Positions 1 through 52,278 of a DNA stretch of 52,278 nucleotides are shown piece by piece (position 1 is the stretch's first letter; every line of letters begins with the position of its first letter). Below the pieces are notes generated by a model. The model ran no database searches. It worked only from the letters and a program-made list of their open reading frames with translations, and was not told the origin of the DNA. The stretch comes from Aquificaceae bacterium (GTDB lineage: Bacteria; Aquificota; Aquificia; Aquificales; Aquificaceae), in the NCBI GenBank assembly GCA_025056375.1, contig JANWWH010000004.1:1-52278 (forward strand). The letters run 5' to 3'. The position numbers were made by a program, and so were the translations under genes.

Positions 1-9
1 AGGTCTAAC

Positions 10-891
10 ATGTCCATATTAGTTAACAAAGACACAAGGGTGGTGGTTCAAGGCATCACCGGAAAGGAGGGCTCTTTCCACGCAACTCAGTGCAAGGCTT
101 ACGGCACTCAGGTGGTGGCTGGCGTCACTCCGGGCAAGGCGGGTCAATCAGTGGAAGGCATACCTGTCTTCAACACGGTAGAGGATGCGGTCAAGGAAAC
201 TGGTGCCAACTGCTCCCTTATCTTTGTCCCCCCTGCCTTTGCTTCTGATGCCATAGTGGAAGCTCTGGATGCTGGTATTCCTCTCGTGGTATGTATAACC
301 GAGGGCATACCCGTCAGGGACATGATGATGGTAAAGGACTACATGAAGAAAAACTACCCAGAGGCGAAGCTTATAGGACCAAACTGCCCCGGTGTCATAA
401 CTCCAGGTGAAGCAAAGGTGGGCATCATGCCAGGGCACATTTTTAAGAGAGGAACTATAGGCATAGTTTCCAGAAGTGGGACGCTTACCTACGAGGCTTC
501 CTACCAACTTACACAGTATGGTCTTGGGCAGTCTACCGCTGTTGGTATAGGCGGAGACCCAGTGCACGGACTTTCTCACAAGGATGTTATAGCAATGTTT
601 AACGAAGACCCAGAAACAGAAGCCATTCTCATGATAGGTGAGATAGGGGGAACTGCGGAGGAAGAGGCGGCGGAATTCATAAAGGAACATGTGAAAAAGC
701 CAGTGTTTGCCTACATAGCGGGCATAACCGCACCCCCAGGAAGGCGTATGGGTCACGCGGGTGCCATCATAAGCGGAGGAAAGGGAACAGCTCAGGCGAA
801 GATGGAAGCTCTCAGAGAGGCAGGGGTGCATGTAATAGAGAACCCTGCCTTTATAGGTAAGAAGGTGGCGGAAGTTCTTGGAAGGTTATGA
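10..891 (+). CDS. sucD: Succinyl-CoA synthetase alpha subunit (or paralogous citryl-CoA synthetase small subunit)
   Basis: 293 aa; CoA-binding N-terminus [29 protein letters not shown] motif, and [17 protein letters not shown] around the active-site His. Confidence 0.9.
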
Positions 892-902
892 TTAAGTTTA
901 TG

Positions 903-930
903 TTGATAAACTGAAATTGTGGTATATTTT
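903..930 (+). promoter_or_regulatory. Candidate sigma70-like promoter of the ferredoxin genes
   Basis: TTGATA (903-908), 16 nt spacer, TATTTT (925-930), followed by an AGGAGGTG ribosome-binding site before ATG 963. Confidence 0.4.
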
Positions 931-962
931 ATAAGCTCAAACCTGTCATAGGAGGTGAAAAT

Positions 963-1181
963 ATGGCTCTGAAGACCAAGGTGGACCCCGACACCTGTAC
1001 ATCCTGCGAGCTCTGTTATGACAGGGTTCCAGAAGTATACAAGAACAGGGGCGACGGCATTGCAGAGGTGGTTACCCCAGGAGCGGATGGCTGGATGATA
1101 GTGCCCGCGGAGCTGGAAAGCGAGGTTAAAGAGGTTACTGACGAATGCCCCAGCGGGTCCATAATAACGGAAGAAGCTTAA
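963..1181 (+). CDS. [4Fe-4S] ferredoxin (Fd1-like)
   Basis: 72 aa, CTSCELC...CP cysteine pattern, strong RBS. Confidence 0.9.
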   Translation: MALKTKVDPDTCTSCELCYDRVPEVYKNRGDGIAEVVTPGADGWMIVPAELESEVKEVTDECPSGSIITEEA

Positions 1182-1375
1182 GCATAAAAGTTGACATAGA
1201 TACCTGCACCGCCTGCCAGCTTTGCTACGACAGGCTACCCAGCGTATTTGTTGACAGGGGAGATGGCATACCCCTGGTTATGGTAAAGGTGCCTGTTGAA
1301 GAGGTATACGAAGAACTCCTGCAGGTAGCTGAAGACTGCCCGAGCAACTCTATAATACTCGCTTGGACAGGATAA
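1145..1375 (+). CDS. [4Fe-4S] ferredoxin (Fd2-like); start codon uncertain
   Basis: CTACQLC...CP pattern paralogous to the preceding ferredoxin; the only in-frame ATG lies inside the upstream gene. Confidence 0.8.
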   Translation: MPQRVHNNGRSLSIKVDIDTCTACQLCYDRLPSVFVDRGDGIPLVMVKVPVEEVYEELLQVAEDCPSNSIILAWTG

Positions 1376-2118
1376 TTTTTCTCGGCACTGCTGGAGGAAG
1401 GGCGAGCGTATTCAGGTTTGTAAGGAGGTCTGGCGGTTTTCTCCTCTGGCTTTCGGACAGTGTAGTTCATGTGGACCCAGGTCCTGGCACCTTTGTTTAC
1501 CTTCACCAGCTTGGTATAGACCCAAGAAGTCTTGACCTTGTAGTTCTATCACATATACATCTGGACCATTCCTCCGATGTGAACGCGGTAGTTGAGTCTG
1601 CCACAGACGGTGGAAATTTGAGACATGTCGCCCTCTTTGCACCGAGCTCCGCCTTTGAGGGCGAAAACCGGGTGGTCCTTCCTTTCATAAGGCGGAGGCT
1701 TGCAAAGGAAGGCTTTTTCAGAGAAGGTCAGGAACTCCAATACAGGGGCGTGAGAGTAAAAGCGGTTATGAAGCATACGCACCATAACGCAGAGACCTAC
1801 GCTCTGCTCTTTAACGACCGTGTTCTTTATGTCTCCTGTGCCCTCTACGAGGACAGGATGTTGGAGATGTATCCCAGAAATGTGGAGATTATGATAATAA
1901 ACACCACACTCTACAGAAAAACAAAGCCCATAGACCACCTTACGGTAGAGGATGCGGAGAAGCTTATAAAAGGTTTAGAGCCCAGAAAGGTCATCCTTAC
2001 TCACTTTGGCTATGAGTTTCTTACACAGCACGACCCTAAAAGGGTGGCGGAAGAGCTGTCAAAGAAGTATAACATTCCGATAATATCCGCAGAGGATTTT
2101 ATGGAGGTAAGGCTTTAG
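1363..2118 (+). CDS. MBL-fold metallo-hydrolase
   Basis: 251 aa; LSHIHLDHSSD (HxHxDH), later His residues and ILTHFG. Confidence 0.85.
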   Translation: MDRIIFLGTAGGRASVFRFVRRSGGFLLWLSDSVVHVDPGPGTFVYLHQLGIDPRSLDLVVLSHIHLDHSSDVNAVVESATDGGNLRHVALFAPSSAFEGENRVVLPFIRRRLAKEGFFREGQELQYRGVRVKAVMKHTHHNAETYALLFNDRVLYVSCALYEDRMLEMYPRNVEIMIINTTLYRKTKPIDHLTVEDAEKLIKGLEPRKVILTHFGYEFLTQHDPKRVAEELSKKYNIPIISAEDFMEVRL

Positions 2119-2594
2119 TGCTGGAGAGTTTTTTTCCTGAATTGAAAAGATGGGCGGAGGAGTTTGTCCAAGAACATGGATACACAGCCCTCTTTATCCT
2201 CTCTTTCACAGAATCCATAATACAGCCCGTGCCACCCTACCCCTTCATAGTTAGTGCACCCCTTTTTAAGCTGAGCCCCTATCTGGCAGGTTTGGTGGCT
2301 TTTGTGGGTAATATACTGGGCGCACTTGTTGCTTACTTCCTTGCAAGATTTCTGGGTGAAAGCTTTGTGAAGAGGCTCTTCGGCAAAAGGCTTTTTCTGA
2401 AGGGGGAAGCTCTTTTCAATAGATACGGCTTCTGGGCGGTTCTAATAGGTGAGCCTTACAAGCTGGTTTGCTGGCTTGCAGGTCTTTTCCAGATGCCCCT
2501 TTTAAGCTTCCTTTTGGCAAGCCTTTTAGCAAGAGCTCTAAGGATAGGACTTTTTATGCTCTTTGGAGACTTTCTGGAAAGTCTCCTTCCTTAG
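2118..2594 (+). CDS. DedA/YqaA-like (VTT domain) membrane protein
   Basis: 158 aa, GTG start overlapping the previous stop; hydrophobic; GNILGALVAYFLARFLG motif. Confidence 0.7.
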   Translation: MLESFFPELKRWAEEFVQEHGYTALFILSFTESIIQPVPPYPFIVSAPLFKLSPYLAGLVAFVGNILGALVAYFLARFLGESFVKRLFGKRLFLKGEALFNRYGFWAVLIGEPYKLVCWLAGLFQMPLLSFLLASLLARALRIGLFMLFGDFLESLLP

Positions 2595-2666
2595 TGGGTG
2601 CGGGAGGACTCGAACCCCCAACCGGGCGGTTATGAGCCGCCCGCTCTGCCATTGAGCTACGCACCC
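2595..2666 (-). tRNA. tRNA-Met/Ile2 (CAT anticodon)
   Basis: Reverse complement GGGTGCGTAGCTCAATGGCAGAGCGGGCGGCTCATAACCGCCCGGTTGGGGGTTCGAGTCCTCCCGCACCCA folds as a cloverleaf with anticodon loop CTCATAA. Confidence 0.93.
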
Positions 2667-2691
2667 TAAGCGAAAATATTATAAAACCTCT

Positions 2692-2720
2692 TGACAGACT
2701 TTGCAACCCTGTGATAGAGT
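2692..2720 (+). promoter_or_regulatory. Candidate sigma70 promoter of the M23 peptidase gene
   Basis: TTGACA (2692-2697), 17 nt, TAGAGT (2715-2720). Confidence 0.5.
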
Positions 2721-2748
2721 TTTGGGAAGTAAGCAAGGAGGTAGGGTA

Positions 2749-3360
2749 ATGAAGAAGTTTATCCTTGCTTTTGTTCTGGCGGGAGCCCTCTGCAAACCCC
2801 TTACAGAAGCGCCCTTCTCCCCTCTGGGTGTAGGTGGTCCGGCAGAGGTTTCCCCTCAGGACGGAGAGCAGAGAGATTTTGAGCTTTTTGATGTGGATGC
2901 GGTCAGCAAGATTATAGCTACCGAGCTGTCCGTGGAGGAGGCGATGAAGGAGCTCATCAACGTAAAAACTGTGGAGACCGTAAGGCCGGACCTTTGGCCA
3001 GTGGTAGGAGTGATAACCTCCGATTACGGTTGGAGAACTATGGGCAAAAGGAGAGAGTTTCACACTGGCATAGACATATCCGCACCCTACGGGACGCCAG
3101 TGGTATCCTCCTCTGATGGAAGGGTAATATATGCGGGTTGGATAAGGGGCTATGGTAAGACGGTAATCATCTATCACGGTTATGGTTTTGCCACCCTCTA
3201 CTCGCACCTTTCTGACATTAAGGTCTCTTATTCAGAAAGGGTTGTAAAGGGGCAGATAGTGGGCAATGTGGGGACTACTGGTAGAGCTTTTGGTGCTCAC
3301 CTGCACTACGAGGTCCTTAAATACGGTATAAGACAAAACCCAATAGCCTATCTTCCTTAA
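2749..3360 (+). CDS. M23 family metallopeptidase (LytM domain)
   Basis: Signal peptide MKKFILAFVLAGALC; HTGIDISAPYGTPV and GAHLHYEV zinc motifs; AAGGAGG RBS. Start chosen internal to the 2701 ORF. Confidence 0.9.
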   Translation: MKKFILAFVLAGALCKPLTEAPFSPLGVGGPAEVSPQDGEQRDFELFDVDAVSKIIATELSVEEAMKELINVKTVETVRPDLWPVVGVITSDYGWRTMGKRREFHTGIDISAPYGTPVVSSSDGRVIYAGWIRGYGKTVIIYHGYGFATLYSHLSDIKVSYSERVVKGQIVGNVGTTGRAFGAHLHYEVLKYGIRQNPIAYLP

Positions 3361-3908
3361 AGAAGACCCCTCCTTTTGAGGGCATCCTCGTAAATCCTCT
3401 TATATAGGTGGTTCCATTCAGGGGTTCCTTCCACTATCCTCTTTGAGTAAGACCTTATCCTTTCTCGCACTTCCTTGTCTATTTCTTCCTCTTCCTTGAC
3501 TGCCTCCATTAGTATCTGCCTTATCCTGTTCCTTATAGTGGCTGGGTCTTCGTATATTTCGACGGTGGGGTCTTCCATTATTATGTCCTTTATCCTATGG
3601 GCTATCTGGTTCATCCTTTCCCTTCTGCTCGTATGTATGTTCATTTCCTCCGCCAGCTTACTCCTTACAGTCTTGTAGGCGGTTCTGTAGTCAAGGCTCG
3701 TCTCCTCAAGCACTTCGAGCTTCTCCTTGAGTATTTCCTTTGTTTTTTCGTCTAACAGTCTTTCCTGTTCTTCCGCATCTTTGAACACCGCTATTATCTT
3801 CTTTCTAAAGGCGTAAGGGTCTTCGGGTTCTACCAGTTTTTCTGCATCACAGAGCTCCTTTATTATCCTGTCCGCTATCCGCTCTATGAGCTTCTCAGGT
3901 AGCCTCAT
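3357..3908 (-). CDS. DUF507 family protein, two tandem copies of the domain
   Basis: Start MRLPEKLIERIADRIIKEL with AGGAGGA RBS; the two halves resemble each other. Confidence 0.75.
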   Translation of the reverse strand: MRLPEKLIERIADRIIKELCDAEKLVEPEDPYAFRKKIIAVFKDAEEQERLLDEKTKEILKEKLEVLEETSLDYRTAYKTVRSKLAEEMNIHTSRRERMNQIAHRIKDIIMEDPTVEIYEDPATIRNRIRQILMEAVKEEEEIDKEVRERIRSYSKRIVEGTPEWNHLYKRIYEDALKRRGLL

Positions 3909-3936
3909 AAACTTCCTCCTGAAATTGTCTATTATA

Positions 3937-4641
3937 TCATAAAAAACCTTCAAGAATAGACCTGACTTCCTGCGTATAACCACCTTTTTCCTCGTTAATT
4001 ATCAAAGGCTTTTCTACCACTTGGTCAGGATTGAGATTTTTCAAGGCATGTATGCGCACTATCTTGCCATTTTTTTCAAGTGTTGGATAGAAAAACCTTA
4101 AAGAAGCTACATTTATATTGTGATTTTTCATGTGGAATATAGCCTCAATTAACCTGTTTGAAGCTATTAAGAGGTTTAAACTTCCTCCGTCTCTGAGTAA
4201 AAAACCGGTGGATTTTAAAAAATCTTCAAGAGTTGTATCTTTTTCATGGCGATAACCATCCTTTTTCTGCCCACCTCTGTAAAAGGGTGGGTTTGCTACT
4301 ACCACATCAAAATACTGTGGTCTAAAGACCTTATCTACATGTCTTATGTCCAGTTCCACTGGGCGGACCTTATCCTCCAATCCGTTTGCCCTTGTGTTGT
4401 AGCTCAGAAGCTGTAACATGTGTGGGTCTCTTTCCACAGCCCAAACCTGACAGCCATACTTTAAAGCTATCAATAAAGAGAGGGCTCCAAAGCCAGAACC
4501 TAAGTCAACAACCTTTGAGCTTTTCCTTATACCTTTTAGGTTTGCTAAAAAGAGAAGCTCTACTACGGAGAGCCTGTAGTAGTTTGGCTGTCTGAACCTT
4601 ACCCTACCTCTGAAAAAAGTAAACTCTCTATACCCTTCCAA
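3937..4641 (-). CDS. TrmN6-like SAM-dependent methyltransferase
   Basis: VVDLGSGFGALSLLIA SAM motif and VVANPPFYRGG (NPPF) catalytic motif. Confidence 0.8.
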   Translation of the reverse strand: MEGYREFTFFRGRVRFRQPNYYRLSVVELLFLANLKGIRKSSKVVDLGSGFGALSLLIALKYGCQVWAVERDPHMLQLLSYNTRANGLEDKVRPVELDIRHVDKVFRPQYFDVVVANPPFYRGGQKKDGYRHEKDTTLEDFLKSTGFLLRDGGSLNLLIASNRLIEAIFHMKNHNINVASLRFFYPTLEKNGKIVRIHALKNLNPDQVVEKPLIINEEKGGYTQEVRSILEGFL

Positions 4642-5029
4642 GCCTTTCCACGAGTTCCATAAGGGTTCTTGCCCTTTCTCTGAGTTTCTCGGACTCTGCT
4701 ATCTCTTCCATGGTCTGAGCTGTTGCCAGCTTCTTCATAGCCTGGTCGAAGAGCTCCTTTTCTTTACCGGGGTCTATGTCTCCTATGTTGTAAGCTTCCT
4801 CCGCAAGAATTATCACCTTCTCTGGTGTCACATCCACGAAGCCGTAAGTGACCGCCACACCGTTCTCCTGCTTTCCGTCAAAGTAAACAAGCCCGGGCTT
4901 TAGCATAGTCATAAGAAACATGTGCTTTTCCAGAACGCCTATCTCACCCTCTGCTGTGGGTATGTTTACCGAATGGACCTCCTTCGAGAAGTGCAAGCCT
5001 TGAGGTGTGACAATTTCCACCTTTATCAT
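4628..5029 (-). CDS. atpC: F0F1 ATP synthase epsilon subunit
   Basis: 133 aa; VEIVTPQGLHFSKEVHSVNIPTAEGEIGVLEKH. Confidence 0.92.
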   Translation of the reverse strand: MIKVEIVTPQGLHFSKEVHSVNIPTAEGEIGVLEKHMFLMTMLKPGLVYFDGKQENGVAVTYGFVDVTPEKVIILAEEAYNIGDIDPGKEKELFDQAMKKLATAQTMEEIAESEKLRERARTLMELVERLGRV

Positions 5030-5046
5030 AGCGTTAAAATTATACC

Positions 5047-5838
5047 ATGAAAGTTTACCTTTTGGGCAGGCTAAACCGCATGCTTTCTACCACCCTTTTC
5101 CACGCCATGGCGGAGCTGGGGCATGAAGCCCTCATCCTTTGTGAGCCGGAGGATACCTACATAAGCCTTGGATACTTTGACAAGGCGGAGGAGCTCATAG
5201 ACCTCAAGAAGTGCAGGGAACTGGGCGTGGGAGTTATAAGGAGAAGGACGGGCGGTGGTGCGGTGCTTCTCGGTCCAGGACAGGTCTTTTACCAACTACT
5301 ACTTTCTAAAAACAGGGTGCCCTTCAGGGTGGAAGAAGCCTACAGGAAGCTTTCACAACCCGTCATAAGAGCCTACGCCAGGCTGGGGGTTGAGGTGGAA
5401 TACAGACCGATAAACGACCTGGTGGTAAAGGTAAACCACAGGAAGATAAGCGGGCAGGGGGCTGGTGATATAGGAAGGCTTTTCGTCTTCGTGGGGAATA
5501 TCCTCATGAGCTTTGACCCTGAACTTATGTCTGAACTCTTCGCCCTAAACAGTGAAGAGTTGAGAGAGGAGGTAAGAAAAAGCTTGTGGGAAAACATAAG
5601 CTGGTTGGAAAGAGAGGTGGGTAAGGACTTTTCCTTTGAAAAGGTATCAGAGGTTCTCCTTGAGGAGTTTTCAAGGGATTGGGAGCTTGAGATTTGTGAG
5701 AGCCTTCCCGAGGGAGCCCTTGAGCTTGCGGAGGTGTTGAGGGGGCACATGACTTGTCCAGACTGTATACTTGAGGATACGGGGAGAAGACATCACACCA
5801 TAAAGATAAGGGAGGGTGTTTACGTGAGGAGGGTTTAA
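5047..5838 (+). CDS. Lipoate-protein ligase A family protein
   Basis: RRRTGGGAVLLGPGQ and NDLVVKVNHRKISGQGAG motifs. Confidence 0.85.
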   Translation: MKVYLLGRLNRMLSTTLFHAMAELGHEALILCEPEDTYISLGYFDKAEELIDLKKCRELGVGVIRRRTGGGAVLLGPGQVFYQLLLSKNRVPFRVEEAYRKLSQPVIRAYARLGVEVEYRPINDLVVKVNHRKISGQGAGDIGRLFVFVGNILMSFDPELMSELFALNSEELREEVRKSLWENISWLEREVGKDFSFEKVSEVLLEEFSRDWELEICESLPEGALELAEVLRGHMTCPDCILEDTGRRHHTIKIREGVYVRRV

Positions 5839-5841
5839 ACT

Positions 5842-5868
5842 TAAATTTGGGACCCGTGCTTACGATAT
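5842..5868 (+). promoter_or_regulatory. Candidate sigma28 (FliA) promoter upstream of flgK
   Basis: TAAATTTG-N11-TACGATAT against consensus TAAAGTTT-N11-GCCGATAA (6/8 and 5/8), about 20 nt before ATG 5889. Confidence 0.6.
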
Positions 5869-5888
5869 TATTCTATAAGGGGGTGTAG

Positions 5889-7463
5889 ATGTTTGGTTCT
5901 ACCTTTGGTATAGTGGCTCAGGGCTTGGAGATTTTTAGGAAGTCCGTGGACATAAGAAACAGGAACATACTTAACGCCAGTAATCCTGACTATGTTCAGG
6001 AAGACCCTGTGGTAGTGAGCTTTGCACCGGTGGGCATAAAGTTAGAGGAAGTCCTCAGGACCCAGAACTTTTATTACATGATTACGAGAAACCAAAAGCT
6101 TTCTCTTATTTCCTCTTTGGAAACCACCATAAGGGGCAACTCTCAGGTGGAAAGCCTATTCCAAGAATTTATACAGGGTCTGGGGGGTAGCGAATACATA
6201 AACCGTTTCTTCACCGCCTACCAAAACCTTATGAAAGAGCCTACCAACGAGGGTGCAAAAGGTGAGCTCCTTAACTCCGCCCAGAGCCTTATATCCTACC
6301 TTAAAGACAGAAGGATGGACATGGACAGGATGCTCGCAGGCACTGACTACGAAATGAACCAACACCTCGCAAGGATAAACAATCTAAGCAAGAAGATAGC
6401 TCGGATAAATGAAGATATACTTTTGGGCTACGCCCAGACCTATACAAGGGGAAGAGATTACAAAAACCTTCTGGATGAGAGAGACAAGTATCTGAGGGAA
6501 CTCTCGGAGCTTATCAGCGTGAGAGTGCAAGAGGATGAAATAGGCAGGGTAAGGGTGGAAACGGACAGGGGCTTTGTTCTCGTAGAAGCTCAATACAGCT
6601 GGGAGCTAAAATACAACGCAGGAAGCAGAAGAGTTTTGTGGAAGTCCAGGAATGGACATGAGGTGGATATAAGCGGGTTTATAAGTGGTGGAAAGGTGAA
6701 GGGGCTACTTGACTTTCAATCTCACCTGAGGGAATACACAAACCGGCTGGAAGGTATTGCCCAGAAGCTTATAAGCGAGGTGAAGCTACCTCTCAACTCA
6801 CAGGCTACTAACAACTGGCACTGGTTCAGGCATGTGGAGGACCCTAACGGCCCCCTTGGCTTTTCTGGCAGTATAACCTTTAACTTCCCGGGTGGACCAG
6901 TGACCCTAAACTACACCTCAACAAGCACGATAAACAGCTTGGTAAACGCCATAAACACGGACCCCGTCCTTAACGCGATGGGCTTTAATGCCTCTATCTT
7001 GGCAAACCCAGACAATAGCTACACTATGGTTATAAGCTCGCCGAACCCATCTTACACCATAGAGGATAGCAACCACCTTATATACAGGTCCGAAGCCCTC
7101 TTTGTGGGGAGGGGCATTCAGGACATGGCTCTGAACAGTAATGCGAACGCCTACCTCCAGAACCTTGAATACGAAAGGGTAGACGAGTTTATGAACTTTT
7201 CAAGGAGCTGGTGGGAGGGTGTAAAATCTCTCTACAATGCGTTTATCAACGAGACCGCTTCCATACAGAAAAACCTCAAGACAAGACAGGAGATAGAGAG
7301 CGCCCTTTTGAACTCTCTCAATGCAAGGATTCAGGAAATGCAGGGTGTTTCTGTGGACAATGAGTTTATAGAGCTAATGAAGCTTCAGAGGAGTTACGAA
7401 GCTCTCGCAAGAACCATAAACGCCCTGGATGAGATGATACAGGTAACCCTTAACATGGTATGA
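5889..7463 (+). CDS. flgK: Flagellar hook-associated protein 1
   Basis: 524 aa; FGIVAQGLEIFRKSVDIRNRNILNASNPDYVQ start and VSVDNEFIELMKLQRSYEALARTINALDEM C-terminus. Confidence 0.93.
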   Translation: MFGSTFGIVAQGLEIFRKSVDIRNRNILNASNPDYVQEDPVVVSFAPVGIKLEEVLRTQNFYYMITRNQKLSLISSLETTIRGNSQVESLFQEFIQGLGGSEYINRFFTAYQNLMKEPTNEGAKGELLNSAQSLISYLKDRRMDMDRMLAGTDYEMNQHLARINNLSKKIARINEDILLGYAQTYTRGRDYKNLLDERDKYLRELSELISVRVQEDEIGRVRVETDRGFVLVEAQYSWELKYNAGSRRVLWKSRNGHEVDISGFISGGKVKGLLDFQSHLREYTNRLEGIAQKLISEVKLPLNSQATNNWHWFRHVEDPNGPLGFSGSITFNFPGGPVTLNYTSTSTINSLVNAINTDPVLNAMGFNASILANPDNSYTMVISSPNPSYTIEDSNHLIYRSEALFVGRGIQDMALNSNANAYLQNLEYERVDEFMNFSRSWWEGVKSLYNAFINETASIQKNLKTRQEIESALLNSLNARIQEMQGVSVDNEFIELMKLQRSYEALARTINALDEMIQVTLNMV

Positions 7464-7474
7464 GGTGAAGGAAG

Positions 7475-8647
7475 ATGAAAGTGCCCGACAACCTGCTCTT
7501 TTCCCTCTTTAAGGAACAAGATGCAAGGATAAGGAAACAGCTTTCGGACAAAACTCTGGAAATAGCCACAGGAAGGAAATATGTGAACGTATCCGACGAC
7601 CCGCCCACCACCTACAACCTTCTGGAACTCAAGAAGGACATATCTCAGCTTTCTCAGTATGCAAAAAACAGGCTCTTTGCGGATACTTCTCTTAGCTATG
7701 TGGACTTCAACCTCGGAAGGATAGAGGACAGCCTTAACTTCCTCTACGCAAAAACCATACAGGCCAAGAACCAGCTTCTACAACCAGACCAGCTTAGAGC
7801 TCTCGGTGAGCTCTTTTCCTCGAGCTTAAGGTCTCTTCTTGACAGGGTAAACGACCAGTTGGGTGACAACTATATCTTTGGTGGTGCAAGCCTAAAGATA
7901 AAACCTTTTGATGAAAACAACCTTCAATACACCGCATCCGCAGAGAGTTTTAAAGTCTGGCTTTCTAATAACTATCAGGTAGAGGTATTTCTCGAAGGTA
8001 GAGAAGTCTTTGGGCTTAACCTTGCCCTTTCTCTCGCAACCTTTGCAAGCCCCGGGGTAAACTTCAGCACCAGTGGCATGATGACTATAAGCGTAGGAAC
8101 GAGCACGATAAACCTAAACTACACCACTACTCAGACGCTACAGAACCTCGCGGACTTCATAAACTCCAACTACCCCAACCTACTTCACGCGAGGGTAGTT
8201 CAGAACCCAAACGATACCTACTCTCTACTGCTTATGCCTCTGGACATAAGTAAAGAGATAAGCGTATCCGACACCAGCGGTGGCGCTTTTGATGTGGGAG
8301 CTCCTGACTTCTACTCTCCTAACGTGCTTCAGGTGGTAAAGAGAATAGAGGACAAACTCAGCGGTGGAAGGTATCCAGAAGAGGGGGACCTTTTGCTTTT
8401 ACGGAGAGCTCTCGATAGGGTTGCCTTCAGAAGGTCTCAGGTAGGCAGTGTGCTTTCACAAGTTAAGAACCTACAGTCAACCCAGGAAAACCTTGAAGAC
8501 AACCTAAACAAACAGAAATCAGACCTTGAGGATGCGGAGCTTTCACAGAGTATAATGGACTATACACGTTACAAAATAGCCTACGAAGCCCTCATGCGCA
8601 TAATAGCGGAGAATAAGGATATGACTATACTCAGATACTTAAGGTAG
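7475..8647 (+). CDS. flgL: Flagellar hook-associated protein 3
   Basis: 390 aa; flagellin-like N-terminus (IATGRKYVNVSDDPPTTYNLLEL), immediately downstream of flgK. Confidence 0.9.
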   Translation: MKVPDNLLFSLFKEQDARIRKQLSDKTLEIATGRKYVNVSDDPPTTYNLLELKKDISQLSQYAKNRLFADTSLSYVDFNLGRIEDSLNFLYAKTIQAKNQLLQPDQLRALGELFSSSLRSLLDRVNDQLGDNYIFGGASLKIKPFDENNLQYTASAESFKVWLSNNYQVEVFLEGREVFGLNLALSLATFASPGVNFSTSGMMTISVGTSTINLNYTTTQTLQNLADFINSNYPNLLHARVVQNPNDTYSLLLMPLDISKEISVSDTSGGAFDVGAPDFYSPNVLQVVKRIEDKLSGGRYPEEGDLLLLRRALDRVAFRRSQVGSVLSQVKNLQSTQENLEDNLNKQKSDLEDAELSQSIMDYTRYKIAYEALMRIIAENKDMTILRYLR

Positions 8648-8803
8648 CTAAGAATCGGGTTTGCGGAGGCGTTTTTCAACCTTTTTTCTGTATTCTTCTA
8701 TCTTTTCTCTTCTGTATTCTTGATTGCTGAAATAGAGAAGACTGAGAAGCAGAGAAGCAAGAGAAAGGGCAAGCAGTCCTATCAGAATAAGGTTCTTTCT
8801 CAT
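8648..8803 (-). CDS. Small single-TM protein downstream of coxA
   Basis: 51 aa MRKNLILIGLLALSLASLLLSLLYFSNQEYRREKIEEYRKKVEKRLRKPDS; no clear RBS. Confidence 0.45.
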   Translation of the reverse strand: MRKNLILIGLLALSLASLLLSLLYFSNQEYRREKIEEYRKKVEKRLRKPDS

Positions 8804-8810
8804 GTAAGGA

Positions 8811-8826
8811 GGGGGCAAAAGCCCCC
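8811..8826 (+). terminator. Rho-independent-like terminator hairpin
   Basis: GGGGGC-AAAA-GCCCCC perfect 6-bp stem followed on + by ACTTTTTA; probably ends flgKL transcripts. Confidence 0.6.
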
Positions 8827-8831
8827 ACTTT

Positions 8832-10451
8832 TTAATGTTTCCTGTGTTGCTTTTCGAGCCATTCGTAGTTGTATGGGTCCCAGTCCTCAGGCATGTGGGG
8901 TATCTTGTCAAAGTTGTGGGGTGGTGGTGGCGAGGGCACGAGCCACTCAAGAGAAGGAGAACTCCAGGGGTTGTCCTCTGCTTTCTTACCCAGCTTGGTG
9001 GAGAGGAGGAGGTTTAGGACAGCCACGATTATACCAAAGCCCAGTATCATGGAGCCTATAGTTTGTAGTTCGTGAAGCCATATCCAGCTGTCTATGGGTG
9101 GATAGTCCGCATACCTTCTTGGCATACCCTCAAGACCCACTATAAACTGCAAGAAGTAGAAGAGGTTCGAGCCTATCATGATAAGGAGGAGACCTATTTT
9201 AGCCCACAGCTCGCTATACATCCTTCCTGTGTATTTTGGATACCAGTAGTGAAAACCACCAAAGGCGGCAAGGGTCAAAGACATACCCAGCACATAGTGG
9301 AAGTGGGCAACCACAAAGTGTGAATCGTGCACCGCTATGTCGAAGGCAGGGAGGCCCAAGGGTATACCAGTGAGACCTCCTATTAGGAACATAAAGATAG
9401 CGCTTAGGGTGTAGAGCATGGGTGTTTTAAACCTTACTGAACCCTTGTATAGGGTGAAGACCCAGTTGAATATTTTTATGCCCGTGGGCACACCTATGAG
9501 GACGGTAGTGTATGAAAAGAGTATCCTTATCCAGTCGGGCACACCGCTGGTAAACATGTGATGTATCCAGACCATAAAACCGAGGAGGGCTATACCCCAT
9601 ATGGCGATAATCATGGATGTCTTACCGAATATCTCTCTTCTTGAGAAGACCGCTATCATCTCCGATATGAGACCGAAGGCGGGGAGTATCATCACGTAAA
9701 CCACGGGATGAGAGTAAAACCAGAAAAGGTTTTGGTAGAGTAGGGGGTCTCCACCACGGGTGGGGTCAAAGAAGGCAGTCTGAAAATACTTGTCCATGAG
9801 GAGCATGGTGACAGCACCTGCAAGGGCTGGCACGCCAAGTATCTGTATGACGTTCATCGCAAGAAAGGAATGTAGGAAGAGGTTCATTTTCTTCAGGGTT
9901 ATACCGGGCGCTCTCATAGTGAGGTTTGTTACTACCAGATTTATGGCACTTGCTAAGGAAGAGGCACCGAGCATGTGAACTATCAAGGCGTAGAAGGCGG
10001 TGGGACCTGCGTTGTCGTTGAGAGAAAAGGGCGGATAGCCGGTCCACATCATTTTTATGTGGTTACCGGGCAAGAGGGTAAGGAGGGCAAGCACGCTTGC
10101 GGCGAAGAAAAACCAGTAACTAAGGGCATTGAGCCTGGGAAAAGCCACGTCCCTTGCGCCTATCATGAGGGGAAGGAGGTAGTTACCAAAGGAGCTCCAT
10201 ATACCTACAGCCCACCAGAACTGCATAACCACGCCGTGGACCGTCAAAGCCTGATTGTAGGTATCTTCAGACATGTGCTGGAGACCGGGTTGGTAGAGCT
10301 CGAGCCTTATAGCAAGGGCGGAGAGACCTGCTATGAGGAAGAAGATGAGGCTGGTGACGCCATACATGATGCCTATCTTCTTGTGGTCTGTGGTGAATAT
10401 CCACTCCTTCAGCCCTGCACTGAAGTAAGGTTTGTAGCTTACTGCAGCCAT
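8832..10451 (-). CDS. coxA: Cytochrome c oxidase subunit I (A2-type heme-copper oxidase)
   Basis: 539 aa; YSHPVVYVMILPAFG, HDSHFVVAHFHYV, FSYTTVLIGVPTGIKIFNW. Confidence 0.96.
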   Translation of the reverse strand: MAAVSYKPYFSAGLKEWIFTTDHKKIGIMYGVTSLIFFLIAGLSALAIRLELYQPGLQHMSEDTYNQALTVHGVVMQFWWAVGIWSSFGNYLLPLMIGARDVAFPRLNALSYWFFFAASVLALLTLLPGNHIKMMWTGYPPFSLNDNAGPTAFYALIVHMLGASSLASAINLVVTNLTMRAPGITLKKMNLFLHSFLAMNVIQILGVPALAGAVTMLLMDKYFQTAFFDPTRGGDPLLYQNLFWFYSHPVVYVMILPAFGLISEMIAVFSRREIFGKTSMIIAIWGIALLGFMVWIHHMFTSGVPDWIRILFSYTTVLIGVPTGIKIFNWVFTLYKGSVRFKTPMLYTLSAIFMFLIGGLTGIPLGLPAFDIAVHDSHFVVAHFHYVLGMSLTLAAFGGFHYWYPKYTGRMYSELWAKIGLLLIMIGSNLFYFLQFIVGLEGMPRRYADYPPIDSWIWLHELQTIGSMILGFGIIVAVLNLLLSTKLGKKAEDNPWSSPSLEWLVPSPPPPHNFDKIPHMPEDWDPYNYEWLEKQHRKH

Positions 10452-10466
10452 GACGATGCACCTCCT

Positions 10467-11183
10467 TTAAAGGTTATGTTTACTGTTTTCTTGGTTTGCT
10501 TGCACACCCTGCTGAAGCCAGTTTTCAAACTCTTCCTTAGGAACTACTTTTAGCACTGCGGCCATCTTGGAATGTTGTGTTCCGCAGTATTCTCTACAGA
10601 AAACCCAGTAGTCTCCGGGCTTGTTTATCTGAAACCACAGGTGGGTTATCCTTCCGGGCACACAGTCTTCAGTTACCTTTGCAGGGTGCACGTAGAAGGA
10701 ATGTATCACGTCTCTTGAAGTGCAGAGAACTTTTATAGGTCTTCCTTCGGGTATATAAGCCTTAAACATGTCGTTCACCTTGTCGGTTGTGAGATAAACA
10801 TTTTTCTCCGGGTCAACCACACTGTTAAAAAAGGAGAAAACCTTCTTACCGTTGGGATACTCAAATTCCCAGCCCCACATGAAGGCGGTCACTTTTATCT
10901 CAAGGGCGCCCTCTGGGGCATTCCTCTGCACCCTATAGAAGGCAAAACTTTGTGTGGCAAGGTATATGACAACGATGGTGGGTATGATGGTCCACAGGAC
11001 TTCAAGGGCTTTGCTCTCCTCTACATGCTGTGCCTTCTCGTTAATTCCTTTCCTGTAACGATACTTGACCAGAAAGTAGGCCGCAGGCAGGAAGACAACT
11101 AAATAGATGACCACAGATATTATGAGCCATATCTCATACATGGTCTGCCAGTAGTTGGCAGGATAAGCAAGCACTTCCTTCAT
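10467..11183 (-). CDS. coxB: Cytochrome c oxidase subunit II
   Basis: 238 aa; two N-terminal TMs and CuA motif CREYCGTQHSKM. Confidence 0.95.
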   Translation of the reverse strand: MKEVLAYPANYWQTMYEIWLIISVVIYLVVFLPAAYFLVKYRYRKGINEKAQHVEESKALEVLWTIIPTIVVIYLATQSFAFYRVQRNAPEGALEIKVTAFMWGWEFEYPNGKKVFSFFNSVVDPEKNVYLTTDKVNDMFKAYIPEGRPIKVLCTSRDVIHSFYVHPAKVTEDCVPGRITHLWFQINKPGDYWVFCREYCGTQHSKMAAVLKVVPKEEFENWLQQGVQANQENSKHNL

Positions 11184-11974
11184 GGGTGCACCTCCTTTCT
11201 ATGTCTGTTGTAAAGATATGCAAGAGAAAAGGTGGCAACAAGACCCAACATACCAATACCTGCAAAGATAAGGGTTGGGTCTATCACATACCTACTACGA
11301 GCGTGGTCGTAGCGGTAACAGGCAAGAAGGGCTAAGTCAATAATACGGTTTATTGAAGGCTTTTCTCTCTGGGCATCGAGGAAAGCAAGGCTCACATCCC
11401 TTTCTCTCAGAAAAGCCCCATACAGATACCTCATCACCTTGCCCTCTGGTGAGAGGAACAAGGTCACATTAGGGTGTATGAATATCTTGTCTCTGTCTAT
11501 AAAGTAGAACTTATAGCCTACTGACTGGGTAAGCCTCCTTATGTCTTCCTTGGAGAGCAAGCCTACGAGCCAGTTTTTGGGCATGTCCGTAGTATGGAAG
11601 TTTTTAAGCATGAACCCCTTCATGTGTTCCAAAGTATCTCTCTCGTCAAAGGACAGAACCACATAGCGGTATTCTTCGGGCAGTTTTTTTGAGGTCTTAA
11701 AGAGGTTTTCTGCGGTAATAGGGCACACGGTGTCGCAGGTGTAGTAGGCAAAAAGCAGGGCAGTAGGCTTGCCGGATATGAACTCTCTAAGACTCTTCTC
11801 GCCTTGTAAAGTTTTTACCTTTACATCTGGTACGGGCTTTCCTATGAAGAGCTCTTCCTGAACCTTAACCACGCTCACATCCTGCTCACCGTAATAGCTG
11901 GTATACCTACCATATTCGTAGGGTTCTCTGGCGAAGGCAAGGGTCATAAACATGAAAAGAGCGAGAAGCTTCAT
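11180..11974 (-). CDS. SCO1/SenC family copper chaperone with C-terminal TM
   Basis: TCDTVCP (CxxxC) and IHPNVTLFLSPEGKVMRYLYG; overlaps coxB and coxC by 4 bp. Confidence 0.88.
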   Translation of the reverse strand: MKLLALFMFMTLAFAREPYEYGRYTSYYGEQDVSVVKVQEELFIGKPVPDVKVKTLQGEKSLREFISGKPTALLFAYYTCDTVCPITAENLFKTSKKLPEEYRYVVLSFDERDTLEHMKGFMLKNFHTTDMPKNWLVGLLSKEDIRRLTQSVGYKFYFIDRDKIFIHPNVTLFLSPEGKVMRYLYGAFLRERDVSLAFLDAQREKPSINRIIDLALLACYRYDHARSRYVIDPTLIFAGIGMLGLVATFSLAYLYNRHRKEVHP

Positions 11975-12753
11975 GTCAGGCTACCTATGAGGTAAGCACT
12001 GCTTGCCACCAAGAGCCACATGATATCCACAAAGTGCCAGTAGAGGGTCATAGCCTTTACATAGGTGTGCCCCTTGTGCTCACCCGTTTTGCCAGTAAGG
12101 AGCAAATAAAGGGCGACCAGCATGGTGAGCAGACCCACCACTATGTGAGAAGTATGTATGCCCGTAAGCATGTAAAAGCCAGTGCCATACATGTTGGAAC
12201 TAAGAGTAAAACCACCGTGCCACAGATGGAGCCACTCCATCACGTGTATGACCATGAAGGCAGTGCCAAGAACCATGGTAAACAGGATGAAGAGGGCGGA
12301 GAGCCCATTCTTACCCTTCTCAAAAAACTTCTCCGCAAAGGCTATAGTAGCGCTGGAAGCCCAGAGGATAAAGGTAAGTATTAGGGGTATAGTGAGGTTC
12401 ATATCCTTTGGAACCCATTGACTCCAAGTATCTGCGTGGGTAGCCCTCGCCATATAAAAGCCTACGAACATGGTCCCGAAAATGACCACCTCGGAGACTA
12501 TAAAGAACATCATGGCAGGCATGCCAAGCCCTTCCTCGTGACCCTTTGAGAAGAACTCGTTTATCCAGCCCACTATCCCGATAAGAAAGAGGACAAGGCT
12601 TACACCCCCAAAAATCAAAGCTAGCATGGCTTTCTGCCAAACCATCAAGGCAATGAAGGTAAGGGGAACCAAAAGCACCGAAAGACCTACAGGTAGGGGC
12701 CAGTAGCTATACTCGTGCTCTCCCAAATGATGGTGCACCTCGTGCTCTGCCAT
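11971..12753 (-). CDS. coxC: Cytochrome c oxidase subunit III
   Basis: 260 aa multi-TM; MFFIVSEVVIFGTMFVGFYMAR, GIHTSHIVVGLL, ALYWHFVDIMW-like C-terminus. Confidence 0.93.
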   Translation of the reverse strand: MAEHEVHHHLGEHEYSYWPLPVGLSVLLVPLTFIALMVWQKAMLALIFGGVSLVLFLIGIVGWINEFFSKGHEEGLGMPAMMFFIVSEVVIFGTMFVGFYMARATHADTWSQWVPKDMNLTIPLILTFILWASSATIAFAEKFFEKGKNGLSALFILFTMVLGTAFMVIHVMEWLHLWHGGFTLSSNMYGTGFYMLTGIHTSHIVVGLLTMLVALYLLLTGKTGEHKGHTYVKAMTLYWHFVDIMWLLVASSAYLIGSLT

Positions 12754-12872
12754 ATCTTACCTCCTCTAACTTATTTACATCTGGTCTACTTAATATAAAA
12801 AAAACTCAAAAATACGAGCAATTAACAAATACTTATAAGGCTATAATCTATAATTATACCTCGGGTTAGGAA

Positions 12873-13076
12873 TTACCCTGAGCATAACCCTCCTCTGAAG
12901 AAAGTGTGGGCAATAGCATAGCCATACAGACAGGCGAGCAAAGTTATACCCTTACGCCACCTGCTCACAGCATTAAAACCCTTCAAACCCCCTATGACCC
13001 CTTCAACCCCACTGTATCCTTTGTCTCCATAAACCTCACCCCTTTCTGTTAGCTTTCTAAACCATAAACTCTTCAA
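12873..13076 (-). pseudogene. Transposase remnant (C-terminal DDE-like fragment)
   Basis: 67 aa EVYGDKGYSG...VEGVIGGLKGFNAVSRWRKG resembles transposase C-termini; upstream sequence on the same strand has stops in all frames. Confidence 0.45.
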
Positions 13077-13333
13077 TGTCCTCCTTGTGTATGTCCTTGA
13101 CTAGTGCACGCTACCATAGGTAAACTACGCAATGTCTTCCTCATCACACAGCACCATAACGAGCACACCCTGGTATAGTTCCTGAAACTTTACTATTTTT
13201 CTGTAGGTCAATCAGAAATTTAACCAGAGTAAGGAATTGGCTTTTTAAAGCAGTGCTTTTTAGCCTCCTAAATTTCTCACCTGATGTATCTCTCTAACCT
13301 TATATAATGAAAATCCTAGTAGGTAAGTAAAAT

Positions 13334-13780
13334 ATGAAAGAGTTCATGCTCTTTCTACACATCATTTCCGCATGCCTTTGGGTAGGGGGTATGCTTTTTC
13401 TGGTCTTTGTGGTTTCTCCCTTTGTAAGGAAGCTTTCCATAAGGGACCAGCTCTTTCAGGAAGTAGGCAGGCGTTTTAGCCTCTTTGGCACTCTTGGCGC
13501 TCTTTCTATGCTTGCCATAACGGGGCTTTTTAATGTGCATTACCTTTTGGGCTTATCAAACCTTGCAGATTTTTCAAGCTCCTATACCAAAACTCTCCTC
13601 CATAAAATAGCAGTCTTTGTCCTTGTTGTGTTTGTTTCTTTGGCTCATGACGTTTACTTTGGACCAAGAGCTATAAACTCATCCTTTTATAGGTCTATGG
13701 CAAGGGTGCTCGGTCTTTTAAACTTGCTCCTTAGCCTTTTAATAGTCTACCTTGCGGTAAAACTTCGTTTTGGAGGATAA
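13334..13780 (+). CDS. CopD/DUF4149-like integral membrane protein
   Basis: 148 aa, four predicted TMs; FLHIISACLWVGGMLFL. Confidence 0.65.
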   Translation: MKEFMLFLHIISACLWVGGMLFLVFVVSPFVRKLSIRDQLFQEVGRRFSLFGTLGALSMLAITGLFNVHYLLGLSNLADFSSSYTKTLLHKIAVFVLVVFVSLAHDVYFGPRAINSSFYRSMARVLGLLNLLLSLLIVYLAVKLRFGG

Positions 13781-13782
13781 AC

Positions 13783-14085
13783 ATGGCTAAAAAACTAAAG
13801 CCCGAACCTGCATTTTCGTCCTTAGCGCCCGCAAGAGAAATCCTTCATGAAGAAAGCTCTCTAAGATGTATGGTTTTTTACCTTGGGTCTGGTCAGAAGA
13901 TAGACATTCATAGGTCTCCTCGAAGGGTGCTTGCCATAGTGCTGGAAGGAGAGGTTGAATTTTTTGTTGGTTCTACGGACGAGAGAGAAAGGCTAAAGAG
14001 GGGCGAAGCCATTCTCTACGAGCCTGGAGAGCCTCACGGATTTCAGGCAATGGAGGATGCGGTGGTTATGGTTCTGGTAGTGTGA
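13783..14085 (+). CDS. Cupin-domain protein
   Basis: 100 aa; HRSPRRVLAIVLEGEVEFFVG...GEAILYEPGEPHGFQA. Confidence 0.75.
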   Translation: MAKKLKPEPAFSSLAPAREILHEESSLRCMVFYLGSGQKIDIHRSPRRVLAIVLEGEVEFFVGSTDERERLKRGEAILYEPGEPHGFQAMEDAVVMVLVV

Positions 14086-14091
14086 TACACG

Positions 14092-14991
14092 CTACTTGAG
14101 GGTTACGCGCAATATTTCTTCTCTTTCCTCTTTCCAGCTCAACTTCCTCTGTAGGCTAACCTCAAGCTTTTCTACTCCTTGCCAAGGTAGGTCTATGTGG
14201 GTGGGTATTCTGTAAAGGAGGGCGTTCTTCGCCTGATAGGAGAGCACTCTTACTACTCGGGAGCTTTCACCGCTGGGTAGCTTCGCGTCCACTATTATGT
14301 AAAGCTTGGGGTCGCCCTGGTCTGCTGTGGGAAGGTTGTGGGGAATACCCACATTGGTTATCTTTAGTCTCAAACCTTCACCCCTTTCCAGCTCAATCAG
14401 CAGGTCTTCGGGCTTTGCCTTCCCCGTAGGGAAACTGTGGTCATGTCTTGCCTTTTTACTATGGAAGTATTCAAAGGGAAACTTCTGGACCAATCTTTTG
14501 TCACCCATAGAGGGCATATGACAATCCTGACAGGATTTTTGAACCTTAGTAAGGTGCCACTCCTTGTAGGTCTCTTGGTGGCAACCTGCACAGAAAAAGG
14601 ACTTGGTGTAGTTAAGGTCCTGCTTTGAGGGATGGGGTGGTGACCAAACCTTGTGTGGTCCGTGCATCGCCTTTGTCTCCTCTTTAAAGTGGCAGGCAAC
14701 GCAGGAAACCCCATCCTCCTTGAACTCTACCCTTAGGGCTGGCTTTATCTCAGGCTCTACCTGATGGGGTGCGTGGCAGGAAAGACACTTGTTCTTTGTG
14801 TAGTTTTCGCTCTCCACTTTGAACTTTTCGCTCTTCCAGGCAACTGCGTGCCTACTTTTTTCCCATTCTCTGAATATCTCACTGTGACAGTCAGAGCACC
14901 TCTTCGCCTGAGGTCTTTGTAGGAGGTCCTTTTCAATAAAAATGTCACCGCAGGAACTCAGGAGAAGGCTAAGTATAAAAAAGGCTACCAT
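14092..14991 (-). CDS. Pentaheme c-type cytochrome lipoprotein
   Basis: Five CxxCH motifs (CSDCH, CLSCH, CVACH, CAGCH, CQDCH); lipobox-like LLLSSC. Confidence 0.85.
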   Translation of the reverse strand: MVAFFILSLLLSSCGDIFIEKDLLQRPQAKRCSDCHSEIFREWEKSRHAVAWKSEKFKVESENYTKNKCLSCHAPHQVEPEIKPALRVEFKEDGVSCVACHFKEETKAMHGPHKVWSPPHPSKQDLNYTKSFFCAGCHQETYKEWHLTKVQKSCQDCHMPSMGDKRLVQKFPFEYFHSKKARHDHSFPTGKAKPEDLLIELERGEGLRLKITNVGIPHNLPTADQGDPKLYIIVDAKLPSGESSRVVRVLSYQAKNALLYRIPTHIDLPWQGVEKLEVSLQRKLSWKEEREEILRVTLK

Positions 14992-15028
14992 TCATCCTCA
15001 CCTGATATATAATATTAAGCCCTGTAGA

Positions 15029-15101
15029 GGCCCGGTAGCTCAGTTGGTAGAGCACCCGGCTGAAAACCGGGGTGTCGGCGGTTCGAGGCCGCCCTGGGCC
15101 A
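15029..15101 (+). tRNA. tRNA-Phe (GAA anticodon)
   Basis: GGCCCGG acceptor, D-arm AGCTCAGTTGGTAGAGC, anticodon loop CTGAAAA, GTTCGAG T-loop. Confidence 0.95.
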
Positions 15102-16005
15102 TTTTAAGGAGCTCAACCCTTACTCTGTAGTCTATAAGTATATCCAGAGGTTCTCTCTTTAGCTCCGGGTCAAGAAAGGGTAGGGCATAGGGTGAAGTGT
15201 GCAGTTTCCACTCCTCTCTTTCTTCAAGGGCGTCCTCTCCTATGAGGTATGCTATGGTGCCGCCTCTCTTCCTCCCCACCCCTGAGGTTGAGGAGAGCTT
15301 AAAGCCAAGCTCTCTAAGAGCCTTTCTGAGGGGTAAGGAGGAGCTATAGGAAACCCATACACCTTCGGGGTTCATGAGCCTCTTCACCTGAGCAAGAAAG
15401 TGGTAACTCCACATCTCTGGGTTTTTGTAAGGTGAAAAGGCATCATGGAAAACCGCATGGGCGGAGAAGTCTCCTATCTCTCTTATCCTTTCTCTTGCAT
15501 CACCCAGGTATAGCCTGAAGGTCATACCTTTATCTTCAAAACAGGGAAGGTTCTTCCATATCTTCTCGTGAATAGCTCTGAACTTCTCCGGTAGAGGGGG
15601 CACTTCTTCGGGTAGCTCCTTTTCAAAGGAGAGAACTTCTATCTGTGCAAGTGGGTTTATGTCCCTTATACTTTTTACTGCAATGGCTACGTTGTAGCCA
15701 AGCCCAAAACCTATATCAAGAAGCCTTATCCTCTTCAGCCTCTGCGCCTTTTCCAGAAGACGGGAAGGTATAAGGAACTTTTCTATACACTCTCTTACCG
15801 CACCTGCGGATAAACTGTGGTAGGGCTCACCGTAACGAGGGTGTAGCAGGGTGTAGTCTCCCTGCTCCGTTTTTACTATACCCTCACCCTTTAGGGAAGG
15901 CTTGAGCCAGAGACTAAGCTCTAAAAGTATGGATTTTAGTCTTTCCTCCGGTAGAGATATGCCCGCATGCATCAGGTAGCTCCTTACCAGTTCCTCTATC
16001 TTCAT
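15040..16005 (-). CDS. mnmC2: MnmC2-like (DUF752) tRNA mnm5U methyltransferase without the oxidase domain
   Basis: 321 aa; LLDIGFGLGYNVAIA and FHDAFSPYKNPEMWS (MnmC/DUF752 motif); the last 20 or so codons are antisense to tRNA-Phe. Confidence 0.8.
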   Translation of the reverse strand: MKIEELVRSYLMHAGISLPEERLKSILLELSLWLKPSLKGEGIVKTEQGDYTLLHPRYGEPYHSLSAGAVRECIEKFLIPSRLLEKAQRLKRIRLLDIGFGLGYNVAIAVKSIRDINPLAQIEVLSFEKELPEEVPPLPEKFRAIHEKIWKNLPCFEDKGMTFRLYLGDARERIREIGDFSAHAVFHDAFSPYKNPEMWSYHFLAQVKRLMNPEGVWVSYSSSLPLRKALRELGFKLSSTSGVGRKRGGTIAYLIGEDALEEREEWKLHTSPYALPFLDPELKREPLDILIDYRVRVELLKMAQGGLEPPTPRFSAGCSTN

Positions 16006-16024
16006 AGGTTTAAAATCTAATTGG

Positions 16025-17353
16025 ATGAAGGGTTTTGAGTGGACGCCTCACAGAATATTACTCCTTTCCTATGTGGGCATGATAATTGTAGGTTCCTTGC
16101 TCCTATACATGCCCTTTTCCACCACCAAGGAGGTTAGCTATCTGGAGGCACTCTTTACCGCCACCTCCGCCACCACCGTAACCGGTCTGGTAGTTCTGGA
16201 CACGGAGAAGGATTTTACCCTGTGGGGAAAGCTGATAATCCTCTTGCTTATCCAGCTGGGTGGTGTGGGTTACATGACCTTCACCACCTATTTTCTTATA
16301 ATCCTAAGGAGAAAGCTTGGTCTGAGGGAAAGGCTTATACTGGCTGAATCCTTCAACTACCCGGGTATGCACGGACTTGTGAGGTTTGTAAAAAGGATGA
16401 TACCTTTCATCTTACTCGTGGAGTTTCTCGGAGCTCTCCTGCTCTTGCCCTCCTTCTTCTCTAGGGTAGGGGAGCCAGCAGAGGCACTCTTTATCAGCTT
16501 TTTCCATGCCATCTCCGCTTTCAACAACGCGGGCTTCTCCACCTTTTCTAACAACCTCATGGACTTTAGAGGAGAACTATGGGTTAATCTCGTGGTGAGT
16601 GTCCTCATAGTTTTGGGTGGCGTGGGTTTCTATGTAATTTACGAGTTCATTCTCTACCTTAAGGGCGAGCTCAAAAGGCTCTCTACCCACACAAAACTGG
16701 TGCTGGTTTCTTCCTTTCTCCTTACCCTTTTGGGCTTTTTCCTTCTTTTCCTGGACCTTTTAGGGTCCAAAGAACTTTCCTTAAAAGAAAAGCTGATGGT
16801 AAGCCTCTTTCATAGCGTATCCTCAAGGACTGCAGGTTTTAACACCGTAGACATTTCGAAGCTCTCCGAGGCTTCTCAGTTCGTGCTTATAAACCTCATG
16901 TTCGTGGGTGCTTCACCCGGTGGGACGGGTGGTGGCATAAAGACCATAACCGCAGTGGTTGTCTTTCTTGCGGTCCTCTCCTACTTAAGGGGAAGAGAAG
17001 AGGTGGTAGCCTTCGGAAGAAGGCTTTTGGACACGCAGGTTCACAGAGCTATGGTCATCCTAAGCCTTGCCTTTGCTTACAGCACCCTAATGGCAATCCT
17101 ACTGACGGAGCTTGAAGGCGTAAGGCTTATGCCCGCCCTCTTTGAAACCGTCTCCGCCTTTGCCACCGTAGGGCTTTCTTTGGGAAACCCTCAAGGGCTT
17201 AGCCTCTCCGCAGACTTCTCACCTCTGGGCAAAATCCTTATAATTCTCACTATGATAACAGGAAGGGTCGGAGTTCTGGGTTTTATGCTTGCCCTTTTGG
17301 GTAAAGAAAAGCCCAGCCGCGTGAAGCTCCCCGAGGCGAGGCTTTTGCTATGA
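16025..17353 (+). CDS. TrkH/KtrB-type potassium transporter
   Basis: 442 aa; TSATTVTGLVVLDT, FNNAGFS, SRTAGFNTVD, ATVGLSLGNPQ filter loops. Confidence 0.93.
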   Translation: MKGFEWTPHRILLLSYVGMIIVGSLLLYMPFSTTKEVSYLEALFTATSATTVTGLVVLDTEKDFTLWGKLIILLLIQLGGVGYMTFTTYFLIILRRKLGLRERLILAESFNYPGMHGLVRFVKRMIPFILLVEFLGALLLLPSFFSRVGEPAEALFISFFHAISAFNNAGFSTFSNNLMDFRGELWVNLVVSVLIVLGGVGFYVIYEFILYLKGELKRLSTHTKLVLVSSFLLTLLGFFLLFLDLLGSKELSLKEKLMVSLFHSVSSRTAGFNTVDISKLSEASQFVLINLMFVGASPGGTGGGIKTITAVVVFLAVLSYLRGREEVVAFGRRLLDTQVHRAMVILSLAFAYSTLMAILLTELEGVRLMPALFETVSAFATVGLSLGNPQGLSLSADFSPLGKILIILTMITGRVGVLGFMLALLGKEKPSRVKLPEARLLL

Positions 17354-17991
17354 AGAAGGTGTTTGGTGTTGTGGGGCTCGGGAGGTTTGGCTTTAATGTA
17401 GCCAAGACGTTGGCGGAGGGCGGGGCGGAGGTTATAGCCTGCGACATAGACGAGGAAAAGGTAAGACAGATAGCGGAGATAGTCCACAAGGCTTTCATCC
17501 TTGACGCCACAGAGGAAAAGGCACTCAAGGAATCGGGCATAGCTAACGCAGACACGGTCGTAGTAAGCATAGGGGAAAACATAGAGGCGAGCTTACTGGT
17601 GGTGGTCCAACTTATGGAGCTGGGTGTGAAGGAAATCGTAGCCAAGGCAGTTAACCCTCTTCACGGGAGGGTTCTGGAGAGGCTGGGTATAAGCAGGGTC
17701 ATACACCCTGAAAGGGACATGGCTATAAGGCTTGCCCACTCTCTGTTAGTAGGTGGCTTTATAGAGGAGATACCTATAGCGGACAACTACAGCATTTTTG
17801 AGATGCTACCACCAGAAAAGTTGCACAACAAGAGCCTTAAGGAGTTAGACCTCAGAAGAAAAAATGACATAACAGTGCTTGCTATAAAGAGAGGTGAAAG
17901 GTTTGTAGTTAACCCCTCAGGCGATGAAAAAATATTGCCAAAGGACATTCTGGTAGTATTAGGCAACAGAGAAAAGATAGGTTTTCTGTGA
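17350..17991 (+). CDS. TrkA/KtrA-type potassium channel regulatory subunit
   Basis: 213 aa; VVGLGRFGFNVAKTLAEGGAEVIACDID Rossmann fold plus TrkA_C domain. Confidence 0.93.
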   Translation: MKKVFGVVGLGRFGFNVAKTLAEGGAEVIACDIDEEKVRQIAEIVHKAFILDATEEKALKESGIANADTVVVSIGENIEASLLVVVQLMELGVKEIVAKAVNPLHGRVLERLGISRVIHPERDMAIRLAHSLLVGGFIEEIPIADNYSIFEMLPPEKLHNKSLKELDLRRKNDITVLAIKRGERFVVNPSGDEKILPKDILVVLGNREKIGFL

Positions 17992-19112
17992 TAATCTTTC
18001 TAATAATGCGTAAGCTTCTGCTCTTCCTGCCCTTTTTTCTTGCGGGTGGTGTCCTTCTATTAATTGCGGTTAGAGGTAACAAGGAAAACTACGCAGTGGC
18101 TGAGGAGAAGGAAGTAAAAACCCTCATCTACGGCACAGGCTACGCGAGGAACAAAGATTACCTTCTTCTGAGGTCAGAGGTCTCAGGATACATAAAGGAA
18201 GTTTTCGTTGAGGAGGGGGAGTATGTGAAAAAGGGTCAGGTGTTGGCGGTGCTGGATAGTGGCTCTCTTGAGGAGGGCATAAGGGAGGTTTCGGAGAGGC
18301 TTAAGTTGGTAAGAGAAAGGTCCAAAGAAGGCTCACCCTATCTTACCGCTTTAGAGAGCACCACGGAGGCGGCGCGTATAAACCTTGAAAAGGCAAAAAA
18401 GGTTTTTGAGAGAAGGGATAGGCTCTTCTCGCAAGGGCTCATACCCAGAGAAGCCTACGAACAGAGCAAAGCTCAGTATGAGACCGCCCAGAAGGAATAC
18501 GACAGGGCGAGGCAAACCTACGAGGATGCAGTTATGTCTCTCAGGGCTGATGAAAGGGTGCTTATGGCAGAGAGACAGAGACTTATAAAGGAGAGGGAAA
18601 AATACATCATAAAGAGCCCCATAGAAGGATACATCCTAAAGAGGTTTGTGAACCCCGGGGACTACATAAACCATGTGGGTCAAGAAAACCGACTCTTCTC
18701 AATAGGTTCAAAGGGTTGGGAGGTATGGTTGGAGGTGGACGAGGAATACGCAGGTATGATAAAAGAGGGTCAGAGGGTGAACCTAAGGGTGGACAGCTTT
18801 CCCGGAAGAGACTTTGAGGGCAGAGTTCTTCAGGTGGTCAAAGAAGTGGACAGAGCAAGAAAGCTCATCACCGTAAAGTTGGGAGCGGACTTACCCCAAG
18901 AGACGCCTACCGGTGCAACTGTGGAGGGTCACATAGAAGTGGAAAGGCGGAGGGCGTTGTTAATACCCGCGAAGGCTTACAGCGATGGGCATGTGCTTTT
19001 GTATGATGGTGTAAGAAGGGTAAAGGTTCCTGTGAAGTTGGGCAAGCAATACGGCGAGTTTGTGGAAGTTAAGGAAGGTCTCAAGCCTGGCGATAGAGTG
19101 CTCTTGCCATGA
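17988..19112 (+). CDS. MacA-like/HlyD periplasmic adaptor subunit (start may be ATG 18006)
   Basis: SGYIKEVFVEEGEYVKKGQVLAVLDSG lipoyl half-motif, coiled coil, followed by an ABC permease. Confidence 0.88.
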   Translation: MIIFLIMRKLLLFLPFFLAGGVLLLIAVRGNKENYAVAEEKEVKTLIYGTGYARNKDYLLLRSEVSGYIKEVFVEEGEYVKKGQVLAVLDSGSLEEGIREVSERLKLVRERSKEGSPYLTALESTTEAARINLEKAKKVFERRDRLFSQGLIPREAYEQSKAQYETAQKEYDRARQTYEDAVMSLRADERVLMAERQRLIKEREKYIIKSPIEGYILKRFVNPGDYINHVGQENRLFSIGSKGWEVWLEVDEEYAGMIKEGQRVNLRVDSFPGRDFEGRVLQVVKEVDRARKLITVKLGADLPQETPTGATVEGHIEVERRRALLIPAKAYSDGHVLLYDGVRRVKVPVKLGKQYGEFVEVKEGLKPGDRVLLP

Positions 19113-20329
19113 ACCATGTGCTTTTCGTAGCTCTTAAGATGCTCCTCCAGAGAAAAAGACAGACCGTAGTCTCAATTCTGGGCGTTTCCATGGGCGTGTC
19201 CGCCTTCATAGTGATGAGTTCGCTGATGCTGGGTTTTCAGAACTACTTTATCCAGCAGGTCATAGACTTAGAGCCTCACATAAAGGTAAAGCCAAGGGTG
19301 GAGGAGAAGGAAAGAGAGCCTTATACCCTCCTCCTTGGAGAAAAGCCAGAGGAGAAGGACCGTATTCTGGGCTGGCAGGACATGGTGAAATACATAGAGA
19401 GAAACCCAGAAGTGTTGGGCGTGGCGCCCAGGCTCGTGAGTAGAGGCATACTCAAGCATGGGGTCAGAGATAAACCTATAACCCTTCTGGGCATAGACCC
19501 AAAGAGAGAACCTAAAGCATCCATCGTAGAGAAGTTTCTCGTGCATAAAAACCTCCAGAGGTTGGAAACAAACAGGACGGGAGTGATAGTAGGTGTTCTG
19601 GTGGGGAAGAGCTTGGGCGTAGACCAACCGGGTAAAAAGCTTTTGCTGGTGGCACCAAACGGACGGACACTTCTCGTGACTGTGGAAGACCTCTTTGAAT
19701 CGGGCATAACCAACATAGATGACGCAAGGGTCTATATAAACATAAAGACCCTGCAGAGCCTTTTAGAAAGGCAGGGTGAGGTCAACGAAATAATCATCAA
19801 GATAAGAGATGTTAACAGGGCGGAAAAACTGTCGAGAGCCTTTCAGTCCTTCATACCCTATCAAGTAGAAAGTTGGCAGAGGGCATACAGAAACTTCCTA
19901 AGCATATTCAAGATACAGAACACCATAACCTACATGATAGTCTTTGCCATACTTACCGTGTCCGCCTTCGGTATTTTTAACATCATCATGATGACGGTTC
20001 TGGAGAAGAAAAAAGATATTGCCATACTTATGGCAATGGGTTTTAACAGAGGGGACATTCTGCTGATTTTTATGATGGAGGGCTTCGTCATAGGGGTTAT
20101 GGGTGCTCTCATAGGTTCTCTGGCGGGCTTTGCTCTTCAGGAATACTTAGAAAGTATAAAGCTGGACGTGGAAGGGCTTATAAGAACAAGGGGTTTTGTC
20201 CTTGAAAGAACTCCACTTCTCTATATTTACGCTCTTTTCTTCTCCTTGTTCTTTGCCCTTCTGGCAAGTTTTTACCCTTCTTACAGGGCAAGCAGGCTAA
20301 ACCCTGTGGACATATTCAGGAGTCAATGA
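19109..20329 (+). CDS. MacB/LolC-like ABC transporter permease
   Basis: 406 aa; N-terminal TM, large periplasmic domain, FtsX-like C-terminus. Confidence 0.88.
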   Translation: MNHVLFVALKMLLQRKRQTVVSILGVSMGVSAFIVMSSLMLGFQNYFIQQVIDLEPHIKVKPRVEEKEREPYTLLLGEKPEEKDRILGWQDMVKYIERNPEVLGVAPRLVSRGILKHGVRDKPITLLGIDPKREPKASIVEKFLVHKNLQRLETNRTGVIVGVLVGKSLGVDQPGKKLLLVAPNGRTLLVTVEDLFESGITNIDDARVYINIKTLQSLLERQGEVNEIIIKIRDVNRAEKLSRAFQSFIPYQVESWQRAYRNFLSIFKIQNTITYMIVFAILTVSAFGIFNIIMMTVLEKKKDIAILMAMGFNRGDILLIFMMEGFVIGVMGALIGSLAGFALQEYLESIKLDVEGLIRTRGFVLERTPLLYIYALFFSLFFALLASFYPSYRASRLNPVDIFRSQ

Positions 20330-21003
20330 AGGTTATAGAGCTCAGGGGTATAAGAAAGTCCATCGGGCAGGAGGAAATACTCAAAGGCATAGACCTAAGC
20401 GTTCAGGTGGGGGAGTTCCTGGCTATAGTGGGTGCAAGCGGTTCAGGTAAGAGCTCTCTACTATACATAATGGGTCTTTTGGACAAGCCCACTGAAGGTG
20501 AGGTTTTTTTTGAAGGCGAGAGGGTGGACTTCTCGGAGGAAAAAAGGCTTTCGGAGCTCAGAAACAAAAAAATCGGCTTCGTCTTTCAGTTTCACTACCT
20601 GCTTCCCGAGTTTACCCTTTTGGAAAATGTGATGCTACCCGCCATAAAACTGGGCATGAAGAAGGATGAAGCGGAGGAAAGAGCTTACGAGCTTTTGAAT
20701 TCTTTGGGGCTTGGAGGTAAGGAGAGGAGAAGGATTTATCAGATATCGGGTGGTGAGATGCAAAGGGTTGCAATAGCGAGAGCCCTTATAAACAGTCCCT
20801 CCGCCATACTCGCAGACGAGCCTACGGGAAACCTTGACAGCAAGAACAGTCAAAGGGTCATGGAAATATTCAAGGAGATAAACCGCAGGGGGACAACCAT
20901 CGTCATGGTGACCCACGAGCTGGAGCTGGCGGAGCAGGCTCAGAGATTGGTGGAAATCAAGGATGGAGCGGTTCTTTCAGACAGAGCTATTCAAAGAGCC
21001 TGA
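20326..21003 (+). CDS. ABC transporter ATP-binding protein (LolD/MacB-like)
   Basis: Walker A GASGSGKSS, signature ISGGEMQR, Walker B AILADEPTGNLD. Confidence 0.95.
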   Translation: MKVIELRGIRKSIGQEEILKGIDLSVQVGEFLAIVGASGSGKSSLLYIMGLLDKPTEGEVFFEGERVDFSEEKRLSELRNKKIGFVFQFHYLLPEFTLLENVMLPAIKLGMKKDEAEERAYELLNSLGLGGKERRRIYQISGGEMQRVAIARALINSPSAILADEPTGNLDSKNSQRVMEIFKEINRRGTTIVMVTHELELAEQAQRLVEIKDGAVLSDRAIQRA

Positions 21004-22363
21004 CCGCACCCTCCAGAACCCTCTGAAGTTCCTCCTCCGTAGGCATCTCTCCGTATACCCTTATGAGGGGCTCAGTGCCTGAGGCTCTGAAAAGCACCCA
21101 GCCGTCACCTTCAAAAACCAGCTTGAGACCGTCAAGGGTTGTGACCTTTGAAACCTTTAGACCCCCGAGGCTCTCCGGTGGGTTTTTCGTGAGTTCTTTA
21201 AGCCTCTCCTTTTTGTCCTCTTCTGCGTGGAAGTCCACCCTCTTGAAGTAAGACCTTCCATATTCTCTAAAAAGCTCTTCTATGACCTCAGAAAGGGGTT
21301 TGTCCTTAAGGAGGAGGAGCTCCAGTATGTTAAGCCCAGTAAAGAGACCATCCCTCTCAGGTAAAAAGTCCACGATGCCGTAGCCACCGCTCTCCTCACC
21401 ACCAAAGAGAACCTTTTCTTTCAGGATTATCTCGTTTATGTTCTTAAAACCCACCGCTACCTCTCTTAGCTCCACCCCCTCCGCCTTGCATATCCTGTCC
21501 GCCAGGTATGTGGTGGAAACCGTCTTTACTACAAGTCCTTCTCTCTTGCCCTTGTTCTTGATAAGATGGTAGAGGAGCAAGGCATACAGGAGCTGGGCGT
21601 TCACGAAGTTGCCTTTCTCGTCAACCAGAGCAATCCTGTCGCCGTCACCGTCGTTGACCACACCCAGGTCTGCGCCCAAGGCTCTGACGCTCATCACAAG
21701 GGGCTCAAGATACCTCTCCACCGGTTCGGGTGCATGACCGCCAAAAAGGGGGTCTCTGAAGCTCCTTATGCTGTGTATGTTAGTTTTGGTCCCTGAAAGG
21801 ACATGAAAGTAAGTGCCAAGGCTTGAACCATACATGGCATCGTGGACCAGGTGGAGCTCCTTCTGCATGAAGAGCTCCCTACTTATCCTGCCCTTTACCT
21901 CCCTCATGTATTCACCCCACACGTTTACATGCTCAGGCTGGAACTTCTCTGGCTTTATGTCCACCACCCTCGGGAGCTCCTCCTCCACTTGAGCTATGAA
22001 CTCGGGCGTGGCGGAGCCTCCAAAAGAGTCCTTTATCTTGTAACCGTTATACTCCGGGGGATTGTGAGAGGCGGTTATCATCACGCCGTTGTCAAAACCC
22101 ATATATTTAACCGCAAAAGAAACCATGGGTGTGGTGCAGGCTTTGTTGACAAGGTAGGTCTCAAACCCCAGGGTTCTGAAAACTCTGTAAACCTCAAGGG
22201 CGAAGTGCTCGGACATGAAACGGTTGTCATAGCCTACCACTACCTTCCTCTTACCCTGCCTTTCCAGAACCTTTGCATGAGCCTGTGCCACTCTACGGAC
22301 ATTTTCGAAGGTAAAGCTTTCTCCTATTATCGCTCTCCACCCGTCAGTGCCAAACTTTATCAT
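20987..22363 (-). CDS. Phosphoglucomutase/phosphomannomutase family protein
   Basis: MIKFGTDGWRAIIGESFT, ITASHNPPEYNGYK, NDGDGDRIALVD, RASGTEPLIRVY; AAGGAGG RBS. Confidence 0.93.
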   Translation of the reverse strand: MIKFGTDGWRAIIGESFTFENVRRVAQAHAKVLERQGKRKVVVGYDNRFMSEHFALEVYRVFRTLGFETYLVNKACTTPMVSFAVKYMGFDNGVMITASHNPPEYNGYKIKDSFGGSATPEFIAQVEEELPRVVDIKPEKFQPEHVNVWGEYMREVKGRISRELFMQKELHLVHDAMYGSSLGTYFHVLSGTKTNIHSIRSFRDPLFGGHAPEPVERYLEPLVMSVRALGADLGVVNDGDGDRIALVDEKGNFVNAQLLYALLLYHLIKNKGKREGLVVKTVSTTYLADRICKAEGVELREVAVGFKNINEIILKEKVLFGGEESGGYGIVDFLPERDGLFTGLNILELLLLKDKPLSEVIEELFREYGRSYFKRVDFHAEEDKKERLKELTKNPPESLGGLKVSKVTTLDGLKLVFEGDGWVLFRASGTEPLIRVYGEMPTEEELQRVLEGAVRLFE

Positions 22364-23205
22364 GGTTTGCCTCCTTGAGGTATGTTTATTATAGGCGTCA
22401 TTCTCGTGTCGTAGGGCAGTAGTATTATGGTGTTGTTCTGACTTCTTGCGTATTCTTGGATGTTTTCTATAAACTTCCACATGAGGTATTCCTTGGTAAG
22501 AGAACCCGCTATTATTTTGTTTGCCTCCGATATGCCCTGGGCTTCTACCCTTTTTCTCTCCGCCTCCAGCTTTTCCTTTTCCAGCAAAAACTGCATCCTC
22601 TGTGCCTCCTCGTAAGCCCTCCTCTTTTCTTCTATAGCTTTTACTACACTATCTGGAAGCCTTATGTCCCTTACGAGCACATCCTCAAGGATTAGATACC
22701 TGCGGGCGAGCTGTTGGCGCACCTCACCCCTTATCCTTTCCTGAAGTTTTTGCCTTTCCTGATAGACTACGGAGCTCTCCATCTCCGCTATGGCGTCCCT
22801 GACCGCAGTCCTGACTATCTGCTTTATTATCTTTTCCTCGTAGTCAGGACCGTATTCTCTTATGAGCTCTGGGGCTTTCTTGGCGTCAACCCTGTAGAGC
22901 ACTCCCACATCCAGCGTCACTGGCAAGCCATCCTTTGAGAGAGAGCTTATGGGGCTTTGCTTTTCCCTGGTAAATTCCACCGCACGGGTTCTCACTTCTA
23001 CTTTTTCCACCGTCTGGATAAGAGGCACTCTCAGGTGTAAGCCCTCTGTCAAGGGGGTAGGTTCTATCTTGCCCAGCGTCCTCTTTATACCCACAAAGCC
23101 GGAGGGTATAATAATTAGGGGATTTGCTAAGAGCACAGCCAGAAGCAGAAATACAGGGATAAGGAAAAAACTTGGGTTGGGGATACGAGGCTGTAAGCTT
23201 TTCAT
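22360..23205 (-). CDS. SPFH/prohibitin-family membrane protein
   Basis: 281 aa; N-terminal TM, IIIPSGFVGIKRTLGKI, C-terminal coiled coil. Confidence 0.88.
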   Translation of the reverse strand: MKSLQPRIPNPSFFLIPVFLLLAVLLANPLIIIPSGFVGIKRTLGKIEPTPLTEGLHLRVPLIQTVEKVEVRTRAVEFTREKQSPISSLSKDGLPVTLDVGVLYRVDAKKAPELIREYGPDYEEKIIKQIVRTAVRDAIAEMESSVVYQERQKLQERIRGEVRQQLARRYLILEDVLVRDIRLPDSVVKAIEEKRRAYEEAQRMQFLLEKEKLEAERKRVEAQGISEANKIIAGSLTKEYLMWKFIENIQEYARSQNNTIILLPYDTRMTPIINIPQGGKP

Positions 23206-23241
23206 TTTTACCCTCCGGGAACTATTATAATAAAGTCGCTT

Positions 23242-24339
23242 ATGCTACCGCAAGAAGTGCTCAGAGAAGCTCTGAAAAGAGGAAAACTAAAGAGCGAAAA
23301 CTTTCAAGGGTTTGAATACTTACGTTTCACCGACGACTTTAAAGATGTTCCCAGGGGCACGGTGCTTTATAAAGATACGGTTATATGGGGCTATCCTCAC
23401 ATAGGTAGGATATTCCAGCTCTCCACAGGCATAAGAGAGCAATTCTCCGCACCTTTCTGGGTAGAGGAGAAGGTAGATGGTTACAACGCACGGGTTTTTT
23501 CTCACGAGGGACAGATATACGCCCTTACGAGGGGTGGCTACGTATGTGCCTTTACAACGGATAGAGTTCTTGATTTTGTAAACCCAAGGTTCTTTGAGGA
23601 CAACCCCCATTTGGTGCTCTGCATGGAGGTGGCAGGACCAGAAAACCCCTACGTAGAAGAGAGCCCCCCTTATGTTAGGGAGGATGTAAGGTTCTTCCTC
23701 TTTGACATCATGGTAAAAAACCGTCAAGATTTTCTGCCCTACAGAGAAAAGCTCAAACTTATACGGGAATATAGTTTACCCAGCGTGGAGAACTTTGGAC
23801 TTTTTAACCTGGACCAAGTGGAGGAATTAAAGGGCATACTAAGAAGGCTCAACGAAGAAAAAAGAGAGGGCGTAGTTTTGAAAGAGGATTCTCCAAAAGA
23901 CAAGAGGGTAAAATACATCACAAGCTATGCCAACCTAAACGATATAAGGGTGACCTCTCTGAACATGCTCGGTCTTCCACCGGATTACTACACTAACAGG
24001 CTCCTTAGACTTGCCCTTTTCATAGAGGAGGAAGGCATTGAAAAAGATGAAGGGCTATACATGGAACTGGGTGAGGCTTTCCTCTCCGGTCTCTTTGAAG
24101 CCTGTAGGATGGCGAAAGAAGAAGGTAAGGTGCGTAGAGTGTTTCGATGTAGGTTCAGAAGCAAGGAAAGAGCTCTTCTCTTTATTGAGCAGATAAAGCA
24201 TGTTTCCACCCACATACAGGTAAACCAACTATCCTTGAGGAAGGAAGGGGAATTCTGGCTTCTTGAATTTGAAAAGGTTTTTCTGAACATGACGGGGCTT
24301 TTGGGTCACCTTCTGGGTGGGGGGTCTTTGGTAGACTAA
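23242..24339 (+). CDS. ATP-dependent RNA ligase, archaeal-type Rnl3 family
   Basis: 365 aa; motif [35 protein letters not shown] nucleotidyltransferase motifs; C-terminal helical domain. Confidence 0.85.
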
Positions 24340-24917
24340 GCCCTTAGGGTGTAGCTCTCAAGGATGAACCTAAAACCCTTAGGGTCTATGAGCTTTATAC
24401 CCACCTTATCCGCCCAGTTTCGAAGACCCTCGTCACCAGAAACGAGTATGCCATCCAGCTCGTAAGCCAAGAGGAGCACATCCAGGTCTTCTTTGCTGTC
24501 TATTATGCCAGCTCTAAGGGCTTCTCTGTATTTGTCTCTCAGCTTGTTGACGAGCTTACCCACATCCGCCTCCTGAAGCTTCCCTGCTTCCTTCGTATGT
24601 TCCTCCGCTATACGCAAACCCTTGTTTATCCTGTATCGCACCTCCTCTATAAACTCGTAAAGGAACTCTGCGGGCACCATAAGGTTGAACCTCCTCGGTG
24701 AGCGTATCCTTACCGCCATTTCGAACCTGGGCTTTAGACCGCCCAACTCCACCATCTTGTTTAACTCCTCATACACGGATGTGGGTATGTAAAACTGGGC
24801 TTTGCTATGAGAGGCAAGAGATATGAAGTTCTCTATGGCACCCATCTGGTCTCTTTCAAACTGGGTGTAAACGTCGGGGTTTGTAAACAGGCTCGTATCG
24901 AGCACGAATATGTCCAT
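24336..24917 (-). CDS. PIN-domain 'RNA ligase partner' protein
   Basis: [11 protein letters not shown]...[30 protein letters not shown] acidic PIN residues; convergent with the RNA ligase. Confidence 0.82.
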
Positions 24918-24921
24918 GCTC

Positions 24922-25737
24922 TTAATTATACAGATAGTCCAGAACCGCCTTCTTTACCACCCCGTAGGGCACTTCCAGACCTGTCCAGAGCCTGAAGCTC
25001 TCCATGCCCTGATACAGTAGCATGTCAAGACCGTCCTGAAAGGGACAGCCCTTTGCCTTTGCAAACCTCAAAAGGGGGGTCTCCTTGTATATGATATCCA
25101 TAACCCTGTGTTCTGGTAGGAGCAAGCTGTAGTCAAAAAGGGGCGGGTCATCTTCCTTAAGTCCCGAGGAGGTGGCGTTGACGATAAGCATCACATCCTT
25201 CAGAACCCTCTCCGGCTTTTCAACCACCTTACAGCCAAATTCTCCGCAGAGCTTTTCCGCCTTCTCCTTTGTCCTGTTCCACAGAAAAACCTCTGCCCCT
25301 TCTGTCTTTAGAGCGTAGAGCACAGCCCTTGAGGAACCGCCAGCACCCAGCAACAGGACCTTTATACCCTTTATTTGTGGAAGGAGCTTCTTTACAGCCT
25401 TCAAAAAGCCTATCCAGTCCGTGTTGTAGGCGTAAACTCCCTCTTTGCTAAACTTTAAGGTGTTGGCGGAGCCTATACTCTCCGCGTGCGGGTCAACAAA
25501 GTCTACGAGCGCGAGAGCCCTTTCCTTATGAGGCAGTGTTACGTTCACACCCCTCACGCCCAAAGATTTAAGACCTCTAAAGGCAGTCTCAAAATCCTCA
25601 GGCTTGACCTCAAAGGGCACATAAACTGCGTTCAGAGAAAAGTGCCTAAAGGCTTCGTTTTGGAAAACTGGCGAGAGAGAATGCCTTACAGGGTAGCCTA
25701 TTAGACCGTAGACCTCCGTTTTTCCATCAAGGTTCAT
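24922..25737 (-). CDS. aroE: Shikimate dehydrogenase
   Basis: [44 protein letters not shown]. Confidence 0.95.
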
Positions 25738-25991
25738 CCCAGATGATATCTGGGTTGGAGTATCTCTACCTTCTTTACCCAGCTGAGGTTGCCTTTGATA
25801 GCCATGTCCACCACATTTTTAACGCTCACGTCCGCTATAGGACAGTCGGTGCAACCCCCTTCAAACTGAAGGTAAACCTCACCTTCCCTTATGTCCACTA
25901 CTTTAAGGTCTCCCTGGTGCTCCTTCAGGGCTGGTCTTATCCTCTCAAGTATCTCTTCTACCTCTCTGAATTCTCTTTCTTCCATAATCAA
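25734..25991 (-). CDS. NifU C-terminal domain (Nfu) protein
   Basis: 85 aa; IRPALKEHQGDLKVVDI and GGCTDCPIADVSVKN (CxxC). Confidence 0.9.
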   Translation of the reverse strand: MIMEEREFREVEEILERIRPALKEHQGDLKVVDIREGEVYLQFEGGCTDCPIADVSVKNVVDMAIKGNLSWVKKVEILQPRYHLG

Positions 25992-26224
25992 TCCTCCACC
26001 TGCCTGTATAAATCTTGTATTTCCTGCCAGAGATTTCCCTGAGCTTCATCATCCAAATCCATTAGCCTGCAAAAGCCTTTCAAAGTGAGCTTGTCCAAAA
26101 CTACGCTTTCAATATCCTCCTCTTCAATTATCCGATAACCATACCTTAAGAGCACCTCTTTGGATTGGGGCATAAGCTGTATAAGCTCCGAGAGCTTTGT
26201 ATCAAAGGTTATCCTTTCTCTCAT
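25988..26224 (-). CDS. DUF1858-like small protein
   Basis: 78 aa; TKLSELIQLMPQSKEVLLRYGYRI resembles the DUF1858 N-terminal pattern; 4-bp overlaps with both neighbours. Confidence 0.55.
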   Translation of the reverse strand: MRERITFDTKLSELIQLMPQSKEVLLRYGYRIIEEEDIESVVLDKLTLKGFCRLMDLDDEAQGNLWQEIQDLYRQVED

Positions 26225-26472
26225 ACTTCCTTAACCTTCTTCACAAAAAGGTGATACTCGCCCTCTTCTTCGTAAAGCCCCAGAAATTCCTGACCTGTAG
26301 CCCTGCACCAGGCGGGTATGTCTTCCACTACCCCAGGGTCATCAGCCACAAGTTCAAGCACTTGACCTATAGCCATAGTTTTCATAACCTTTGCAGTCTC
26401 CGCTATGGGCACGGGGCAGAAGGTGCCCACCACATCGTGCACCACATCGGGCTTCAGGTTTTCAAGCTCCAT
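26221..26472 (-). CDS. TusA-family sulfur-carrier-like protein
   Basis: 83 aa; TFCPVPIAETAKVMKTMAIGQVLELVADDPGVVEDIPAWCRATGQEFL. Confidence 0.88.
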   Translation of the reverse strand: MELENLKPDVVHDVVGTFCPVPIAETAKVMKTMAIGQVLELVADDPGVVEDIPAWCRATGQEFLGLYEEEGEYHLFVKKVKEV

Positions 26473-27508
26473 CTTTTGCTCCCTGTCTTAGGTATATTTT
26501 ATAAGAATTTATCACTTCCTGAGCTGCGGGCTCCCCCCAGAAAACCCTCTCTTCCTCACCTGAGCAGAGCACCACCTCGCAGGGCTCATTTTTAGAGTAT
26601 CTGGCAACCAAGTCCGCAACCAGCTTAAACTCTCCCTCAGAGAGCTTGCCCTTTATGAGGGCAAAAGTTCCCTTATGGTCCCTTCTGTAAGCGTAAGCAT
26701 ACCTGCTTCTGAAACCCTGAAGAAACCTGACTTCGCCCTCATTTCTGGCTATTATGAGCTTTACGCCAGAGGGGAGCCTGAAATGCCTACCCACGGTAAA
26801 GAGCACAAGGTCTTCCCTGCTTATTGAACCTTCCACTTTTATGGCTTCTTTGAACCTGTAGGCATAGCTTTCGTCGGTCAGGTAACAGCAGCCACCCGCA
26901 GGCTGTTCGTATTCAAGCCCATATTTTTGGGCTAAGGCTATCTGTTTCTTTCTACCTCTTCCCCTTATGTCCAACAGTCTCTCTCTGTTAACCCACCTTA
27001 GCTTTTCGGGAAGGGTCTCGGGGAGGAGTTTTGCGGAGAGGGGTCTGAGCAGGTAACCCTCTAAGCCCGCCTGCCTTTCTATAAACATAAGCCTATCAAA
27101 GGTCTGACTCATGGGTCTTTGTCCCAACACTTCTCCAGTCACCACAAAGTGGTATCCCTCTTTTTCCTTTATCTCCCTTGCTTTACTTAACATCAATATC
27201 CTGCAGTCCACACAGGGGTTTATGTGCCTGCCGTAGCCGTGTCTGGGATTTAGTATCACATCAAAGTATTCCTGCGATATGTCTACTATATCCAAAGGAA
27301 CTTGAAGGTGGGCTGCTGCTCTTAAGGCGGGGTTCACATAATGAGACCCATCCTCCTTCTTTAGACCAAGACGCCTCTTGTGTTCGGTAATGCAGAAACC
27401 TGTGTAGAAGTGGAGGGCCTTCACCTCTATGCCCTGGTCCTGGAGCACCCGAACCGCCAGAGAACTATCCAGCCCTCCAGAAAAAAGAGCGACCGCCCTT
27501 ACTTTCAT
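26462..27508 (-). CDS. PP-loop thiouridylase-like protein (ThiI/MnmA-related)
   Basis: 348 aa; ALFSGGLDSSLAV PP-loop, NPCVDCRILMLSKA, GEVLGQRPMSQ, AGGCCYLTDE. Confidence 0.82.
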   Translation of the reverse strand: MKVRAVALFSGGLDSSLAVRVLQDQGIEVKALHFYTGFCITEHKRRLGLKKEDGSHYVNPALRAAAHLQVPLDIVDISQEYFDVILNPRHGYGRHINPCVDCRILMLSKAREIKEKEGYHFVVTGEVLGQRPMSQTFDRLMFIERQAGLEGYLLRPLSAKLLPETLPEKLRWVNRERLLDIRGRGRKKQIALAQKYGLEYEQPAGGCCYLTDESYAYRFKEAIKVEGSISREDLVLFTVGRHFRLPSGVKLIIARNEGEVRFLQGFRSRYAYAYRRDHKGTFALIKGKLSEGEFKLVADLVARYSKNEPCEVVLCSGEEERVFWGEPAAQEVINSYKIYLRQGAKDGA

Positions 27509-27966
27509 GTAGAAAGGAACTCAAACTCTCTGCTTTCCTCTTCTTCTTCCTCGTAACAGTCAGGTATACGGAGAGCCTCTTCCACTCTTCCTTGCTTGAG
27601 GAGGTAGTCCTTTATAGCCACGTGGAGGGTCTCAAGCCCCAAGTTAGTGCAGTGTATCTTCTGTGGTGGAAGACCCCCCAGCTCGTCAAATATATCCTTG
27701 TAGGTGAGGTTGAGCGCATAGTCTATGCTCTTGCCTTTTATCATCTCTGTCAGCTGGGAAGAAACCGCTATGGCGGAGCCACAACCGAAGGTTTTAAACC
27801 TTACATCCTCTATGATATCCCCTTCAGGGTTTACCTTGAGGGTAAAGAGCATGGCATCTCCACAGGCAGGGTTGCCACATTGACCTATGGCGTTTGCTTC
27901 CTCCAACACACCCACATTTCGCGGGTTCAGGAAGTGGTCAAGCACTTTCTCACTGTATTCAAACAT
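27505..27966 (-). CDS. iscU: IscU/NifU N-terminal-type Fe-S scaffold protein
   Basis: 153 aa; GNPACGDAM, FKTFGCGSAIAVSSQL, PQKIHCTNLG; acidic C-terminal tail. Confidence 0.9.
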   Translation of the reverse strand: MFEYSEKVLDHFLNPRNVGVLEEANAIGQCGNPACGDAMLFTLKVNPEGDIIEDVRFKTFGCGSAIAVSSQLTEMIKGKSIDYALNLTYKDIFDELGGLPPQKIHCTNLGLETLHVAIKDYLLKQGRVEEALRIPDCYEEEEEESREFEFLST

Positions 27967-28046
27967 CTTAACACCTCCTTAAACTTGTTAGGTTATAATA
28001 TGACGAATTGGTCGGCTTTTGCCATGACCTTTATCAAAGATATTTT

Positions 28047-28730
28047 CTACATAAATTCCTCTACCAGAGAAGGAAAGGTAAGGCTAAGTTTATGGTCATC
28101 CTCCAGCTCTACAAAGGTTTTTACCCTTACATGGTTCGTAAAGAGCCTTGAGTGTTCTATGGGCACAGTCCTGTCTTGCAAGCCGTGAAAGACGTATATC
28201 TCCTGAGGAACCTCCTGAGGAAAGAGCACCTTACCCTCGGAGATAATCTCGTAGCCCTTAGCGCTTATGTCGGTAGCAAAGTCTCTGCTTATGGTAAGCT
28301 CTAAACCTGTTTCACATTCGGTAAACCTGAGCTCTTCCTTACCTTCGAGCCACCTTCTGCATTTTTCTTCCCCAACTTCCTGCAATATGAGAGACAGGGT
28401 TGAATAGGAAGGCGCAAGTAGAAAGACTTTAGTCACCTTCTCAGGTCTGTAGAACTTCAGGTAATTGAGGGAAACATAACCACCGTGAGAACTGCCGGAA
28501 AGCCAGATTTCCTTGAACTTTTGAGAGAAGCCCTTCAAAAGGGCATCGAGCACATCAAGAACCCTCGTGGTATTGGTGCTCTGGTATTCCATGTCCATGG
28601 CAAATAGGGAAAATCGCCCCTTCATAGACCTTTCCCTCAGAACAGAGATTTTGCTCCCTTTTACGTTGCTGGCAAAACCGTGAAGGTGGATTAAAATAAG
28701 CTCAGGGTTGGTGGGCTCATAGATGAACAT
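28047..28730 (-). CDS. Alpha/beta hydrolase (YqiA-like esterase)
   Basis: LILIHLHGFASNVKGSK, LSGSSHGGYVSLNYL (GxSxG), FHGLQDRTVP. Confidence 0.78.
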   Translation of the reverse strand: MFIYEPTNPELILIHLHGFASNVKGSKISVLRERSMKGRFSLFAMDMEYQSTNTTRVLDVLDALLKGFSQKFKEIWLSGSSHGGYVSLNYLKFYRPEKVTKVFLLAPSYSTLSLILQEVGEEKCRRWLEGKEELRFTECETGLELTISRDFATDISAKGYEIISEGKVLFPQEVPQEIYVFHGLQDRTVPIEHSRLFTNHVRVKTFVELEDDHKLSLTFPSLVEEFM

Positions 28731-29298
28731 AAGAGAAATTATAGGGGAACTGGAAACAAGGAGGAAGATGTTTCATCTTATTGCCCTACTCCTCTGGCTT
28801 TTGCCCCTCTACCTTTTTCCCCTCTGGCTCGTTTTCCTTCTCTTTACCTTAGTCCTGCTCCTTAACTTCCTGACGCTTTTGAAGGTCGGAAACCACAGGC
28901 TGAGTTTTTACTACCGGCTCGTCTACGGGTTGGAAAGGGAAAGGAACTACTCAAGACCGGGCATACAAGCCCTGTGGGCAAACCTCGGTATTTTTATGAG
29001 CCTTTTGCTTTTTGGGAGAGAGCCTGCCATGGTGGCGGTTGTGGTGCTTGCGGTGGGAGACGCCTTTGCCAGCATAGTAGGCATAAACTACGGCAGGAGA
29101 AGGATAGGAGACAGAAGTCTTGAGGGAACCTCCGCCTTCTTTCTTTCTACCTTTTTCGTGCTCTTACCCTTTCTTGGCTTCTGGAAGGCTTTCCTTGTGT
29201 GTTTTTTCTCTGCACTGGTGGAACTTGCACCTCTGAAACTTGACGATAACTTCACAGTGCCCCTAACCGCAGGGCTGTTATATCATCTACTAACATGA
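28723..29298 (+). CDS. Diacylglycerol/polyprenol kinase (SEC59/phytol kinase-like) family protein
   Basis: ELETRRKMFHL, VVLAVGDAFASIVGINYGRRRIGDRSLEGTSAFF. Confidence 0.85.
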   Translation: MNIREIIGELETRRKMFHLIALLLWLLPLYLFPLWLVFLLFTLVLLLNFLTLLKVGNHRLSFYYRLVYGLERERNYSRPGIQALWANLGIFMSLLLFGREPAMVAVVVLAVGDAFASIVGINYGRRRIGDRSLEGTSAFFLSTFFVLLPFLGFWKAFLVCFFSALVELAPLKLDDNFTVPLTAGLLYHLLT

Positions 29299-30179
29299 AG
29301 TTTCTGAGCGGTATGCCTTTATCTTCCTTTACAACCTTGAGGGTGGGTGGGGTTGCCAAGCACTTTTGCAAACCCGCAGATAGAGATGAGCTGAGACGGG
29401 CTATGTTCTTTGCTATGGAAAAGGGTCTTGAGCTATTCCCCCTTGGCAGGGGTGCCAACACCGTATTTGGAAACTTTGAGGGTCTTGTCCTTAACACGCG
29501 AAGGCTTAGAGGTATGAAGGTCAAAAGGATGGGAAAAGCCCTTCTCGTGGAAGCCACAGCTGGAGAAAACCTCTCGGAGATTGTAAAGCTCTCTTTAGAG
29601 GCAAACCTTGAGGGTTTTTACAAGCTTGCAGGCTTTCCTGCCACCGTTGGGGGTGCGGTGGCTATGAACGCGGGGGCTTTTGGCTACGAGGTAAGCAGGC
29701 ATTTAACGCATGTGGAGTTTATGGACTGGGAGGGCAGGCTACACAGGGTAAAAGCCTGCGAGCTTGAGTTTTCCTACAGGTCCTCACCTTTTCCTGAGCT
29801 GGGAATAGTTGTTTCTGCGGTTTTTGAGATACCTTTCTTTCGGGGTGATATTAGAGAAGACTATCGGGCTATAGTAAGTAAAAGGAAAAAGACCCAGCCT
29901 ATAAACTTGCCTACCAGCGGTTCTACCTTTAAAAACCCACCGGGAGACTACGCAGGAAGGCTTCTGGAAAGGGTAGGCATGAAGGGTTACAGGTTAGGTG
30001 GTGTAGCCTTTTCTGAGCTACACGCCAACTTTCTGGTGAACTTAGGAGGGGGCACCTACGGGCAGGTGGTTAAAATAATAGAGGAAGCTAAAAAAAGAGT
30101 TTATCAAGAATTCGGCATAAGTCTTGAGGAGGAGGTAAGACTGGTTGAGGGTAGCGGTGCTTATGGGTGGAAAATCTGA
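29295..30179 (+). CDS. murB: UDP-N-acetylenolpyruvoylglucosamine reductase
   Basis: PLGRGANTVFG, YKLAGFPATVGGAVAMNAGAFG, FSYRSSPF, SGSTFKNPPGDYAGRLLE. Confidence 0.95.
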   Translation: MKFLSGMPLSSFTTLRVGGVAKHFCKPADRDELRRAMFFAMEKGLELFPLGRGANTVFGNFEGLVLNTRRLRGMKVKRMGKALLVEATAGENLSEIVKLSLEANLEGFYKLAGFPATVGGAVAMNAGAFGYEVSRHLTHVEFMDWEGRLHRVKACELEFSYRSSPFPELGIVVSAVFEIPFFRGDIREDYRAIVSKRKKTQPINLPTSGSTFKNPPGDYAGRLLERVGMKGYRLGGVAFSELHANFLVNLGGGTYGQVVKIIEEAKKRVYQEFGISLEEEVRLVEGSGAYGWKI

Positions 30180-31017
30180 GGAGCGTGAGATATCTCTCAG
30201 GAGCGGGGAGGCGGTCTTGAGAGCGTTACTGAGCCTGGGACATGAGGCTGTAGCTTTGGACCTTACGGAGGACCTATGTCAGAGGCTTTTAGAGCTTAAG
30301 CCAGACAAAGTCTTTATAGCCCTTCATGGCACTTATGGAGAAGACGGTAGGGTTCAGGGGCTTTTGGACCTTCTCGGAATAGAATATGTGGGCTCTGGCG
30401 TCCTTGGCAGTAGTCTTGCCATGGACAAGGACCTTACCAAGAAGGTAGCTTCCTTTCATTGCATCCCCGTGCCGAGGTGGATGTGTTTGAGGTCTCCTAC
30501 GGAGGAGTTTGAGTGGAGCCTTTACCCTGCGGTAGTTAAACCTGCGGACCAAGGTTCAAGCGTAGGGCTATTTTTGGTAGAGGAAGAAAAAGACCTAAAG
30601 GAAGCGGTGGAGAGGTGCTTTAAAGTCAGCAAAAAGGTTATGGTGGAGGAATACATTAGGGGTAGAGATGTGACCGTGGGTATACTCAGAGATAGGGCTT
30701 TACCCCCCATAGAGATAAGACCTAAAAAGGGCATATACGACTACGAAAGCAAATACACGAGTGGGATGACCGATTACGTCTTTTTAGAGGAAGAGGGATT
30801 GGTTCAGAAGTTGCAAGAGCTTGCCCTTACCCTCCACAGAGCTCTTGAACTTAAAGACTTTTCAAGGGTGGACTTCCGCGTCTCGGGGGAAGATACCCCC
30901 TACCTCCTTGAGGTTAACACCATACCGGGTATGACAGAGCTGAGCCTCTTCCCAAAAGCCTGCAAGAGGGCAGGTATAGACTTCACAGAGATGGTAGAAA
31001 TCCTCCTATCTGGATGA
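30145..31017 (+). CDS. ddl: D-alanine-D-alanine ligase (TTG start)
   Basis: MRVAVLMGGKSEEREISLRSG, ALHGTYGEDGRVQG, VKPADQGSSVGL, EVNTIPGMT; GGAGGT 8 nt upstream of TTG. Confidence 0.95.
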   Translation: MRVAVLMGGKSEEREISLRSGEAVLRALLSLGHEAVALDLTEDLCQRLLELKPDKVFIALHGTYGEDGRVQGLLDLLGIEYVGSGVLGSSLAMDKDLTKKVASFHCIPVPRWMCLRSPTEEFEWSLYPAVVKPADQGSSVGLFLVEEEKDLKEAVERCFKVSKKVMVEEYIRGRDVTVGILRDRALPPIEIRPKKGIYDYESKYTSGMTDYVFLEEEGLVQKLQELALTLHRALELKDFSRVDFRVSGEDTPYLLEVNTIPGMTELSLFPKACKRAGIDFTEMVEILLSG

Positions 31018-31157
31018 ACCTTAACTTAGACTTTGACCTCACTCGTTTGAGATTTTTCCTACCAAAAGAGAGCCTCTCCTTTGCAGTAAGGCTAAACCGC
31101 AACCATAGGTTATCCAACCTTGACCTTACCCTTGGAGGGGCTTATATTACCTCATAA
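31014..31157 (+). other. 47-aa ORF coupled to ddl, possible gene remnant or small protein
   Basis: ATGA overlap with the ddl stop; MNLNLDFDLTRLRFFLPKESLSFAVRLNRNHRLSNLDLTLGGAYITS. Confidence 0.3.
31120..31148 (+). promoter_or_regulatory. Candidate sigma70 promoter upstream of the IorAB-like genes
   Basis: TTGACC (31120-31125), exact 17-nt spacer, TATATT (31143-31148). Confidence 0.5.
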
Positions 31158-31168
31158 GGGGTGTTGCC

Positions 31169-31258
31169 ATGAAAAGGGTCCTCATTATAGCCGATTGCGT
31201 CTTTGAAGCGCTAATTCAGGATGTGAACCCTGAGGACTTTAGACTTTTGAGGATTTAA
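31169..31258 (+). other. 29-aa leader-like ORF
   Basis: MKRVLIIADCVFEALIQDVNPEDFRLLRI after AAGGGGTG RBS-like sequence; followed directly by a hairpin and T-rich tract. Confidence 0.35.
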
Positions 31259-31289
31259 AGCGCAGATGTATGCTTGTGCGTTAATTTTT
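31259..31289 (+). terminator. Weak hairpin plus T-tract (possible attenuator)
   Basis: AGCGCA / TGCGTT 6-bp stem (one G-T pair), 12-nt loop, then AATTTTT. Confidence 0.35.
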
Positions 31290-31303
31290 GGAGGTGGGCT
31301 TCC

Positions 31304-31765
31304 ATGCTGAAGGACTTTTCTCTTAGGATAAACGGAAGAACCTACAAAGTCACTGCCTTCGAGGAGGAGCCCCTTCTTTGGGTGATAAGGGAGAGGCTCA
31401 GGCTAACAGGCACGAAGTTTGGATGTGGCATGGGCATTTGTGGTGCCTGCACCGTGCTTTTGGAGGGTAAGGCTGTAAGGTCCTGCCTCCTAACGGTTAG
31501 AGATGCGGTGGATAAGCCCATAGTAACCATTGAGGGTGTGCCCTCAAACCATCCATTGAAGAGGGCTTGGATAGAACATCAAGTTCCCCAGTGTGGCTAT
31601 TGTCAGCCCGGTCAACTGATGGAAGCCTACGCCCTTCTTCTTGAAAACCCAAGACCTACAAGACAGCAGATAATAGAAAGACTTTCTTCTCACCTCTGCA
31701 GATGTGGAACCTACGGCAGGATACTTATGGCGGTGGAAGCCGCCTCGCGAGGAGGAAAAACATGA
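31304..31765 (+). CDS. (2Fe-2S) subunit of a molybdenum hydroxylase (IorA-like)
   Basis: FGCGMGICGACTVLL, CGYCQPGQLMEAYALL, HLCRCGTYGRIL; GGAGGTG RBS. Confidence 0.9.
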   Translation: MLKDFSLRINGRTYKVTAFEEEPLLWVIRERLRLTGTKFGCGMGICGACTVLLEGKAVRSCLLTVRDAVDKPIVTIEGVPSNHPLKRAWIEHQVPQCGYCQPGQLMEAYALLLENPRPTRQQIIERLSSHLCRCGTYGRILMAVEAASRGGKT

Positions 31766-33858
31766 TAACGAGAAGAGAGCTCCTAAGGCTCGGTGGCTTT
31801 ACCCTTTCGGTGATGCTTATGCCAGAGGGTTACAAAATTTTGAAGGCTGGGGAAACTCCAAAAGGCTACGCACCCAACCTCTGGATAAACCTCTCAAGAG
31901 ACAACTATCTTACGGTCTTCGTCAACAAGTCGGAGATGGGTCAGGGGGTTTATACAGGTCTTCCTATGCTGGTGGCAGAAGAGCTGGACTTTCCCTGGGA
32001 AAGGGTTAGGGTGAGACCTGCACCCGCAGGAAGACCTTACGTGGACCCTAAGATGGGCATACAGCTCACGGGTGGAAGCACCAGCGTTAAGAACATGTAT
32101 GAAATACTTAGGCTCGCGGGTGCTTCCATGAGGGAGATGCTTCTATCCTCCGCCAGTAAGAAATTGAACCTGCCAAAGGAAAAGCTAAGGGCGGAGGGTG
32201 GCTATATATTGACAGGTGAGAGAAAGTATGCCTACGGGGAGTTTTCAGAGCTTGCAAGAAAGGAGCCTCTACCATCAAAACCCAGGCTAAAGGAAGAGAG
32301 AGAGTTTATCTACATAGGCAAATCGCCACCAAGATTGGATGTGCCAGAGAAGGTTGAAGGTAAAGCGGTCTTCGGTATCGATGCTTTTGAAGAGGGCATG
32401 CTCTACGCAGTGGTAGAAAGACCCCCTTACTTCGGCGCCAAGCCTATGAAGGTGGAAACAGGAGAAGCCAAAAAGGTGCCTGGTATAGTGGATGTGTTCA
32501 CCCTTTCCAGCGGGGTGGCGGTCTGCGGAGAATCCTTCTGGTCTTGTCAGAAAGGGAGAGAAAGGCTAAAGGTGGAGTGGAGTGAGAGCTTTGTGAAAGG
32601 TTGGGAGGATAAGGATTTTGAAAAATACTTCAGACAGAAGCTCAAAGAAAGAGGCGAAGTGGTAAGGGTGAAGGGAAGCCCTCAGAGTAGTTTTGAAAAG
32701 GCACCCTTTAAGGTAGAGGAAACTTACATACAGCCCTACCTTTACCATGCTACTATGGAGCCGATGTCCTGTCTTGCCTGGGTCAAGAAAGAAGAGTGCC
32801 TTGTCTACGCACCCACCCAGTCTCAGACCTGGGTTCTGGAGACTGCCAAAAGGATAAGCGGACTACCAGAAAGCAAGATAAGGGTAATCACCACCTATTT
32901 AGGTGGAGGCTTTGGGAGGAAAGCTAATGTGGAGTTTGTGGCGGAAGCTCTCGAGATATCAAAGAGGCTTGGAAAGCCAGTAAAACTCATATACACCAGA
33001 GAGGATGACCTAAAGTCAGGATACTTCAGACCTTACAGTGCTACCCTCATAAGGGCATCCGCAGACAGGGAAGGAAACATAAACTCTCTAAGCTTCAAGA
33101 TAGCAGTTCAGCCCCTTCTTGGCGGAAGGGCTTCTGTGGAAGGTGTAGAAAACATACCATACGCCATACCCAACCTCCATGTGGAAAGGGTAGATGTGGA
33201 GCTCCCAGTTAGCTTCTGGTTCTGGAGGTCTGTGGGTTCAACCCACAACGCCTTTAGCATAGAAAGGGTAATAGACAGGCTCGCCTACGAAGCCAAAAGG
33301 GACGCAGTGGACATTAGATTAAAACTTTTAAAGGACAACCCGGTTGCCTACAGAGTGGTGCAAACGGCCGCAGAAAAGGCAGGCTGGGGTAGTAGACCTA
33401 AAAGGGGTGAAGCCATGGGCATAGCTTACCACTTTTCCTTTGGAAGCCATGCCTGTCATGTGGCGGAGGTTTCTTTGGACAGGAAAAGTGGTAAAGTAAG
33501 GGTTCATAGGGTGGTGGCAGTTATGGATGTGGGGCCTCTGGTGGTGCACCCAGACCTTTTAGTGTCTCAGGTGGAGAGCGGTGTTATTATGGGTTTGAGC
33601 ATGGCTCTCAAAGAAGAGGTCAGGTTCAAAGGCGGTGGTGTGGAAAACACCAACTTCCACACCTATCCTCTTCTAACCATGTCTGAAGCCCCTCAAATAG
33701 AGGTGCATATTCTTACCTCAAATAGGCAGATGGGTGGTGTAGGTGAGCCAGGTCTTCCCCCAACCGCACCGGCGGTAGCCAACGCCTTGCTGTGGGGTTA
33801 TGGAATTAAGGTAAACAGGCTTCCAATGAGCCCGGAGTATATAAAGACGCTTACATGA
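31762..33858 (+). CDS. Molybdopterin-binding subunit of an aldehyde dehydrogenase/isoquinoline oxidoreductase-like enzyme (IorB-like), Tat signal
   Basis: MITRRELLRLGG twin-Arg; GQGVYTGLPMLVAEEL; TYLGGGFGRKANVEF; GGVGEPGLPPTAPAVANAL with catalytic Glu. Confidence 0.9.
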   Translation: MITRRELLRLGGFTLSVMLMPEGYKILKAGETPKGYAPNLWINLSRDNYLTVFVNKSEMGQGVYTGLPMLVAEELDFPWERVRVRPAPAGRPYVDPKMGIQLTGGSTSVKNMYEILRLAGASMREMLLSSASKKLNLPKEKLRAEGGYILTGERKYAYGEFSELARKEPLPSKPRLKEEREFIYIGKSPPRLDVPEKVEGKAVFGIDAFEEGMLYAVVERPPYFGAKPMKVETGEAKKVPGIVDVFTLSSGVAVCGESFWSCQKGRERLKVEWSESFVKGWEDKDFEKYFRQKLKERGEVVRVKGSPQSSFEKAPFKVEETYIQPYLYHATMEPMSCLAWVKKEECLVYAPTQSQTWVLETAKRISGLPESKIRVITTYLGGGFGRKANVEFVAEALEISKRLGKPVKLIYTREDDLKSGYFRPYSATLIRASADREGNINSLSFKIAVQPLLGGRASVEGVENIPYAIPNLHVERVDVELPVSFWFWRSVGSTHNAFSIERVIDRLAYEAKRDAVDIRLKLLKDNPVAYRVVQTAAEKAGWGSRPKRGEAMGIAYHFSFGSHACHVAEVSLDRKSGKVRVHRVVAVMDVGPLVVHPDLLVSQVESGVIMGLSMALKEEVRFKGGGVENTNFHTYPLLTMSEAPQIEVHILTSNRQMGGVGEPGLPPTAPAVANALLWGYGIKVNRLPMSPEYIKTLT

Positions 33859-33918
33859 AGGTGGAGCTGACTTAGTTAGCTGTCTCAAACTTGTGGAAAG
33901 AGAGGTTCTCTTATGTTG

Positions 33919-34293
33919 CTACGCCCTTCCCTCAAAGCCCTCCTCTTCTATACAGGCTGTAGAGGCTTCTTCAAGCCCTTCCATATACTCTATACCCCAC
34001 CGATGCATGGTTTCAAAGATGCCTTCCAGCCTCTTACCTATCTCCGTTAGTTCGTATTCCACCATAGGAGGAACTACTGGATATACAGTTCTCCTAATCA
34101 AGCCACAGGCTTCCAATTCTTTGAGCTGTTTTGAGAGCATCCTTTGGGTTATGCCCGGAATGGACTTCTGGAGCTGAGAGAACCTCTTTTTACCCTCCAT
34201 AAGGTTTTTGAGTATGTATAGCTTCCACTTTCCGCTCAGTATCTGTATGGCGAGCTCAGCCGGACAGGTCGGGCTGCTGTTTTTCAATTTCAT
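33919..34293 (-). CDS. HxlR-family transcriptional regulator
   Basis: CPAELAIQILSGKWKLYILKNLMEGKKRFSQLQKSIPGITQRMLSKQLKELE. Confidence 0.9.
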   Translation of the reverse strand: MKLKNSSPTCPAELAIQILSGKWKLYILKNLMEGKKRFSQLQKSIPGITQRMLSKQLKELEACGLIRRTVYPVVPPMVEYELTEIGKRLEGIFETMHRWGIEYMEGLEEASTACIEEEGFEGRA

Positions 34294-34313
34294 GGTTGAT
34301 AGTATATAACAAA

Positions 34314-34329
34314 CTTGACCCTTCTTGAC
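34314..34329. promoter_or_regulatory. Tandem CTTGAC direct repeats (10-bp spaced) in the HxlR/CDGSH divergent region
   Basis: CTTGACCCTTCTTGAC; the second repeat overlaps the -35 of the downstream promoter. Confidence 0.4.
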
Positions 34330-34353
34330 TTTTTCGCCTCCAAACCCTAAACT
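34325..34353 (+). promoter_or_regulatory. Candidate promoter of the CDGSH operon
   Basis: TTGACT, 17-nt spacer, TAAACT. Confidence 0.5.
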
Positions 34354-34382
34354 TTCTGAGAGAGGATTGAAGGAGGAGAAAA

Positions 34383-34583
34383 ATGGCAAGGCTCGTAAAA
34401 CTTGTAGAAAAGGCTCCCTACAAGCTGGAAGCAGGAGAGGAAACCTACTACCTTTGCCAGTGCGGGCTTTCCAAAAAGTTTCCCTTTTGTGATGGTTCTC
34501 ACAAAAGGACGAAGGACGAAGAAGGAGGGAAGCTATACCTATACGATGAAAACACGAGGATTGAGATAAAACTACAGGGGTGA
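34383..34583 (+). CDS. CDGSH iron-sulfur domain protein
   Basis: CQCGLSKKFPFCDGSHK. Confidence 0.93.
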   Translation: MARLVKLVEKAPYKLEAGEETYYLCQCGLSKKFPFCDGSHKRTKDEEGGKLYLYDENTRIEIKLQG

Positions 34584-34587
34584 AGCC

Positions 34588-34812
34588 ATGGAAAGGTTGA
34601 AGGAAGAAAGGCTTCAGGAATACATGAAAAGGCTTGAGAATCTCCGGGAAATCTTAAGGTCCTGCGAAAGCGAAGCGGAAGAGTGTCTTGCCCTTGCACC
34701 TACGGAAGCCTGCAGGAGTATGATGAGAGACCTCCTCCACAGCCTGAGGACGGGCGGTCAATCCGTAGTAGAATCTATAGAATACTGGCGATATCAGCTG
34801 GAGGAGGGCTAA
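34588..34812 (+). CDS. Hypothetical protein, helical, Cys-containing
   Basis: 74 aa MERLKEERLQEYMKRLENLREILRSCESEAEECLALAPTEACRSMM; in operon with the CDGSH gene. Confidence 0.65.
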   Translation: MERLKEERLQEYMKRLENLREILRSCESEAEECLALAPTEACRSMMRDLLHSLRTGGQSVVESIEYWRYQLEEG

Positions 34813-34813
34813 G

Positions 34814-35392
34814 GTGGTTACTGTCATATACGCCCATCCAAACCCTAAAAGTTTTAACCACTCCATAAAAGAAGAGGTCATAGGAGTTCTGAGGTCAAAG
34901 GGTAGGCACTATGAGTTAAGAGACCTCTACGCCCTAGGTTTTAATCCTGTGCTGTCCGCAAGGGACTTTGAAACTTTCCTTTCGGGTGGCGTCCCCGAAG
35001 ATGTTAAAAGGGAGCAGGAGATAATAAAGGCTTCAGAGCTCCTTCTTTTTATATACCCCATATGGTGGACGGGCATGCCTGCCATCCTCAAGGGCTACAT
35101 AGACAGGGTTTTTAGCTACGGCTTTGCCTACGAGGAAAAGGAAGGAGAGCTTGTAGGGCTTCTATCTGATAAGAGGGCGGTGGTCATAAATACGCTGGGT
35201 GCCTCCGCCCTTGACTACGGTCCCTCTGGTATGGAAGAGTGTTTGAGAAAGACTATGGATACGGGCATATTTAAGTTCTGCGGGATAGAGGTAGTGGAAC
35301 ACATATTCCTGTATGCGGTGCCTTATGTAGGAGAGGAAGAGAGGAAAAACATGCTCCATCAGGTCAAAAAATCTCTGGAGGAGGTCCTGTGA
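34814..35392 (+). CDS. NAD(P)H:quinone oxidoreductase family flavoprotein
   Basis: VIYAHPNPKSFNHSIKE, FIYPIWWTGMPAILKGYIDRVFSYGFAY. Confidence 0.88.
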   Translation: MVTVIYAHPNPKSFNHSIKEEVIGVLRSKGRHYELRDLYALGFNPVLSARDFETFLSGGVPEDVKREQEIIKASELLLFIYPIWWTGMPAILKGYIDRVFSYGFAYEEKEGELVGLLSDKRAVVINTLGASALDYGPSGMEECLRKTMDTGIFKFCGIEVVEHIFLYAVPYVGEEERKNMLHQVKKSLEEVL

Positions 35393-36009
35393 AAGAGTGT
35401 TTAAAACTTATAAAGGAGAGGCGTTCCATAACCTTCTTTGATCCCCATAAGGAGGTTCCAGAGGAGCTAATAAAAGAGATACTTGAAGTCTCCGCCACCG
35501 CACCCTCCGGCTACAACCTACAACCCTGGGAGGTGATAGTGGTAAGAGATAGGGAGAAAAAGAAAAGGCTCAAAGAGATATGCTACGGTCAGCAGAAGGT
35601 GGAAGATGCCAGCGCTAACATAGTGCTTTTGGCGAACACGAGGGCAGGCTTTGAGCATGTGGATAGGGTTCTCCAAAGCTGGGAAGAGCTGGGCTACATA
35701 AAGCCAGAGGCAAGAGAAAGCTTGAGGCTTCAGATAATCTCAGGTTGGCAGGACCCACAAAGGGCTTTTAGGAAGGCGGTAAGAGACACTGCCCTCTTTG
35801 GCATGACTATTATGATAACCGCAAGGGCATACGGACTTGAGACCCACCCCATGGAAGGCTACGATGAGCAAAAGCTCAAGGAGTTTCTGGGTGTAGAGGA
35901 GCACAAGGTAATTCCTATGATTATAGCCATTGGCTACAAGGACCCAACAAAAGAGCTCCTTCCGAGAGCTTATCGTTTTTCCTTTGAGGAGTTTGGAAAG
36001 TTTCTTTGA
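35389..36009 (+). CDS. Nitroreductase family protein
   Basis: KERRSITFFDP, SATAPSGYNLQPWEVIVV. Confidence 0.9.
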   Translation: MKECLKLIKERRSITFFDPHKEVPEELIKEILEVSATAPSGYNLQPWEVIVVRDREKKKRLKEICYGQQKVEDASANIVLLANTRAGFEHVDRVLQSWEELGYIKPEARESLRLQIISGWQDPQRAFRKAVRDTALFGMTIMITARAYGLETHPMEGYDEQKLKEFLGVEEHKVIPMIIAIGYKDPTKELLPRAYRFSFEEFGKFL

Positions 36010-36749
36010 TGGAAGGTTACCTTTTAGCCCTTGTGGCTTCCTTCCTCGCGGGTGGTATAAACTCTGTGGCTGGCGGTGGGACGCTTATAACCTTCCCTAC
36101 CCTTTTGTGGCTTGGGCTTGACCCAGTCGTGGCAAACATAACAAACACGGTTGCCCTTTGGACAGGCTCTCTTTTAGGTCTTTTTGGCTTCAAAGAGAGG
36201 ATAGCTCAGGTGAAGAGCCTTATTCTACCCTTTCTGGTAAGTTCCTCTCTGGGTGCAGTGTTTGGTGCTCTGATACTCATAAACACACCTTCTCAGACCT
36301 TCAGGTCTTTGGTGCCTTTCCTCATACTCTTTGCAGTTTCTATGCTTGCGGGGGGTGAGGTTATAAAGAAGCTTATCGCAAGGTTTACACCGGAGGATAA
36401 GAGCATTCCCCTCTTCCTCCAGTTTGTGACAGGTGTATACGGAAGCTATTTTGGCGCGGGTATCGGTATCATGATGCTGGCAAGTCTTACGCTTTCCGGT
36501 GTCCATAATATACATACCGCCAATGCCCTGAAAAACCTGCTGGGCTTTTCCATAAACCTGCTTGGGGCTCTGCTTTTTCTCCTGAGCGGTAAGGTTAGCT
36601 GGCTTCACGCGCTGTTTATGATGCCGGGGTTTGCCCTTGGTGGTTATGTAGGTGCGAGGCTCTCTCAAAGGTTCAAACCCGGCAAGGTCAGGCTTTTTGT
36701 GGTTCTCTGGGGACTTTCTATAAGCTTATACATGGCAATGGCAACATAG
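36009..36749 (+). CDS. Sulfite exporter TauE/SafE family permease
   Basis: FLAGGINSVAGGGTLITFPTLLWLGLDPVVANITNTVAL; ATG overlaps the upstream stop (TGATG). Confidence 0.88.
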   Translation: MEGYLLALVASFLAGGINSVAGGGTLITFPTLLWLGLDPVVANITNTVALWTGSLLGLFGFKERIAQVKSLILPFLVSSSLGAVFGALILINTPSQTFRSLVPFLILFAVSMLAGGEVIKKLIARFTPEDKSIPLFLQFVTGVYGSYFGAGIGIMMLASLTLSGVHNIHTANALKNLLGFSINLLGALLFLLSGKVSWLHALFMMPGFALGGYVGARLSQRFKPGKVRLFVVLWGLSISLYMAMAT

Positions 36750-36793
36750 CCAGCGCACTTAAGTAAGCCCCGCATGTTCTATAATAATAGTTG

Positions 36794-37222
36794 ATGCTGA
36801 TAAGCATAGTAACCCTTTTGAGCATGCTAACCATATCTGTGAGTGGTGTGGCTATCCTTTTGGGCATACTTCTCATAAAAGCAGGAAAAAGGGAAGCTCA
36901 CAAAAAGGCTATGATAACCGCCTCTGTTTTTGCCCTCCTTTTTGTCCTCCTCTACGTATTGAGAAACCTCCTTCAGGCGCAGGGTCTTATACCAGTAGGA
37001 AAATACGAGGGACCCTACAGGGGGCTTTTCTTATTCATACTTTGGTCTCACACCGCCCTTGCCATAGTGAACTTTCCCCTTGCGGTGATAACCCTTAGAT
37101 ATGCCTTTAAGGGGCTTTTTGAAAAGCACCGGAAGATAGCACCTCTGACCGCCTTCGTCTGGGTTTATGTGGCGGTCACCGGCTGGCTCATATTCTACTT
37201 TATGCAGTTTCTGAACCGATGA
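36794..37222 (+). CDS. DUF420 family membrane protein
   Basis: four TMs; HKKAMITASVFALLFVLLYVLRN...LFILWSHTALAIVNFPLAVITL. Confidence 0.75.
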   Translation: MLISIVTLLSMLTISVSGVAILLGILLIKAGKREAHKKAMITASVFALLFVLLYVLRNLLQAQGLIPVGKYEGPYRGLFLFILWSHTALAIVNFPLAVITLRYAFKGLFEKHRKIAPLTAFVWVYVAVTGWLIFYFMQFLNR

Positions 37223-37692
37223 ACTTCAAGGTAGGTCTTGGCTTTGATGCCCATCTCTTTGAGGAGGGCAAGCCCCTAAAGCTAGGCGGTGTTCTAATAG
37301 ACTCTCCTGTGGGTTTAAAAGGACATTCGGATGGAGATGCTCTCCTGCACGCCATAACGGATGCCATACTGGGTGCTCTGGGTGAACAGGACATAGGAGA
37401 AATATTCTCCGACAGAGACCCCAGATGGAAAGATGCGGACTCTCAGGTCTTCCTTAAGGAAGCCCTGAGAAGGATGGAAGAGAAGGGATACCGGATAGCA
37501 AACCTGGACTGCGTGGTGGTGGCTGACCAGCCAAAGATATCGCCCCATAAGGAAGCTATAAGAAAAAGGCTTGCCGAGCTCCTACGCGTTCCCGTGGAGG
37601 CTCTATCCCTTAAGGGGAAGACCAGAGAGGGTCTTTGTAAAGAAGAGGGGCTTGCCTGCTTTTGCACCGTGCTCCTGATTCATGAAGGTTAG
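37219..37692 (+). CDS. ispF: 2-C-methyl-D-erythritol 2,4-cyclodiphosphate synthase
   Basis: VGLGFDAHLFEEGKPLKLGGV, HSDGDALLHAITDAILGALGEQDIGE. Confidence 0.96.
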   Translation: MNFKVGLGFDAHLFEEGKPLKLGGVLIDSPVGLKGHSDGDALLHAITDAILGALGEQDIGEIFSDRDPRWKDADSQVFLKEALRRMEEKGYRIANLDCVVVADQPKISPHKEAIRKRLAELLRVPVEALSLKGKTREGLCKEEGLACFCTVLLIHEG

Positions 37693-38428
37693 CCTTGCCC
37701 TCTCCGGTGGTGCTGTCAGGGGTGTTGCCCACATAGGGGTTATAAAGGCTCTTGAGGAGCTGGGTTTTGAAATAGTTGCGGTCAGCGGCGTGAGCGCAGG
37801 TGCCCTCGTGGGTGCCTTCTACTGCGACCGCTACACACCGGAGGAGATGCTGAAGATAGTAAAGTCTAAGGACTGGCTTAGATATCTAAAACCCACAGTT
37901 CCAAGGCTTGGGCTCGTATCACTCAGGGGTGCAGAAAAGTATCTAAGAGAGAGGCTTTCTGGAGAAAACTTTGAAGACCTGTCCAGGAAGCTCTTTGTGG
38001 GTGCAGTGGACATAAAAAGCGGTAAGACCCTCTATTTTGACAGTGGAAGCCTCTTTCCTGCCCTGCTGGGCAGTTGTGCCCTTCCGGGCATCTTTGAGCC
38101 TGTCAAATACAAAAACTACCTTCTTGTGGATGGTGGTATAACCAACAACCTGCCCGTCGAACCCCTGATGGGTATAGAGGGGATTGTAGTGGGCGTGGAT
38201 GTTAACCCTAACACGCCTATGGAGAGCGTGGGGAATATATTTCAGATACTTGTGAGAAGTTTTTTGCTCTCTGTTAGGTCAAATGTGGACAAGAGGAAGG
38301 AGCTTTGCCATGTGGTCATAGAACCCGACCTGCAGGGTTATTCACCTCTGAGCCTTTTCAAAACGGAAGAAATATACAAGCTCGGCTACGAAAAGACCAT
38401 GAGCCTCATGAGGTCCTATGTCCAATAA
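37682..38428 (+). CDS. Patatin-like phospholipase family protein
   Basis: LALSGGAVRGVAHIGVIKAL, SGVSAGALVGAFY (GxSxG), VDGGITNNLPV (DGG). Confidence 0.92.
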   Translation: MKVSLALSGGAVRGVAHIGVIKALEELGFEIVAVSGVSAGALVGAFYCDRYTPEEMLKIVKSKDWLRYLKPTVPRLGLVSLRGAEKYLRERLSGENFEDLSRKLFVGAVDIKSGKTLYFDSGSLFPALLGSCALPGIFEPVKYKNYLLVDGGITNNLPVEPLMGIEGIVVGVDVNPNTPMESVGNIFQILVRSFLLSVRSNVDKRKELCHVVIEPDLQGYSPLSLFKTEEIYKLGYEKTMSLMRSYVQ

Positions 38429-39758
38429 CCGGGTGCTCATAGACCCCTCTGAGGGCAAGCTGAGGGTAGCGGGTAGAGTTTTAAAGTTAGCTCTTCCCAT
38501 CGTGCTATCCAACCTTCTTTATACGGTAGAAAGTGCCTTTTCCATCATCCTGGTCTCCGGGCTATCCGCCATCGCAGTGGCTGCGGTGGGCTATTCAGCC
38601 AGCATGCTCTGGTTTATCTATTCTCTTATGGCTCTTGCCTATACGGGAACATCCGTGCTTGTCGCCCAGAGGGTTGGTGCGGGCAAAGACCCGTCCCCTG
38701 CCCTTCTATGGGGTATCCTTTTGGCTGTCCTTATAGCTCTGCCCCTGACCTTCTTTGGTGAGGAGCTTGTTTCTTATCTCATGCTTGTCTTCGGTGCCTC
38801 CGAAAGGGTGGCAGAGCTTGCAAGGGATTACCTCAAACCTGTCTTTCTCTTCATCACCGTGGGCTTTGTCACCAACACCATATACGCTGGCTACAACGGT
38901 TATGGAGATACCAAAACGCCCTTCAAGGTAGCCCTCCTTATGAATTTAGTTAACATAGGCTCCGCCTACCTTCTCATATACGGAAAGTTTGGCTTGCCAA
39001 GGCTTGAGGTAGCGGGTGCGGGTTGGGGTATAGCCCTCTCTGAGCTGGTAGGTCTTTGTTTTTACCTATACCTCTACCTGCGCCACCGGAAGCCCTTCCC
39101 TATAAGCTTCCACCTTGACAGGACTATTCTCTTGCAGATGTTAAAAATAGGAACACCTACAGCCATAGAGAGGGCTTTTACCAGTCTTTCCTTTAACATA
39201 TTCGTGGGTTTGGTTGCCCAGTTTGGTGACAAGGTTCTCGCCGCCCATCAGGTAGGACTAAGGGTGGAAAGCCTATCCTTTATGGTAGGCTTTGGCATGA
39301 TGATAGCCTCCACTACCCTCTCCGGTCAGAACTACGGGGCAAAGAATTTCAGAGGTCTTGATTATGGCGTAAGGGTCAGCGCCCACACTACCGCCCTTAT
39401 AATGGGCTTTGTGGGTCTTTTTCTTCTCCTTTTCCCCAGACATTTTTCCCTTATCTTTACGAGAGACCCTGAGGTTATAGACTATGCGGTCTATTATCTG
39501 GTTATAGTTGCCCTGTCTCAACCGCAGATGGCGTATGCCAGCATCTTTTCTGGCTCTCTCAAGGGTATGGGCAAGACCCACCTGCCCCTTTTGGTAAACC
39601 TCTCTTCCTTCTGGCTTTTCAGGATAATACCCTCCATGCTCGTCCTCAAGCTTCTGCCGCATCCCGTAGTCCCCTGGTTTTTCATGAGCCTTGAAACCAC
39701 CCTTAGAGCTCTCGTATTCTACTGGGTCTATAGGAGAGAGGTGAGGAAAAACCTATGA
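38418..39758 (+). CDS. MATE family efflux transporter
   Basis: 446 aa multi-TM; LALPIVLSNLLYTVESAFS; FITVGFVTNTIYAGYNGYGDTKTP. Confidence 0.9.
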   Translation: MSNNRVLIDPSEGKLRVAGRVLKLALPIVLSNLLYTVESAFSIILVSGLSAIAVAAVGYSASMLWFIYSLMALAYTGTSVLVAQRVGAGKDPSPALLWGILLAVLIALPLTFFGEELVSYLMLVFGASERVAELARDYLKPVFLFITVGFVTNTIYAGYNGYGDTKTPFKVALLMNLVNIGSAYLLIYGKFGLPRLEVAGAGWGIALSELVGLCFYLYLYLRHRKPFPISFHLDRTILLQMLKIGTPTAIERAFTSLSFNIFVGLVAQFGDKVLAAHQVGLRVESLSFMVGFGMMIASTTLSGQNYGAKNFRGLDYGVRVSAHTTALIMGFVGLFLLLFPRHFSLIFTRDPEVIDYAVYYLVIVALSQPQMAYASIFSGSLKGMGKTHLPLLVNLSSFWLFRIIPSMLVLKLLPHPVVPWFFMSLETTLRALVFYWVYRREVRKNL

Positions 39759-40763
39759 AGCCTTACGCCTCTTATACTCATACATGAGCTTGTCCGCTTC
39801 CTTTACCATTTCCTCCGCGCTGGCGTGTCTATCTTCTGTCTGGACAACACCGTAGCTTATAGAGACCTTTAAAACCTTACCCTCCACAACTATCTCCAAT
39901 TTTTCCACAGCCTGTTTGAGCCTTTCCCCCACTCGAGTAGCCTGTTCTCTTTCGGTGCCCGGCATTATTACCGTAAATTCATCTCCACCCCACCTCGCCA
40001 ATATGTCCTTTGCTCTGAGGTGTTGTCTTAGCACATAAGCTACACGCCTTAGCACCAGGTCCCCGACGGAGTGTCCATAAAGGTCGTTTATGTTCTTAAA
40101 ATGGTCCAGGTCAATAAGAAGAAGGGAAAAAATGGAACCCCTTTTTTTGTATTCTTCAAAAGCTTCTTTCAAAGCCCTCTCGAAGGAGCGTCTGTTAAAG
40201 ACATTTGTCAGATGGTCTATGTTAGCTTCTAACTCAGCCCGTTCAACCTTTGCTTTTAAATCTTGTATTACCAGCTGCTGTTCCTCTATTCTCTTCAAGA
40301 ATTTTTCGTTCTGTGACTTTATATCTCTGATATGTTTGATAAGTTCCGAAAGTAAGCCAGCTAATTCTTCCTGAGAAAGGCTCTCCTTTATACATGAGAG
40401 CTCTTCCTCCTTCTTGCTGGTATAATCCCCGTGTTCTTTAACCACCTCGCGAAAGTCCTGCACAATTCTGGACAAAACCTCCAGCGTCACTTCCACATCC
40501 AGCCTCACATCGCTAATCTTCTCACTAACATAAAGGGTTTGATACAGCTCTATAAGCTCCTCGTCTGAAGGTGGTTTTCCCCTCTCTTCATAGACAAGGC
40601 AGAAGATTGTGAACCACCGCTCGTAGTTTTTTGGTGTGGGTAGTATCTTGTTCCTTAACAAAAATTTCAGCTCTTCTCTTATTATTTCCCCGAGTAGCTT
40701 TATCTCCTCATCTGAAAGGGGAAGCCCCCTCCGGATTTTAGAGTGCAGTTTGCAGTCTTTCAT
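39753..40763 (-). CDS. Diguanylate cyclase (GGDEF) with RxxD I-site
   Basis: DHLTNVFNRRSFERAL, RAKDILARWGGDEFTVIMPGT. Confidence 0.93.
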   Translation of the reverse strand: MKDCKLHSKIRRGLPLSDEEIKLLGEIIREELKFLLRNKILPTPKNYERWFTIFCLVYEERGKPPSDEELIELYQTLYVSEKISDVRLDVEVTLEVLSRIVQDFREVVKEHGDYTSKKEEELSCIKESLSQEELAGLLSELIKHIRDIKSQNEKFLKRIEEQQLVIQDLKAKVERAELEANIDHLTNVFNRRSFERALKEAFEEYKKRGSIFSLLLIDLDHFKNINDLYGHSVGDLVLRRVAYVLRQHLRAKDILARWGGDEFTVIMPGTEREQATRVGERLKQAVEKLEIVVEGKVLKVSISYGVVQTEDRHASAEEMVKEADKLMYEYKRRKAS

Positions 40764-40795
40764 CCAAACCTCCAGGGGTAGTATATTTTATATCC

Positions 40796-41251
40796 ATGGG
40801 CATATTCATAGAAGACCTTCTGAACTTTGGAAATCTGATAGACGCGGAGCTGGAGTTCAAGCTAAGCCCCGAAGAGCTTAAAAAAGCCTACCCCTCTGTG
40901 GACTTTGACATAAGAGAGGGCATACTCAGACTTTTGGTAAAAAAGAAAGTGCTTCTGTGGGAGAAGAGGGTAGAGGTTAGGCTCTCTGAGGATGGGGAGG
41001 TTTTTAAAGACAGAGAAGGCTCGGGACAGTGGGTATTTTTCAAAGTCCTATCGAAGGGAGGGCTTGAGGAGGTGTTGAAACTGCAGGGCTTTAAGTCCGA
41101 AGGCGAAAAACTTGGCGTGGACATAATGCCTGCGGTGTCTATCACGGACACTTACCTTAAGATACCCAAACAGTTCAGGGAAAAACTCCTTATAAACCGC
41201 TACAGGTTGGGTAAGGACCACTTGCTACTTTACTTTAGGTTTGAGAAGTAG
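40796..41251 (+). CDS. Hypothetical protein
   Basis: 151 aa ORF divergent from the GGDEF gene; coherent coding composition, no family recognised. Confidence 0.65.
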   Translation: MGIFIEDLLNFGNLIDAELEFKLSPEELKKAYPSVDFDIREGILRLLVKKKVLLWEKRVEVRLSEDGEVFKDREGSGQWVFFKVLSKGGLEEVLKLQGFKSEGEKLGVDIMPAVSITDTYLKIPKQFREKLLINRYRLGKDHLLLYFRFEK

Positions 41252-41278
41252 TTTATAATTCTTCTCTGGAGGAACAAG

Positions 41279-42280
41279 ATGGCAAGGGTTTATTACGAAC
41301 AGGACGCAAGCCTTGAACCCCTTATAGGTAAAAAGGTAGCAATATTAGGCTACGGAAGTCAGGGGCACGCCCACGCTCTCAACCTCAAGGACAGCGGCGT
41401 AGATGTGATTATAGGTCTTCATGAAGGTAGCAGGTCAAGGGCGAAGGCTCTCGCAGACGGCTTTGAGGTGCTTTTGCCTGAGATAGCGGCTCAGGAAGCG
41501 GACATCATCATGTTCTTAACGCCAGACACCCTTCAACCCCAGATATACAGAGAGAGCGTGGAGCCCTTCCTTGACAGTTCTAAGAGTTTGGCTTTTGCCC
41601 ACGGCTTTAACATCCACTTCAAACAGATAGTGCCACCTAAAGAGGTGGACGTTTTCATGGTGGCACCCAAGGGACCTGGGCATCTTGTTCGGTGGATGTA
41701 TGAAGAAGGGAAGGGTGTGCCCGCTCTTTTAGCTATATATCAAGATGCATCGGGCATTTGCAAAGACAAGGCATTAGCTTACGCCAAAGCCTTAGGTGCC
41801 ACGAGGGCGGGTGTTATAGAAACTTCCTTCAAGGAAGAGACTGAAACGGACCTCTTTGGCGAGCAGGCTGTGCTGTGTGGAGGGGTGACCGCCCTTATAA
41901 AGGCAGGTTTTGAGACCTTGGTGGAGGCAGGCTACCAACCAGAGGTAGCTTACTTCGAGTGTCTCCACGAGCTAAAGCTCATCGTGGACCTTATATATCA
42001 GTATGGCATAGCGGGTATGAGGTATTCCATATCTGATACCGCCAAATACGGGGATGTAACCAGAGGGGACAGAATATACGGAGTGGTAAAACCCCTGATG
42101 AAGGACTTCCTTGGTGAGATACAGAAAGGGGAGTTTGCGAGAGAGTGGATACTGGAAAATCAGGCAGGCAGACCCGTCTTTAACGCCCTTTTGGAAAGAG
42201 ACAGGCATCATTCCATAGAGAAGGTGGGTGAGGAACTGAGAAGGATGATGCCTTGGATAACGGGCAAGGAGCTCAAATGA
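41279..42280 (+). CDS. ilvC: Ketol-acid reductoisomerase
   Basis: [70 protein letters not shown]. Confidence 0.97.
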
Positions 42281-42900
42281 ACCTTACAAAGAGAAAGGAA
42301 AGTCTTAAAAAGGTCTACGCGCCGGTGGGTGTTGCCCTCTACAGACTGCACCTTCCACCTAACCTCATAACCCTTCTTTCAGTCGCCTTCGGTATGGCCG
42401 CCGCCTACGCCTTCTATCAGGGAAAACTCCTAACTGGGGCGAGCTTTCTCTTCCTGTCTGGTCTTTTTGACCTGGCGGACGGTCTGGTGGCAAGGCTCTC
42501 AGACAGGGCTTCCAAGTTTGGAGCGGTCTTTGACTGGCTTGCGGACAAGTGGGTGGACGGGTTTGTCCTCGGGACTGTAGCCTATGTTTACGGGGGACAC
42601 CTAACTGCTATAACAGTGGTCACCGCCTCTATGCTCCACTCTTTCATAAAGCCGGTGGTCTACGCCGAGATAGGCTACGAGGAGAGGGTAAAAGGGAAGA
42701 TAGAGGACCCCCTCGAGGGCGTAGGCTTCTTTGGAAGACCGGAGACACACCTTACTCTCATACTGTTTGCGGTGCTCGAAAGGTTCAGTGCCCCGCTGGG
42801 GCTTGAGTTTGGTATAAAACTTATAGCGGTGCTGACCCTTGCTTCCTTGCTCCTTAGGGTCCTTTACCTTTACAGACACTACGGGAGAGACTACGAATGA
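42277..42900 (+). CDS. CDP-alcohol phosphatidyltransferase family protein
   Basis: [31 protein letters not shown] = DGx2AR(x8)Gx3Dx3D. Confidence 0.88.
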
Positions 42901-43556
42901 GACCCTATGTGATAGTAGTCTCGGAGGTGAGCGTGGACGGCAAGCTGACGCTATACAGGGGTGCTTCCAGCAAAGAGCTGATGACCCTCATGGACCAGGA
43001 AGCCTATAGGTATTTGCACGAGATAAGGGCAAAGGTGGACGGCATCATGGTGGGCTGTGAGACGGTTAGGACTGACAACCCCAGTCTTACCGTGAGGTAT
43101 GCGGAGGGCAAAAACCCTACCCGCATAATACCTTGCTCCACCGCCAACGTGCCATTGGACGCCAACATCTTCTCAAAGGATGCTCCTACCTTAATAGCTA
43201 CCACCCAGAGGGCACCCCAAGAAAAGCTGGAGAAGATAAGAGCTCTTGGCGCGGAGGTTCTCCTCGTAGGAGAGGACCTGGTGGACTTTGAGAGGCTTAT
43301 GCCTCTGCTTTACCATAGGGGTATAAAGAGCCTCATGGTAGAGGGTGGCGCATCAATAAACTGGGAGTTTATAAAGAGAGGTTATGTGGACGAGATAAGG
43401 CTTATACATCTGCCTGTTATAGTTGGTGGTGAGAACGTGCCTACTTTGGTGGGCGGTGAGGGTTTTAAAAGCCTCAAAAACCTTTTGCACCTGAGGCTAA
43501 GGGCTCACTTTAAGAGGGGCAACCACCTTATAACCGAGTGGGAAGTGGTAAGGTAA
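42897..43556 (+). CDS. RibD C-terminal / RIB7-type (diamino)pyrimidine reductase
   Basis: SVDGKLTLYRG, DGIMVGCETVRTDNPSLTVR, LMVEGGASINWEFIKRGYVDEI. Confidence 0.88.
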   Translation: MRPYVIVVSEVSVDGKLTLYRGASSKELMTLMDQEAYRYLHEIRAKVDGIMVGCETVRTDNPSLTVRYAEGKNPTRIIPCSTANVPLDANIFSKDAPTLIATTQRAPQEKLEKIRALGAEVLLVGEDLVDFERLMPLLYHRGIKSLMVEGGASINWEFIKRGYVDEIRLIHLPVIVGGENVPTLVGGEGFKSLKNLLHLRLRAHFKRGNHLITEWEVVR

Positions 43557-44048
43557 TCATTTTTCCTCCAGTAGGAGAAGCACCTCAGGGTTTTGGGTGC
43601 CGTTTATAAAGATGTCCTCTCTTACGAAGAGCCTTTTCACCACACCCTTTATAGGAGACCTTAGGGTGCAATATTCTATAAGCTTCTCTACCCTTTCCAG
43701 TTGTGCTCTTATAGATTCGTGCTGGTAGAGCTCTCGCTCATACTTGCTCTTCCAGTCTTCGTATTCGCTCCTTGAGAGTAGTCCGCGGTTAAAAAGCTCC
43801 TCGTATCTTTTGAAGTCCCTTTCCACTTTTTCGAGGGCTATCTTTTGGGCGCTAAGCTGGGCTTTCAAGCTGTCGCGCTGGGTTTTGTAGAGCACGGGGT
43901 CTATGCTTACCAGCAGGTCTCCTTTGTTTACTCTCTGACCCTCCTTCACATATACTCTTTCCACCCTTCCCTGCACTATGGCGGACACCCTTACCTCCTG
44001 AGAAAAAGCCATAAGGAAGAGGAATAGGCTCAAAAACAGGAGCTTCAT
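43557..44048 (-). CDS. Short HlyD-like adaptor protein (lipoyl + hairpin only)
   Basis: 163 aa; GRVERVYVKEGQRVNKGDLLVSIDP...LRSPIKGVVKRLFVREDIFI. Confidence 0.75.
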   Translation of the reverse strand: MKLLFLSLFLFLMAFSQEVRVSAIVQGRVERVYVKEGQRVNKGDLLVSIDPVLYKTQRDSLKAQLSAQKIALEKVERDFKRYEELFNRGLLSRSEYEDWKSKYERELYQHESIRAQLERVEKLIEYCTLRSPIKGVVKRLFVREDIFINGTQNPEVLLLLEEK

Positions 44049-44183
44049 AGGAACATTTTAACTTGAAAGTCTTCCAAAGAGTTTCTCACTTTTGACCCCC
44101 TTGCCTTTTTTCTCTCTGTTGATTTAGAAGATAAGGTTCCACCGAACCCATCTCAAGGTAGGTTATAACTTATGGGTTTTTTC

Positions 44184-45743
44184 TTACTTTTTGAAGGCTC
44201 TTCTTGCATAAAGAAACCCATCCTTAACCAGAAGATAGAACACGGGCAGACTTCCGAAAAGAGCCCACACACCTGCCAGAAAAAGAGTTGAGCCAAAGGC
44301 GTCTGAAAAGGCATAAAGGTTTTGAAGCTGGTAAAACATTGCCCTTGCCTTCTCCTCCCCCTGATGGGTATGCAGAGAAAGCCATCCAGAAACCTCCTGC
44401 AACTTTGTCTCAAGCCAGTAGCTATTTTGTGTCTCCGTGCTCCTCTGGAAGTTCTCTGCGGTAAATCTTTGCAGGTCGTTAGTGGCTATGGCAGTTCCAA
44501 AAGACCCCCCCACGAACCTTATGTAATGCATAAGGCTCACGCCAAGGGTGGTCTTTTCACCCAGTTTCTTAAGAGCCATCTGGGTTATGGGTGCAAAGAA
44601 AAACCCCATGCCCGCACCCATAGCAACCAAATAAAGTATGGCGGTATCCCCCGGCGTAAAGTAGTTCAGCTTTGGCAAGAGGAGAAAGTTAACCATAAGG
44701 TAAAGGAAGGTAGCCACATAAAGGGCGAGCTTTGGAGACCTTTTGTCTGAGAGAATGCCAGCCACTGGCGAGAGGAGACCTATGGTAAGAGCCATAGGGA
44801 GAATGGCGATACCTGCCTGAAGGGTGGTGTAGCCCTTTAATTTCTCAAAGTAGAGGGGTATAAGGTAAAAGACCTGATACATAGAAAAGCCGAGCACAAA
44901 GCAGTAAACCCAGAAGGCTATCAAAAATTCCCCTATGCTAAAGATGGAAGGGTCTATCAGCTTGTTCCTTGATATAAGCTCGGACAGCAGGAACAGGAGT
45001 AAGGAAAATAGAGAAAGGAGGCTCAGGTGTAAGATAAGGTCGTTAGCGAACCAGCCCTCCTTCTGACCCCTCGAGAGGACTACGAGAAGGCTAACGGTAG
45101 CAAGTGAGATAAAAAAGTAAGACAGAAAGTTTAACCTTACAGAGTGGAGTGGTCTGTAGTCTTTGAGAAAGAAAAGGGCAAGGGTAAAGTTAAGGATACC
45201 TATAGGAAGGTTTATATAGAAAATCCAGCGCCAGTCTATATGCTCCGTTATCCATCCACCAAGGGTTGGCCCTAAGGCTGGTGCAAAGCTCACCCCCAGC
45301 CCATATATGCCCATGGCGAGTCCCCTCTTCTCTGGAGCGTAGGCAGAGAAAAGAAGGGCCTCCGCACTCACTACTATGAGTGACTCACCAAAACCCTGCA
45401 CAGCCCTTGCGGCTATCATCCAATCTAGGGACTGGGCTTGACCGCAGAAAAGGGATGCAGTGGTAAAGAGAAAAAGCCCCGCAAGAAAAACCCTCTTTAG
45501 ACCCACTTTGCTTTCCAACCATTCTACGAGCAGTATGGCAGTGGCTGCGGAGGTCATGTAGGAGGTTATCACCCACTGAACGCCATACAGGTCTGTGCTG
45601 AGAGGAGCCATCATTTTGGGCACCACTATATCCACTATGGTGGTGTCCAGTATAGCCATAAAGACACCTATCATCAGAGAAAGGGTAAGTATTACCCTAT
45701 CAGCCTGCGTAAGGGTATCGTGGAAAGGTCTTTCCTCTTTCAT
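44184..45743 (-). CDS. DHA2-family MFS drug efflux transporter (EmrB-like)
   Basis: 519 aa multi-TM; MAILDTTIVDIVVPKM, GFGESLIVVSAEALLF, GLGVSFAPALGPTLGGWI. Confidence 0.93.
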   Translation of the reverse strand: MKEERPFHDTLTQADRVILTLSLMIGVFMAILDTTIVDIVVPKMMAPLSTDLYGVQWVITSYMTSAATAILLVEWLESKVGLKRVFLAGLFLFTTASLFCGQAQSLDWMIAARAVQGFGESLIVVSAEALLFSAYAPEKRGLAMGIYGLGVSFAPALGPTLGGWITEHIDWRWIFYINLPIGILNFTLALFFLKDYRPLHSVRLNFLSYFFISLATVSLLVVLSRGQKEGWFANDLILHLSLLSLFSLLLFLLSELISRNKLIDPSIFSIGEFLIAFWVYCFVLGFSMYQVFYLIPLYFEKLKGYTTLQAGIAILPMALTIGLLSPVAGILSDKRSPKLALYVATFLYLMVNFLLLPKLNYFTPGDTAILYLVAMGAGMGFFFAPITQMALKKLGEKTTLGVSLMHYIRFVGGSFGTAIATNDLQRFTAENFQRSTETQNSYWLETKLQEVSGWLSLHTHQGEEKARAMFYQLQNLYAFSDAFGSTLFLAGVWALFGSLPVFYLLVKDGFLYARRAFKK

Positions 45744-46858
45744 TCTCTCTTTATCTCTACCCTTCCGCCCATGCCTACCCTGAGGAGTCTCAACTCCCCT
45801 CTATCTATCCTTATCTTTACCGGTATCCTTTGAACCACCTTCGTAAACTCCCCTGCGGATACATCTCTGGGCACCAGTGCGAAGGTGCTGGCAGAGGCGG
45901 GGCTTATCTCCTCCACCACACCCTCAAAGACCAGCTCAGGATAGGCATCGAGCCTAAGGTAAGCTTTAGAACCTTTCTTTATGCCTCGGAGCTTGGTTTC
46001 CTCTAAAAGTGCCTCCGCATAGTAAGAGCCCTCTTCTATAAGGCTAAAGGCAGGCTGTCCCGGACGGACCGTATCCCCTGGGCTAACAAACCTCTTGGCT
46101 ACTACACCCCTTACGGGGGAGAGGAGCTCTGTCCTTTTTAGGTCCAGCTCCGCCCTCTCCTCCTGAAACCTGAGGGCTTTTATCTCCTCTTCCACCGCCC
46201 TCAGCTGTTCTTTCAGTTCCTGAACTTTCAGCCTTTCCAACTCCGAGGCTCTTAACTCCTTCTGCATCCTTGAGTGGAGGCTTTTTATCTCCATCAGACT
46301 ACTTTCTAAGGCTTCTTTCTTAAGTAGCTGGCTTCTGTAGAGAGTTTCCACTTGCTCAAGCCTCTGCTTGGGTATAAGCCCCTCTTTGAAAAGGTTTTCC
46401 AACCTGTCCCTTTCTCTCTTCGTTTGCTCTACTTGAAGCGCCATCTCCTTTATCTGTTTGGTGAGGGCTTCTTCCCTTGCGGATATCTCCTTTAGGCTGT
46501 CCTGAGACATGCCCACTCTTAAATCCAGCTGTCTTTCCAGCCTGTCTATCTGAAGCCTTAGCCCCTCTCTCTGGGCTATCAAAGATGCCAGCTTGCTTTT
46601 TTGAGCTTCCAAGTTCAGTCGGTAGTCCTCCACCCCTATCCTTGCCAGAGGTTCACCCTCCTTCACATAATCTCCCATATCTTTGTATACTTCCTCCACC
46701 TTTCCACCTACTTCAAAGGACAGGCTCACCATCCGCTCCGACCTGATGAAGACCGCATCTGTTATGGCGTAGTCTCTGCGGTGTTTTATCCACCTGTAAG
46801 AAAGAAACCCAAAGGTCAAGAGCAGGAGCAGTAAAATACCGGCGCCCAGCCTTTTCAT
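45740..46858 (-). CDS. HlyD family secretion protein (EmrA-like)
   Basis: N-terminal TM, GKVEEVYKDMGDYVKEGEPLARIG, long coiled coil, LLSPVRGVVAKRFVSPGDTV. Confidence 0.92.
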   Translation of the reverse strand: MKRLGAGILLLLLLTFGFLSYRWIKHRRDYAITDAVFIRSERMVSLSFEVGGKVEEVYKDMGDYVKEGEPLARIGVEDYRLNLEAQKSKLASLIAQREGLRLQIDRLERQLDLRVGMSQDSLKEISAREEALTKQIKEMALQVEQTKRERDRLENLFKEGLIPKQRLEQVETLYRSQLLKKEALESSLMEIKSLHSRMQKELRASELERLKVQELKEQLRAVEEEIKALRFQEERAELDLKRTELLSPVRGVVAKRFVSPGDTVRPGQPAFSLIEEGSYYAEALLEETKLRGIKKGSKAYLRLDAYPELVFEGVVEEISPASASTFALVPRDVSAGEFTKVVQRIPVKIRIDRGELRLLRVGMGGRVEIKRE

Positions 46859-48123
46859 AACTGACCTACCTCACGCATAAGCTCAAAGTAAGCTCTGAGG
46901 AGGTCGTAGTAAGCCAAAACCCTTGCCTTCCTCGCCTGAGTGAGGCTCGCTTCTGCCTGAAGCAGGTCCGTTCCACTTATTATCTGGTTTTTGTATTGCT
47001 CCAGAGACAGCCTGTAGAACTCCTCCGCAAACTTCAGAGAGACCTCGGCTACCCTCAGGTTGTCCTCCGCAGTCCTTAACTGCTCGTAAGCGGTTTTCAC
47101 TTTGAGGATTATCCCCTCCTTTACCTCTCTTAGGTCTTCGCCAAATCCTCGCCTTTCCTCCTCCAAGGCAAGGGCTCGGTAGTAAGGGGCAAGAGACTGG
47201 AAGTTAAGGCTCATGCCGAGGCTAAGATACACAAAGCCCTTTGGTTTAAGGTTAGGGTTTTGGTCCGAGTGGCTGTATGCCGCCTCCAGAAAGAGCCTGG
47301 GATAAAAGGAAGAGAGCTCCGCCTTCCTCTGAAGTGTGTTTATCCTTAGCCTTTCCTCAAGGTTTTTTAAGAGGGGTCTGTTCTTGAGCGCCCCTTCTAT
47401 CAGGTTCTGAAGCTCAAGTCTTTTAAGCTCTACTTGGGGTGGCTTAAGGTTCTTCAATCTCTCTTCCTCAAAGCCGGTGAGCCTCGAAAGGTTTGCCAGA
47501 GCTATTAGGTATTCTCCCTCCACCCTTCTGAGGTCTCTTTCCACCTCCGCAAGTCTAACCCTTGCCTGAAGAAGGTCCGTAACTGCAACCAGCCCTTCTC
47601 TGTAGAAGGCTTCTCTCTGCGAGAGGTCCGCCTCTACAGCCTCTTTCTGCTTTTTTACCACCTGCAGAAGCTCGCTGGCGGACAGGAGAGAAAGAAAAGC
47701 CCTTATAACCTCCAGTCTAACTTCCAGCTTTGCTTCTTCCAAGTCGCCCTCCTCCAGCCTTACTTTGCTTCTTGCCACCTCTACCCTCGAAGCTCTCAAC
47801 CCTCCATCGTAAAGAGTCTGTCTAATACCCAGCTGGAAGCTCCCGTAACTCTTCTTTGAACCCACCATCTGTATGGGGGGAAAGCCTCCAAAGGAGGGTA
47901 TGGTGATAGATTGTTTTTTCAATTGCCAGTTAAGGCGGTAGGCTGAGAAGAGCTCAGGATAGTATAGCTGTCTCTCTCCTTGAAGGTTTAGATGGGCGGA
48001 TTGTAGTCTATGTCTTTGGGCGAGAAGCCTGGGGTTTTTCTCCTCTGCAGACCTGAGCAAGTCTTCAAGACCAAGAGAGAAGGATAGAGAGAGGCTAAGC
48101 AGTAAAACCAATATCAACCGCAT
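46855..48123 (-). CDS. TolC family outer-membrane efflux protein (second copy)
   Basis: 422 aa; signal peptide, TolC repeat architecture, 4-bp overlap with the EmrA-like gene. Confidence 0.9.
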   Translation of the reverse strand: MRLILVLLLSLSLSFSLGLEDLLRSAEEKNPRLLAQRHRLQSAHLNLQGERQLYYPELFSAYRLNWQLKKQSITIPSFGGFPPIQMVGSKKSYGSFQLGIRQTLYDGGLRASRVEVARSKVRLEEGDLEEAKLEVRLEVIRAFLSLLSASELLQVVKKQKEAVEADLSQREAFYREGLVAVTDLLQARVRLAEVERDLRRVEGEYLIALANLSRLTGFEEERLKNLKPPQVELKRLELQNLIEGALKNRPLLKNLEERLRINTLQRKAELSSFYPRLFLEAAYSHSDQNPNLKPKGFVYLSLGMSLNFQSLAPYYRALALEEERRGFGEDLREVKEGIILKVKTAYEQLRTAEDNLRVAEVSLKFAEEFYRLSLEQYKNQIISGTDLLQAEASLTQARKARVLAYYDLLRAYFELMREVGQL

Positions 48124-48689
48124 CTCAAACCCCTGAAGATAAGCTCAAGACCCTCCTCCGCTTCTTTCAACACTTCTTGAAGGCTTACTTTCTCCAGAAG
48201 TAGCTTTTCCATATATACCAACTTCACATAACCCACTATAAGGTTAAGGAGGATGTCAGGACGCCCACACCTGAACTCACCCCTTTCGTAACCCATCTTT
48301 ACCATCTGACGGAGGAGCTCTCTTATTTCCTCCATGTGCCTGTAGTGGAGCTGTCGGAAGGCTTCCTTACTGCACATAAGCTCAAAGAAAAACACGTAGG
48401 CTATCTGTCTATCTTCGTAGCACTCGGTGAGGAAGTCTCTTATGTGTCCCTTTATAGCCTCTTCTGAGGACACGCCCTTACGGAGCCACCTTTTCATTAT
48501 GTCCTTCGTCTTATCCGCCATGCGGTTCACCAGCTCCTCCATCAGCTGGTCCTTGCTCCTAAAGTAAAAATAAAAGGCACCCTTCGATAGCCCTGCCTGC
48601 TTAACTATTTCATCCACCGAGGTGTTGCTGTAGCCCTTTTGAGAGAAGAGCTCCTTTGCTGTGTTGATTATCCTCTCTTTTGCGTTCAT
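48114..48689 (-). CDS. TetR/AcrR family regulator
   Basis: RIINTAKELFSQKGYSNTSVDEIVKQAGLSKGAFYFYFRSKDQLMEEL. Confidence 0.95.
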   Translation of the reverse strand: MNAKERIINTAKELFSQKGYSNTSVDEIVKQAGLSKGAFYFYFRSKDQLMEELVNRMADKTKDIMKRWLRKGVSSEEAIKGHIRDFLTECYEDRQIAYVFFFELMCSKEAFRQLHYRHMEEIRELLRQMVKMGYERGEFRCGRPDILLNLIVGYVKLVYMEKLLLEKVSLQEVLKEAEEGLELIFRGLRCG

Positions 48690-49903
48690 TTTGTCAACCT
48701 TTCCAGCCTTGCCAGTGCGGTGTTATACTGAAACAGAGCAAGGTAATAGTTCTGTAGTATCTGGTTGTAATTGCTTACCACTTCCAGCACCTCGAGCTGT
48801 GTGGCAACGCCAAAACGGTATCGCTCCGTAGAAAGCCTGAAGCTTTCCTTTGCCCACTCTAAGGAGAGCTCCAGAGCTCTTATCTGAGCTTGCAGTGACC
48901 TTGTTTCCTCAAGGGTTTTGAGAAACTCCGCCCTTATCTTGTTCTCCGTCTCTTTCAGGTTCTCCGCCTGTTTTAGGACTTCTATCCTTGCCTGTGAGAG
49001 GCTTGCTTCACGGGCAAATCCGTCAAAAATCCTGTAGCTGAGCCTTGCACCGAAAGTGTAGCCCTCTACCAGCTCCACCTGCCCTCCCACTCTGGCGGTG
49101 TTGCCCTGGTAGTTTGCAAAGAAGTTCAGCGTTGGGTAGTATTGAGATTCCTGAACCCCCACCGCCCTCTGGGCTACCTCCAAGTTTTTCTTAGCCACCT
49201 TTAGGGTAGAGTTGTTCCTGAGAAGGGCTTCCCTGTCTACGCTTATGGGTTGTGTGTAGGTAAGGCTACCCTGTGGTTCTACCCTCTCTTCAAGCTGGAG
49301 GAAGGCTCTGAGGTCTTCCAGAGACTTGCGGTAATCCGCTCTTGCACCTTCCAGCTGAGCCTTTACATTTTCCAGCTGAGCCTTTGCCCTGACGAGCTCC
49401 ACCTTTGGCACCATGCCCGCCTGAAACCTACCCTCCGTCTGTCTGAGGTTCTCTTCCCAGTATTTGAGGTTCTCTTCAAGTAGCCTTATAACCTCCTTTC
49501 TATAAAGGAGGGCATAGAAGAGCGCCTTCGTCTGAAACTCCACCTCCCTTAAAGTATCCTGACGCAAGAACTCTTGGAGCTCTCTTTGCTCTTTTGCCAG
49601 CTTTATACCCTCAAAGACCGCCCTGTTGAACACCGCCTGCTCCACCTCGAGGCTGTAGCTGTGTCTGTTTTTAGGCGTAAAGCCAAAGGCAAGGTCATCG
49701 CTGAGCCTGGTGTAGCTGTAGGAGAGACCCACCTGGGGCATTATGCCTGCCCTTGCCTTGCGTATGCCCTCCTCCGCCTTCTGAAGCTCAAGGGTGGAAA
49801 GCTTTAGGGAACTGTGATTTTTCACTGCTATTTCCACCGCCTGCTCAAGGGTAAGAGCTACAGCCCAGAAGAAGTTAAACAGTATAAAGAACAACAGCTT
49901 CAT
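48686..49903 (-). CDS. TolC family outer-membrane efflux protein (first copy)
   Basis: 405 aa; LTLEQAVEIAVKNHSSLKLSTLE...ARLSYRIFDGFAREASLSQA. Confidence 0.93.
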   Translation of the reverse strand: MKLLFFILFNFFWAVALTLEQAVEIAVKNHSSLKLSTLELQKAEEGIRKARAGIMPQVGLSYSYTRLSDDLAFGFTPKNRHSYSLEVEQAVFNRAVFEGIKLAKEQRELQEFLRQDTLREVEFQTKALFYALLYRKEVIRLLEENLKYWEENLRQTEGRFQAGMVPKVELVRAKAQLENVKAQLEGARADYRKSLEDLRAFLQLEERVEPQGSLTYTQPISVDREALLRNNSTLKVAKKNLEVAQRAVGVQESQYYPTLNFFANYQGNTARVGGQVELVEGYTFGARLSYRIFDGFAREASLSQARIEVLKQAENLKETENKIRAEFLKTLEETRSLQAQIRALELSLEWAKESFRLSTERYRFGVATQLEVLEVVSNYNQILQNYYLALFQYNTALARLERLTK

Positions 49904-50958
49904 CTCACCTCCACCCTAATACCCTGCTGTAGTATGTAGGCGTTCTCAAGGGCTATGCCCTCACCTTCCTTAAGGTCGCCCTTCAGGTAGACTAACCCCT
50001 GTCCTTGCTTTATAACCTCTACCTGCACTGGTTGGGCGACCCCATCTTGCACTTTCCAGACCACCCTTCTGTTACCCTGAAGCACCACCGCCTGCTCTGG
50101 CACTACAAAGGCTCTTTCCACACCCTTTATAAGGCTTACCTCTCCATACATGCCGGGCTTGAGAAGACCCTTCGAGTTGTCAAGCCTTGCCTTTACCGTC
50201 AAAAGCCTGTTCTGGTCTGCAACGGGTGAGAGGAAAAAGACCTTACCCTCAAAGTCTCCAAAGGGCTCCACCCTCACGCGAACCTTTGAACCCTCCTTCG
50301 CATATGGCAGGTATTCCTGTGGTATTTGGAAGACCAACCTTATGGGGTTTAGAGTTACGAGACGGAGGGTTTGCGTCTGAGGGGTTACATAGTCTCCTAA
50401 GTTTACAAGCCTTTGGGCTATGTATCCGGAGAAGGGGGCTGTTAGGGTCGTCCTTGATAGGTTGAGCTTTGCGTTGTTCAGCTGTGCCTGAAGGCTTTTT
50501 AGGAGCTCTTCCTGAGACCTTAGCTGTGTCTGTAAGCTCTCATACTCCTCTCTGGCTATCAGCTCTCTTTCAAATAGAAACCTTCTTCTCTCTACCACCG
50601 CCTTGAGGTTTTCGTAGTTTGCTCTCGCCTGTGCAAGTTGAGCCTCAACCTGCCTTACCGAGTTCTCGTAGTCTGCAGGGTCTACCCTGAGCAAAGCCTG
50701 TCCTGATTTTACAAAGTTACCCTCTTCCACCATAAGGCTTACGACCCTTCCGCTCACAAGAGGCTTGAGAGTTACGTCTCTCTCACCTTCAAAGTAGCCC
50801 TTGGTGTTGTATTCTACGGGGACATCCTCTACTTTGAGCTTGTAGAGGCTTACCACTACCTTCCTCTCCTGAGGCTTTTTTGGCTCACTCCTTTCCTGTC
50901 TCTGACAAGAAGACAGGAAAAGGGTCATAAGAAAAACGGGAAGGATAAACCTTCTCAT
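49900..50958 (-). CDS. RND efflux periplasmic adaptor lipoprotein
   Basis: 352 aa; lipobox LFLSSC; GRVVSLMVEEGNFVKSGQALLRVDPADY; TTLTAPFSGYIAQRLVNLGDYV. Confidence 0.94.
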   Translation of the reverse strand: MRRFILPVFLMTLFLSSCQRQERSEPKKPQERKVVVSLYKLKVEDVPVEYNTKGYFEGERDVTLKPLVSGRVVSLMVEEGNFVKSGQALLRVDPADYENSVRQVEAQLAQARANYENLKAVVERRRFLFERELIAREEYESLQTQLRSQEELLKSLQAQLNNAKLNLSRTTLTAPFSGYIAQRLVNLGDYVTPQTQTLRLVTLNPIRLVFQIPQEYLPYAKEGSKVRVRVEPFGDFEGKVFFLSPVADQNRLLTVKARLDNSKGLLKPGMYGEVSLIKGVERAFVVPEQAVVLQGNRRVVWKVQDGVAQPVQVEVIKQGQGLVYLKGDLKEGEGIALENAYILQQGIRVEVR

Positions 50959-50966
50959 AGTAGAAG

Positions 50967-51002
50967 TATTATAACATACTGACTGGTCGGTAGGTTATAA
51001 TA
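50967..51002. promoter_or_regulatory. 36-bp near-palindrome: putative TetR operator plus two divergent -10 boxes
   Basis: TATTATAACATACTGAC-TG-GTCGGTAGGTTATAATA; arms match at 15/17 positions; each arm holds a TATAAT box and an ACYGAC half-site. Confidence 0.75.
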
Positions 51003-51010
51003 TAGCTCTG

Positions 51011-52278
51011 ATGTATAAGTTCTTTATACACAGACCCGTTACCTCTTGGATGTTTATGATAGCCTTTATACTGCTTGGTTTGTATTCCTTGAGGAACATA
51101 CCTCTGGATAGGCTTCCCGACGTGGACTTCCCTACGGTAAGCATAGTAACCACCTATCCCGGAGCTAATGCCTATGTGGTGGATGTTAATGTAACCAGAA
51201 AGATAGAGGACCAGATAGCCACCATAAGCGGTATTGAGACCATATCCTCAACCAGCTTTGCGGGCACTTCAAGGATAACCATAACCTTTTCTTTGGAGAA
51301 GGACATAGACGTAGCAGCTCAGGAAGTTAGAGATACGGTGCAAAGGGTTCTTAGAAGACTTCCAGAAGGTGTAGACCCACCGGTGGTCAGGAAGGTGGAT
51401 ACATCCCTTTCGCCTGTCTTTGTTACACTTTTACACTCAAAAACTGCGGACTATCAGACCCTCGCCTACTGGGCGGACAAGGTCATAAAAAGAGAGTTTG
51501 AAAGGATAAACGGCGTGGGTCAGGTGGACTTGGGCGGCTTTAGGGACAACGTGCTCTGGGTTAGGGTTGACCCAGAAAAGCTCTATGCCAGAGGTCTTGC
51601 AGTTCAGGACGTGTTAGAGTCTGTGGAAAAGAACCACCTTGAAGCACCCGCCGGCACCGTATACGGCAAAAACAGGGAATACATCATCAGACTATACGGC
51701 AAGGTAAGGGATGCTAAGGAGCTGGAAAGGGTCTACATAAGAAACGGCGTAAGGCTTGGGGACGTGGGTTTTGTGGAGTTTACAGAGGACGAAAAAAGGG
51801 GCATGTCAAGGTTTAACGGTGAGCAGGCAATAGTGCTTGTAGTATACAAGCAGTCAAAAACCAACACGGTTCAGGTGGTAGATGCGGTAAAGGCAAAGAT
51901 GGAAGAGCTAAATAAACAGCTTCCACCCGGCATGAGGATGGACTTTACCTTTGACTCTTCCATCTTCGTCAAGGACAGCGTAAGAGCCGCCATAGAGGAA
52001 ATCATCATAGGAAGCCTTCTTACCGCTCTCGTGGTCTACTTTTTCCTTGGAAGCATAAGGCTTACCTTTGTTCCCGTCTTTGCCATACCCATAACCCTTC
52101 TTGGCACTGTCTTTTTCCTCTTTCAACTGGATAACTCTCTAAACACCTTTACCCTTCTGGGACTTGCGGTAGCCGTGGGTATAGTGATAGACGACGCTAT
52201 AGTGGTTCTTGAAAGCATATACAGGAGAAGGTACGAAGAGGGTCTTGAGCCTATACAGGCGGGCGAAGTGGGCACGCG
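51011..52278 (+). CDS. RND efflux pump permease (AcrB-like), truncated by the window end
   Basis: MYKFFIHRPVTSWMFMIAFILLGLYSLRNIPLDRLPDVDFPTVSIVTTYPGANAYVV; open frame runs off the window, so it is absent from the ORF track. Confidence 0.93.
   Translation, partial: MYKFFIHRPVTSWMFMIAFILLGLYSLRNIPLDRLPDVDFPTVSIVTTYPGANAYVVDVNVTRKIEDQIATISGIETISSTSFAGTSRITITFSLEKDIDVAAQEVRDTVQRVLRRLPEGVDPPVVRKVDTSLSPVFVTLLHSKTADYQTLAYWADKVIKREFERINGVGQVDLGGFRDNVLWVRVDPEKLYARGLAVQDVLESVEKNHLEAPAGTVYGKNREYIIRLYGKVRDAKELERVYIRNGVRLGDVGFVEFTEDEKRGMSRFNGEQAIVLVVYKQSKTNTVQVVDAVKAKMEELNKQLPPGMRMDFTFDSSIFVKDSVRAAIEEIIIGSLLTALVVYFFLGSIRLTFVPVFAIPITLLGTVFFLFQLDNSLNTFTLLGLAVAVGIVIDDAIVVLESIYRRRYEEGLEPIQAGEVGT

Follow-up and report, generated by a model that had tools for sequence, protein, structure and literature searches.

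A conserved palindrome between divergent RND efflux genes of Aquificaceae is a predicted operator of the TetR-family protein encoded in the adjacent operon

In a heat-loving Aquificaceae bacterium, the genes for an RND pump and an RND periplasmic adaptor diverge from an intergenic region of 52 bp, between the adaptor ATG at 50958 and the pump ATG at 51011, that contains a 36-bp near-palindrome (Table 1). Does this symmetry mark a regulatory site, and if so, for which regulator and which genes? The initial annotation had read the element as a TetR operator fused to two mirror-image -10 boxes. The sequence that it quoted is present as given: the arms (50967-50983 and 50986-51002) are 17 nt each around a 2-nt centre, our repeat search scored 15 of 17 positions as complementary (88%), in agreement with the two exceptions already counted, and each arm holds a TATAAT, one per strand. 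When the window (the whole stretch analysed, 52,278 nt) was scanned for inverted repeats with 17-nt arms, 15 or more matching positions and an arm spacing of 0-8, this was the sole site to pass; a first-order Markov simulation of the 52-kb sequence yielded on average 0.025 inverted repeats of equal quality per copy, and among 20,000 Markov-simulated versions of the 52-bp intergenic region, 2 contained one. The 36-mer is single copy in the assembly even with up to 3 mismatches allowed.

Table 1. Features of the operator region and the flanking genes, with positions in the window
Feature	Position	Strand	Remarks
Near-palindrome, 36 bp	50967..51002	.	24-bp operator plus both flanking -10 boxes
Operator AACATACTGACTGGTCGGTAGGTT	50973..50996	.	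24 bp; kept before orthologous adaptor and pump genes
Pump-promoter -10, TATAAT	50996..51001	+	1-nt overlap with operator; same operator-relative position in 20/21 pump-side sites
Adaptor-TolC-TetR operon -10, TATAAT	50968..50973	-	Same operator-relative position in most adaptor-side sites
TGn of extended -10 (TGTTATAAT)	50974..50976	-	Adaptor side, within operator edge
Predicted pump mRNA leader	51008..51010	+	~3 nt (range 1-6), inferred from -10 position; no Shine-Dalgarno (SD) sequence
Predicted adaptor mRNA leader	50959..50961	-	~3 nt, inferred from -10 position; no SD
RND pump, 5' part	51011..52276	+	Pfam ACR_tran 2.2e-123; gene extends past window end
RND periplasmic adaptor, gene 1 of divergent operon	49900..50958	-	RND_mfp TIGR01730 1.9e-76
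TolC-type outer membrane factor, gene 2	48686..49903	-	OEP 7.2e-61
TetR-family repressor, gene 3, proposed operator-binding protein	48114..48689	-	TetR_N 2.3e-20
Second TolC-type gene, overlaps tetR	46855..48123	-	ORF; syntenic in relatives
EmrA-like adaptor	45740..46858	-	ORF; syntenic in relatives
EmrB-like MFS pump, last overlapping gene	44184..45743	-	ORF; syntenic in relatives

In 21 Aquificaceae genomes, this operator lies before the RND-pump gene, the adaptor-TolC-TetR operon or both, and the upstream regions of the relatives' adaptor and pump genes give the consensus AACATACYGAC-NN-GTCRGTNKGTT. Divergent adaptor and pump genes share one common operator in G000, G009, G007, G013, G010 and G005, and also in another genus (G038, G040 and G041). 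Where pump and adaptor lie apart (G004, G008, G050, G052 and G054-G057), the pump keeps an operator of its own in 8 of 8 genomes, and so does the adaptor in each of the five genomes whose adaptor side was read (G004, G008, G050, G052 and G057); G054-G056 have a further site ~2 kb upstream of tetR. At three Aquifex-like loci (L037, L038 and L105) the operator stands directly upstream of tetR, without an adaptor gene.

In most genomes, TATAAT begins at the operator's last base on each gene-facing side. Because relatives with separated genes have this box on the gene-facing side only, we regard the two boxes as separate promoter parts; the far side as a rule lacks a TATAAT when its gene is absent, and the 36-bp symmetry is therefore composite, one operator together with the ends of two promoters. 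Thus, the near-palindrome is real, but the notion of one fused 36-bp element has to be narrowed to an operator proper of 24 bp with the -10 boxes appended. The symmetry could instead reflect nothing more than two face-to-face promoters around a centre that is not a TetR site, as TATAAT is placed symmetrically in each arm and symmetric promoters can fire both ways. However, the 24-bp centre is kept beside a single promoter and before tetR alone, and in 64 genomes its occurrence follows that of TetR; we consider this account very improbable. The site at 50967-51002 is real and very probably functions as an operator.

Which protein would use it? Among these 64 family genomes, scored for a TetR ortholog at E<=1e-20 and for the operator at <=2 mismatches, the co-occurrence counts were 25/4/1/34 (Fisher p=1.4e-12, a value that overstates the case because related genomes are not independent). 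This co-occurrence, together with the position of the operator before tetR itself where no adaptor precedes it, speaks for the earlier proposal that the adjacent operon's own TetR is the probable regulator. Some relatives have several TetR-family paralogues, and diverse TetR proteins bind similar cores (e.g., PaaR and TTHB023), which would be compatible with binding by another paralogue, or with TetR acting as an activator. Against this, site presence follows the ortholog group of the protein encoded at 48114-48689, the Aquifex-like genomes carry the site before a tetR of that same group, and repression is favoured if the bound protein overlaps the -10 boxes; we judge another regulator or an activator to be unlikely.

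Several genomes depart from the common pattern. In G012, adaptor and pump genes diverge but the operator is missing, and the search for a close TetR was negative in this genome, which is only ~65% complete; the intergenic region of the pair (L163:1440-1520) has a different inverted repeat, GCAATT-n7-AATTGC. G042 has TetR and only a degenerate site, and G024 and G034 have weaker, more distant TetR homologs together with a variant palindrome, TACCGAGCGCTCGGTA (L099:904 and L100:2072), which suggests a shifted operator specificity. In G006, an exact operator lies near an MFS-transporter coding sequence (L162:1634-1657; G006:C26:2633-2656) with no -10 box abutting either side, and it is possibly an extra target or an assembly oddity. 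All genome-wide statistics are those of pattern searches. In the genome of the window itself, the strict operator core has one match, and because matches at 2 mismatches were no commoner than those of a reversed control, we claim no further regulon members.

The protein itself carries an N-terminal TetR_N helix-turn-helix (PF00440, 72.5 bits; cutoff, 24), and a palindromic site lies near the promoter of its own operon, as is expected of the TetR family. It scored far below every cut-off of the NCBIfam equivalogs (AcrR, MtrR, FadR and others) and is assignable only as a TetR-family member. Orthologs with 59-79% identity are present in 12 of the 13 other genomes of the genus, more distant ones (33-41%) occur elsewhere in the family, and most helix-turn-helix residues of LSKGAFYFYFKSK vary little or not at all in orthologs with the site, including those with only 34% overall identity. 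The TetR at L105 shows full identity to PDB 2EH3, an Aquifex aeolicus protein, across 179 residues; a literature search on 2EH3 found no paper on its function.

The two promoters are alike in being reduced. A general sigma-70 promoter scan returned neither of them because -35 hexamers are missing: none was found 16-18 nt from the -10 of either promoter. The adaptor side fits an extended -10 (TGTTATAAT) and the pump side (GGTTATAAT) does not; TGnTATAAT or TGnTAAAAT occurs at 14 adaptor-side sites, with TGn on the pump side in only a few relatives, and on the adaptor side TGn may stand in for the missing -35. The initial annotation had placed the pump -10 about 10 nt from ATG 51011 with no SD sequence, and the gap is 9 nt, with no SD sequence. 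It is 9 nt on the adaptor side too, a symmetry absent from that account, and 6-11 nt on both sides across genomes. SD energies upstream of the two genes are -2.7 and +1.0, and the median for the window is -6.3. The RND start at ATG 51011 is conserved, and the Pfam ACR_tran match begins at residue 1.

Because such short gaps without SD sequences recur on both sides, both mRNAs are predicted to be near-leaderless, which keeps the suggestion made earlier for the pump mRNA and extends it to the adaptor mRNA. Transcription would start at 51008 and 50961, positions 47 bp apart, with translation proceeding without an SD sequence. Leaderless genes of the Aquificae type have been recognized by a TATAAT-like box whose first T lies ~12 bp upstream of the start and by the lack of an SD sequence (Zheng 2011); here, the first T lies 15 bp upstream on both sides. 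Near-leaderlessness is ordinary for the phylum, since TAtaaT signals near starts are reported in Aquifex aeolicus and the share of leaderless genes is 20.7-32.4% in the two Aquificae genomes with detected leaderless genes (PMC3160421). A -10-like box also lies 14-16 nt ahead of the start codon in four other SD-poor genes in the window (4628-5029, 16025-17353, 23242-24339 and 40796-41251), which makes them further near-leaderless candidates. The predicted starts also bear on a possible role of the palindrome at the RNA level (hairpin, terminator or attenuator). Although its arms can pair, there is no Rfam match, the sole terminator-like site called is inside the adaptor gene, and because the predicted start sites fall outside the palindrome, these promoters would not transcribe it. 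We regard such a role as extremely improbable.

We consider it highly likely that the TetR protein encoded at 48114-48689 has the 24-bp palindrome as its operator and would repress both divergent promoters and its own operon. A TetR dimer, or a pair of dimers, bound on the palindrome would cover the would-be -35/spacer region of both promoters and touch both -10 boxes; RNA polymerase would therefore be kept off the pump promoter (+ strand) and the adaptor-TolC-TetR-TolC-EmrA-EmrB promoter (- strand) together, until a pump substrate or other ligand released the repressor. Two polymerases probably cannot sit in the intergenic region together, given the distance between the inferred starts. That a single operator would shut two outward promoters, as had been suggested, accords with the finding that each gene keeps the operator whether the genes adjoin or stand apart. 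The - strand genes overlap in the order adaptor, TolC, TetR, and TetR is therefore third in the operon that it would repress. The analysis establishes the sequence, its conservation, its gene context and its co-occurrence with TetR; binding, repression, ligand release and the start sites are inferred, and two-way repression with autorepression by this protein is strongly supported. A second full pump set (TolC, EmrA and EmrB; 44184-48123) follows tetR in overlapping genes, and a single operator may therefore control two efflux systems, one RND and one MFS.

In G001, G002, G003 and G011, two direct-repeat operators flank a hicBA toxin-antitoxin cassette, made up of a gene for the HicB antitoxin (PF15919) and a region of hicA (PF07927) (L076:8488-8977, L078:4130-4619, L079:4166-4809 and L080:9412-9802). 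G003 has an intact hicA frame; in G001, G002 and G011 the frame is interrupted or truncated. At the operator edge on the hicB side the sequence is GTTGACA, and a possible hicB -35 (TTGACA) thus overlaps the operator. Next to the G003 adaptor (L079:4631-4809), the operator occurs a third time together with a stretch of N, probably an assembly join. In the RND tree, the hicBA-bearing clade is nested among shared-operator genomes with a support of 74, in a tree whose deep-node support is low at several nodes (18-82), and this placement is only suggestive with regard to operator duplication by insertion. It is conceivable, at somewhat less than even chances, that the 24-bp operator, its abutting -10 and the near-leaderless ATG form a portable Aquificaceae control unit, duplicated by insertions (the four hicBA genomes) and rearrangements (the splits in G004 and G008), that would keep flanking and even inserted toxin-antitoxin genes under one TetR.

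For this Aquificaceae TetR group, represented among solved structures by its Aquifex-like ortholog (2EH3), these results predict a binding site and a regulon, and they provide a compact model of one repressor that would control two near-leaderless promoters together. Leaderless initiation in Aquificota could also be studied directly at this conserved, two-sided arrangement.

One repressor silencing both directions is a well-known kind of control. TetR/tetA and QacR-type systems are efflux-gene repressors that act on short divergent intergenic regions, and the likeness extends to the length here (<200 bp); here, however, tetR is the third gene of its operon, and the genes that diverge are adaptor and pump, not tetR and pump. 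The E. coli bioO/BirA system likewise has a single palindromic operator across two face-to-face promoters, but BirA is not a TetR-family protein and the bioO mRNAs are not near-leaderless; literature searches on face-to-face promoters and on bioO found nothing useful. The operator core resembles published operators of the TetR family, those of PaaR and of TTHB023 (PfmR). PaaR of Burkholderia cenocepacia is a TetR-type repressor with a core inverted repeat, ACCGACCGGTCGGT, between -35 and -10, but it controls phenylacetate catabolism, and the accessible part of that report describes no divergent shared PaaR site (PMC2770484). TTHB023 is, like the protein here, a TetR-family member from a thermophile (Thermus thermophilus); its earlier predicted site, TACCGACCGNTNGGTN, fits our core, and its nine promoter targets include two bidirectional promoter regions, whereas its refined consensus is 16 bp and its targets include fatty-acid genes (PMC7022988), the comparison being one of binding site and targets and not of orthology. 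TetR-family proteins as a rule regulate divergent neighbours that lie <200 bp apart (PMC3511530). AcuR of the Rhodobacter sphaeroides acuR-acuI-dddL operon is a TetR-family autorepressor whose inverted-repeat operator overlaps the promoter of a leaderless mRNA without an SD sequence; it differs in acting in one direction only, in acuR being the first gene, in controlling enzymes and not pumps, and in its operator, TAATAGAC-n6-GTCTATTA, which comes with -35 and -10 hexamers (PMC3017554). The features that the Aquificaceae system has for itself are a regulator third in its operon, adaptor and pump as the divergent partners, and predicted near-leaderless starts on both sides.
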